A stretch of DNA of 64,000 bases from NCBI RefSeq assembly GCF_000003815.2, contig NC_049985.1:9290247-9354246 (forward strand), given 5' to 3'. The notes beneath the pieces were generated by a model. That model was not told the origin of the DNA and searched no databases. It saw nothing but the letters and a program-made list of their open reading frames with translations. The stretch comes from Branchiostoma floridae (lineage: Eukaryota; Chordata; Leptocardii; Amphioxiformes; Branchiostomatidae). Of this stretch, positions 1 to 64,000 are shown one piece after another (the first letter of the stretch is position 1; each line of letters begins with the position of its first letter). Made by a program: the position numbers and the translations under genes.

Positions 1-97
1 ACTACTTTCTTTATTACCCAAACATTCTTTGGTAAACTACTGTAATACAATAACAGGTTAGATGCAGAAATGGAAGGAAATATTGCAGGAAACCCAC

Positions 98-1224
98 CTG
101 AGACTCTCCTGGTGCAGACAGATTTCCACCTCAGTCGGCTGGAACACTGTCACCAGAGCAATCTTAATGGGACCCCCAGCAAAGTTAGGGATGACTCCGC
201 TGACCCGAACCTCGCTCCAGTTCGGGCGTACCTTACAGATGTCAATGCAATCAAAATATCTGCAACAAAACAATATTTTTCTTAACATTACACCAAAATG
301 CATATAACTTTTCTAAACAGGTGCAGAATTTATCAAAAACTGAATCCTAGAATGTCACCAAGATCATTTTTGGCAAACATTAAGTCGTATGCTTGAAATG
401 AATATGGACATGAGTACAGACATGATTTTGTGTTTGACGATATGTTGTACTTTGTAAATATTGTCTTGTATGTATGTGTTATTTGTATGTGTACCCAGGG
501 CCTCCCTGAAAAGCAGTGTTAGCCACTGATGGGAGCTTACCCTGGTAAAAGAATACAATAATAAATAAATAAATAAGAAACAAGATGACAAAGCACAAAA
601 GTTACTTACTTCATGACATCAGCCAGGCACATCCAGAACACCCCCTCGCTCGCTCCATGTGCCAACAGTCGGTCCCTCATCTCAGGGGTCCACAGGGGGG
701 AGCTGTCTGACCAGTCTCCCTTCCAGGAGAACCGACCCCACGGGTTCCTCATTCTCAGCAACCTGGGGAACACCAATCAATATAGTTATCATTTTAGAAA
801 GTGTAAAAGTTAGTCTGTGAATGTTCAAAGTCAGAAGCCTCACTCAGCCCTGCCACTATTGCTGCACTGGCTACAGACAGACTTTATGTGGACATGACTT
901 GTGATCGACAGCTCTACAGCCTACAGATGATGATGAGCCTCAATAATTTATAAGAGAAAAGCATGACTCCACTGAAAGTGCTTCATGTGTAAGAAAATTA
1001 AAACGTTTTTACCTGAGAAGCTTTTAGTGCTCAGGATAACACAGTAGGTCATATGGCAGAATGAACACACTCTAGTACACATACTGGAAAGACATCTTCA
1101 TTAGCATAGATGTATAAACCTATAGTGTCAACCCAAATGATAGAGGACGCTGGAGAGCTGCCATCAAGCCCCCTCATCTACGTGTCTAACCCACACAGGA
1201 TGGGGAACAACAGACGTTAAACCG

Positions 1225-1269
<45 letters not shown>

Positions 1270-4200
1270 AAGTGTGGTTTTACCTGCTCCCATTAACATC
1301 CTGAACGTCCAAGACAGAGTAGGCATGTCTGGGTCGGAGTCCTTTGGATTCGTACTCAGCATCATCGACCTTCATGTTCCCTCCCCCACAGGAAGCCCCC
1401 ATGAGGAAGCCTGCCTCCTTGGAGCTGAGTAACCGTGCCCAGATCAGGTCTGGCTCCACTGGGTCCTCATCAGGGTTGTTGGTTTGTGCTAGAAGGAGAG
1501 CAATGGGGAAAAAATAACAGTCATGCCTTGTAACATTCAGTACTGTATGGATGCAAGAACAACACTTTGCATACAACTCCTCTTTGGCATTTAATTCATT
1601 TCCATGTTTAGTCATTGGCAAATAGTAGCGGATGCTATCTGAAACGTGTAACCGTATGCAACATGTATCCAGTTGCATGAGTAACTTCTGTATTGAAAGT
1701 ACCATGGCTAGTAGTGCTTACCTCTATGGAGCTGAACACTTTCACAGGGAGCTCCTGTCAGTGTAGACAGCCCCTCAATAGACCTTCCTGAGATCAGGGC
1801 CTCATAGCAGCCATGCAGTTTGGCAAGAGCTTTCTCTATTAGTGGTACCCACAACTGTCGTCGCTTGGCCTGGGGGGACAAAGGGAAGGTGTTAAAACAG
1901 CTTCACTGCTACAGTATCTTCTTCATGACAGTATCTTCTTCATAACTGATGTCATTATAAAATTACCTTAGTCTGCAATGACTTAGTCTACATGTAGGTT
2001 CATCCAGACTAGCTAACACTATTATGCAATGAACTGTCCAGAGAAGGAGAAAGACAGGCAGGCAACGGAAAAGATGGTAAGATACCATCAGAGAATGGAC
2101 AGGCATGAAAGTATGTATAATGTATGTGAAAGATTGAGAAGAACACAAAACTGGGAAGGGGGAGAAAACTTGTCAGATCTTCTGTGATGTGACATAAGTA
2201 AATTTTGGACTAGAGATACGTAGTTGAGATTAAATGATAGGAATCTTCAATCTGGATATAGGAGTGGTACCTTACAATTTAAGACATAACATGTTTCTAC
2301 AAACTATTAAAAACAGTTCTGGGAAGAGGACAAACCTGGGAGTACACCAGGAACCCCCGATGATCACATGGCAACAGATCATCCACCAGTACAGTCATCC
2401 ACTCTCCGTCCTTGCACAGACGTACTTGGTACGCTCCCTCCGGGCAGATTTCTCTCGTGATCATCACCCGTTCCACCAACTCTGGTCTTTCAGCAAGCAC
2501 AGCCAGAGCACTCAAAAACCTACAGTAACAGTAATAATAAAAATCTGCATCCAAAATGACAGCATGGATTTTTCACCTTTCTTGGTGTTCTCCACAAATA
2601 CCCTCAAGGTCTTGCTATAAATTTGTTAAATAGCAAAATCTTCAGTCAGCATATTATCAGAGATCTTAACTGAAACACAGTTCTCCTGGATGTCCTTAAT
2701 AGACATCAAATATGGTCCTCCTCTTATAAGAACTTAACTAGGCAAGCATCAAATAGAACGTATGAGAACTGAAGTTAGTGTACATGATGCAAAACTTACC
2801 AGCAGTTCCCCAGAATGCCCTGTGATATGTCGGACGGTCGAGGAGTCCTGAACACGACCCACTTGGTGCCGCGGTCCTGAGACAGGTCCGTGATCTGGTG
2901 TGGGCGTAACCACTGGGACACGGTCATGGTGGGAGGGGCCGAGGGTTTGTAGTACAGGGACTTGGGCGCAGGGGGGAAGGAGTCATCTACAAAATTGAGC
3001 TTGTTCTGAAAGATAGACAAATGAGTCAACATAAATGAGAATATTTGAATGAACAGTTTTAAGCTTTGTTCCAACACAGTAAGTGATTTCCTTGTGTTGG
3101 AACAAAGTTTAGAACTGTTCAACCATAAATGAGAATAATTTGCTTGCTACAACGTTTTTCTCATAAGACACCTAGTCAAAAGTTCATAAAAACGAACATA
3201 ACTACGTAAAAACAAAACAAACCTGCTTGCAAAAACACTTGATATTTTTCAAGGTCTCTCCAGCTTCTTTCTCATCCTGTCTGCGCCGCATGTCGATGGT
3301 CATGCTCTCCTGGCGCGCCAGCGTGAAGCGGTCGGGCGTGCCACTGGCCACCTTACTGAGGGAGGTTCCACAGGCGCTGCAGCTCTGATTCTCCTTACTG
3401 TTGAGGAGGGTACAGGTGGGGCACTTCCAGATCCCCACCCGCTCGGGGCTGGGGGAGTGGGCTGCTCCACTGGCACTGGGGGTAAAGCAAGAGTATGTCA
3501 GAAAGGTCAGTGTAAGAAATAGGGTTCTGAACAGTGCAGTTGAACGTATCCATAATTTTGGCCCCTACACTGCATTTTAACCAGCGTAAGGGGAGGGGAC
3601 TTTTTCGTTGTTTTGTAACAAGGATGAAAAATGTTGGCTTCATGAGAAAATTATCCTCTCAAAATGGAGGAAATAGAATTTTTGAGGGTTGGACCCCGTA
3701 CAATACTTGCACTTTTGGTGCTTGCTGAGATGCCCTCCTATGCTGTGATAAATTCTGGTGAGAACCTTGTGAAGGGGAAATCTAAAACATTAACTTGATT
3801 AAGGACAGAAACATCATAACAAGTTGTCTGACCTCAAGCAAGCAGTGAAAGACAGATGCACCAATACTATAGCAGAAATACAGTTACTAGAGGTCACACC
3901 ATGTGCATACAGAATTCTACTTAGGTGGTCTAAAAGAAAATGTTACAACATGCTGATGCCTGCTAATATATGAAAATGCAAAGCAGATTTCTAACCTTGG
4001 AAGAGACGTTTTCCTTGGCCTTGCCTTATGTGGTGACTCTGGTGTTGTCTCAGTGGGGGTTGATGGCTGACCAGGCTTGGACGTTCCGCACATCTTACAC
4101 ACCCGCACTTTTCTAGAGTTGTCATATGTGCACTTCTTACATCTCCAACGCTCGGAATCAGACTGTCTCTCCTTTACTGCCTGTGCAGCCTTGGATCCCC

Positions 4201-7200
4201 CACAGGCATCACACACATTATTACTGATGGGGTTTTCCAAGGTGCATTTCGAACATTTCCATACGTCCTTCTGTGTGCTTGTGGAAGGCTGGACTAGAGC
4301 AAGTGTGTCTGGCTTTGTTGGCATCTTTGGGGACTTTGGCTCTGCCATCGACGTTGAGGGAAGAGGAGAAGTTGGCGACTCGGGAGTGTAACGGACAGCG
4401 TTCTCGGTCAGGTCTATTACAGGGTGGGGGGAGCCACTTTTCGGAGTATCACAGGCTCCACAGTCTGAGGTAGTTATTGGGTTCTTACATGTACATTTCC
4501 GACATTCCCATTCTTTTTCACCTGTAGATAAAGCTGCCTTTTCTTCCATATCCTTTTCTGAGTCTGACGCCTCCATAGCAACAGCTTCATCATTAGATGA
4601 GTTGTCTGATAGCTCCATTGGGCTTTCTGGAGGTGAAAGCTGTGTGGTAGAGACTTTACCACATTGGTCACTGGGTGCAATGGAATCTTCAACACTACTA
4701 GCACCTGCACTAGCACTAGCATCATCGCTAGTGCTAGCACTAACACTAGAACTAGAATCCATCTTTTTTCTAGTGGCATTTCTTCTCTCTAATTTGGTGT
4801 CACCGTTGCTTCCATTTTGTTTAAGTCTCTTAGGGGACAAAGCCTCCATGTCGATATTCTTGGGTAGAGTGGTGGGGATGTTTGGCTTGCGTGGTGCCTC
4901 ACATACTGCACATGACTTGGCCTGGGGGATGTTCTTAAAGGTACATCTCTTACAGGACCACGCGGCATCTTTTTCAGCTGTCTCCTCCTCTTTTTCTTCA
5001 AGAGTTAAATCGACAGACTCCTTTGGTGAATCCGGCGGGGTGTGTGTACCATTGGTCATGTTAGTAACAACTACATCATCATCTGTAGTCTTCTTTCTCT
5101 CAATTTTCAGCTCATCCGGTAGTGGCAGCTTCACCTCTAAGCTTTTGTCCCGTTTTGGCGCTTCACACATGGAACATTTCTTGGCGGATGCAGGATTGAG
5201 CAGGGTACATCGCCTACATGTCCACTGTTTTCTAGCTTTGTGTTTGGGCGTGTCCTTTGTGACCTCGACAGCCTCCATTGGTGTGCTGTTTTCTATGGAT
5301 GGTATGGAGATGAGTGCTGAAGGTGTACTGTCCTGAGGCAGCCTGTAGAACAAAGAAGGTTCCATTACTACATTAAATAGGGCATAGATAAACACAATTT
5401 GTGCAGGCTTCTCAGATGACATTTCCTAAGCCTGTTTGTCTTACCAATATAGGTCAGGGATTGTTTTTATACAGTAGAAGCCATTTAATTGCACACCCAA
5501 TTTGCCAGCGTATTTGGTACAATTATCCGGTGTGTGCAATAATACAAAGTTACAAAGTTGGACATATGTAGTATACTGTGTACATTACAGCGCATGGTGC
5601 ACTGTGACACACCAATAATTATAGGTAAGCCCAGAGCTGTGTCATGTCTGATGCTGGGACAGGCTAGACTGCCAACAGTATGGTACACTGTGCTGTACTA
5701 TATATCCAGAGGGAAGATACAGTTAGATCAGTGACACTGACAGTTGATGATCACCAAAGTCTGTTTGTCTTACCAATGTAGGTCAGGGATTGTTGTTGTA
5801 CTAGTACCCTATTATCTATGTAGCTTCTAGTTACCACCTCAGAAGCTGGCTCTCATCAACCTTGATTTCTAACAGCTGCTGCAATGACTTTTAAGACTTG
5901 GTATAGTTACTGAAATAACATCATATGCATAGTTACAAAATCATATACCATGAGAAATTAAGATGTCCTAGATACATGTAGCCTAACCTGACATGCATTT
6001 CAGATTTCAAAAATCTAACAGACCCTTATGTCAGAGATTTTAATTAACAGATACCTGTACATCTATGTAGGTCCCCAAACTTTGTCTAGAGCCACTTGAT
6101 TTATTGCTGTACATGTAACAAAACATGGATCAGGTCCAACATCCACCTTAAACATACAGGTTGGATTAAGGTTGGGTTAGCCTGGCCAAATGATTCTTTA
6201 TGTAATAGATAGAAGATGGGCGTGTATTATCAAAAATGTGTTGTACTATCCAAAAAGTGTGGTACTATTTTATGCAAATTTTACATAGTACCACACTTTT
6301 TGGATAGTACAACACTTTTTCTGCACTATGTCGACATAATCACAGTAATTGAAGGGCTCCCATTGGCTGAGGGGTAGTGGCAATGTTTTACCATAAAAGC
6401 ATGTCTCTCAATTAGACTCCATCTATCGTGAACTGACTGATACCAAATGTACCGCTGGCTAGCATAAGCATTACCCAAAACCAGAAACGTTAGAACTAAT
6501 AGAAGGCACCAGCCATCAGAGCAAACCCAAAACCACCCTATTGGTGCATGGGCAATAGGCCTCGGAATTGTTGTTGTTGTTGTTTTGCAACAAAGAGGAA
6601 ATACAGTACAGTGGTGCCACAATCAACGAAACTGGCACTTAAGCCAATTCAAAGGCACCGATCCACCAGATAATGGCAACCCGCTGCGCTTATAAAAGGC
6701 CCCCGTCAGCCCTTCCGGTCATCCTTAGAGCAGAGCTAACCCTCCTTACTGGAAAAATCACTGGGTAGGAAACGGACGTCCCAGATGTGCGTTACCAGTT
6801 GCCATGTTTTCAATCGGACGTATGGTACAGCGGGGCTGTTTCAGCGTATAGTCGGGTATTTTGAAACTATGTGATAACTATGAGAGTTTCTACATGCTAA
6901 CAAAATCCACGCTGCACTGCAAGTACAGTTTGATCGGGGGGGACAGAACAATTTTCATTGTTTTCGTAGGGGTTTGCAAAGCCGATCCTGAAGTAATTGT
7001 ATACGGAAAACGGAATTCTTGTGCAACACATCAAGGGAGTTATGCAAGGGAATGGCAAAATACCATGCGTATGTATCGTTCTACGAGAAAAGTGTTTTTA
7101 TGAATATACAACTGCATTGTGGCTAGTGTATAGCAAACATTTTGGTAAAGAAATCCGCGTTTTGTATGATGCGTTGTTTATTTTTTGGGTGCCGTGTGTG

Positions 7201-10200
7201 CTGGTAACGCAGAGCCCCGGAAATCGGGCAAATTTCGACAACACAAAATGCCGTATATTTTTCTTTTGAAAGGGTTTTATGCCCGCCATGTACTTTAGAT
7301 TAAATGTGAATGTTCCACCGATGATAAATCTTTTCAATATAGCCCTCTACATGACGAAAATTCGCAGAAAATGACAATGTTTGAAAGGCCTTTCCTACCT
7401 ATCGCTCGCTCCGCTCGCTGGTCGCCTTCGGCGACCTTTTAGTGCTGGTCGCCTTTGGCGACCTTTTAGTGCTGGTCGCCTTCGGCGACCTTCGGGTGCC
7501 TTCGATCGGAACTCGCCGACGTTCGGCACCCGCTCGGGTGATCCCGAGTACATGTACTTCATTTAGAGCCATACTCGCAACATCATCCAGGCAGTATAAA
7601 AGCATGGAGATCCGACAACAATTCCTTGGCCTACCGCCTATGATTGGTGCTTAATACAGATCACGCTTTATCTAAGTGACCACTAATTGACTAAACATGT
7701 TTTCATGATTCTTGTGAGCAAAGCTCAAACATTTCCCTCCTTGTATGAATATCACATATATGACAAAATATCACATTTGTACAGATACAATGCAATATTC
7801 ACCCTCTGTAAACATGTGACAGCTGGGGATGTAATTTGCAGGATGATCTTTCACCATTATGAAGTCCCCAGGAACAGTTTCCATTTCCCAGCTACACACC
7901 AGCTTTCTTTGTTACCATTCCTTTCAACGCCAACCCTTAAACTTATCCACCATGTAATTAAGAAAGATGTTTAAGGTTACAAAGTCAGAGGTCAGAGACA
8001 TTTTGTCTGACCCCTGTTGACCTCTACTGAAGGTCGTGAAGAAGAGGAAAGTGGCTGTTTTTCATTTCCATAGGTCCATTATGGAAATCTATTATCTGCT
8101 ACATTTGCTCTGTTGGCAAGTACCTGAATTACTCTCCCATGGCTAAGTAGGTGGTTTGGCAGCCTGATAATTTGCTTTAACATCCTGAAGTAAATTAGAT
8201 TTTTACCTTAAGGCGTGAATTAGTTGTGATTGTTGAGCAGTTGAAAATTGAGAGATACTTGACATCACAACACACTAGATGCAAACCTAAAAAAGGTCCT
8301 TTTCAAAGCATACAAAAAATACACTATAGTATGATTCAAATGGATATATGGCATTACCATTATGAAATTTTAAAATCTTAAACAAACAATCATACTAATA
8401 GTTACAACTATAATATACTGCACAAAATTAGCAAATTGTTAAGTCATATAACAGTGGGTTTTGAGTTTTTATGGCCGAATACAATACTCTCATCAGAAAC
8501 TAGAAACCCTAAAATACCATGTGAGTGGAACCCTGTACTGCCTGGTAGGAGTCTATCCAGATTATCTCCAGGGAGATGATGTAATTATGTCAGGAACAGG
8601 AGGTAATGAAATACTTTGGCCCCCCACAGGGAATATGTTAACAGTAAACCACACAGGAAAAAGGAAACTCCTGAGAAAATAGATATATTTCTGATATGTC
8701 AGAACTTTTGCTGCTGGTACTGACAGATAATGACACAGAAATGGACACATTTGCATGTTAGTCATCTGCTTGGGTATCCTCTGATGGGACATTTTAGTAC
8801 TAGTATTTCATTACATCATGTTCATAGCGTCTCTGGCCCACAGATCAACCAAGTGTAGCCCTTCAGAGCAACAGACATTGTTTCCCGGTTACTTTTTCTT
8901 TGGGACATGCGGCTAACATAAAACGGTGACTGTGAGTGTCAGAAATCAACAAATAAACAACAATATTCAGATACCGACCAATATGCAATTGGAGTGAAAG
9001 GCTACTACAAATAAATGTTATGCTTATATATTATGGTACAAAATATTAGGATTATACATGTAACCAAAGAATATGTTTTTACCACTCTGGCCATCTGGCC
9101 AGTAACACTGGATGATAGTCCCTAGGGTTGCAAAGGGGGATATCCTGTTGTTACAGAATACAGTATACCTCCCCAGGCTAATCCTGAACCTTTGGGAAGT
9201 CCCCATCTTAAGTTCCTATGCTGTTGACCTCACCATTAAATACAACATCTCAGTTGGCAGCTGCCATAGTGAAACCTTACCTCAGCTGTTACCACTTTAG
9301 TGGGAAAAGTTCACCAGGGCACCATATGGGGTGGGGATGTAGTATTGTTGTTGTTGTTAGAATGATTTTCTAGAGCATGCTGCCATATAAGGCTATCTGA
9401 TGGAAGGGAGGATGTCTTTGCTGCCTCCTGGGCTCACCAGGTATAATCTCACTCCAAAGTTTGTTTTCCTTAGGATTTAAGTGAGGTCCAAACAACACTG
9501 CTGTCAGAAATGTTCAGGTTACAAGCCATCCTGTCTGGCAACATGGCAGGATTCTTGTTGCCATCAAATATAATACAATGTGCAACAACGAGATCCTGAT
9601 TTCAATGCATTTTATCTATCCCTACAACGCGGACCCTACAATGCATCAAGACTGATCGACATGTGATATTCACCTTCCCATTGTTAACCCATTGTGATTG
9701 TCAACACAAATTTGGTGGAAAACACTACCTCCACTGACTCATCACATCTGGTAAGATTGGAAATTGGAGTAATATTTATTGGTTCCTGTATTTGACTCAG
9801 TACTTTTCCTGTCTGTATCCTAGTATGATATACATGTACTGGCAGCATCTAATATACTGTAACACATGTTTCCATTAAGCCCGAGCCCAAGGGCAATGCC
9901 CTCACAGCCGGGAGTGGCTGAGTCAAGTTCACATCAAACATCCTGATTCCTGTGTCTCATCAGATACTACATCCTTGTTCGACCACACAGACATTGGGTA
10001 CTGTGCCAGTGGATATTCTGTTACTACTAGTACTAGTGCGCTATCAGAACTGTCAAGGACGTTCTTTTTTAACCTCCTTGGAACTGTTCAGTTTCTACTT
10101 TTCACTTGTGCTATCATATCATGATCATAAAATGGGTGCCAAAACGTAACGTTACAGGGGACAACACACAAAATGTCACCAGGTTGCAGGGTCAAGATCT

Positions 10201-11083
10201 ATTTTTGTCCTGCAATAGAAAATTGATTCTCTAGCTATAGGGCTTCAGCCCAGTCTTGTTGTTAGGGACTGGTGCTGGAAAGAAAAAGGTACCGGGCCAA
10301 AAGCAACAGGAGGCCAAAGTAATGCAAATGCGGATTATTTCGAGCGCAGTGATCTATGACCAATTATAATTTCAAACACACGGGTGCACAGTACACATCT
10401 GTTCCGTGATAATGAAACAGACTTTTCAAAGGAGTTCCTCTTAAAAACGTCCTGAGTTGTTAATAGTTTCGATGTGGTCCGATCCTGGGCTGTGAACAGG
10501 TTGGTGTGTCCGGACGCCCTGCCCGGACATGTTTGACCACTGGTAACCTGACCCTGGATTCTAGCTTGGGTGTGAAATGATTGTATTTCAATATTGGGCG
10601 AACTTTTGATCCCTGGACAAACAGCACTGGTTGTCGCTGGAGTGCTACAATGGCAAATATGGGACGAAGTTTCGTTAGGAGATTTATAAGGTTCAACTGA
10701 CATCAGCATTATCAACAGTCATAACCACACTTGGCACAGCATGGTTGATGAAACATCGATTCTAGTGCTGACGCATCTGGATATCGTTCCGTCCATTTAC
10801 AATCAATACAATGACACGGACATGCTTTCACTGCTGATTACCTGTCTTTCTGTGTCTCCCTGGGCGGCCAGGTAAACCCACAGCGACCACACTTCTCGAC
10901 TTCGGCGGCGTTCGTCAGATCACAGCCCGGACAGACCTTGGTGCCACCGCCGAACAACGCAGCCAGCAGCCCGGCTGTGTCCGCGCGCGCCTCCCCGCAA
11001 GATCGGCAGTTCTGCGTCGTACCGTCGTTCTGTAACGTGCACTGGGGACACTGCCACGTGGAAGAGGACACCACCGTCCCCAT
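98..11083 (-). CDS. CAPN15: Calpain-15 (SOLH), cysteine protease with N-terminal NZF zinc fingers; 3' end beyond window
   Basis: Non-classical calpain of the small-optic-lobes class, an intracellular cysteine protease. Nine exons read on the minus strand: 11083-10842, 5342-3996, 3475-3223, 3005-2800, 2519-2336, 1869-1722, 1488-1284, 762-610 and 259-98. All junctions are GT-AG and intron phases match throughout, giving 966 codons before the window ends; the C-terminal SOL domain is missing. Exons 1-3 encode eight C-x2-C-x10-C-x2-C (RanBP2/NZF) fingers, for example [18 protein letters not shown] and [18 protein letters not shown], joined by Ser/Thr/Pro-rich linkers. The protease core follows: catalytic Cys about 682 in [13 protein letters not shown] (split by an intron inside the Trp codon), His about 848 in [11 protein letters not shown], Asn about 868 in MRNPWGRF. 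The start is the ATG at 11083, directly ahead of the first finger. Identity is very secure; only the missing tail and the UTRs are unknown. Confidence 0.95.
1225..1265. repeat. (GA)n microsatellite
   Basis: About 40 bases of mostly pure GA dinucleotide inside a CAPN15 intron. Read on the gene's strand it is a TC tract starting about 20 bases after the 5' splice site that ends the exon at 1284. Likely length-polymorphic. Confidence 0.9.
3030..3145. repeat. Foldback element with flanking direct repeats in a CAPN15 intron
   Basis: Inverted arms of 29 bases with a few mismatches lie at 3050-3078 and 3093-3121 around a 14-base loop. They are bordered by about 20-base direct repeats containing ATAAATGAGAATA (about 3030-3049 and 3122-3145). 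The arrangement resembles a small foldback transposon, but the long imperfect direct repeats could equally come from local duplication. Confidence 0.6.
6238..6315. mobile_element. Perfect 30-bp inverted repeat (MITE-like hairpin)
   Basis: Bases 6238-6267 and 6286-6315 are exact reverse complements (30 bp each, starting GTGTTGTACTATCC), separated by 18 AT-rich bases. This matches a miniature inverted-repeat transposable element. No clear target-site duplication is visible and no transposase is present. Confidence 0.75.
6691..6700 (+). promoter_or_regulatory. TATA-box-like motif
   Basis: TATAAAAGGC lies in a locally GC-rich context within CAPN15 intron 1, on the strand opposite CAPN15. No recognisable coding sequence follows within 600 bases, so this is a possible cryptic or element-derived promoter, or chance. 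Confidence 0.3.
7420..7490. repeat. GC-rich tandem repeat of short hairpins
   Basis: A 27-base unit begins with the self-complementary GGTCGCCTTCGGCGACC (7-bp stem, 3-base loop) followed by TTTTAGTGCT. It occurs at 7420, 7447 and, without its tail, at 7474. The middle copy has TTTGG in place of TTCGG, which breaks little of the stem. CGCTCG-rich sequence precedes it and further GC hairpins follow to about 7550. Composition is far more GC-rich than the surrounding intron. Confidence 0.75.
10047..10087. mobile_element. Tiny palindromic element with 7-bp target-site duplication (copy 1)
   Basis: Element 10054-10080 (27 bp) has left arm CAAGGACGTT and right arm AACCTCCTTG around CTTTTTT. It is flanked on both sides by GAACTGT (10047-10053 and 10081-10087). 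The left arm carries the GGACG variant and the right arm the GGAGG variant found in other copies. It lies in CAPN15 intron 1. Confidence 0.7.
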
Positions 11084-11099
11084 CAGAACATTTTATCGC

Positions 11100-11260
11100 T
11101 TTTTTCGTCAAGAATCGCTGCTCTAACCTTCTCCCAAACTTGCTGTCTTTCAGCGCTCCAACAGTCCCTAAGCAATCAGCAACTTTCGTTCTGTTGTACT
11201 TGGCTGGTCACTTCCGCTTTCTGTTCTGCTTCTGCGCATGACGGAAGTACTTCTGGAATA
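11100..11260 (-). promoter_or_regulatory. Probable CAPN15 promoter region
   Basis: The stretch upstream of the CAPN15 start contains an NRF1-like half site TGCGCATG (11233-11240) directly followed by an ETS-like ACGGAAGT (11241-11248), and a second TTCCGC near 11214. There is no TATA box. This is typical of a housekeeping promoter; the exact start site is not visible. Confidence 0.4.
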
Positions 11261-13587
11261 GTTCATTTAAGGATTCTTGAAGGTAAAGTAAGAGTTTTCA
11301 ACTGAGACTGTTGTATTTATTTTCAGCGAAATATTCTATATATTTTTGTTTACCATATGAACACTATTAATTCTTAGTTTTTATGATAGAATTTTGTCAT
11401 TGTGGCATTTTACTTACCTTTTATATGAGGTAAACAATGACTCACCCTCCTGGTTAAAGTTTCCCCATCCCATGACGGTGACGTCATCAAGCTCCACACC
11501 TATAGCATTCCGACTGGCTGTGGCACAGGTGAGAAACCAGGCGTCACGTCGTCTTAACCGGAACCACAGGTACGTCACGACAACTTTGAGACTTTTCCTC
11601 TAACCATGAGTATTCTCAGAAAACAGGGGACCCGGAAATTTGTGCATTACCACCCAAAACAAAACGTCGTCACTGTTTTTACGGTTTCAAAGTAACGGTT
11701 GGGAGGGGGGTCGACTGATTGTCAGCCTTGGGCAAATAGTCTACGCAGTATCCCGTGACAGGTACTGAATAGACTGTCCCAATTTTGTTTAGCATAACAG
11801 ACTGCTGGTTTTGTTATCAATACAAAACAGGTCGGTCACCTGAAAAGCGTCGTGTCATTGCATAAAGATTGATAGATCTGAATCCTTTTGTTTACATTAA
11901 AACCTTTAAATCAATGTTTCATAATACTACTGCTGTCTTCACCATAGTTGGGTACACAACACTCCACAGTGTTTGAAAAGTAATCAAAGCATTTTACCGT
12001 ACGGTCATCAAGATATACTCATGTGAAACCCCAGGAGAATGTTTCTCCCCCATCTCTAGTGAAAGTACATCATTTAAATTACCTTTTCTGTAAACTCACA
12101 TGCATTTTATGGCCATAGATAACCACAAACTGAAGATGAAGCATAACACATTTCATTAGCTAGTCGTGCGATGTGGCTTCTCTTCAGCTGCTTGCATGTT
12201 TACCCCAACACGCTGAGTCACTCCTATTCCAAGTCTTCTCGATAAATGTGTTGGGTTATTATGATCTCATAAATGATGTTATTACCACATACCAATGTCA
12301 GTCATTGTGAGTAGAAAGAAAGGTGGTGACAGAGACATCTGTTACAAAGTCTTAACTTTCAGCACATGTTAAACAATCAACCAATCATGAGTCTTTGTTT
12401 TGAATCTACCAGCATACTGAATGACTTCAGACATTGCTTTTGAAGTTAGATATCATTTGGTCACAACATTAAAGTAGATAAATTCAGAAAAGAAAACTTA
12501 AGTATTTCAAGTAAGAAACTTACAGTACTTATTTACTTGAATATTCTTATGACATCATTTATTATTGGTCAGTTTTGGATTGCAGTAAGTACAATCAGTT
12601 TATAGTTAACATCTATAGCAGAAAGGGTAGTATTTAATCTATTACAATATGACTACTGGGCATACTGCCCCAGGGTTGAGATGAGAATGTAAATCTTGAC
12701 TGTTTCTGTCGTTGCTTATACTGTACAGTTTGACTGACAAGTTTTCTTGTCATTTTTCTTTCCAGATTTGCAGCATCAGCCACCACAAGAGAAATTGCAA
12801 CTTTGTAACCATCTTGTCTCTCTTGGAGAGTGCATGCTAGGTATGAACTTACTGTTGTCATATGTGGACCTTATACATAATCAACTACCTGTACTGTGTT
12901 GTTTTGTTAGGAAACACCATAGAAACAAGCACATCTGTAAACAAAAGATTAGCCATTAGGGCAAGGACATATTTGTTCTGTGATGAGAGTCATTTGTCAC
13001 TAAGTGCTTGCCCCCGGGATAGAGGCCTTCAACAATAAAAAAGTAGATTATCCTGTCTTCTTTATTCAGTTGACAGTCACCTGTATCTTTAATCATTTAA
13101 TGTTTCATGATGAAGGTACTTAAAGACAATATCTATTGCAATTGACATGCTAAAGGTCAAATTTTAACACCTGCACAACTTCTCACAATGTTGAATAGTT
13201 TCCTTATACTACTGATGTATGCCATTAGGACATATTGTGGTTATACCAGATAGGATGTGTGTTTGTCAATATCACATGAAACTTACTTCTTACCTGTGTG
13301 TGTGTGTGTATTGGTTCCCTATATCATCTTTCTCTTCCATGACTTGACTTACAAAAATATGACCAGAAAACTTAAGGGAAATTTTCCTATTTGGTTGTCA
13401 AAGCAAGCCTGTATTGCCCTAAGCAATAACTGTTGACATGCCACAAAGATTAGTACAAAGGGACACTATAACTCTGTAAGTATTGACGTTATGTATATCC
13501 TTAAACAGAAGATGGGATTTTATTGTGGCATTTTGGATGCACTAGTTTTCATGCTAACTACATTGTTTTTTGACCAGGCATCACAAC
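11261..13587. other. Intergenic region between CAPN15 and the NIPA gene
   Basis: No convincing coding sequence. A 5' untranslated exon of the NIPA gene may lie here but I cannot identify it. Only AT-rich sequence and a short TG run near 13292-13308 are apparent. Confidence 0.5.
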
Positions 13588-16500
13588 ATGATAATAACAA
13601 TGGCTGTATTTTATTCTGTCCTCTACCTATGCTTCCTCTCTGCATCTCACGGTATTACACACAATGGCTGACCTGCTTCTCTCACAATGGTAAGTTATTT
13701 TGAAGCATCTATCTTACTACATGTACTGTGTTATTAACTATGCCCAGAGCTGGTCATGAACAATAACCTTGTGGAAGAGGTAGGTATAGGTTGAACTTGA
13801 CATTGACTCAAATGGCAGTTAGGAAAGTAATCAAACTCCTATTATAGACATAGAAGAGAAAACACAATATCTATACAGGGCTAACTAGTTTGACTATGAG
13901 GAAAGTCCCTAATATATCATACTATATGGGAAGTTGGGGAAAACAACATAATTTGTATCTTGGATTTCCCATCACATTTACCAACTTGTGGAGAAAGAGA
14001 TGCGTTGACTCATCTGCTAAAGTTGATCTGCCATTTGAGAGGTAGTCAAGTTTGCCATAACTCTTGCAACTGTCCCTTCCTTTTCTTTACTACAAGGGAA
14101 TGGGTGCTGCTACATTTGTTAGAAGTACATGTATGACCACACGGGGTGAAAGCTTGCTTTATGATCATGTATTTTGTCTTCCTTTTTTGCAGGGTTGCAC
14201 GTAGTTTGTTTTTATTTGTCACCATTTCATTTGCTATTTTGCATGTTGAATCTGGTTTGCTGCACAATTCAGAGACACCCATATGTTCGATAAACAGATT
14301 AGTCTACAAATATTTTGGCCAATGTAGAAGTAAATTTTTTTTCAAAGCATCTCGGAAACATTTTCTTCTACAAAAGATTCTTTTACTACCTTTAGAAACG
14401 TAGAAAAAGAACACATTGTCTTGTAAAAGAACAAACCCATTATATTGAAGAGCAGACACTGTAATCACTCTGCATGAAGTAAGCCAGATTCTGCCTGCTG
14501 CTTGGGTGAGCCTTTTCAGCTTGGTGTAAGGTCTGTAGGCTGCAAGTTTCTGGTGACGCATGCAGTCCCTCCATGCACCAGTTGGGGGCGTTGCTATGTG
14601 GTTCACTTTTGTGCCTTTCACCCCAGAAATGTCCGCCACACCCACTTCAGTCTCACTGAACACCATGGGTATGACAGTTGTTTTTTTGTGTGATCAAATC
14701 AATACTGTCAATGATCCTCTCCTAAACACAATTGTAGAATAATCACCCCAAAAATCAATACAAATTTCAGTGATTTTGTGATTTCACAATACATAGGCTC
14801 ATAGCAGCATTATATACACACACAAAAAACCTTCATCTAACAAAAAATTTGTTCATTGCAATGTAACTCATGTTCCTCACACAAGATTAGACTCAAATAC
14901 TCGGTTTTTCCTTATCAGAGAATGAAAATAATCAATTTGCAACAGAAATTTTTTTATGATTCATCAAGTAAACAAAAGATGATCACATATGTACATACTA
15001 TGATGTCAGTTTGCAGTGAATGATGTCATAGCTGTTATAGTTCCTGATCCACTAACATGTGAACAGAGGTATTCATACAGCCATTTTCATGTAACGTTAT
15101 ATATATCGTTTGTTCTAATGTGCGTCATGTCATGGTCTGTGCCTGGTACTCCGTTCACGTGGAAACAGCATGAATTATTAATGAGCATATCAGTCAAACT
15201 GTCCTTGTAAAGCCCAGACATACGTCTGCTATTCAGGTGTACTAGCAGCCATGCAAGGTTGGTACAGACGAATGTCCGAAAACAAGATCTGTTAAATCGT
15301 GGTCAAAAGCCTCCATTAGACCCTTATTAGTGCCCACCAGAATGGAAGGGATGACATGTTGTATTGATGTTGGCACTTTCCAGACAATCTGTTGAAAATT
15401 GAAAAGTGAAAATTGTTGAATGTTGAAATTGTAAAGATGTCCTGTTTTCTGGGTTTTGAGTATCTAAAAATAATGAAAACTTTCAAGACTTTGCCATTCA
15501 AAAATTTACATTAGATATTGACAAGTTGACATACTGTTGTTTGTTTTGTACATGTATTTGTGATGTTAACATCTTATTCTCCTATCTGTGCCCATAGCTA
15601 ACATAACCCCCACCATTGCCGCCGTGACGGGGAACACCACTATGAACGGGACGGACATCATCGTGCCTTCCAGGATGCCGCGGGAGGCGGACAGCAACTC
15701 CGTAAACTTCTACATCGGGCTGACTCTGGCCATCCTGTCCACCATCTTCATTGGTGCAAGTTTCGTCATCAAGAAGAAAGCGTTGATCAAGTTGTCGCAG
15801 TATGGCACCAGAGCAGGTTGGTGGAATGTGACGTTTCTGGTGTTGTTGTTGTGATACAGAAGTACAGGACTATCATATTCATAAGGCATTAAAGATCTAT
15901 TGTGCACACTGAGTCTTCAAGCAGCAAACTGGCAAATAATCCTTGTAATCCCTTTTCTTTGTAGTTGGTATTGTACACAGGTACTGAAGTAGTGTGTGAA
16001 AATGTATACATGTATAGTCAATACTCTGCAGTGGTGTTAGTAGCCAATATGCTGAAAAAACTAAAGGTGCCTTATTGTAGTAATGTGCTGTTTGAAAGAG
16101 TAAAAGCCTCATTAGGTTTTTGAATGTGAAAATGCGGCACAGGGAATAGTATGGATGCTGCAGCAACTGCAAACGAGGTTTGGGACAGAAAAAGCCTTTG
16201 TCCCAGAACTAGTTATCCGCAATTACCATCAGTTCTACATAATAGTGCATGCACACTTCATATATTGACACCATATGCAGGTTGAAAAGGTTGGGTGTGA
16301 CGTCAATGAAATGGACACTACAAATGACATCAATATAGGGGGCAGTGACAACTGACAAGTCTTTTCTTTTTAGGCAAACAAATTGCATGAAGAGAAAAGG
16401 CTTCACTGCCTATATTATTTATGAAGAACATACTGTAAATATTGAATTGTTCGTGGTATTTTTATTCCATGTGTTTTGTCTTCCTGCTGGTCCATTCTCA

Positions 16501-19500
16501 AACCCTAAGTACTGACTCAGTAGTACAGTATTTAAACGAGTGACTTTTCACAGTGGCACCGACAACAGTCCCAGGCTTTCCTTCTGTCGTTTGAATACAT
16601 ATTAGAAGATTGAGAGTCCTGATAGGCAAGATGTTCTACCCTTTAGTTTTCTACTGTCACCTCAGGAAGCTCCGTATCTTGATTATGCATCAAGACGAAA
16701 GGGATGACTGAGTGGAAGAAATGCAAATGTTTACTGTTTTGACTGTGTCCTTGAAATGCCTGCCAGAGGCACATGACTGTAGAGTACCAGTGTCTGGGGA
16801 GATGAAGATCTTTGACAACTGTTTCCTTGTGTTGAAAAGGGCCATTTAATTCTTCTAACTTCTTTATACATGAACAGTAGTGATGTGCTTTCTTGTTTTC
16901 TGAATTATTATCCGTAAAGGTATTTCCATTGTATTACTTAGGTGCGACAATGTTGTTTCAACCTCGAACTCAAAATACTGCAAAAACCTCCATTCTACTC
17001 CCTAGTTTTGTCCCTGCATCCATAAATGAATTTACAATACATTTTTTAACACCACTGTCTTGCTGGGAAAAGTACATGCTGTTTCTAATACCGGTTATAT
17101 TTTTTTTTAAGACAAAACATCTGACAATGACTCATGTATCAAAAAAACATGTCAAATTTTGAAAGGAAGGAGAGTCATGTGTTCTTCACATGGGTAAGCA
17201 TTGATCAATAATTGATAGCATAGATTCAAGTTAAAGCAGGAAGTATATCTCAAGATACCATAGCGATATGAATAGTTTATGAATGTAAAGGGACACTATA
17301 CAATCCAGTCATTCCTTTTCCCATTTCTTGATTATATGTCATCACTTGAACAACAATTCTATTGTGAAAAGATATCCTATGTCTGAGATGATCCCTAACA
17401 TCCAGGGAGGCTTTGGTTACCTGAAGGCTGTTTTTTTTCCAGAAGATAACTTACAGTTAAATGCAATCGTAATGTCATGCATTGGATGTAACAAAACAGT
17501 ATGCACCGAATGCCGGATGCACATAATTTTTACACATTTCACTGATCTGACTATGAGGTCGACCTAGATGTCTGTATTTTAACTACTTCATCTTGTATGT
17601 TGAATCTAATTGTCTCTTGATGTGACATGTACTTTTGCAATAAAGATATGTCAAGCACACAATGTAGGATATGTTACTGTTTATCTAACGCCTTGGTTAT
17701 TTTTCCAGAAGAGAGAAGACATACCAGGTAGTTACCTAAATGATACATGTAGATGTGGGAAATGTTGTTACATCTAGCACCTTGGTTGTTTTACCAGGAG
17801 AGGAATCTATGGTTACCTGAAGAATAGATGTATGAAATGCTATTGCTAACACCCAGGTTGTTTTTCCAGGAGAGGGAGGCTACGGTTATCTGAAGGAGTG
17901 GCTGTGGTGGGCGGGGTTCTTCTCCCTGGGGTTTGGAGAGACGTTCAACTTTGCTGCTTACGCCTTCGCTCCTGCCACCCTGGTCACGCCATTGGGAGCA
18001 CTAAGTGTCCTTGTCAGGTAGGGCTACTATAAAACTTCTCCCTGTTATCATTACATGGCTGAGCGCATTAAGGGCTGTCCTTGGCTTTTAACTTCATCTA
18101 TAATGTATGGTAAAATGTTTACAAGAAAAGGGAAAAGTTACAAAAGGGAAAATTGTGACTAGCGACTACTGTTGAAAAGGGCAACAATATTTTTTATACG
18201 CTAAAAGTCCTTGGTTTTTCTCTTACTAAGTCTTAGTGGTCATAGTAAATTATTTAGTCACCAAAGATATCTTTTAAATTGATATGCCTATTATAGTTCA
18301 GATGCAATCAATTTTAGTTGAAAGGAGAACAATAGCAAAGTTGTAACATAAATCCTGGGTGCCATCCTCTATAGTAAATGCTTGCGCTATCTTTTCACAC
18401 TTACCTGGAAAAGACTGAGTCAGAATTTACTTCTGAGGATGGTACCCAGGCTACCTCAGACAGGCATGAGGCAATGTTTCCAGTCAACTTTTGTTGTATA
18501 TTTCCAAGGACTAAATCTGCTCAAGTCTTCCTTCTTTTCTGACTGTTCTTCTTGCCCCACTCCAGCGCTGTGATGTCCTCGTACTTCCTGAGGGAGCGGC
18601 TGAACCTTCACGGGAAGATTGGGTGCATGCTGAGCATCCTTGGGTCCACTGTCATGGTCATCCACGCACCTGCAGAGGCCGAGGTCACCAACCTGAACAC
18701 ACTGTCACAAATGCTGATAGAACCTGGTAAGGACAGGATCATCCATGAAAACAACATGAATGTGTAATGAGATAAAGTAGAAATACAGGTATGGGCCTCT
18801 GACCATTTTGAACTACTGAGCTTTGTACTTGTTAAGGTAGGCCATGTGTGGCCAGTTAGCCCATGATAGTATTGTAACATCTGCTGTGGTTCAGAGTCTT
18901 TAGACCCAATAAAGGGAGAGGGACTCGAGACACGAGTAAGAGTGAAGGTCCCTCCTATAACCAACATACTAATGAAAACAAAGATTCTTCCTGGTCAGTC
19001 CTTCCTCTTAAGGATGTTCTCACAATGGAAATATCTTATGTCTCCCGCAGCTTTCATCACGTATGGTGTCATCGTGGTCATTATCTCCCTCGTCCTCATC
19101 TTCTACTACGGGCCAAAGTACGGCAAGACCAACATCCTCATCTACATCGCCATCTGCTCCATGATTGGTTCGCTGTCCGTCATGGCGTGTAAGGGTCTCG
19201 GCCTCTCCCTGAAGCAGACGTTCGGCGGAGACAACCAGCTGACCAACCTGCTGACATGGTTCTTGCTGGCGTCGCTGGTCGCCTGTGTGACGGTCCAGAT
19301 GAACTACCTGAACCGCGCGCTGGACATCTTCAACACCTCCATCGTCACCCCCATCTACTATGTCTTCTTCACCACCTTCGTCATCAGCGCATCCGCCATC
19401 TTGTACAAGGAGTGGGAGCTCATGACACCCAAAGACATTATCGGAACCCTGAGCGGTTTCCTCACTATTGTCTTCGGCATCTTCCTGCTGCACGCGTTCA

Positions 19501-19634
19501 AGGACGTGAACTTTTCCCTGTCCAACCTCCCCACCTTCATGAGGAGAGACGAGCCAAAGGAAATACACTTGTCGAACGGGAGCACCACATCATTATTACA
19601 GGACCCTCCTTCAGAAGAGGAGGTGGTTAGATGA
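13588..19634 (+). CDS. NIPA2: NIPA-type magnesium transporter (NIPA2-like)
   Basis: Multi-pass membrane Mg2+ transporter of the NIPA (DMT-superfamily) group, acting at plasma or endosomal membranes. Exons 15598-15816, 17870-18017, 18566-18726 and 19051-19634 join in phase. Diagnostic segments are [70 protein letters not shown] and [20 protein letters not shown]; the tail [12 protein letters not shown] fits NIPA2 best among human paralogues. The exon at 15598 begins in phase 1, so a coding exon lies upstream. I propose 13588-13651, which starts [11 protein letters not shown] and ends CAC G before GTATTA, adding a signal-peptide-like start ahead of the N-glycosylation sites NIT, NTT and NGT; total 391 aa. 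A stronger donor, GTAAGT at 13690, would use another frame with an ATG near 13629. Family call is firm, the first exon tentative. Confidence 0.88.
15817..17869 (+). other. NIPA intron containing decayed copies of the next exon's start
   Basis: A 2-kb intron. At 17401-17430, 17701-17730 and 17790-17825 it carries sequences resembling the real 3' splice site and first coding bases at 17860-17900. The copy at 17406 still reads GGFGYLK in one frame, against GGYGYLK in the genuine exon. The copy at 17798 lacks one base and meets a stop. The rest of the intron shows no other features. Confidence 0.6.
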
Positions 19635-21590
19635 TCACAGAAAGTTGGGAGTTAAGGTCAGTTAAGGTACTTAGGGTCAGTCCAGTTTTATTCCAGGGTT
19701 TCTGAACTGAAGGAGTACAGAAGCAGATTGAATTGTTTTGTCACCTGTAGCTGTAGTTAATAGCAGCACATTTATCTCAGGGCTTTGTAGAGTCTCACTG
19801 CAGTTTTATATAGAAAAAAAAGAACTCTGATGGGAATAATAAGAGTGGCCTAACCCATGAAAATATAGAAAGGGGAATGAAGCACTGCTAGTAACTTAAC
19901 ATATCATGTTCTACACATCTTTATAATACATGGTGACTTTACATGGGATAGTCAGCTAGGTTTGTCAACATCATGGAACATAAGCCACCATTTGCGAGAA
20001 TTATTGCCAAAGCTGGAATAATAGTTTTGTTATTGCTATGTACCCCCCTCCCCAGTGTCTACCCATTGTTGATCCTGCTTTTATTCATTCCACCTGAAAC
20101 AAAAGAAATGGTTCAGAGCCTTGTAGTAATAAACATTGAAACAATGTAAAACATTGATTATACAGAATGGAATATGAACATATCCAATGTAATATTTCAA
20201 TTTCGTATTGAAGAAAGATGTCACTTAATCTTTATCCACTCAAACTAACCAGTGTGCCATGGTCGATTTGGTACCTGGAGGTATTGTAGGAGTGCTAGAG
20301 GTTCAGTGCAATACATGTACTTTTAGTTCTGCCACAGATTGATGTTAAGAGTTCTATGTTATATGAACTTGTAAAGTTTGTCAATCAATCATTTTTGTAA
20401 TATATATTTGAAAATCTTGACTATATAGAGTATTTTACTCTGAGATGAAAGCTGCTGTAAAATTTTGTATGCTCAGAGCTGATTGATTTGTTTTACTTAT
20501 ATTTTGTCTTAACATATCTCATTAATTTGCTGATATGTACGTTGTTATGTTTAGTTTCTAACATTTTTTGTTTATAAACAAATGGGTTGTATCAGGTTCA
20601 GTGAGATATATTTTGTTGTAAATGTCAATTGTCAATCAATAAAATTTTATAGCTGGTTTGTAAAAGAAATTCTTGTTACTTAGTACTATATGACTGAGAA
20701 CCTGTGGAGGTGTCAGTCGGAAACTGTCTAGAGTGTACTTAACCCCCTGTACTTGTGTGTGTGTTTTATTTGTCATACATGTAGTTACCTCTTTTATTAA
20801 CAATTCGAATGAACCTTCAGACAATTCTATTATGATGAATATCAATAACCTAATTTACTGTTGTGGCTGCTTCTCAAACTGGTTGGCAGTCATGGTGTTG
20901 TGATAAGGTAGACTCCATGTTAGTATTGTAAATACTGGTGTTGTCATGGTTGTGGGGTACAGCAATTTCTAATGGTAGGACAGCATTTAATCCAGGCTAA
21001 CCTAGAACATGTCTTTTGCACCCTTTGTGACACAGTCATGGTTTTCTTCATCCACATATGTTGTAAAGACACAATTTATTGGGTTTATCTCAAATATTAG
21101 TAAACAGCCTAGAGAGCTGTAAGATACAAGGGACCTGGAACAATATGCCTTTGAGATATGCAACCCATGAATATTTGGTGTTGGTGAATCGTGTCATTTT
21201 TATGCGTTCAACAAAATGTACAGTACCAGTATGTATGCTATTCCACTACCAGACACTGGCTAGCAATACCTTGTACCCGTAGTGCCTTAGACTGAAGTTT
21301 GTCTTAGGTCCAACACTGTTTAATCATACACTGTGACACTCTTCAGAACTCTGCAGTATCCCTCATACAAGATAGATTGCCCAGTGTGTATTTTGATATA
21401 AGGATAAAAATTGTCCTATATTGCTATTTAGATTCTTTCACATTTCTGCAAAATGATTATGTACATTTTTCAATTATAATTGCAGTACATTGTGTTTTCT
21501 ATGTATATTCAGGGTGAAGTTGAGTTTTGTAGAGACCATCACAATGATGTGCAAGATCTATTTATGTTTTTGTTTGTGTGAAAATAAATA
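19635..21590 (+). other. NIPA 3' untranslated region (probable)
   Basis: AT-rich non-coding sequence downstream of the stop codon. Candidate poly(A) signals AATAAA lie at 20638-20643 and 21583-21588, so the 3'UTR is probably 1 or 2 kb long. I see no other gene here. Confidence 0.5.
20638..20643 (+). terminator. Poly(A) signal candidate for the NIPA gene
   Basis: AATAAA about 1.0 kb after the stop codon, followed by T- and GT-rich sequence. A second canonical signal lies at 21583-21588. Confidence 0.45.
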
Positions 21591-23868
21591 GAATTCATGG
21601 ATAAAGCATCAGATGTATTTTCTTTAAATTCCTTCAAGTGTATTTGAGCGTGCAAAGTGTAGTTAATGAAATGTAATTAAAATTAAGCCTACATTTTTTT
21701 GAGTGAAATTGGCCCTAAATGCTCCTTTGTCAGACCATTAATCACTACCATGACCACATAGAAGACTGTCACAACCAGAAGAGGTCAAATATTGCCACCC
21801 AGCAGGGTAAACCTGCAGTGCAACTGAGTAAAGGGTCCCACTGAATTTTATGCTGGTGTGTAAAAAGCGCCCCTTGACTGTTATACAATGAATAGCAGGT
21901 CAAATACACATGTGGATAGTGGGGTGGGGACAGCTTTAATGTTCCTCAACTTGCTGCATATGGCAGTGGATCAGTGTCCAACGAGTCTGGTCACCCTGAG
22001 TATAAAATACCCTCATGTCATCTCATCCAAATGAGTGTCTTAGACTGTAGTAGAAATCTAATGCAGCAGAACTGTCATGACGGAAGGGAGAGGTTAGATG
22101 CCTAATGTTAGAACAAATGTGAATTTTAGCTGGCAGTATACAGTACATCATCATTTATATTCTTTGTTCTAAAAAAACAAATTTCCCTGTTCAACTAAAA
22201 ATATGCTGAGGCTATCTATATCAAGGCACAAAGAAATGATACCAACATGAAGAAAAGCCTTGTTTTCCAAACAAATAAGGTGGGAACAATTTTCACATGC
22301 AGCAACAATATTCAAACTTGATCTGTTCAAGGTCAAGGAAATTAAAAAGTACATCTGCTGTAACAACTAAGTACAGGGCTAAAATGTCACATTACTTTTG
22401 AGGATTACTTTTAGCAATATCACAAAAGATTCATTAATATCCATGGTATATGAAAGGAGCCATTCAACACTTCACCATGCGTCTTTATATTTCAGAAGAC
22501 TTCAGTGTTTATAAGATATTAAGCAATTGTAGTGAATAACCATCAACCACAAGTAGAACATGTGTTGCTAAGATTTCAATATCATACATTAATAACTTGC
22601 TGCCATATTTTCATCTTTCACTTATGGATGCTGCTGTGATTAAAAAGCTATCAAATGAAAGCATTACATAGGACAAACCCAAACAGTACAGTATTGTGCA
22701 TTTACTGGGTTCTTAATGTATGGCTCATGTATTTAAGATATACAAGACACTACAGCACATCACATGGTACAGTAACTGTTTTATCTTAATTCCCACCATG
22801 AACAAGGCCTACAAGCCAGACTTTGTTATTTTCTTGGTCCTCAGCAAGGATTGCTGCATTCATCATCCAAACCTCAACACTGAGTAATTCTGCTTTTTTA
22901 CTTCTTCATTCCAGACTAATAGTTGCTGATAAAACACTGAGAACAATGTACATAACTAAATTTTGTTATAGCCTTAGTAGTGTACAGTGATTCTACTACT
23001 CACTCACTCTGCCATATGGTGAAATTTTCACCAGCATTTGTTGGTTGGCTCCTTGACTAAAAAGTTACAAATAAATCCTAATGCATGTTGTGGGTACGCC
23101 TTAAGTACATATCAGGAAAAATTCAAATCTGGATTTTTTAAAAAAAGTTGGGGTATCATTGCAACTTTGCGTACCTCTTATATCTCCCTAACTAATAGTA
23201 TACATGCATTATCACATGGATGAGAAGTAGAGGAAAGGACATTTCAGAAAGTATCGTATGCTGTACAATACTGTGTAGTTTTCAACTTGTATCTTGAACA
23301 AATCACTTGAGCAACAAATGTAACAAGACTTCTTCACTGTTAAACAGCTATCAGAGTTAAGGGAACTGGTGAAGACATATTTGGCATCATACATTGTACC
23401 AGTATTTACTGTAACGTTATACGTAGAGAAGGTGGGAATTTTTGCAGAACATTTGTGAACATTTCTTTCATAACAAAGGAGGCTGCCATATTTTGATACA
23501 TGTAAGATGCTACATTAAAAAAAACTGATGATTGCAAAAGGTCAAAAATATGTCTAGTCTCTCCTGAATATATTGTATTTCCATAGAAACACCAACATGG
23601 CTTCACAAGCTTACATTTAAGTTCCAACAATATGGCAACTACTTCATCACAAGATGACAAAATTTACACTGGACTGGCAATAGGAGAAAAAAATTACAAA
23701 ATATTCAAGCCATTTCCCCACACAGAGAGTGGTCACTGGCTGCTTGCGTAATTCATTAAAATTTGATCAAACCAGGTAATTTTACCACGCCATGTCATTT
23801 CACAGGAGACAGGGGAAGAGGTAACTGGAAAGAACTTAATCATGCCTAACAAAATCACATCAGTTACT
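21591..23868. other. Convergent intergenic region and LRRC59 3'UTR
   Basis: AT-rich sequence between the tail-to-tail NIPA and LRRC59 genes. The right part must include the LRRC59 3'UTR. I found no canonical AATAAA on the minus strand here, so the LRRC59 transcript end cannot be placed. Confidence 0.45.
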
Positions 23869-26800
23869 TTACTTCTTCTGCCCAACCGCCATCTGTTCAG
23901 CAACAGCCACCCATCCTCTGATGACAGTCTCCACCTGGTGGACCCGGGTTTGAAGGTCACGACACAGCTGATTGGTCGGCTCACTCTCACAGTAAAAGTA
24001 TGTTGCCACGGCAACAGCAATGACTGACAACATGATGATGATGAGGGGAAGCTTGTAACAGTATGATCCTGCAAAACAACAATACGTTATACCACTTTCA
24101 GCATCATCCCCTTTTAATGATATCTTGCTACATGGTACATACATAGATGAATTCATATGTTAGGTTACTTGTATTGTTCTTTTGTGACTTTGGCACAACC
24201 TAAAATGCACAAACAGCGGCAAATTTCATATTTTTCCCACTGATATAAACTCAGTATAAACTCAGAATGTAATAAGCCTTGTTTCTTTTCATACAAAAGT
24301 AAGTATGTGCAGTGTACCTAAGTATGAACCATCATGCATGTGGAAGGAAGTGGAAAATCCACAAACCTGTAGTTCTGTGTTTTTCTGGAGTAGCTGAGGC
24401 AATCCCGTTTGCCTTTTCTTCTGTAACACAAGAAAGACAAGACCACTATTAGTCACAAAATGCACAACAAACTTTCTCAAGCTATTGTATTGAATGGATA
24501 CCCGGAAAAAAAAACACAACTGCCATTTCAGTTTGCACCAGAAGTTTCTATCAACTTCATTTGTTATTGTTGTTTAGCTTTAGTTATGTATATTATGTTT
24601 CATTATCATCTAGATTATGTAAATTACATTTTATCATTATTACAAAATGTATATAGTTTGTGAGGTTAAGCCACAAAAAGCCACATAGGCTTCTGCTCCC
24701 CCTTGCATGTTTTCTTTCCATTCTGTATCATCATTTGTTTTTAATTGTTGAATATGTGCTAATAAACAAAACAACAAACAAGCTTCCCTCCACCCACCGG
24801 TGTCAGCCTCCTCCTCCTGCCCCCCTCCCTCCTGTTGCTGCTTCCTGCTGGCCTGGCGCTCGGCGTACTCCCGTTTCCTCCTCTCCTTCTCCTCCTTCTT
24901 CTTCCTCCTGCGCAGCTCCTGCTCCTGCTCCTCCTGCAGCCGCCGGGCCTCCTCCAGCTCTGTGGGGAACAGCAATGTTGGGCCATAATTAGGCTGGATG
25001 CCAGACTCATATACCGGTAACATCAGAGAAAACTTTTCCTAATTGACTGCCATCTTCTACAAAAATTATGATTTTAAAACTATGATGCCAAACAATTTTT
25101 GAATACATGTAGTCCTGTTGGTCAGCTACAGTCTATATATAATACTGGTTACCATTCAAAATAATCCATCAGAATTAACATCTTATTCCATCTTTGCAAC
25201 TAAGGTTGAAATTGTATGAAAAAGCATATAAGGTTACTCCTTGTTTTGAAGATACATGTATTGTAAAATAAGAAACTAACTTCGCTGCTGCTGGAGCTGT
25301 TCTTGTCTCTTTCTTTCCAACTCTGAGTTAACTGCTCTCATATAACTCACCACCTGAAAATACAGAAAAAATACCAGATCAGCCTCATATTACATAAGTT
25401 TGTCATTCATATCAATAGAACCTGAGACAAAGTTAAGAAGTTGTATAAAGAGTAATGAAAGAAAGGACTTCAAACTAACCCCTTTGGCACAGTTTCTACA
25501 TTGTCTCTCATCCAGACAGTCCCCCACCACTGGTACCAGGGCAGAGTCTAGTGGATTGTCCTTCAGGTCCAACCACTGTAGACTGGTCAGCTGCCAGAAA
25601 CTGACCGGTACAGTCTTGAGACGGTTCTGGAAGAGGTCCAGATGTCTGAGCCTGGTCAGTCTGCCAAAGTCTGCAGGAAGTTCCTCCAGCTGGTTCTTAC
25701 TGAGGTCCAGCTTGATCACATGGGTAAGCTGGGTGCAGAAGGGATCCTGTAACAAACATTATTCAAGAGTAAAATATGTGTGGTTCTTGTTAACTTTATG
25801 AAAATGGAGGTATTGTTTTTTATACCATTATGTGTGCTTACAGTTCTTTGAATATTGCAGAGTGGTAGGATGTGAGGTGGAGAATGGTGTAACTAGAGAC
25901 AAGCAGGATGAGAAGGCTGGTTTGACTCAGGTTCAAAGTTGTGCAACAGGCTTGACCTGGTTCCAAAGTACCACAGGAAGGCAGGATCATTATGTATGAC
26001 ATCTTTGATTTCTTGTTTTGATATATTTTTTATTTCATGCAATCTTCTGAACCAGTATCCAAACCCATTATAGTTGTCGAGGGGACAAAGAGACTCAGCA
26101 GCCATAATAATTTTGTATTCCAGCTAAAAGTATAAAGCAAACATCTGACCATTGATGATATCTTGAGATGTCAGACAGTAAAAATTACTCACCTGTAGGT
26201 TGACCAGGAGATTACAGGACAGGTCTAACACTGTGGCCTTGGGGAGACTGGACTGTGGGCAAGATATAAAAAATAACATCATCCTACACAATGTGCTAGT
26301 ATCAACCAACGGGATATACATTTGTGTACGCTTCATAAAAAATATCTATAAGCCATATATTATTTAAATATTTATTAGCAATTGATTTTCAGTTAGTTTG
26401 TTTACACTTTTGTTTGGTGATCTTGAAGAGGATTTCTATTACATGACAACATGTGAGTACTATTATATTCCTATCATTGTAAGTCTGTCCTCACCAGCAG
26501 TTGCACAGGAACCTTAGTGATGTTGGACAGACTCAGGTCCAGCTCATTCCCCTCCAGACGGTCCTTCAGCTCCTTCAGGGTCCACTTTGTCTCACCTTTA
26601 CCTGGTGGGTGAGAAACACATTACTCCTTGGAGGAGGCTTCGTAGGCAAGAACAAATGACTTTTCTACTTCTCATCTGACTAGAATTACTCTTCTATGGT
26701 TCAGAAGGGCAGAAAAATGCATGTGCCGACCTTATACTATTATTACCAATACAAACTTGGTTCAGACAAGGACGTTATATCGTCCTTGGTTCAGACAAAG

Positions 26801-27413
26801 AAGAACAGACAACAACTGGGACGAGCAAATGACTCGATCATCTATTTCATGGTCAAAATCATGTAATATCATGCATGCAGTATATTGGGTAGTATATTTT
26901 AGTGATCAACATAATCTTTGAAGATTTTGTGTGTACGTTGCATCAAGGAGGTTATATTCAGAATAACCTCCTTGGTTGCATGTATTTTCTCTTCATAATT
27001 TATTCAAAATTATTGTGGCAGTTATGGCCAGGAAAATCAACTTCATATTCTTCTAACAGCACAATAAATTGGAAAAAGTGGACGGATAATCTACATGAAC
27101 ACGTAGAAAAGTGCTGCCGATAATTTAGCAATTTACGGTAGCGGTAAATCTTATTACCTATTACTGGTTAATATTGCATCACTGGGTGCAACAACCGTGC
27201 AACGTGTCACTATGTGAGGCGTCACGTTTCCAAGCATATAGAACACCGTTTTACTCATTATTCAACGACATAATATCATTTCGGGAATTTTAATGTTAAT
27301 ATTTACAGTATCGAATTCATCCATACGGATTACAGGCACCTTGATTTGAATGAAAAGCTAGTTATTTGCCGTTTAAAATTAAGAAATGAGAAACTTTACT
27401 CACCAGCTGCCAT
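23869..27413 (-). CDS. LRRC59: Leucine-rich repeat-containing protein 59
   Basis: Tail-anchored ER and nuclear-envelope protein associated with ribosomes and with nuclear import of FGF1. Eight exons on the minus strand: 27413-27404, 26601-26495, 26252-26193, 25746-25480, 25353-25281, 24959-24798, 24420-24367 and 24068-23869. Phases agree, giving 310 aa (human about 307). It starts [19 protein letters not shown], then LRRs at about residues 28-140 ([41 protein letters not shown]), the conserved cysteine cluster [13 protein letters not shown], and a long charged helix at about 149-230 (EERKRREYAERQ-type). A single membrane segment lies at about 250-268 ([18 protein letters not shown]), with a 42-residue lumenal tail. 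The exon at 24367 is a 54-nt in-frame linker without a match that I recognise. The gene shares its promoter region with PAM16. Identity is secure. Confidence 0.95.
26760..26795. mobile_element. Tiny palindromic element with 7-bp target-site duplication (copy 2)
   Basis: Element 26767-26788 (22 bp): arms CAAGGACG and CGTCCTTG around TTATAT. It is flanked by GTTCAGA on both sides (26760-26766 and 26789-26795). The element is identical base for base to the one at 57311. It lies in LRRC59 intron 1. Confidence 0.8.
26937..26981. mobile_element. Tiny palindromic element with 7-bp target-site duplication (copy 3)
   Basis: Element 26944-26974 (31 bp): arms CAAGGAGGTTAT and ATAACCTCCTTG around seven bases. 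It is flanked by GTTGCAT on both sides (26937-26943 and 26975-26981). It lies 155 bp from copy 2, in the same LRRC59 intron. Confidence 0.8.
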
Positions 27414-27519
27414 TTTGAAAAGTTCGCTTTCGACCTCTGACCTTCGCCCTATGACGCATGCGTGTTGCGTAAGTCAGAAGGACGTCTGTCTGGTGAGACG
27501 ACAGGAGGAGAATCTGGTG
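27414..27519. promoter_or_regulatory. LRRC59/PAM16 bidirectional promoter
   Basis: Only 106 bp separate the divergent start codons. The stretch includes an NRF1-like palindrome ACGCATGCGT at 27454-27463 and has no TATA box. NRF1 sites are common in promoters of nuclear genes for mitochondrial proteins, which suits PAM16. Transcription starts must lie within or very near this interval. Confidence 0.65.
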
Positions 27520-30176
27520 ATGGTGAGGTTATTTCTACCTTCAAGTGTATTCTATCGTTAAAGTACAGCACCAGTGTTCCGTAACATTTAGTGGTTATGT
27601 TATAGCACAAGAAATTTTCAGTAAACGCGCTCTAGCGGCTATAGCCCATGGCCATGTACAAACTGCCCTCCCACGTTTTTCGCACGCTGTGTTCATCACG
27701 TTTTTGTGTTGACCTCGTCCAAGAAACACCAAATTTCGGCACAACTGTGGTCCTCTTGTTCAGTTGGCGTAGCCTCAATTTGTTGACTTAGTGAGTCAAG
27801 GTTATTCAGGTCTAACGTTACTACAGAGATAGTTAGATAAGCACGTAACAAGTTATGACAAATTTTTTCAGGTGATGTAACAGGCTCGGTTTCGAGACGA
27901 CTCGGCACCTGAGACAACTCGGCCCTAGTCGGCAACATACTTACTCGGCACATAACTTTTATATTTTGCACTCGAAGAATGATAATCCTATCATTCCGGC
28001 AGCATAAGAAGTGAAATAAGAATGTACAAATCAATCTCACCCCACGAGGTAACGTTTTGGATACAAATTTTTAGGAGATCCCCAAAACATGTTGCGGGCC
28101 GCGCCGGCGACGCCATTTTTTAGTTGTTATATCGGCGTTCTTTCACGATGTCACTCTACTTCTCTTCTATATCACCGTGTTTGCAAGTTAGTACAAATGA
28201 AAATAGATGTAATAAGCAGTTCAATATATTTTGTTGGTCATAAATTACAACTGTTTGTAGGTTTCAAAAACGCGTTGAGATGACCGATCTGATATAGACA
28301 GAGCCTCGGCCGTTCAAAGTTAACGTACCTTGAAGTGACGTTCAGAGCCTCAAAATGTCCGTAAAATTGTGCCGACTGTATGACTTACAAGTTATTGCAT
28401 TGAGAGAAATGTTTTGCAGTTGCATTTCTCACAAACCTTCACAATTTTATGTCATATTCTTGGTGCCAAGTTTTCCCACTTGGCTAGGTGCCGAGTCGTC
28501 CCAGGTGCCGAGTTGTCCTGATACCGTCCATGAGTCATGACTATTGAGTCTATGTTGAACCAAGGAGGTCATATAAGGAGGTATTAACATGACCTCCTTG
28601 GTTGAACTACATTATTTGTCCCGGGTCTACAAAAAACTTAATGCATAACTATGATTATTAGGGATACTATTGATTCTCGTATTCGTCTAACCTATGTCTG
28701 TACTCTATAAGTAGCTCAGATCTGTTCTTGGCCACGGCCTGGCCACCCACGGGCAGTAACTCATAAGGCTATCACTCAGCAAGTCTGCATGATCCCCCTG
28801 ATCACAGCTCCTTTCTCTCCCCACACAGGCGAAGTACCTTGTGCAGGCAGTAGTGTTAGGAGCTCAGGTGGTGGGACGAGCCTTCAGTAAAGCCCTGAGA
28901 CAGGAGTTCCAGAGTAAGTCATTTCTTTCTTTCACATAATTTACTGGTAACCTGCTTAAGGTGTAACACACCAGTCTTGTACAGTTAGTACAAACTATGT
29001 AAGACTTGACTGTATGGTTTGACCATCTCACACCGTTGAAGATCCCTACCCCCTGTTTGATGTTAAGAGATCTTAAATGTGCTTGAGGTTTGGCTCTCCT
29101 CAAACATGGGGTCTCCAGCCTTGCATCCCGTCAGAGTGCACTTCCCGACTCAAAGCTCATTTTCACCCGAGTTACCTTTTCCAAGGACGAAACATGGGGG
29201 CCTAATGGGCATTTGAACTTCACTCAGAAAAAAACTTGGTCATAACCTTAAATGGGTTGTGGTAGCTCTAGCATGTATAACGTTATTATTATTGAATGTG
29301 ATTTAACCTGCTTGCTGACTTTATGTTGCCTGTTTTCCATCAGATGCTCAACGAGCCCAGCAAGCTGCGGGGGGAGGCAGACAGGGTGCCAAGAGAGCAG
29401 CCAGTGATAGCATGATGGGGATTTCTCTACAGGTAAGCTGATGTTCACTTAGGCAGGAGGCTCTTTTAACATGGCAGAATCTACATCATTTTGCAATTTC
29501 TGAGACTATAGATGCAGACTGCAGTGAAGTGAAGATAAACTGATACTGTGATAGATGAGAAGTGCTGGCTAGGATTTGTATTCCTTAGATAATCAAAATG
29601 TATTTTAACTATCTTTATTCCTTATACAGGAAGCGAAACAGATACTGAATGTTGACAAACTGGACAAAGAACTTGTTGAAAAGGTATGTAGTTAATAATT
29701 CTACAGTAAGACAAAACAATCTGAAATATTCATTTAGTCCATATCTCCACTGAATAGTAATGAAAATAGGCTGCAAGTTCATTCGATTCGAAAAACCAAA
29801 CTCAATACGTTGACGAATCATAATAAATACACATGTACCAGTAGTTTGACTGTTAAAGTGTCCTGTCTTTAGTTAAGAGTTTCAGCATTTACATGCCTTG
29901 ACTTGTTTTTTGCAGAACTACACGCACCTTTTTGATGTCAATGACAAGAAAAAGGGAGGATCATTCTACTTGCAATCAAAGGTAAAGTTGTCTTTTCAAA
30001 AATTAAACTGTCTTTTGCGATTGACACATGGTGCATTTCCAGAGAGAAATTCCATCAAAACAAAACCCTTTTTTTTGTTTTTCCAGGTGTATAGAGCAAA
30101 GGAGAGACTAGATGAAGAGCTGAGACAAGAAGAAGTCAAGTCGGAAAAGAAACAGAAAGAAGACTCTGCATCATGA
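27520..30176 (+). CDS. PAM16: Mitochondrial import motor subunit TIM16 (Pam16/Magmas)
   Basis: Inner-membrane J-like protein that pairs with Pam18/DNAJC19 and restrains its stimulation of mtHsp70 in the TIM23 import motor. Exons 27520-27522, 28829-28913, 29344-29432, 29630-29683, 29916-29981 and 30087-30176 give 128 aa (human 125). Exon 1 supplies only the ATG, followed at once by GTGAGG; exon 2 continues [16 protein letters not shown], the N-terminal hydrophobic segment. The J-like domain (about residues 58-115) contains [34 protein letters not shown] and AKERLDEEL. The HPD triad of true J proteins is replaced by DKK, as expected for Pam16. The C-terminus is charged. Divergent from LRRC59 and convergent with GLIS2. 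Identity is secure. Confidence 0.96.
27896..28517. mobile_element. Inverted-repeat element in PAM16 intron 1
   Basis: Arms 27896-27923 and 28490-28517 are reverse complements over 28 bases with three mismatches, built from a doubled GCCGAGTTGTC module. About 570 bp lie between them. The left arm is followed by further CTCGGC/AGTCGGC half modules. This fits a non-autonomous DNA transposon with sub-repeated termini; no transposase is visible. Confidence 0.6.
28554..28607. mobile_element. Tiny palindromic element with 7-bp target-site duplication (copy 4)
   Basis: Element 28561-28600 (40 bp): arms CAAGGAGGTCAT and ATGACCTCCTTG, with an extra AAGGAGGT in the centre. It is flanked by GTTGAAC on both sides (28554-28560 and 28601-28607). 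It lies in PAM16 intron 1, 37 bp beyond the inverted-repeat element ending at 28517. Confidence 0.8.
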
Positions 30177-30580
30177 CATGGTGGGCATCACAGGGGTCAT
30201 CATCAGACAGAGAAGGGATAGAAGTGGAAATGACGTGGAGATGTGTTACTGTACCTTGTGGGACACTTGATTTTCTGCAGCTTGGACTGAATAGGATGTT
30301 GAGTGTCTTTTACAAGTTGAATCTTGTGTATATATATTATAATTCAAGGCTCACGATGATGTACATAACTGTAGATTGTACATGTGCAAAGCTCCATAAA
30401 TAGCTACAAATTTCATTTAGGTTGCCCCTGCTTTGCTACCCAACATTGGCAGGTACCACAAAGCATTCTGGCAATGAAGTTCCCCAGTTGGTTGAAGAGA
30501 TGTGAAATCTTGGTTTTACCCAGTTGCCAAAGTAATTTGAGTTGTTTTTAAGATACCTTGGCCAGGGAATGTCCCGCTTA

Positions 30581-31437
30581 GGCCATGTTGATTTGATTAT
30601 ATGGATGACATCCGCGCTCGCACCAATTTTCGGCCATTTCCAAAAAAAAAAAAAGTTTTCTACCACACAATAAATTGTGCAAAGCAGCTGTAAAATGAGC
30701 ACAAATATTCCATAGATTGAAAAAAAAAGTATCAGAAAACAGATGACTAATGCCATAGAATACCAAAATGAATCTAAAGTCAAAGAATAAGATGTGAAAG
30801 GACAGAAAGAAAATAAAGTCTATTGTTGGTAGGGGGAGGTACCAGTACAGAAAATTCAGGTCCAGAGGATCATTTCCAGGTCCGGACCTGAACCTGGACC
30901 TGATTGTCTGTGGAAACTTGAGAACTGGCAATACTCAAAACAATGGTAATTGGTCAATTTTGCTACAAAGGAATCTGGTGGATTATTGGACTCCCACTGC
31001 ATTTTAAAATCCCATCTCCATGTAATAAAGGCTGTCTCTGTACCTTTGACTGTGGAAACTTGGTACAATTGACTATAAACTCTACTTGCCTTCGCTCTTG
31101 TTGTCTTCTTGGCCCCCCAGTAAGACCCCAAATGGCTGTTGACATAGTGTGTCTATTTTGTAATTGGCGAAACCTGTTCCTCTGGTTTTTTTTTCAGGTC
31201 TGTTTTTTTCGGATTGGTCCAAAAAGAAAAAAGCACCTGTATGATGTACTGGTCCCTACACCTAACTGTTGGTATACCATACTATGTGTGTTTAGTACTA
31301 TGTTCAACTTTCCTGGCCACTTCGATTTCATACTGAAGGCAACTTTTTTTTTGGCCAAACTTTTTTTTTATTCGCTCGCTCGCATCAGTTTTAGAGTTCC
31401 CAGAGGATGTCATCCATATAATCAAATCAACATGGCC
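30581..31437. mobile_element. Large foldback element with 33-bp perfect terminal arms
   Basis: Bases 30581-30613 (starting GGCCATGTTGATTTG) and 31405-31437 are exact reverse complements. Similarity continues inward as diverged CGCTCGC and poly-A/poly-T stretches. The interior holds one copy of the GGTCCAGG-type repeat, so the structure is nested or composite. Confidence 0.7.
30835..31250 (+). repeat. Dispersed repeat family 'GGTACCAGTACAG', copy A
   Basis: Begins GGTACCAGTACAGAAAATTC, continues with alternating GGTCC/GGACC motifs and GATACTCAAAACAATG-like sequence, and ends near TTCAGGTCTG and TGTACTGGT. Clearly related to the copies at 37218-37424 (opposite strand) and 42793-43165. Ends are approximate. 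Confidence 0.65.
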
Positions 31438-31826
31438 TTACCAGCAAAAAAAGTTAATGCATCCATTGTGTTTATAAATTGTCCCTGTTCAAAGTCATTT
31501 GTACATCCCGTCTCCCTTCCTGGAGGAATTGTTTTCTTGAAGTGGTAAATTAAAACAACGTACTTGCATTCAAACTCTCCCCAGTTTTCATTATCATGTA
31601 GTATTGTGCCATTGGTATTTCAGACTGCATTTGTGGCTAAACTTGTACAAGACCCAAATATTAACAAGACAGCTAAATATATTACAGATTCATCAATGTA
31701 CATATACTGTCTACAAGATTAAATCATTGTTTTTTATATCTACCTTTCTCTACATGGTCATTCTTCACTGGTTCTTAATACTCTTCAAAGCAGACAAAGA
31801 CATTCAATAGTGACAATAATAGCATA

Positions 31827-34078
31827 TTTATTGTACAAAACTACAACATATGTATACAACATGTGGCACTGCACAGGCATCTAGGTGTGAGTTCTACACA
31901 TAAAATACAAATATATAGACTCTGAGGATTTGGTACAAAACTGGGACCAGCCCAGGACAAATTGTCGATGCACACCATACGGACACATAGATTTCTTTAC
32001 ATTAAACAATAACAGTACTGTGGGCTGCCACACAAAGGAACAAGTCCAACTCCCTCTATTTTCAAACACAGGTCCTCAGTTATACACTTTAAAGCATTTC
32101 ATTAAAAATTCCACTAGAAATATTTGTATACCAGACTACTTTAGTTGTCCAGCGAACCAGTGCTTTTGATTTTTGTGATTGAATTAACACAATTACTTGT
32201 TTCTTAAATTGAGAGAATTTGTACACAAGAAGAAAGACTAATTGTGCAGACAGTCAACCATCTGAACACTTCTTCATATGCCCTTCAGTAACTGGCTTAT
32301 CAGATTTAGAACATCTGTTAGAATGTACAACCCATGGCACAGTAAAGTCGCTCACTTCAAACTCTTGAATTGGCAGCTTGTTCTACATGTAATCGAGGTA
32401 GTGTAAACCGTGTGAGAAACATTTCAGGGTATTAAGATCCTAGAAACAATCATTATGCCATGGCAGCAGAAATAATTTGTGGCAGAAATGGTGATTTCAA
32501 ATTTGTGGCAGAAATGGGTTGTCATTTGATCTAAAACTGTGGCTGTATCACTTCCTTCGTGATGTAACTGTGTCATACACCTGACTGTAGTGATGACACT
32601 AGAAAAAGAATACACCTGACTAATACAAAGATGCAACAAGCAAGCAAGACATCTTAGCCCACAAATCCATTACTTGTATAACAGATACCTTTTTTGACAA
32701 CAGAAGTGACAATGATAAAGACCTAACTAACCTATTACATGTGCATATATGACTGCTCAATCATAGGCACAACACAGCAAGCTGCATTTTCTTTTTCGTT
32801 CTACAATAGCTGTAGAACAATGACATCTTCCCTTCAAGTATGTCAATATGCAGTACAACTGGCAACAGTGCAAAACAAGTACTTACATTTTCTACTGCAG
32901 TGGGAAGCTAATGTTGGTGACTTTTAGACCTGTGAAAAAAGTGGTCCTGCCACTGACTCACAAACATGAATTTGGCAGAAAAATCTCTGCCACAAACAAC
33001 AAGTTAGCTCTGCCAAGTAGCAAAACACTGGTGACTTAAAACTTGGAAATGCATGACTTATCTAAGCTTTCTAACATCAATTATCACCATTAAAATAACT
33101 ATATATGTTATAGCAAATAAAAAGATACAATAACATATAGGAATGCATGCTTTTTCACAGACATTTGGAACTGAACATCCTGTAAAACACCTAAACACAG
33201 AGGTACCAACAACATGCCTTGATCCAATTTTAAGTAGACCAGTGTTCAAACTGTGTTTTTAAGGCAAGACTGTGAAATATAAGCTACATTTTGACATTAC
33301 ATTGTATGATATACCTCTACAACGGCTACTCTTTTCTATTTCTTTGCATATAGAGATTTGTCCATATAATAGTGTATTTACATTATCTTACATCATCTGG
33401 CAGTTGGTTGAAATTACAAATTCAAACTCTTCACCAGTCTGCCTAGGGGGTAGTGCTGGTAATTCACAAAATAGCTGAGGCATTTGCCTCCTCTACCCCA
33501 TCCAACTGTGGACTGGTCCCTCAGAAAACATACACTTGTTACAGTGTAACTTACACATTCTAGGGTCAAGTGGTAGCAATACAACACAAACTTCCAACCC
33601 ATATTTCAAACTTTAAAAGTTTCTTACAGAAACTTGTGTACTCTTAACACATCCAATACTCCATCAAATCACAGTAAAAAAAATCAAAATCCTCCATCTT
33701 AGGATAAAACCAGTCAATTCCTTTGAAACTTAAAACTTACAAAAGACAAGCAGCTCCAAAGCACCTTGCACAGTCTCATTGATTTGAGAGTTACAGGTAC
33801 AATCATAGAACACATAGTGGATGTACATGTATTCATACATCATTAATAGGCAAAGCCTAATAAGACCTTCTGAGTCTCTGTCAATCTTTTACTACAACCC
33901 CTTCAATAAAAAAATCCAATTACACAAGTTCTGATATGTCCTGGCTTTCATCAGTTCTCAAATCAATGATGCAACATCAGCGCTAAACTGTGTAAACCTA
34001 CTACTGTATCTTCTCTGAGAAGTCATGCACCAACTGAATTTGGTCCCAATCTTTAGGAAAAATCAGCAACTCTTCTTC
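31827..34078 (-). other. GLIS2 3' untranslated region (probable)
   Basis: About 2.2 kb between the GLIS2 stop codon and a minus-strand AATAAA at 31832-31827. AT-rich and without a competing coding signal on either strand. The long 3'UTR is inferred from that poly(A) signal. Confidence 0.5.
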
Positions 34079-37000
34079 TCAAGACTCCACTTCTTTTGGT
34101 CCCATCAAGTGTTCATCTGCGTGTCGTGAGGTACCGTCTGTCGACAAGTCCTGCACCTCAGAGTCCAGTTCGTTACTGGAGGCGATCAGTGACTGGTCCA
34201 GCTCATGGCCCTCCGAGCTCACCCCCTTGGTGGGGGACTCCAGAGGTGGGAGAGAGTTGGAGGTGGTCACCACACTGTCCGTAGTGGCACTCAGGTGAGC
34301 AAGCACACCTGACGTTACTGTGGACGACAGGAAAGGGTTGGATTTACTCAGAATGGGCGACAGGCCGATGGGTGTGGTTGGGGACGCCACGACGCCGATG
34401 TAAGTTGGTGTAGCAATGTAAGTGTGGCCATGGTTGGGGAGATGTGAGATACTGCTCAAGTCTAGAGGGCTGGGACAGATGACCGTGGGGCTGACCACGG
34501 TCACCAGGGTAGCCTGTTGATCCGGCCCTGTAGAGGAAGCAATGACAAATTCCTGGGCACCGGGAATGGTGAGGTCGGCCTGCGAGCTACCGTCGTTCGG
34601 GGAGGAGTCCCCGTCCCCATCAGATGTATCCCCGCTCTGCTCCGCAGCCAGTTTTTTCTCCAGCTCCTGTCGTTTCTGCTCCTGTCGAGCCTGCTGCAGC
34701 TCCTGCTGCTTCCTGAGCCACGCCTCCTGCTGGTCCTGGTTCACGTAGTGTCCGTGGGACTTGATGTGCTTTCTGAGCGAGCTGGGGTCTGTGTATCTCT
34801 TGTTGCAGCCAGCCATCTTGCAGTAGTAAGGCTTCTCTACATAGTGAGTCCTCGTGTGCTTGAAACGGTCGCTGGAATTGGAGTATCGCTTGTTGCAACC
34901 TTCCACAGGGCACACATATGGTTTCTCTCCTGGAAAACATTAATGGGGCACAAGAGTGTACTTTTATTACTCTCACATTATTCTTGGGTTCTTGTGTCAT
35001 AGTATATGGACAACTAAATAGACAACTTGGCTCATCAACTATTTGGAAAAATAAAACTCTGCAATCTTTGACAGGTACAATGCAAATGTAGTTCGTCCAT
35101 CAATCAATGAAGACCACTTTATCTCCAATGTCATCCATCATTCAGCTTGTCATATGAGTCCACTGGTGGCTGTACATCCCCCCTACTTTCGCTTTCAAAA
35201 TGCCAATTACACAAAAGTAGAGCAATGTTCGATGGAGCGTTGGCTGCATTCGACAACACATGCTTGTGTCTGAATAAACTAGGAATAGATGGTTATACAC
35301 ACCTGTATGTGACCTGTTGTGAATCTTGAGGTTCTCCAGCCTTGAGAAGCACTTGTTACATCTGGGACATCTGTGTGGCTTTTCATTTGTGTGGGTTCGT
35401 ACATGGATCAACATCTTATACCTGCAAGAATAAGTAAAAAAAATCAGGATGTCTCCTCTCCTATCCGATAATATATCATATCATATCATATCATATCATA
35501 TCATATCATATCATATCACAAAGTCTGCATTTTCCCACTTGACTGCATTGAAGAATACTAGTACAGAATCTTTGACAAATATTACATTATAACACAAATA
35601 AAATAGACAGTACAGAAGGTGGTGTACTCTTTTGAATGCATTCCAAAACTCACTCATTTAGTATACATTAAGTATGGCTTAGGGACTTCCTACATGTTGC
35701 CCTTGAAATACTGAAAATAGCTTTCATATATTCAAGTGATGCAGTGTTACACAATTATAAAACTGAGCCTGTTCTGTGTCCCACCTTGCATTGAATCCCT
35801 TCCCTCTGCGAGCACAGCCCTCCCACCGGCAGCAGTACTCCACTTCCTTCTCAGGACGGATGTGAAGGTCATTCACATGGTTCACAAGGTCATCCAGTCG
35901 CTTAAATTTCTTCCCACACTTAGAAAAAAACAGGGACAGACAAGATTGGTACATGATACAGATTGTACAAAATTGCTCCTATGTAGCACTGTGTTGCCTG
36001 TGACAACATACAACAGGATTTTGTAAAAGTGCAAGACACATGGGACTGCAAGAGTCAAAGACACTAAGGACTATCATCATGAAGGCATTTGCAACTAGAT
36101 CAACTGTTGTACATGCTTTAGTTGGCAGGGCGGTACAGTAGCAAATTTGCAGTATTGTGGTTTATCTTATAATCATTTTACACTTTTCTTCTAAAAGATG
36201 ACATGATTTTCAGACCATCAGTCGTCATAGTGGACAACTCAACTAGCTTATTAACACTCCAGACAAAATATTTGGAAAGAGAAAGAATGACATACTATAT
36301 ACAAACACCACAGTAGGATACCATGCATGCAGAGGAAGCTTACAGTAGATTTAACCTTCTGCCACTTGCACTCAAACTCATCCTGCAGGGTGTTGCTAAG
36401 CAGGGCCCCGCCCGGTGACGTCACGTCCACCATGGTGTCCCCTGTCAGGAGGTAGGCAGGGATGGTTTGGGAGACGTGGGACACCGCTTGTTTGATGGTG
36501 GCATGCACGCTGTCATCGTGAGAAGTAGAAAACTGTGGAAATAGCAAATACCAAAATCATGTGCTTGTTTCATAGTTAACTGCAAATCAAACAAGCTACA
36601 ATTGACCTAAAGTTTTCAACCTTCTTATAGGTATTGCCAATGTACATTATCAGCCCTGAGAGGGGTATCAAATTACATGATAAGATTGAATACTTCAAGT
36701 TTTCATAGTCCTAATCAAACAACAAGGTAATACAAGTTTAAGCAGCCTTATTCTAAAAATAGGTTACACCAAACAATGGCTGTTACCAAAATAAGTAAAC
36801 TTCTAGGTACTCTATAACCAAAATTTTAATAATTGATGCAGTTGCAACAGACCACAAACAGAATAACCTCATTTCATTTAGACTACAAGCAAGAAAGAAA
36901 TAAAATTAGTCTTTTATACTGCAGAACCAATTTTGTAGCCTATGTGAAGTTTGTTTGATTCTGGAAATTCTGGAAAACAGCTGAACCCATGAAAACAACC

Positions 37001-38970
37001 ATCATCAAACTAAAGCAGTACTTTTACCCTACACCACAAACTACTACACATGTACATTGAAATAAGACTTTGAATCCTTTCTCTACAATTTGTGTACATA
37101 GCGCAATGCTAAACTTCCTTCCAAAACTGAAGTGTACAAGGATCAAATTTTAAATGACCACTGTCACCTTCTTCACGATCGATGTTACAAAATTCAAGAA
37201 AGTTTAGCATTGTACTATGGTTACCCATTACAGTGTACCGGTACAAAACCAGTTTAATTTTTCTTTTTGGACTGGTCCAGAAGAACCAGACCTGAAAAAA
37301 ATCAGAAGACCGGATTTTGGACCAATTAGAAAATGAACAGATTATACCTGCATCTGTACCTGGTTCTCTGGACCTGGACCGGACATGGACCTGAATTTTC
37401 TGTACTGGTACCCACCCCTACTACCCACACAGATGAGCTTCCATGAAAATGTGTGTACATAGTGTTTTAGTTTGGCAAGTTGGGTGCAATTGCAGAGTGT
37501 TTAAGGTTAGATAACAGATACAGTGAGGCAAGCTTACGTTGATGACAGCATCATCAGGTGTCATCCCCATGGAGTCACTGTCGCTCTGTCTGGAGTCTCC
37601 TCCATCCACAGACAGATGTCCAGGCAGGTTCCCTGCTAACAAGCCTGTCGGCTCCAGAACCGCAGACACCACAGGAGAGTCAATCAAACTGGGGGGAAAG
37701 AATGTTGTTAAGAATAATGTCTAGGATATACATGTAAAACAGCTGTTCTTCTATACATAGGTTATCTCAATAATGCATCTACCTACCAGTAGGACGCATG
37801 TTGGACACATGATTTGTAGTTTACATTCCGCACTTGTCCAATAACCATCTTACCAACATCATTTTTACTGCCGTATTTCTTCTGATAAAAGACGCACCCC
37901 AAATTAAGTGTCCCTGCATTTTTCCTGTGAAATACATTTGTACAGCAAGCTAGTGCTCAATCAACTCAGGCTGCAGGACAAAGTCTATGCAAACCATGTA
38001 ATCGTAATTGGAATTGATTGGTTGATGCTACTGTACTTTTCCATAATTACATTGTAACATTCTATCATATTAACATACTATTTTTGGTTTTGACAAAGCC
38101 GGAGGTATGCTGAAAGCAGCTACAGCGTGGGCTTCTGTGTACGCCACTAATGATCTAACCTTTTAATATGCAAAACAAAACCTCCTGCTTAGAGAACCCA
38201 CCTTGAGGAGGCTATGTTGAGGGTTACAGTGGAGGTGATGGGGTTGTCTTCACTCAGCAGACCCAGGCTGACGGACGTGACGGGATCATGAAGCTCAGAC
38301 TCTACCAGCACACCTACAATAACACATGGCCACATTCCACACATCGCACTGGATACAAGCCTTATAAAGTCTAAGAAATAGCTCAGCTGATACCTGTTGC
38401 AAACGTAGTATAACCAAGGATCATTATACGAGTAGTTCTTGTATTACAAGAAGACCTTTCAATTATAAAATACTTTCCACCATTATATATTTAGACCTTA
38501 GTTTCTCCCACAATATCGTCTTGTATTGGACAGCAAATAATGCTCCTTCAGAGATCTCAGTTCTGTGCCGCTAGACCCATTTCATTCATTGTTTTGAACT
38601 TGAATTTTTTTTCTATCAAGACTACTTTTCAAGGTAATCCTAGAGCTGCCCAAATATTTATCATAATCTATAAAAAAAATAAAAGCAGCAAAATAACCAC
38701 TAATACATGACTTCATTTTCTACAGTAATTCCTATATTGGAAATAGAGAAAGAAACCCTTACCTGTCCCAGCCAGTACAGGTGACCTCTGTATGATGGAG
38801 ATATGGCCACCAGCCTCCTCGGAACTCAGACCATTGTTACTGGAGTCGTCTCCCTCCTGGTCCGATTGGCTGGGGCTGGGGACTCTGTCCTCCGTATCCA
38901 TGGTGATGCCGCCATCGCTATGCCGCTGTGTGCTGTCACACGTCATGTCCAAGGGCTCATCACTGTCCAT
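34079..38970 (-). CDS. GLIS2: Kruppel-like zinc finger transcription factor GLIS2
   Basis: Nuclear GLI/ZIC-related transcription factor; in vertebrates it maintains kidney architecture. Seven coding exons on the minus strand: 38970-38763, 38313-38202, 37688-37538, 36532-36356, 35918-35785, 35421-35303 and 34929-34079. Phases agree, giving 583 aa (human 524). The ATG lies directly after a 3' splice site, so a 5' untranslated exon exists further right. The N-terminus [10 protein letters not shown] resembles the human start, which also carries DEPLD. Five C2H2 fingers occupy about residues 212-355: [78 protein letters not shown] and [20 protein letters not shown] Gln/Arg-rich helix and a Ser/Thr/Pro-rich tail follow. 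The [12 protein letters not shown] insertion in finger 2 and the fingers overall match GLIS2 rather than GLIS1 or GLIS3. Confidence 0.95.
35470..35518. repeat. (TCATA)n pentanucleotide microsatellite
   Basis: About nine near-perfect TCATA units in the intron between two GLIS2 zinc-finger exons. Likely polymorphic. No other structure. Confidence 0.9.
37218..37424 (-). repeat. Dispersed repeat family, copy B (minus)
   Basis: Reverse complement of the family seen at 30835 and 42793. On the minus strand it starts GGGGTGGGTACCAGTACAG and ends with TTTTGTACCGGTACACTG. Shorter than the other copies through an internal deletion. It lies in the GLIS2 intron between exons 36356-36532 and 37538-37688. 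Confidence 0.7.
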
Positions 38971-39411
38971 CTAAAGACAAGGATGTCAAAGTTAAAATGC
39001 TGGCATTGGATAGGAAGTGAGAGATTTTCACATGTTGCAAAAATAGAAGCCTTATGCTATAACTCTGAACATAGCTTCAGCTCAGGTACCTACAATGTGA
39101 AACAGCATGGCACATTTGTGTTATAGTAGAAAGCTCTAATTAAAACTCTCCCTGACTGATGATTTACTTGCCAGTCCCTGCTGCCCTGCATATGACTTTC
39201 ACACATCAAATTCCTGAAGCTCTATGTGCATGTCTCACAAAATTAAATCACCCAGCAGAGGTAATCTGTGACGGTAGTAAATTCATTTACATTTGCAGTA
39301 GTTTTATGTCTTGCGTCACTTTGTTCTAAATTAACAGTTGAAACAATTCTGAAGTACAGTAGTCATACAAATGAAGCATATACAATATCCTTGGTGTCGT
39401 GAACTCGCACT

Positions 39412-39425
39412 GGGGGGGGGGGGGG
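39412..39425. repeat. Poly-G tract
   Basis: Fourteen consecutive G in the GLIS2 upstream region, a likely site of length variation or sequencing error. Confidence 0.9.
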
Positions 39426-40180
39426 TATTGCCATTGCCATGAAAACTGCAAAACTAAAACTACCACAAAAGTTTGAAGATCTATAGGATATTCATGTTCA
39501 TCCATAACAGAAGCATACCAGAATGCAATCCTGGTAGGAAGAACGAATTGAGCAAGTACATGTGGATCCTAACCAGTGCCGTCTCTCTGGGCTAACAAAA
39601 GTGGGAAGTACACACTAGCAGGGCAATCTATCACTAGTATCAGCCAGACAGGGCATGTGACAATGATATAACACTTCATAGACTCATGATGCATTTCCCA
39701 CAGCCAAAATGGGCAAAACAATGCAACACTGCCAGTGAAACAATTCAACGTTACTGTATATTGTTGTGAAACATTACCTTCCCCAGAACATGATAGAACA
39801 GAGCCTTTATCTACCCATCTGAGCGCACCACACATATAGACTACCAGGAATCTTTCAAGCTTTAGAAGAAAATGATAAGCAAGGTAGACAACAATGGTCG
39901 GCTGGCAGGTTATCTGCAGGGGTGCCATTCCTGACATTCCTGGCTCAAAGGAGGAGGGCTTGGAAACATTCCCGAATAAAGGGATCGCTGCCTGACATGT
40001 CAGCAGAGGCTGTGGGAACCATGTCAGCGCTGGAATCCTCCGGTTCCACTTCAGTAAAGGACATTGTGGCAAAGCTGCAGTAGCCAATAGAAGGAAGAAC
40101 GAAGGATGACAGCAGCTGATGCACCATTATTGAAAGACCTTTAAATTTACTATACTCTGTAGACTGTAGTAATGATAAAT

Positions 40181-40201
40181 CAAGGAGGTTGCACATCCTC
40201 G
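40181..40201. mobile_element. Probable decayed palindromic element
   Basis: The left arm CAAGGAGGTT is intact but the right arm is degraded to CATCCTCG. Flanks GATAAAT and GTTAAGT share five of seven bases. It fits an old copy of the family described at 26937. Confidence 0.35.
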
Positions 40202-40760
40202 GTTAAGTTTTATTTGGGCAAACCATTAACTTAAATAAAGACCGAAGTTTCATTGCATAGCAAGACAGGCACCATTGTTGACCAAAAGTGCTTGGCTTTC
40301 CCAAAAAAGTTTTCAGGATCTCAGGTGATGATCTAAACCTGTGATGGTTGAACTGCATGGTAGAAATTAGAATCGATGTCAGAGAAGGATGATCTGGATC
40401 TGGGTACCTGGATTCCAACCCTCCCGTCCCAATCTGTCTTGCATCATGACCTGAGCGCACCACATTCCTGTCCTCCTTTATCTCCAGACCAGGCCGCTCA
40501 CAAATCCAAGTTCAAACGGCGCGACCCCCTGCTAGGCATCCCGGGTCACTCTGATCTTGACCCCTCCTCTCAACAGCAATGCAAGATAATTGTCAGCCGG
40601 TTCTGCTTAATTCCTGTTCCAACATCTGCTGGTGTATATCTAACAGGAAAGTCTTACTTCTAGAATATGGCGAAAAATATGTCAAGATTATACCTATTGA
40701 CCTAGATTCTGGATTCTGACAATATCTTCAAGATATGTTAAATGTCACTGCAAAGAATAT

Positions 40761-40806
40761 GTCCTGTCAGGGAGGTTGAATTCTTTTTCAACCTCCTTGG
40801 TCCTGT
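40761..40806. mobile_element. Tiny palindromic element with 7-bp target-site duplication (copy 5)
   Basis: Element 40768-40799 (32 bp): left arm CAGGGAGGTTGAA (one mismatch) and right arm TTCAACCTCCTTG. It is flanked by GTCCTGT on both sides (40761-40767 and 40800-40806). It lies in the GLIS2 upstream region. Confidence 0.8.
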
Positions 40807-42792
40807 CCTTTTTTTCTGTCATTTTTTAATCCCTACTTTTTGTATAATTGATACCTTATGCTATAGTATATGGGAAGCAAATAATGTACATGATAGAATA
40901 GGAAGAGACAAATTCAAAACTTGTATCTAGGCCTGAAGGGCAGAAGATGGCCCCTGGCATGTTACCTATTACAGAAGCTGTTTGAAGTGGCAATAGACTT
41001 GAAACAAAGTGGATCTGGTTACGCTGCTGTCTGCCAAAAGGTCACCGGGGTCACAAGATGCTCAAGTTATCCCTGGTGAGACTGGGTGTGTGTTCTCAAC
41101 AATATTATGGCTCGGAAATGTCTTGCTGACTCAGACAAGGAGGTCTAATACTTTGTACAAGTTTCCATCTTCTATTCTAGTTGTGTAACACCTTGTTACC
41201 AAGTTACCCCATCAACCTGACCCACTTTCATAGCAAAGGTGTGATACTACTTTGATTACAAAAAGGTTATGAAAACGGAGTTCATACTTTTTCTGTTATC
41301 GTGTTCACAAACCAGGAAACAAGTGTGAAAACATAACGCCCTTGCCAGGTTGGTTTGGCAGACGAGACAAGAACACTCTTGTCTAGCTGGAAAGCTTATT
41401 CCTAGCCCAGCCATGGGCAAGTTCACCTGCCAAATTAGTACTGGTTCAAAGCCTAAGTCAGCAGAAAGAAGGTCAAAAGCCACCTCCAGATTTGTCAGTT
41501 ACACTGTCTGGAGCACCAGTGACGGGAACACCCTTGTCTGCAATATTCAATGAACTTCTCCCATGTGAACCATCCTAAACATGCAGTGATGAACCGTATC
41601 AAAATCAGTATCTCCGGCCTTGCATGTGGTGAACATTAAATCAATGATAACCTAAAATTCTAAAACTTCCAAACCTAGTGCATAGCTGAGCTGACAATCT
41701 CTGCATACCACATTCCTATCAAAGTTAAGGAGTAAATCTACAAGATGTTTCTAATTAGGTAAACGGGACAAGAACTGTGCCAAGATAAATACAATCACTC
41801 TCAGAGTTCTAGACAGAAAATACATATCATTCCTGAGTTTGACTACCATACTACTCTTCAAAATGCCTGTTCTAATTGTTCCAAATAACATTCTTACAAA
41901 GAAGGATTAAAAATGCCTGCCAAGAGTTTCATTATTACACTTTTTTTTTACAGACGAATTTATCCAGCCTATAGAATGTATATCCCTCCAAAGAACAGCT
42001 TACCTTTAACACTGAAGATAGCACTTCCAACAGACTGCTTGTGACTTACTGACAACAGGAACATGGATTCTGAACGACTGTCCTATTCTGGTACCAGTTA
42101 ACCAGTTTCATCTATGCCACAACATTTACAGACAAGAAAAGCAACTACCCCTAAATGACAGAAGTGTGCACCTGTAGATCCATGAATGGACCCAGATAGC
42201 CACCTAGGGGGTACTTTTACTCTAAGTAGGTCTCAGACTGTTGATCTTGGGCTATCCGATGTCTCCCAGTCAATGTCAGGCTCTGCAGGGGGCGACCCCC
42301 CACACTGCCCACTCAAGGCAAATATTTACCAACATTGGACCTTCTTACAGCCTGCCCCAGCACAAAGACTAGTCATGTTGGTCCTGGTCTGATGGAAACA
42401 GAGAAAGCATGGGGACAGCTTGTTTACAGACATGTATCACACTGGCAAGCAGAATCTCAACCCACATGTATACTATTACTCCCAATCTACTTAATGTTCA
42501 CACAAAATAGTCGCTGCAGAGGATTAGAAGTGTAAAAGACCTGTTTGTGCAAGAAACAGTACACACCAATACGTCATTCTCTACAGTGTGGTGAGGTCTC
42601 AGCTACGTGTGTGACACAGTTCTGACAGCATAGCTACCAGTGTCTGTAAATATACACACTGTCATCTCGGACCACCAGCATCTTGATAGGCAGTGCCTTG
42701 TTCTTATGACAAATGTGATTACTTGTTCAACAACATTTAAGTATCCCCTTTTGGTAGGTCAAAATAGCCAATCCTCAGCACATAGTCAGGAC

Positions 42793-43165
42793 TAGGGGTG
42801 GGTACTAGTACAGAAAAGTCAGGTACAGGTACAGTCCAGATCCAGAGGATCCAACCTGGACCTAATTATCTGTGAAAACTTATGAATGGGTGATACTCAA
42901 AACAATGCTACAAAGGATTCTGTTTCTGTGTTTGGTGGAGCATCCAACGTCCATTGGCATTAAAATTCTATCTTCATGTAAACAACCCTAACCCTCTAGA
43001 CCAAGTGTGACCGCAGAAGCAAAAATCACTATCAACGTGAACGACTGCCAATATAATCTGTTCATCTTTGATTCGGTCCAACATCTCGTACACTGATTTT
43101 TTTCAGGTCTGGTTTTTATGGACCGCTCCAACAAGAAAAAAACAGTTTTGTACTGGTACACCGCA
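42793..43165 (+). repeat. Dispersed repeat family, copy C
   Basis: Starts GGGGTGGGTACTAGTACAG, then GGTACAGG/GGTCC motifs, GATACTCAAAACAATG and GCTACAAAGGAT. It ends TTTTTTTCAGGTCTGG then TTTTGTACTGGTACAC. Same organisation as copy A at 30835. TACCAGTAC-like ends in inverted orientation suggest a non-autonomous DNA element. Confidence 0.7.
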
Positions 43166-44893
43166 AATCATCTAAAATCATCTAAGAATATTCTCTTGAA
43201 CCTTCTTAAAAGAAAGGTCCAAAAGTTATTTACATGGTTTGTAATGAAGCTCAGTCCATATTAACATATCTGTCTGTAAGACTCCGTATTACTATCCCTG
43301 CTATAACATACTGAAGTCTTGAGTATGATGAATGAACATAGAGAAGAAGGTAGATAATACAAGATAACAACAAAACTTTTCAAAATTCAACTCATAATAA
43401 ACCATGATACATGTACATGTATTCATAATAGGACTTGAAGTGGAAGTTTCTCTCTTTGATTTGTACTTGGTAGGAAATACTGCATCAGGAATGTTGACAG
43501 GTCTAGCCTCCAACTACAATGCCAGTCTTCACATTAGCCCTGTGACTGTCAACCGGTGGTCCCCTGTGCTGCAGTTATCATCACTGGAGGTCCCCTTCCC
43601 CAAACACAGCTGCAGGTATTTCTGAGAATCACCACTATATTTGTGCAGATAATAACTTCCATAGTAAAACCTACCATAGCATTATTTGGCTTTGCACAAA
43701 GGTTGAACCTTCCCCAAAATAGCCTGCACCTGAACAATCTGGCAACCAAGGACAAACAAATGGAAATCTGCCCTCCAGGGTGTGTGGAACCTTTGAAAGA
43801 AGTTGCATTACAAGAAGCTATCCAAATAGACCCTTAGACTTCAAGGAGGACTGATGCACAGGAGCAAAGGTTTCATGGAGCGACTTGCCACATCTAACTT
43901 GAGCCAGGTCCTAGTCTTCACATTTGTGGACGAAGAAAAAGAATTGTTTAAAAATAAAATGATGTTAAATCATGTCTACTGGAGCAATGTAGAGATCATC
44001 ATCATCATTTGTCATGTAAAGAAAAGATCTATCTGTATAAGATGAGTAAACAGAATTAATTATACTTCTGGTTATACAATGGTACTGACATGAAAAAAAC
44101 ATGCGCTGACATTTGCACACATCTAAAAAAAACATATTCTTATAATGTATGAAGGCTTTCAAAGTTCAAATACCTCTTCAAAATTGGATAAGCCAGAGAG
44201 ATGGCAACTACATGTACAATGTACCATCCATACACCCATTGTGCCTGGTTTCGTCAATTCCCCCCAGGAGTCAAAATCAGCAAGGTTATCTTGAACTTGT
44301 CTTACAAAGTGCCTATATTAACCATCAGATTTTAACAATGGAAAGGTTATCTTCAAACACTGACATCTCCTGGGGACAACCTTGATCAACAGGAAGCCCT
44401 GTATAAGACCTGTTTAGACTAGGACCAGTCAGTTTTAAGGGGTCTCAGTGGGTCCTTGCAAAAATCTGAGTCCAATCTAGAAGGCTTTTTTCTAACCTGT
44501 TTCAGAAGTGCAGCCAGACATCCTTCTGAGTAGGGCTTAGTCACTCTCCAAGCAGAGGTTAGGCTCCTGCTGGTTTGGGGGAATTTTCTAAGCATTATTG
44601 GGCTTTCTATTTTGTCAAGTTTTCTTTTTGTCTGCCAACCTGGCAGAAAACCGGACAAATACAATAGAAAACCCCATAAATGTCATGAGACAGTGGAACC
44701 TAACCTATGCTTGGAGAGTTGGGTTTAGGGCCAATTTTCTGAAGAAGACAGATCTTTCTGGTCACAAAGTTTACCTGAAACCAGGTCCTATACATATTAT
44801 GTCATCCTTGGAGTCTGAAACCAGTTCATGTACAGGAGGTGGTTTGTGGTGAGGATACAAGAAACTGATCCAGCTCCTGAATGCTTGGGTTTA

Positions 44894-45132
44894 AAAGCAA
44901 GCCTGGGATACTTTCCAAAAACTGAAAGAAGCCATCCTGTCTAGCTGCAATAAAAGTAAAACAATGGCTTATTCAATGTCTTGATTAGCCTTAATTGTTT
45001 GTATATTGCTTTGAAAGCAAGGCTGAAAAACTTTCTGAAAAACTCAAAGAAGCCATCCTGTTTAGTAACAATCAAAGTAAAACAATGGCCTATTCAATGC
45101 CTTGATTGGACCTAATTCTTTGTATATTGCTG
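44894..45132 (+). repeat. Tandem duplication, about 120-bp unit, two copies
   Basis: Copies at about 44894-45010 and 45014-45132 share AGAAGCCATCCTGT, AGTAAAACAATGGC, TATTCAATG and TTTGTATATTGCT with scattered differences. Non-coding. Confidence 0.8.
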
Positions 45133-45161
45133 ACAGTGACATGGTGAGAGGTCCTATTCTC

Positions 45162-45305
45162 CAAGCAGAGGTTGATGGGGAAAATAAATGGTGACCTTTT
45201 CCTTATGAGTATATGCCATCTTTCTCTGTCAGCTATCCCCACCACTGACATAAAAAGACTGTATACAAGTATGGGTCACCATTTTCCCCATCAACCTCTG
45301 CTTTG
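45162..45305. repeat. Inverted repeat, about 33-bp arms
   Basis: CAAGCAGAGGTTGATGGGG at 45162 is mirrored by CCCCATCAACCTCTGCTTTG ending at 45305. The arms continue into GGTGACC/GGTCACC near the loop with a small indel. The spacer is about 77 bp. A single related arm, CCAAGCAGAGGTTAGG, lies near 44548. Confidence 0.75.
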
Positions 45306-45767
45306 AGAGTCGACAGGTCCATCTCTAGAGCCTCCTTCACACACTCTTCAGACCCTGGTAAGATTAGCACAGGTTGTGCAAAATTGGGCCCAGGCGAGAT
45401 GCTTGCAGAACAAAAAATAAAAGTGTGCACCAATGAGTCATGAACTACATTGTAATTTGTATATACAAACTATACTCATGACTAATTTTTGAAGTTGTTT
45501 GTTTTGTTGTCTTTTATATTACACCTTTTATTCCCGAAGGCTGCCAGGCCAGGCCCTTGTTTGGAAATGTGACCGTAGCAATAGTTTGCTTGATCTGTAT
45601 CCAAGGAAACCAGATTCAGGGTTAGTCTCTGTCATGTGACTGAGCCCTTGAGGGCAGGAAATCAGGCTAATTCTGTCTGTTCTACAAACCTGGGCCTCCT
45701 CAGTTCAGTTCAAACATTTGCTACATTTGTCTGAGGTTTCGGGAACTGAAGTTTCCTCATGGGAAAG

Positions 45768-45819
45768 TTGAACCCAAGGAGGTTGAAAAGGGTCCCCTTT
45801 TCAACCTCCTTGTTGAAAC
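45768..45819. mobile_element. Tiny palindromic element (copy 6, imperfect target repeat)
   Basis: Element 45775-45812 (38 bp): arms CAAGGAGGTTGAAAAGGG and CCCCTTTTCAACCTCCTTG, nearly fully self-complementary. Flanks TTGAACC and TTGAAAC match at six of seven bases. Confidence 0.65.
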
Positions 45820-46773
45820 CATGTAGATCTGCATTTTTTTGCTGTTGTTGTTGCAAATAAAAAGTGCAAATAAAAAGTTAAGATAGGAAAAGCAAATTTT
45901 GATATCTTAAGACTTAACAAATTTGATGCTCCTAACAATCCAACAGAAGGTTCCTAAGGAATAACACCTTGAGTACAAAAAGACCAGGTGTGGTGTATGG
46001 TGACCTATAGCCCATATAAAACCGTTTCATTGTACCATGCAGAAGTTCTAGTTCTACAATGATTATGATTCAAATGTTTTTAGATGTAAATCTTCAAACA
46101 CAAATCTTTCATAGACTCTACTGTGAGAAAACCAACCCCAGTAATGCACATGTCCACATAAACAAACAAACAAACAAACACATTGCATATTAGGAAAACA
46201 ACTTGTGGCTCTCATGGCATATCAACTCATTCCATGTTCATAAGGCCATGGTTGACATTAATACTGGAAGTCATTAAAATCAACAAAAACTGCTGCATGA
46301 GAAACCATAGAAAGTAATGTTATTTTAGTTCAATGATTAATTAAGCCTTAGGGTGACAAAAGGGAAAACAAGCTTTGCAGGCAGAGTATTTGGTACACAA
46401 GAACTTCCTGAATCCATAAACCATATAACCTGTGTATGATTATCCCACCACTCCCCCAACATTCCAGCCTTGCTGTGTGCCTCCACAACAGTCTTGACTC
46501 CTGCGGTGTGCTGACTGGGATTGGCCGCTCTACAACCGCCTGCAGATACACAACCTCCGCAAACCGCCAACGGTTTCGGGCCCACCCGCCCCTATTCCAC
46601 TCAACTTTCCCTCACCCACCTTGCCTCTGTGGTCTAAAGCTCCCTAGAATCGGTGAAGTAAGTTCGGGGAGTTGATCTGAAGGCTCACATCGCCGAAAAG
46701 CAGAAGATGAGGCCCGTCCAGTCTCAACAACCCTTTGAAAATCTGGGCTCTGTCAGCATGGAGCCTTGGACAG

Positions 46774-46785
46774 TGCGCATGCGCC
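46774..46785. promoter_or_regulatory. NRF1-type site in candidate GLIS2/TFAP4 promoter region
   Basis: TGCGCATGCGCC contains the palindromic NRF1 core GCGCATGCGC. It lies in a locally GC-rich stretch with a CACGTG box 87 bp downstream at 46872-46877, about 1.15 kb before the TFAP4 start codon. It may mark the transcription start of one or both genes. Confidence 0.5.
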
Positions 46786-47920
46786 TGACAATTAAGACCC
46801 CCTACATGCCAAACATTACGTCATCACCGTCTGGGAGACCTTCGCAGGGGGTCGTCCCACATTTCCTCGGGCACGTGACATGTGCCCTGAACGACCTGCC
46901 TGGGGGCCAAACAAAGGGGATTTTATGAATGGTTTCAGGGGGCACAACTTCGCGCCAGATCCTACTAGCAGATAGGAAGTTGAACGTTTCGTGACAACTA
47001 AGTTTCTTGCCAGCAAAGGTATCAAAGAAACGTTTTATTCTGTTCGATGGTGGGCAAACCTGGCTGCAAAACTGTCCAGACATCAGGGGTCGAAACAAGC
47101 CACAAAAGGCACGGGGAAAATGTGGCGGGAAATCTATTTTTGCGCGCCAGCTGGCGGGCGTAAATACCAACAGCTGATCAAACCGGATGGCCAATGACAG
47201 GGCCTCCTTTTTCGCGGTAGGGGTAACTTGATTGACACGAGCAAACATCAAGCTATTTGACACCCTTCCTGATTGGTCGTATACACATTCCATTCATGCA
47301 TCTTTTCGAATTGAGATTTTTCTTGGCTTTGTGCCATTTTACTTCTGTCACAATAGACGATCTGCAAAAATAGACTTACAATGGTATTTTCTAGCTATAC
47401 TACTTCTTTCTTACATATAATGAAATGCACTTTTACACACGTTATTCCAAAACTTACAAACTCGTATTTTGTATGCATCCCTCGTTTGCAATTCTCCCTA
47501 CCATGGTGGGACAGCTGTTGACATTGTTGGGCCTTTTCCCGCGCCTCAGCTGATGCACGACGAAGCACGTACTATATCCTGCTGCAACAAAATAGTACAA
47601 ATCTATTTTTCTGAGTTAAAGGTTGGCATATCCCAAATAAAACCACATATACCTCATTACATAATTTGATTGTTAAAATCTGGGTTTTGAAAGGAATATG
47701 TCGGTGATGACACCGACGAAACCTTGGTGCAGGGATTCTCGTCTGCGGAGGGATATCGGCACACATTCCTTGCAGCTGAGCACCCAGCTGTTTCCCGCCA
47801 CTTCACCTCATTTACAACGTTTGTTGTTACACTTACGTTTTCTGGCCTTGGAATTGCGTGTTAACTACAGTTTTCCTCAGGATTCAGGAGATTTGCTTCT
47901 TCGGTATTTTCTTGAAGTTG

Positions 47921-50900
47921 ATGGCCTTTCAGCCACGCGGCAAGAGAGAGATCCGGGCGACCGAAGCAGAGGTTGTGGGGAGCTTGTGTCGGTACGTCAC
48001 ACGCACACGCTTTTGTCTGTCAAAGCACCGATATTTCCATTTTTCGTTTCAATTTCAGGGTGTGTTTTTGCACGAAACCATATCACCCGTGTTCCCAAGA
48101 ATGCCCGCGTTATGGGAAAATTATGTTGGTCTCAGGTTGCTGTCGTTCAGTGGAGAAATCCTCGGAAAATCATGTCTTGTGGGGCGTTGTCGCCTTCTGT
48201 GTTGCAATCTGTACTGCAAGCCCACGTGAGCTTGTGCTATCGTCGCCCGTACTAATTTTCCTTTTTTACCATCTTAGTAACTGCAAAACGATCACCGTAA
48301 TCCACATCAGATTGTTAAGCATATTTGACTCAACGTTTTATGGTTGTGGAAAATGATTCTTAATGCTGTTAAACGGCTAGAATCTAGATGTGTTGGGCGT
48401 TGTCTCCTCGTGTTTTGTTGCAATCCTGCCAGCTGGCCCACGTGAAACCATCTTTGTGTTTTCCTTTCCGCATTTTCTGCTCCGGGGAAATAGGTCATAT
48501 TCGGCCCATGTCTTGTCGTATATGAAGCGGAGCCGACGCCCAGCTGAGTCCAATAATCATGCCCCGAATCTTGTTGGATCTCCAGACAGGAAAAATCGAT
48601 GAAATTTTCATTATTTCTGGACATTTCAACGGCGCTTGTGAGCTCACGTGGTTCGGGTCCCGCGCCGCTCCGAGGCCAGCCGACGCTACCGTGTGTTGCC
48701 CGTATTTCATAACAAATCTTTACATTTTTGGGGAATAGAAACGTCCTATTTGCCACTGATCGTACCTCAGTAATAAAGTGCAGGTATCTATTTACGTGAG
48801 CACTGACAAATGTTGACATTTTAGGTCTTTGACAAGGTTTTTTACGCATGACAGTTTACTGTACAAATTTCTCACACCGCTACATCAACAATATGCCCCA
48901 TATGGAAGTGAAAAATGGGGAAGTGTAGCAAGCCACACCTTAGATATCTTCCACGTATTTCAGCGAGTCCTAACGAGGTTTGTTGTGGATGAACCAAAAC
49001 ACGGGTTTATTTTGGTGCCATGTGTTGGTTGTAGTATTTGCACGATGTGGGTGATCTTTGTCCCCTACGGCCACACAAGCCGCTCCATGCTTGTGGCCAA
49101 CACGACGTGACACTTTCCAAATCGACCTTCATTTTCCCACCCAAATCGTTCCATTTGTGTTCAGTATTTCTCAACAAGAATCGTGTTGTCGGTTGTAGAT
49201 GTCATATCTGTATAGAAAGCGATGAACGGGGTGAATCCCTTTGTTGTGGTGCCGCTGTTTTGTTGTGGTGTGTGCCGTACCCCGGTACATTCCTATCTCT
49301 AACCAACTACGCAAATGTTGACATGGGGCCGAATTTATATTGACAGTCGGGGGCGCAAAATGGGCCAATGGAAGAAAAATCACCTCTTATACAACACGGA
49401 ATTGACTGTCTACTACATCGAGGAAAATGGCTCGTTCAGTGTTTTGACTGGTAGTGTTGTGAAACTGAATAATTTATCACTGAGAAGACTAAAATTACAC
49501 CTGTTCGCAGCACTGCAGTACAATGTACTCCACTTCTACAGAATTGTGTGTTACAGTTTGTGTGGTTGTGTGACACAGGCCTTTTGTCAGAAAAAAATGA
49601 AGGAAGAGAATGCTTATCTCAAGAAGAGTAGAATCCTACAACAACTAGTAATTCTCCCGCTAGTGAATGAACAATGGTTTCAATTTCCTTGATATACTAA
49701 AGATAGAAACCCCCCTGTTTATTTGTTTATATATGTGAACATTGAAAGTGAGAGTGAAGTGAAAGGTGATTATGGTTTCCCCACTGCTCTTGTTTTGTTT
49801 TTCCATTGTATCCCTTTCCCTTTCATGCCTGTTTTGTTGTGTTGGAGGTGGGATAAAAGCCACCTGGCCTGATGTCTAGCAACCAAAAACAATTTGCATA
49901 ATAGCATGATGTCATGGTTGACAGGAGGGGGCGGAGTCAGGATGGAACAGCTGCTCCATATGTCATATGGTTGACTCCACTCAAACTTACCAAACATGGT
50001 AGTTTAGAGTACTGTTTGCTTGCATGGAAGTTTCATGGAAAATTATTTCATCTTTGTGGTCAATGAGAAACAGAAAAGAGATACATTGTTTGAAGGTTTC
50101 TGTTTTTATCTCATAAAAGGATGAATATCTTTATTTTTTATCATTTATGTGTCTTTGAAACATCTACTCTATGTAGTTATAATTTGTGCATATCAGTATA
50201 GCCAAATCTTTTGTAGGTTTACAGTGCTCCAAAGGCCAGAGATTTTGGAAAACCTAGAACTTGTATTGAAAAGGCTGAAACGACATTGACAAACACGTTG
50301 ACTTAAAATGTAAAAAAAACTATATTAGAATGAGAGTTGAGACTGTGCATGTGTCCCTGTAGGTACCACTTGTGTGTTTCCCACACAGCCCACCTTGTCC
50401 TGTCCTGTTTGTCTGTCTGCAGTGCCCTGCTTGGGGGATTCTTACAAATTAGGCTTGGTTAGCTATATTTATCCAGTTGTGTGTCTGTCCTGCTTGTGTT
50501 GTTCCTGGAGAACAAGTGGAGTTCTGTAGAGTCTGGAGGGTGTTTGTCCTGAAACAGGTGCCCCTCATTGCAGGACACTGGGACACTTTCCCCTGCCAGG
50601 GACTGTATTGTTCATCTCATGCATATGCCACCCCTCATTGGTATAACAAACAAGGACATTTCCGGTTGCCTCTTTATGTGTAATACTAGTATAGGAATCA
50701 AACATAATATTGTATTCAGAATGGTGTGTCATTCCGGTCCGGTGTTATATATAAAACTGTAGATTTCTTTGATCGATTTTTGTGGTACTTCCTGTAAGGA
50801 AGGAGGTAGCATTTTAGGCAACAACAAAAAAGATCCTCATTACCATGTATGCTGTCACTGTTTGTCATGTCATAGAGGATATTAAGTTGGACTCCCATTG

Positions 50901-53900
50901 TGTGCACCTCTCACACATCAAAACACTCATAATTGGCCCTGAATGTTTTCTGGCAACAGCACCTCCAGTCATCCATATTTTATGATGTTATGATTTATAA
51001 TGCAGTGTCAGGTCCTGCCAGTGTTGCTTTCCAGTGTTATGATTGCCAGTGTTTCATTACATTTGGCTCTATGCCAAGAAGCATGTTTCTAAAATATGAC
51101 AACAGACAAGATATGAATTTTAGATGTTTCAATACTACTAGTATATTTTGCCATCCTACAACAAGGAACATGTATATTGGTTGATGGGTAGATATAAAGC
51201 TTGTAAGGTGAATTGCAATCACGCAATAATCGGGTTAGTTCACCCAAACTGTTGAGGGCATGACTAATTTTCGCCAACTGGTAATTTTGAGGAGGACATC
51301 AGTGGTGGGCACCATGACATTTGACAAGCAGATTGTTGATTGGCTAATTTGACTGCTCCAATCAGATTGGCAGGTCCACAGATGGGGTCTGAAGAGTGTG
51401 TTTGGCAGTGTGCCAGCCCGGGTCCCCAGGGAGAAGGGGTAATCAGTGAGCTGTATTGGGTAGTTTTCTATTACTGGGCCTACTGCCACCTGTTCTGCTC
51501 TACATGCTGTGTCCTTAGCATGCCCTTTCAACAGTTTACACTAATCCTTTCAACTTGCCCCGACTTCATGGATCAGTGAATGTAGGTTGTGTGAGTAAAA
51601 GGAGAGAAATTTAAGAAGCACCGCATGAACATGTTTGCACTTGATTCTGTGGTAGACTTGGAAAATTATTCATTTGTTTAGTTTCAGTTATTGTTAGTGC
51701 TCACATTTACACAGCTGGTTGGGTACTCCTGTCAAAGTTGACAAACTGATTTTTTATTGAGTCCAACAAGGTGAACATAATCCTGGTGTTGAAACAAGGA
51801 CGGGTCTGTCTAAAGGTCGCTCTGAAACACTTGAGGTGGTCCCAGATATGCTGTTGTGAGAAAGAACAGTTGATAGCTTGTCATTTTACACCTGAGACAT
51901 AGATTGATGATAGTCAATTTTAAAAAGAAGCAAGGATGTGTCATGTTGACTTCTTAGTACAAGTCATTCTGTTTTTAACCGTATGTTCCTTGGATTTAAA
52001 GAGTTTTCTGTGTCTGTTGTTTCCTTAGACTTGGATCTGCATCAATGGACAACGAGACCGTCCGCCGTGAGCACGAGCGGCGGATTCGGCGGGAGATTGC
52101 CAACAGCAACGAGCGGCGCCGTATGCAGAGCATCAACGCTGGGTTCCAGTCCCTGAAGACGCTGATCCCGCACAGTGATGGAGAGAAACTTAGCAAGGTG
52201 AGCAACTTCTGTTTGTAATGGTACTAAGTAGGCAGTTGGCAGCCATGCTGACAGGGGTCATACCCTATGGACAGTGGCAGTGGTTTGATAGGATGTCATA
52301 TTGTTCCTCATTACAGTTTAGTCCCTTCAGCAAATGGGAAGGTTAAACACAATGTTTTGAACCGCTGTTATTTACATGTGTAGTTTGATATGTACATGTG
52401 TATATTTAGGAGTGCCTTTTTTTTAAATATACGAGCAATCGCTATTGACGTTTATATCCAGGTATTTGACGGCTGGTGCCTACCAGGACTTCAGTAGATT
52501 GGATTAAAATTTGATATTTAAATTAGCAGATCAAATTACTGGTGGATATGTAAATCAATCTTTTGCCAAAGACCTGCTTTTTGCCTACCAATGCATCACA
52601 GTGACAATCATTGCAGTTGCTCATATCCCAGTGGATTACAATTAGCAATTTCGATACCATGAAGTCCCAAACAGGTAAGTTAGACCTAACATGTATAATT
52701 TCCCTCCTGTGTAGGCTGCCATCCTGCAGCAGACAGCAGAGTACATCTTCGCACTGGAGCAGGACAAGACGCGCCTCCTGCACCAGAACTCCCAGCTCAA
52801 GCGAGCGCTCAGCGAACTGATGGAGGGGAAGGGCGGCTCGCCGTCGCCCAAACGGAAGAAGATGGACAGCGAGAGCCGAGTTTCGGATGAAGGGATTGCG
52901 GACGTTGCTGACGACCATGAGAATATGGAAAACATCAAAAAGCAAATGTTGGATTTGCGGTGGGTCTCTTTTGTCTTTGCCTCATGTTGAGTATCTACAC
53001 ATAAAGTGTAAGATGTCATTTCTGCTTGTAACGGATGATATTGTTTGCTCCATCTAACTCCACCACTGCAATGGCCGAAGAAGTAAAGTGTTCGCCTGGC
53101 ATTTGGTAGGTCGTTAGTTTGATCTCCGGCCAAGTCATACCAAAGACTTAAAAAAATGGTAGATGCTGCTTTCTCTGCTTAGCACTCAGCTTTCGGGAAA
53201 GAGTATAAAAGTTGAACACACACCACAACCAGTGGCCTATGCGCCATTAGACACAGGAAGGACTTTGACTTTTTGATGTAGCTAAAGGCTGTTATTAGTT
53301 GATTTTCTTATGTATGCTGTTCTGCCCCACAGTTGTCAGTTGGACAAGGAGCGTCGGCTGCGGATGATGTTGGAGGAGCAGAACCGGTCGCTGGAGGCGC
53401 AGCTGTACCCCGAGCGGCTGCGGGAGCTGGCGCACCAGGTGCAGATCCAGGCGCAGCAGGACGTCCACCGGCGGATTGTGGAGCAGCAGCACCAGCTCAT
53501 CCCACAACAGGTGCAGGTGCAGATCCAGGTGAGCACCTTCCTCCTCTTACACCTGGCTGATGCTTCGTCTTACTGTGGACGCTTTGTACAAAAATTCTAG
53601 TTTTCAAAACAAGTTTGAAAGCACTTCTCTACCCAGGGTCTTTGTAATAGTGCAATTTTTGTGGTCGATACTAACTTAAGAAGTTTGAATGTGTAGTTTC
53701 TTATGTGCTTATGTACATTTTAGAGTACATCTTCACCCTCGAGACAGGACTTACTGTAGACACTAGGTACAAAAATTCCAGTTTCAATTTGTTAAGTTTT
53801 CAAAACAAGATTGAAAGCACTCTTCCCAGAGTCTTTCTAACGGTGGAATTTTTGTGGTCGATGCTAACTTGAGAAATTTTCTCCAGCCCCAGCCGACCCC

Positions 53901-54264
53901 TGTCATCACTGTACCCGTCTCTGCCATGACGACGGTTTCCCAGGACGCGGTGACCGCCTCCCGTCAGAGTCTGGACACCATCGTACAAGCCATCCAGCAC
54001 CTCGAGGGCAACAAAGTCCTGCAGGACCACACCAAACAGGACGACGAGTCCAGCATCGACCCCGACTCGGAACCAGAGCGCGAGGAGGTTGTCATGACGA
54101 CGGAGGTGGCGACCCAAGCGACCGAGGAGGAAGTTTTGGCGTCCACGGGTTCACCGGTCAGAGTAGAGCTGGTTCATCACGCGGATATCGTAAACCAAGG
54201 GGAGCTGGTGCGCCAACTCAGTCAGCAGGAGCTGACCTCCAGGCCGGGGGTCATCATCTCCTGA
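47921..54264 (+). CDS. TFAP4: Transcription factor AP-4 (bHLH leucine zipper)
   Basis: Nuclear bHLH-zipper factor that binds CAGCTG E-boxes as a homodimer. Five coding exons, 47921-47991, 52029-52197, 52715-52959, 53333-53528 and 53887-54264, all in phase, give 352 aa (human 338). The short first exon reads MAFQPRGKREIRATEAE and ends VVGSLC; it aligns with the human HFRKTEKEVIGGLC segment, and its donor is GTACGT. The bHLH (about 41-95) contains RRIRREIANSNERRRMQSIN and SLKTLIPHSDGEKLSKAA. Zipper segments follow with LQQTAEYIFALEQDKTRLL and QLDKERRLRMMLEEQNRSLE, then a Gln-rich helix. The C-terminal SRQSLDTIVQAIQHLEG block is conserved with human, and the tail is acidic. Head-to-head with GLIS2. 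Identity is secure; exon 1 rests on phase and the short similarity. Confidence 0.95.
47992..52028 (+). other. TFAP4 intron 1 (4 kb)
   Basis: The first 700 bases are CpG-rich and contain three canonical CACGTG boxes and two CAGCTG boxes; a weak internal duplication built on GGGCGTTGTC...GCCCACGTGA occurs near 48183 and 48389. The remainder is AT-rich with no coding exon that I can support. Confidence 0.6.
48223..48650. promoter_or_regulatory. E-box cluster in TFAP4 intron 1
   Basis: CACGTG occurs at 48223-48228, 48439-48444 and 48645-48650. CAGCTG, the AP-4 recognition core, occurs at 48430-48435 and 48541-48546. In humans MYC activates TFAP4 through CACGTG boxes in the first intron; the same arrangement is visible here. 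Occupancy is inferred. Confidence 0.5.
53057..53270 (+). mobile_element. tRNA-derived SINE in TFAP4 intron 3
   Basis: ATGGCCGAAGAAGTAAAGTG TTCGCCTGGC gives a degenerate A box. TAGTTTGATCTCCGG gives a B box resembling GGTTCGANTCC, spaced as in a tRNA. An AAAAAAATGG stretch and an unrelated 3' body follow. The head is diverged and does not fold as a functional tRNA. Boundaries are approximate. Confidence 0.6.
53566..53884 (+). repeat. Duplicated block in TFAP4 intron 4
   Basis: About 125-bp copies at 53566-53690 and 53747-53884 share TACTGT.GAC, GTACAAAAATTC, TTTTCAAAACAAG, TTGAAAGCAC and TTTTTGTGGTCGAT. The second copy runs directly into the polypyrimidine tract and 3' splice site of the last coding exon. 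Confidence 0.75.
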
Positions 54265-56915
54265 GGCCAGAGGGCATAGGTCATCTGTGACCTGTTATGT
54301 GCATTCTTCAAATGGACTGCTGAAAGAAAGCACAGCCAGAGGCATTAAATCTCTAAGTTCTATTGTACATAAAGTTCTCCGCTACACTACTTTGCTTGGC
54401 TCCAATCTTGACGTGTCTGCCAACCCTGGCATTGAGAACCAGTTTCACAGACTGGGAAGTACCTTTGTAATTTGTACAACGCTTTTTGCTCTGAAACACT
54501 TTCAATATCAGTAGTGAGCCGTTCTTGTGCTCCAGTCTGAATAGTTGTTCTTGTGTATAACCCACACTGAAGAGTACAGTTATTTTTGTAGTAGAATTGC
54601 TTATTTAACAAACAAAAAGTTTATTGGTTGTATTCTTGTAAGAGCTTGGCAACAGTTGTATTTTGAAGTTGTCTAAATACAGATTGTTATTTTTCAGAGG
54701 AGAGTTGTAATGGACGGTTTAGTCTAATTAGTTTCATCTAAATACTTTATTTATTATGTATTTATCATATGATACACGGCAGCTTGTACTGAAAATGTCT
54801 TTTGTTCCGATGTTGTAAATTGTGTTTTGTACAAATGTAGCTTGTAGGATGTTGAATGGAAAGTTATTAGGTAAGAATTTATTCTGTTGTGTGTGTTTGT
54901 TTGCGTTGGATGTTTGTACGTATGACTTTTGGCTGTTTGAGGAACAGAATTCATTTCATGTCACAAGTCTGGTCATGCAGCTTAGCTGGCATTGCATTCC
55001 ATACGGGAAGACTTCTTGTACATATTGTCTAGTTTAGTTTTGTATGTCAAGTAATTTATGGTCATATACAGATCATTTTTGCATTGCTGTTGTATAGACA
55101 TAATAGTTTACTCTAATACAGTAACATTGATATTTATTTTCATAGTTAATTTGTAATGTGTCACATAGCTAACATTTACTAAGATATGTTATATACTGTT
55201 TATTTAGCACATATGTTTATGCTCAAAATAGTCCGTTAAGGTGGATGTGGTTATGTCTGAATATGAAGCAGTGTGTGTCCATGTTCAGTGGCATGAGACT
55301 TGCATGTGGAAAGGAATATCTGAAGTCACTCTGTTGTCGGCATGAAGCACCTTTAAAAAGGCAGAAGTTGGAGTTGGAAAAAGTTGTCAAGCCCCCCAAA
55401 AGAGTTCTATATTCTTAAGAAGGTTACAAAATATTGATGACTGAGCCATTTCATCATTCAAGAAGAAAATGGCTCAAATATAATAGGGTGTTTCTTTTAT
55501 TTAAAAACTGTTAATTGGTTTGGAATAAATCTAAACTTTGATTCAATTGTTTGAATAATGAAAAAAAATGTTGAAATTCAACAGAAGATATATTACAAGA
55601 ATAAATTTGTTTTGCAGAGTATTTATTTTGATACAAAAGAATGTGGTGGGGTCCTAGACTTCTGGTCAAATGTTGGTGAGTCTGAGACTTTGTCTTGTGT
55701 TTAGATGGCTTTGCTAAAGCAAATTCAGTATATACCTCTGAAAAAGGTTTGTTCTGTATGTAGGTGGTGTCTTTTGAAAGTTTCTGTAGGGTGTTGCTTG
55801 GACAGTATTTGTTCACATTATTTAGGACCGGCTGAAACATTTACATGACACAACTTGTCCTGCAGTCTGCACTGTGTTGTCTTCCTGTGTCTGTGTGACA
55901 GAAAATATGTGTGAGGATTCTCTTTCCTGTCGTTGGGTATTGTTACAATACTGGCAAGGAGTTTTCTGTACCCCTTTGAATGAACCCTGTTACTGATCCA
56001 TTGTTTTATGCGAATAGGTCTTGACAAGAGAAAGAATTGTTCTTAAAATGTGTTTTGTAAGCAGAGGTGAAACCCACAACCTCAAGGGAAGAATTTGCCA
56101 ATTGGATATTCTGGGATTTGAATTGTGTCCAACTTATCCAGTGTGGAATGTCTCAGTGTTGAAGCTACTGCAGTTTTTGGATACCCCTGATAATTAAATG
56201 GGGGGCTGTGGACTGTTTAAGATTCTGCAGGCTACTCAAGCATTAATTCTATGATTCTCAGAGCATTACTCCATTGGTGTTGAAGAATATCCGTCCACAT
56301 GGGTGTAGAAGCCTGGCACTGGGAACCAAGGAATTTAAACTGATGTAGTCTTAAGTTGGAAAAAAGTCTTTCTTGGTTGAGAAGCAATCATATAAAGGTT
56401 TCGGAAGGAAAAATACATATTTTTGCATTGGTGCCAAATTTGCAAATACTAGTATGAGGATATTCAAAGGTTGTATGTGTTGTTCATGTTACCACTGTTT
56501 GGAGACGGGGTGTTTTGAAACATCGCACAAGCTTGTGGGGGTATCAGTTTGGTATACTGGGATGTGCTCTTGTCATCTTACACCTACTGTTGTCTTAGTG
56601 TTGAATATGATTCTAGTTACTTACTTACTTTAAAAAAAGCCATGACTGTCCTGGCCACACAAAAGCCCTTGTTGAAGAATGTCTGAAAACTGGTTATTGT
56701 GACATGCAGTATCAAAAGTATGTTGATACAGAAGAGCGAACGGGCTCTGGCTAGGACAGGCATAGTTTCTATTTCTGTAAGATCACTCCAGTGGTGAACT
56801 GTACACGTACACATACATTGAGTATAACTGCTGTTGAAACATTGAAGTTATAATTCTTGAGTCGACAGCTCTCAGGTTTTATTTATTCACGCATGTCTGT
56901 CCAATGCTCAATAAA
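54265..56915 (+). other. TFAP4 3' untranslated region (probable)
   Basis: AT-rich non-coding sequence after the stop codon. Canonical AATAAA signals lie at 55524-55529 and 56910-56915, so the 3'UTR may be about 1.3 or 2.6 kb. I see no other gene here. A minus-strand AATAAA near 56882-56887 could end the convergent methyltransferase transcript. Confidence 0.5.
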
Positions 56916-57303
56916 ATACATTTCTCATCATCTAACAGTATATCTTGCTGTCTGCATTATGTTGTATTTGGGTCAAACATTATTCAAGAGTTACCGGTCT
57001 ATTTAATTGCAATGCCAATAGAATTTGTGACCAATTTAGTGACTTTTGCACAGACCTAATAAAGTGTATAAGTATTTTTTTAAAGCTATTGGGACGAATT
57101 ATAAAGAAGCTTTGGCTTAAATTTAGTTCCCCAGTGTTTTTCTCCAGCCTAAAAGCATTTGCTATGACAACCAGAATAAGGCCAAAGTCCTTAGTAATTA
57201 ACCACACACCCTGAAGTTTACATGTTTTGAGAACTTGCCCAAACTCTGGAAGAATGTGACTCCCACATTGAAAAACATGTGAAAACTCGTGGAATATTTC
57301 TAG

Positions 57304-57339
57304 GTGTTACCAAGGACGTTATATCGTCCTTGGTGTTAC
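57304..57339. mobile_element. Tiny palindromic element with 7-bp target-site duplication (copy 7)
   Basis: Element 57311-57332 (22 bp): arms CAAGGACG and CGTCCTTG around TTATAT, identical to copy 2. It is flanked by GTGTTAC on both sides (57304-57310 and 57333-57339). It lies between TFAP4 and the methyltransferase. Confidence 0.8.
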
Positions 57340-57958
57340 AACAAGGTCTATAGTAACTTGATATTGAAAAGAACCTAGATAGGGTTGTCAAACAGTAACC
57401 TACACTTAGCTGTACTAAATTAAAAGGTGGTACCTGAAGTTGCTGCTCACTTCCATTTACTTTCAAAAAAATTCATATACAACGGTTCAATGCCTAATGA
57501 GAAGTAATTCCCTCTTGTGCTCATTATCTAGTAAAATGCCAGCCAAGTACAGGCACTGCATTACCCATGTGAATACAACTTACAAGTACTGGCAGGTACA
57601 AACTAATCAAATCTTGCATTTTTACTAGGTTGTGTCAGGTGGGTTTGTAGATGAGGATGAAGAATCTGACCAAAGAGAAAAATGCATGGCTCTTCATAAC
57701 CTAGATTTCATTTCATGCAACATACAGCTGTAAAATAATACAATGTGATATCTCAATCACAGATTTGTTGCTGAGTAAGATTGATTTGGTTGTTTAAAAT
57801 TCTGTGTAATCAGACAAATCATCAACTTGTAAGAAAATCGTCTTTCACCTTCCAATACCTGAAAATTGTTTACATCAACCTCACACAAATCCATCCAGAC
57901 TTTTTATCCATGATGTCCCCATATACAACACGAATCGAAGGCCAAGTGCAAGACAGTC

Positions 57959-60900
57959 TCAGCGCTTCCTGAAGAGATGGAAGGACACCATCCACTCGTT
58001 CCCCTCCTTGTACTGGAAAACTTCGGAGCAGAACATGAAAAACATCCTCCAGTTGAAGATCTGCTTGCCGGCATCCTCTTTGTACGTTTTGGTCATGATT
58101 TCACGAACCTGATCTATGTTTGCATCAAGCTGGAAATGAAAATATGTACGGTCAAAATTCTAGTTGATATAACATTTGTATGTTGAAACCATGGTATGTG
58201 CTGTTTAAGCACTTCCTCCTAGCTATTCACTGCAACATTGCAACATCCCCTTCTTTATGTTCAACATTTTGCTTGCAATTTTGTCATCCTGTGAATGAAA
58301 ATGTACCTACCCTCTCCAGCCAGGTGTCCAGAGTCTTGGTGTAGTGTGTACCATTCAGCCTCCAATGGTCCACCAGACATACTTCATTCTACAGTGGAGA
58401 GGAACGGGACACTGTCAGACATTCAAGCATTGAAACTTGTTATGGTCCACCTTTGGTACTAGTACAAGACCTACACTTAATGACACACAGTCAGGAGTAC
58501 GAAAAGGACTTAGAGTGCACCAACCTATGCAAAAGCAGCAGATATATAAAAAGTATTCTTATCTTTTGGATTAACATCCTTCTAATAATCAGTCAGAAAG
58601 AAAGTTGTAGTTTGAAAGGAACTTGCTAGGGGGCTCAACGTCACATTCTATTTTAGGCCAATCCGCACAATAAAACATACCTTTTGTCCTATCGTGCTCA
58701 CAAACAGCTAGTTGAGAGTAAGAGTAAGTTTGCATTAAAATAATGACCTGGAAGTAGAGGAAGAGGTCAGCCGAGGGCATGGTGCCACCAGTGAAGAAGT
58801 GTTTGGCCATCCACTCGGTGTCTGCGTCCTGTCGTGTGTCGAAGGCGTAGGGAAACTCCCTGTGACACAGGATCTGTGTGAAGAGCAGTCCGTCAGGCTT
58901 CAGCCACGAGGACACCTTCTGGAACAGCCTCTCATAGTTCCTCATGTGCTGTGGGAAAGGACAGGATGAACCAAGGAGGTTAAAAAGGCTTTGGACAGAT
59001 GAAATCAACAAACAAACAGAAAATGGTTTGTATTCCCTGAAAAAGTCAACTTTGATGGAAAAATGCTGAGAAAATTCAGCACTTTGTGCCATTGAACATT
59101 TCATAATAATCTTTAAAGGTTTCTAAAAATTGTGACATCCTTTTTTTCTGTAGTAGTTCTAAATGGGCTCATATTGCCCACTGCCCAGGGTGCCAAAGCA
59201 CAAGCTAGCTTAAAAGTAGCATCATTGTATGGCTGCTGTATTTTCAACAACCTTATTCATCATCATCATCCACTGTGTTCTGCCTCTATTCTTTGAAGTT
59301 GCATTTATTGCATTACATAAGTGATCACCTCAAACATCTCAATAGAGAAGATCCTGTCAAATGTCTTCTCCGTGCTGAAGACATTGGCATCGGCAGTGAC
59401 AGCCTCCAGACGGTTGCTAAAACCTCGCTGAGCGGCCTGGCCCTCGATGTACTCCCTCTGGGTCTGGGAGTTGGACACGCACACCACCGTGCATTGTGGG
59501 TAGTTCTGTAGAATCCACAGAGTCGTGGCTCCCCAGCCGCAGCCAAGGTCCTGAAGGAAAAGGGAAATATTAAATTGTATAACTACTGGATTGTACGTTA
59601 GAAAATATGTTTAGGGTGTACTTATCGATAACTCTTGAGAACTTTTACAATTAATATAACCTTAGTACAAATTAGATAATTCAATACTATTCAGTGTGTT
59701 AGTGAATGTTATTATCATAGTGGCATTGGACATGCACTAGGTCAGTTGTTTCTAAAATCATCTATCGTTTTGAATTTTTGCATACACAGAATAAGCCTCC
59801 TCCATGTACCTTCTACAAGTGATGTGACAGTCATATATTTTGGGCGGAGCGCTGATTCGCAATTTTCAAAATCATGACAGGGTCCGCAGTGCCAGGGGAG
59901 ATTGATTTTGCACAGCTAACACAGAATTACTTCTTTTGACAAATTGTTGCTCAAATATGTCATGATCAGTGAAGACACTTGCCATGACTGCATGTCCGTC
60001 TTCCAGCTTGGCTCGTTCTGCGTACATCTTCATCATGGCTTCCTCCGCTGGAAAGGTTACAATAGGACAACATGTTAACAGGGTAGGATGCATCATCACT
60101 TTTCAAAAGGCTTCATGAAGGTTGCTGACATCTCCTAATATATACAAGGCATTGGAAGGTACAATGTCATATCAAATACTGACCTTGTTGGGTAAAACTA
60201 ACCTTGTTCCAGATCATTGACCCCCTCTGGCCAATAGCAGCAGCTGTATTTCCTCCACTTGCCCAGAACCTATATAAAACAGTTTTATGGATTAATGACT
60301 TATGATGTACATGCTGTGGTGCAGAAATTTGTATCGTATGGAAAATGCTGTGTATATATAATTATAAAACCATCCTCACAGTACATCCTACATATGTTGA
60401 TAAACCTTAATTTCCATCTATCAGTTCAGACTCTCATTCTTCAGCTCTCTGCAAGTCCAACATTTAAACCCTACCGTTACCTTGTTGTAACTGTAGACTC
60501 AAAAACATATGAATCTATATTTACAACAAGGTAATGGTTTACTGTACTTACTGTAGTGAAGTATTCAGTTGGGACTTCATAGTGTTGTTCATTGGCCTTT
60601 TCCGTTTCTATGGCGATCTCCGACTCACGTAGCCTCTTGATAAACTTCTGCTTGTAGAACCACTGTTTCTCCACATCTCCTCCACACTCCAGCTTCCCTA
60701 CCCAGTACTTCAGACTCCCCTGGACACCTGCAGATATACACACATGTTAAAGCCTTGTTTATCGCAAAAGTGAAAAAATAATAAAGAGCCACCCTACATC
60801 TGCTTGTTTTTTTACCAGGTCATTAATTAATATGATTGTACTATACCATTAGGCTCGCCCTATAGTATTGTGTGCGAGTAAATAAAAGGGCCACCCTACA

Positions 60901-62021
60901 GCTGCTTGGCTTTTTTTAACAAGTCAATAACATACGTCGATGAATATTAGACATCCTGGTAATGTTAATAAGATATGCTAAAAAGCAGTTACTCAAGCAA
61001 CTGGATATGATTTTGGAAACGGTCAGACGTTTCAGATAGCATCCACTATCTTTCGTCAGAGACTCCCTATAATAAAATCCTAGCTAAAAGCCTGGTCAGA
61101 AGTCGATGGATGTGACCGGGCAAGGGTCTTTCTAATCTGTCTGTAATTTGATTACAATGTGAAACATGTCTGATGCCAAAGGGTCAAGTGACCAATATTC
61201 CAATCTAACAGTCCTGGATCAATAGACTTCTCATTTGATGGTTGTCATCATTTCTGATTTGTGTTCATATGATGTCTGGAGCCAAACCACTAGGGAAAGG
61301 GCAACACCAATATCCACCGGTCAATGTAGACATGCATGTGAAATATGTATTACATGTTTGTGTACATCATCATACATCTATCCAAGGATCTATCACACTG
61401 GAAACTTGAACACCACCTGTTCATCAGCCCATCCTTCATTCCAGCAGGCCACAAAATAAATATTGGGATGAAGCAAGACGGTTTTAAAATTTACTTCTAT
61501 AAACCCTATAGATCATTGGATGACACTATAAAAATGCAAGGCTCTTGATAATCTCCAGGCAGATTTACCAGTGGCCTGTAAAGGAGTGTTCTGAGCCACC
61601 GGTTGCTTGGGAGCTCTTGGTGCTTGTAAAGCTCCTGAGCCATTATCCAGTTTGGTCCTCCATCCCTAGAGCTTTATCAGAGTCATAAGTTATTGATCGA
61701 TTGAGCTGGTATTCCCACCTGGACTTTGGAACCTAATCCCAACTCTTGTTCCTAAAGACAAAATCAACATTCCCTTACCTTTTATCATGAAAAACAACCA
61801 AAGATCAGATTTCCCTCCAACTTGATGAAGCTTGTAGTATTAAAGGATGCTACCCCCTGCTAGCTATCCCCTCCCTGCAGTAGAGGATCAGCCACACCCC
61901 CACATCCCAGGGCCATACACCCCACCCCCGTGACCAATGCCTTGTGACTGTAACACAGAACCGATGATCACTGACCTCCTCGAACTTCTTGGTCGCTCGG
62001 CAGCTTCTGTTCGTCAGACAT
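57959..62021 (-). CDS. Coclaurine N-methyltransferase-like SAM-dependent methyltransferase (CFA-synthase family)
   Basis: Cytosolic SAM methyltransferase of the CFAS/CNMT group; the substrate in this animal is unknown. Eight exons on the minus strand: 62021-61976, 60727-60552, 60269-60203, 60047-59983, 59550-59329, 58948-58748, 58388-58311 and 58129-57959, giving 341 aa, close to plant enzymes. It starts MSDEQKLPSDQEVRG. Family marks: ANEQHYEVPTEYF, KYSCCYWPEGVNDLEQAEEA, SAM motif I DLGCGWG at about 119-125, FDRIFSIEMFEHMRNY, WLKPDGLLF, CHREF at about 220-224 (the CHxEF segment of CNMT active sites), FFTGGTMPSADLFLYFQ and the C-terminal EWMVSFHLFRKR. The intron between 59983 and 59550 starts with GC (ATG then GCAAGT), a GC-AG intron. 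The family is secure. It is not a cyclopropane synthase by overall similarity, and coclaurine itself need not be the substrate. Confidence 0.9.
60473..60538. repeat. Hairpin-forming inverted repeat beside a 5' splice site
   Basis: Arms 60473-60490 (ACCGTTACCTTGTTGTAA) and 60521-60538 are complementary over 18 bp with one mismatch, with a 30-base loop. It lies 13 bases inside the intron from the donor of exon 60552-60727. Probably a miniature foldback element. Confidence 0.65.
60728..61975 (-). other. Methyltransferase intron 1
   Basis: Contains two direct repeats with GCCACCCTACA(T/G)CTGCTTG at 60779-60826 and 60881-60930, and a hammerhead-ribozyme-like core at 61021-61064. No further exon was found. 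Confidence 0.6.
61021..61064 (-). ncRNA. Hammerhead-ribozyme-like motif
   Basis: On the minus strand CTGACGA is followed by a 6-bp stem (AGATAG/CTATCT) closed by TGGATG, then GAAACGTC. This is the conserved core CUGANGA - stem II - GAAA with a palindromic ACGU stem III and a UC cleavage site, as in hammerheads of Penelope-like elements. One A is unpaired at the base of stem II. Stem I is weak: AGTCT before and TGACC after give three pairs after a U-U mismatch. Activity is unproven. Confidence 0.5.
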
Positions 62022-64000
62022 CGCGACGCTACAAAGGCTCCACGACGTAACGGTACAACGCTAGTGGTACTGTCCTGTACTGAGCCTGTTGTATATCCTC
62101 TACAGATGAACTCACAACTATGTAGCAAAGGGCAGCCTCGATCAGCTGACCTGCCTGCTGCACGAGTGGTTTACGGCGACATTGACCCGGACCGCTGACC
62201 CCACCACGTAGCAACGTTGTGCGTTTGAGGGCATCTAGCGGTTACTTACAGAACCGCAGTCATACTACCGCAACGAAAATGGTCACTTGTGGAACTGCCC
62301 TCGGCTCATTTATCCCCCCTACTGAATAGCATAGTAAGTCTGAGGCCAGAAAACAATACTGAAAATAACAATAAAAATGCTGTGACGACGAGATGAAGAT
62401 TCACGAACGCATTCAAGATTTATTGAAGTCGGCGCTTTTTTTTCTGGGTTACAATATCTCTATTGAAAAGACAAATACAACAGTTGAACCGCAGCCTAGT
62501 ATCTGCATTAACGTTTCCATTGGGGTAACGTTATATAATATATAAATGTCTGTCATGGATAAAAATGCCAAAAAAAACGTATTCTTCACGTTATGATTAC
62601 GTAAAAGACCAAAATACAAACCTATCGAGTGATGAGACGTATATAAGGCCACAGCAAGTAATTTTTATGGATGACATTCTCTACAGACTGCAAAGATAAA
62701 GAGATGGAGCGCAAAAAAATTTAATAGGTAAAAAAACAATAAGATGGCTAAATTGCAAAATAGACGACACATCAAATGTTTTAACAAGTATTGATATGAA
62801 AAAAACATGGTAGCACAGACAACAAATCATCCATTGCTGTTCAAGAAGTGATCTATAGTATAGCAAAAGTCGGACACTTGTGTGGTAGGTGATATCTAGC
62901 CAAGTTGGTACATGACTTCAAAAGCGGTGCCACTTTTACAACTGTCCAACTTGTTTGACTTCTATAACTACAGTCTTGGCTACCACGCTAGTGCCAGTTG
63001 TACAAGTACAATCACCATTAGGCTACAAGACAACATATTTTCCCATTTTGGTACTTTCTCGTCATGTTGAGTCGATCATCACCGAAGAAGAAAAACTTCT
63101 TCTTTTTTCTGAAATCAGGCGAAAATTAATAAGCGCGCGGGTGTCATTCATAAAATCTACCTTCTGCGGCCTAATATTGTAGCTTGGTATCATTTACAAC
63201 ATTGTAATTATCATATCCACATGTTAATTATCATCATATCTTTGTTGAAGTATTAAGACATTTTAGGTCTGATAAGTTACTAGTAACATTCATGGTAACA
63301 TTTATAACATTATAGTGTAGTATGATAGTGGTATTATAACGTTTACGTTACATTATGATAACATTTTTACGTTATCATCATCATCATTATGTATACGTGT
63401 GGCTTGCCCGGACCAGGTCCACCCTATCCCTAGTATGGTAACATTTAATATAGATAGATTCCAGCGACATTTTAATGTCCTTGATAGATTCCTATTGCAT
63501 TACATATGGCATGGTTTGATTGGAAAGTTGACAATACCAACTTCACACCATACTTGCAATGTACTACGATATAATATAATCCCCTTACTAGTTCCTGTTT
63601 ATTCAAAATGTATTGTGTTACATGTATCTTCATCATCTTCATCGACCCAAAGCCGGCAAAGGGGTCAGCTTCCGCACTGCAGCTTCTTTGCTATAACGTT
63701 AGTGTTTACCTCGCATTTATGGGCAACCCAACACTGCGTGCTGCCTCATGATGCAACTATAATATATTCTTTATTAGTTAATACACGCATCTACATACAC
63801 TACTGGTACAGGTTATCAATCCACATATCGGAGGGCACATTCTTAATCTGAGTAGTCACGAAATGGAGATACTGTCCAGTAACTCGAGTGACGACCAGAA
63901 ACCTGTCAGGCTCAAACTGCGGTTTCCTCCTCAACTGCTTTATTCTCGTTGTTATTTGAGGGCGGGGCTGAGATATCCTCGTATTTGCAGAGAGCTTTAT
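62022..64000. other. Upstream region without recognised genes
   Basis: The first 300 bases are GC-richer and probably hold the methyltransferase promoter. The rest is AT-rich, with ATTATCAT/ATCATC low-complexity runs around 63205-63395. Open frames here (for example the 150-codon one starting at 63399) resemble nothing that I recognise and have low-complexity composition. Confidence 0.45.

Follow-up and report, generated by a model that had tools for sequence, protein, structure and literature searches.

Palindromes in the window

The window analysed here, a stretch of 64,000 nucleotides of Branchiostoma floridae (C7:9290247-9354246; assembly size 513 Mb), carries seven short palindromes, each lying between perfect or near-perfect 7-bp direct repeats (Table 1). 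All seven were found where an earlier reading of the bare letters (the sequence-only reading) had placed them. The perfect flanks that it reported for six are present in all six, and those of the seventh, at 45775, which it had called near-perfect, match at 6/7 positions. Scanning the window for inverted repeats of 14-60 bp with 8-bp arms, at most one mismatch and exact 7-mers on either side returned exactly the six perfect palindromes and nothing else. As the same scan, run on 100 first-order Markov sequences, found 0.19 on average and never more than one, chance matching is indeed negligible, as had been claimed. Neither Rfam nor tRNA scanning of the window gave a match. For a NIPA2-like exon, the closest protein is from B. 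floridae, at 92%.

Table 1. Candidate scars in the window (window positions) and the two P elements recovered with both ends (contig positions). TSD, target-site duplication; TIR, terminal inverted repeat.
Feature	Position	Palindrome or element	TSD or flanks	TIR	Strand
Candidate scar, stub join	10047..10087	10054-10080, 27 bp	GAACTGT		.
Candidate scar, stub join	26760..26795	26767-26788, 22 bp	GTTCAGA		.
Candidate scar, stub join	26937..26981	26944-26974, 31 bp	GTTGCAT		.
Candidate scar	28554..28607	28561-28600, 40 bp	GTTGAAC		.
Candidate scar	40761..40806	40768-40799, 32 bp	GTCCTGT		.
Candidate scar, near-perfect	45768..45819	45775-45812, 38 bp	TTGAACC / TTGAAAC		.
Candidate scar, stub join	57304..57339	57311-57332, 22 bp	GTGTTAC		.
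P element E1	C19:10308832-10317273	8,442 bp	CTCTAAC	perfect, 31 bp, CAAGGAGCTTTTATCAGG...	
P element E2	C11:17071456-17080139	8,684 bp	AAGTCAT	perfect, 38 bp, CAAGGAGGTTGAATAAGGG...	

Arms known from other loci fully cover the palindromes at 10054, 26767, 26944 and 57311, and do not cover those at 28561 and 45775. At 10054 both arms are present elsewhere (10 + 18 nt, at least the 27 needed). The left arm at 26767 has 15 nt in common with locus L124 and the right arm 8 nt with L157, and the entire 22-mer is identical to that at 57311. At 26944, arms of 22 and 12 nt recur at other loci. The 40768 element differs by one base from that of L120, and the 18-bp arms at 45775 have 16 nt in common with L139. 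Only 9 nt of the arms at 28561 are common to other loci, and the centre of this palindrome repeats AAGGAGGT, possibly as templated filler.

Recurrence across the genome

How widespread are such palindromes? Two patterns together hit at least 2,340 places in the genome. CAAGGASGTTN{0,30}AACSTCCTTG has 1,963 exact places per strand, the same palindromes being counted from both strands (reversed control, 0), and the related end CAAGGAGCTTTT (E1-type) has 377 (control, 0). Subtypes beyond E1 include CAAGGAGGTTAAAGAATCACT and CAAGGACGTT / CAAGGAGGTTATATTC.

From the 1,963 places, 50, all on C1, were fetched blind to their flanks, and the removal of two copies with repeated flanks left 48. Flanking 7-mers were perfect in 30 of these and matched at 6/7 positions in 12, at 5/7 in one, at 4/7 in two and at 0-1/7 in three, compared to 2/2,256 perfect matches in mismatched left/right flank pairs. 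For the E1-type, 50 of the 377 places (C1 and C2) were decomposed and 40 fetched with flanks, again flank-blind: 31 were perfect, eight matched at 6/7 and one at 5/7, against 4/1,560 mismatched pairs. Dropping one of two copies with shared flanks leaves 30/39 perfect, against 2/1,482. The genome-wide search that the sequence-only reading had proposed thus bears out the enrichment of flanking 7-bp repeats. As to repeat length, the first 40 copies comprised 23 exact 7-mers, two 8-mers and no 5- or 6-mers.

Chance palindromes are ruled out by the Markov scan of the window together with the mismatched-pair controls in both samples. That the motif came from bacteria or viruses was likewise rejected: in prokaryotic and viral contigs, the CAAGGASGTT pattern gave 100 matches at 100 loci, and the 99 with full flanks included no perfect 7-mer (best, 5/7). 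The AAGGAGGT core in these matches presumably belongs to ribosome-binding sites or terminators.

Target motif

The sites with perfect duplications display a symmetric motif, T-NN-GTNNNAC-NN-A (TNNGTNNNACNNA), derived from 30 sites, 23 of which are in the C1 sample. Placed in register, it matches 105/180 positions of the C1 sample against at most 69 in ten other registers, in a sample that overlaps the set from which the motif was derived. In the separate E1-type sample it matches 120/186 positions, against at most 77 in eight other registers. That all six perfect duplications of the window begin with G, as had been remarked, does not generalise (12 of the 30 perfect blind cases do so), and the G starts in the window are a reflection of this symmetric motif.

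GTNNNAC fits the P group. Drosophila 1360, of the P superfamily, is described as having a 7-bp duplication and the motif GTTNAAC (PMC3276498), Galileo a duplication of mostly 7 bp with GTANTAC / GTATTAC (PMC4168063), and the P element an 8-bp duplication with GTCCGGAC (PMC3276498).

Source elements

Which elements could have left these ends? The RNase H domain of P transposases (PF21787) was sought in a six-frame genome search; ten candidates were scored, with three matches as the outcome, and elements with both ends were found around two of these matches, E1 and E2 (Table 1). Both terminate in CAAGGAG(C/G)TT and both are bracketed by perfect 7-bp duplications; a larger element with CAAGG...CCTTG ends, which the earlier note had suggested looking for, therefore exists, at 8.4-8.7 kb. 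The E1 transposase (P0241) matches PF21787 (E 1e-21), the GTP-binding insertion domain PF21788 (4.2e-15) and PF21789 (4e-7); with TNP-like RNaseH N and C domains as well as this insertion, it has the RNase H fold with GTP-binding insertion by which P-type transposases are recognised. In E2, the exons covered match the two RNaseH domains (PF21787, 6.5e-21; PF21789, 3.3e-7). At 7 bp, the duplications of E1 and E2 fall within the 7 or 8 bp of the group; they match GTNNNAC only partly, the motif being taken from the palindromic sites.

The N-terminus of the E1 transposase gave a match to the importin-binding region of RAG1. For THAP, this protein gave no match at E <= 0.001; such a domain is described for P and Galileo, and its absence from E1 lowers the case for close kinship to these two, not the superfamily placement. 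With an E1 transposase exon as query, a PDB search gave no match at E <= 0.1. An exon from the B. floridae assembly matches the transposase locus LOC118406544 with 100% identity along 92% of the exon. A DNA search with a stretch within E2 (L149:183-682) matched itself only.

Within 264 kb near palindromes, 8,447 of these bases being N, no CAAGG-like element longer than 70 bp had a perfect 7-bp duplication. The listed pairs longer than 70 bp have flanks matching at 6/7 and resemble chance matches or a different repeat. Detected parents are therefore few relative to the palindromes. E1 and E2 are the P elements recovered with both ends, and no parent carrying the subtypes present in the window itself (CAAGGACGTTATATC and CAAGGAGGTTATATTC, among others) was found.

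Could the palindromes, as scars or as elements, instead belong to a different superfamily, for instance hAT? The target motif described for the hAT element hobo, GTNCGNAC, is similar to GTNNNAC (PMC3276498), but the hobo duplication is given there as 8 bp, as opposed to the 7 bp that prevail here. Moreover, the elements with these ends encode P-type transposases, which for the E1 subtype contradicts hAT directly, and we regard the probability of such an origin as practically negligible.

Composition of the palindromes

The E1 terminal repeat allows the E1-type palindromes to be taken apart. Thirty of the 50 listed consist, without remainder, of two prefixes of this repeat (stubs), one of them inverted, which overlap by 0 nt in 14 cases, by 1 nt in 11 and by 2 nt in five; the remaining 20 require filler or a variant repeat. 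Such exact joins account for 25 of the 40 fetched with flanks, compared to a mean of 1.8 and a maximum of 5 in 1,000 shuffles of the centre. Permuting the inner repeat gave a mean of 1.3 joins and a maximum of 25, equal to the observed number, presumably in those permutations that spared the few bases used by the stubs. The 100 E1-type stubs measure 12-19 nt with a mode of 16-17, the lower bound of 12 nt being imposed by the search pattern. None reaches 20 nt, although the two E1 repeats agree perfectly over 31 bp and stubs of up to 37 nt could have passed the pattern, a cap measured in this one subtype.

This cap bears on an alternative in which inserted elements lost their middle, through gap repair that was interrupted or through slippage in replication, and kept short ends. 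Internal deletion of this kind likewise gives target-flanked terminal repeats with variable joins, and PMC2895639 describes how repair synthesis following P excision can be interrupted. The retained ends should, however, spread past 19 nt, which those of the E1-type palindromes do not, and we consider this route very improbable.

The palindromes are diverse: the 48 loci of the CAAGGASGTT sample hold 41 different sequences and the 50 E1-type cases 30, the commonest E1-type sequence accounting for eight of the 50, at eight different 7-mers. At CAAGGASGTT loci, different elements have one arm in common and differ in the other, and some pairs share an arm to 16-23 nt. Arms that recur to 20-23 nt exceed 17 nt and sit less easily with a cut at that distance; at those loci the stagger may be slightly longer or filler may recur. 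Length is at most 40 bp in 46 of the 48, and the two longer palindromes (43 and 46 bp) hold copies of their own flanking DNA. Filler copied from the flank is seen at L101, L160 and L133. Matches of at least 9 nt between a centre and its own flank number 4/48 against 0.45 expected, a modest excess that includes one tandem duplication.

A MITE, in the sense of a homogeneous family with a conserved interior, was rejected in view of the 41 distinct sequences at 48 loci and the little or no interior. The sequence-only reading had entertained minimal transposition substrates or a new class of nano-element. That the 20-40-bp palindromes are themselves mobile, moved in trans by a P transposase, would agree with the target duplication at nearly every copy and with identical sequences at different targets, as at 26767 and 57311. 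Yet most sequences are unique to their locus, most E1-type palindromes are joins of variable prefixes of a parent repeat with stubs capped near 17-19 nt, and some contain filler, in part their own flanking DNA. P elements have internal transposase-binding sites (as described in PMC7776569), for which a 22-bp duplex would be too small, and identical joins recur independently in the fly excision assays described below. Neither minimal substrates nor nano-elements are thus supported, and mobility of the palindromes themselves is very unlikely, if marginally less so than internal deletion. The recurrence of exact sequences at different targets would also be expected of a mobile unit.

Probable excision of P-superfamily transposons

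Given the insertion signature, the source elements and, in one subtype, both the stub composition and the length cap, the palindromes and their 7-bp repeats are very probably end-joining scars of excised P-superfamily DNA transposons. In such a scenario, insertion of a P-superfamily element would duplicate 7 bp of target. Later, the transposase would release the element's 3' ends at the boundary and cleave the opposite strand some 17-18 nt into the TIR, so that each flank of the break would retain a single-stranded TIR stub. End joining would then anneal or fill the stubs, often with an overlap of 0-2 nt and sometimes with short or templated filler. Excision at E1 ends would accordingly yield junctions like CAAGGAGCTTTTATC/TGATAAAAGCTCCTTG between the target copies. 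Because the two stubs are the same TIR in opposite orientation, the product would be a 20-40-bp palindrome between target copies, and because a favoured join recurs, identical palindromes would arise at different targets, as in the 26767/57311 pair and the commonest E1-type sequence.

What one would look for in such a scar is largely present: two copies of the target duplication on either side (perfect in 30/48 and 31/40), stubs of a known TIR of up to about 17 nt (12-19 nt, in the E1 subtype), and microhomology joins together with templated filler, the latter with modest statistics. The E1 stub cap suggests that the staggered cut in amphioxus lies near 17-18 nt; repair would have proceeded by end joining, and the elements would have been lost through transposase-driven excision. 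The window's own subtypes probably arose in the same way as the E1-type scars. Of the possibilities raised in the sequence-only reading, excision remnants thus receive strong support, as P-type end-joining scars with stub overhangs and not in the hairpin form that it had named. Between the two target copies, 10/280 positions differ in the E1-type sample, a low value that is close to the within-species diversity of amphioxus, and many scars should therefore be young and polymorphic.

Comparison with known systems

The mechanism has a precedent. The Drosophila P transposase is described as cutting the 3' ends at the boundary and as placing the cut on the opposite strand 17 nt into the 31-bp repeat (PMC7776569), and the donor flanks consequently retain 17-nt tails (PMC2895639). 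Repaired sites in the fly may read, for example, target copy, CATGATGAAATAACA(TA)TGTTATTTCATCATG, target copy; the junctions described there include short overlaps, small or templated insertions and recurrent identical AT/TA joins, one AT join being recovered 14 times within a single table (PMC2895639). The same table includes joins that remove the stubs (PMC2895639), a class to which the patterns used here are blind. It is the stub-keeping class of fly junctions whose anatomy the amphioxus palindromes share, as far as these are set out in PMC2895639: between two target copies lie a stub no longer than 17 nt and an inverted stub, with short microhomology or filler where the two meet. The fly junctions described there have an 8-bp duplication and come from one engineered locus and from repair mutants (PMC2895639), whereas those of amphioxus have a 7-bp duplication, lie at natural loci of a chordate, represent several TIR subtypes and include some stubs of perhaps 18-20 nt.

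Like 1360 and Galileo, as described in PMC3276498 and PMC4168063, the amphioxus elements have 7-bp duplications and a palindromic target motif of the GTTNAAC / GTANTAC kind. Unlike these, their TIRs start with CAAGGAG(C/G)TT and the E1 transposase has no detected THAP domain. At motif position -3, amphioxus has T, compared to A in the ANAGT / AANGT given in PMC4168063. With MITEs, such as the P-MITEs of Anopheles (PMC1562414), the palindromes have in common that they are short and non-coding, with TIRs, target duplications and high copy number. However, the Anopheles P-MITEs are described as having a consensus and a central region (PMC1562414), in contrast to the little or no centre and the combinatorial joins found here.

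Implications

P excision scars are the product of a mechanism known from fly experiments. New here are the natural archive of excisions and a P element with two genes, the transposase of which is RAG1-like at its N-terminus; among the literature matches listed (titles and abstract starts), there was no account of P excision scars in amphioxus. On balance, we lean towards viewing the lancelet genome as a readable archive of thousands of germline P excisions, in which the cut position of the transposase and the end-joining spectrum of a chordate germline are legible from the assembly sequence by itself. The source would be this two-gene P transposon; with the RAG1-like region at the N-terminus of its transposase, it would be a candidate for kinship with the donor of the RAG1 N-terminus. 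That scars far outnumber intact elements would, on this archive reading, reflect excision outrunning replacement.

Some thousands of candidate scars in a chordate, natural in origin and recognised by their target duplications, in one subtype also by the source element, offer a large sample of double-strand-break repair with a known substrate. They provide a route to reading the cut site of a transposase and a marker of the rate at which cut-and-paste elements depart. In other genomes, too, short palindromes flanked by target duplications may be scars and not tiny transposons.

Atypical putative scars and other repeats

Some of the palindromes that we read as P-element excision scars depart from the simple form. 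At locus L126 (C1:5574622-5574715), a near-identical second copy directly follows the scar, an arrangement that resembles a tandem duplication of the scar together with one copy of the target. Two long palindromes contain a direct copy of their own adjoining flank, of 11 bases at L101:1501-1543 and of 9 bases at L160 (C1:6076960-6077005), as expected of templated insertions during end joining.

A further repeat has long inverted ends (AGTTACTCAAGCAACT...); it is represented by two copies, roughly 130-160 bp long, and by a single end close by. Short TCATA tandem repeats in the window imitate duplication-flanked palindromes in the 6- and 8-base scans.

Coordinates of P-element features and other repeats
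Feature	Position	Strand	Remark
P-type transposase of E1	L148:3192-7473 (C19)		N-terminal RAG1-matching region
P-type transposase of E2	L149:2288-7009 (C11)		N-terminal RAG1-matching region
Second gene of E1	L148:8174-9262	-	convergent
Second gene of E2	L149:543-1598	+	convergent
First 12 bases of E1 terminal repeat	L148:1833, 2505, 2643		direct orientation
AGTTACTCAAGCAACT... repeat	L112:2706-2868		long inverted ends
AGTTACTCAAGCAACT... repeat	L121:7564-7703		long inverted ends
AGTTACTCAAGCAACT... repeat	L101 near 1441		single end
TCATA tandem repeats	window 35476-35510		short

P-element organization and RAG1-like region

The second-gene products of the two P elements, E1 and E2, share 53% identity, with zero Pfam matches at E <= 0.05. 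The 12-base start of the E1 terminal repeat recurs in direct orientation 672 bp (92% match) and 810 bp (100% match) into the element; these internal copies are possible subterminal transposase sites.

The N-terminal region of the E1 transposase matches the RAG1 importin-binding domain (PF12560; Pfam, E 1.2e-7), as does one E2 exon (E 7e-10), and E1 also matches V(D)J recombination-activating protein 1 in the PDB (chain 21wb_A, E 4e-4). A mobile N-RAG-TP in Aplysia is a proposed source of the RAG1 N-terminus (PMC8355894). Given these sequence matches, the RAG1-like region of the E1 and E2 transposases may be relevant to the origin of the RAG1 N-terminus.
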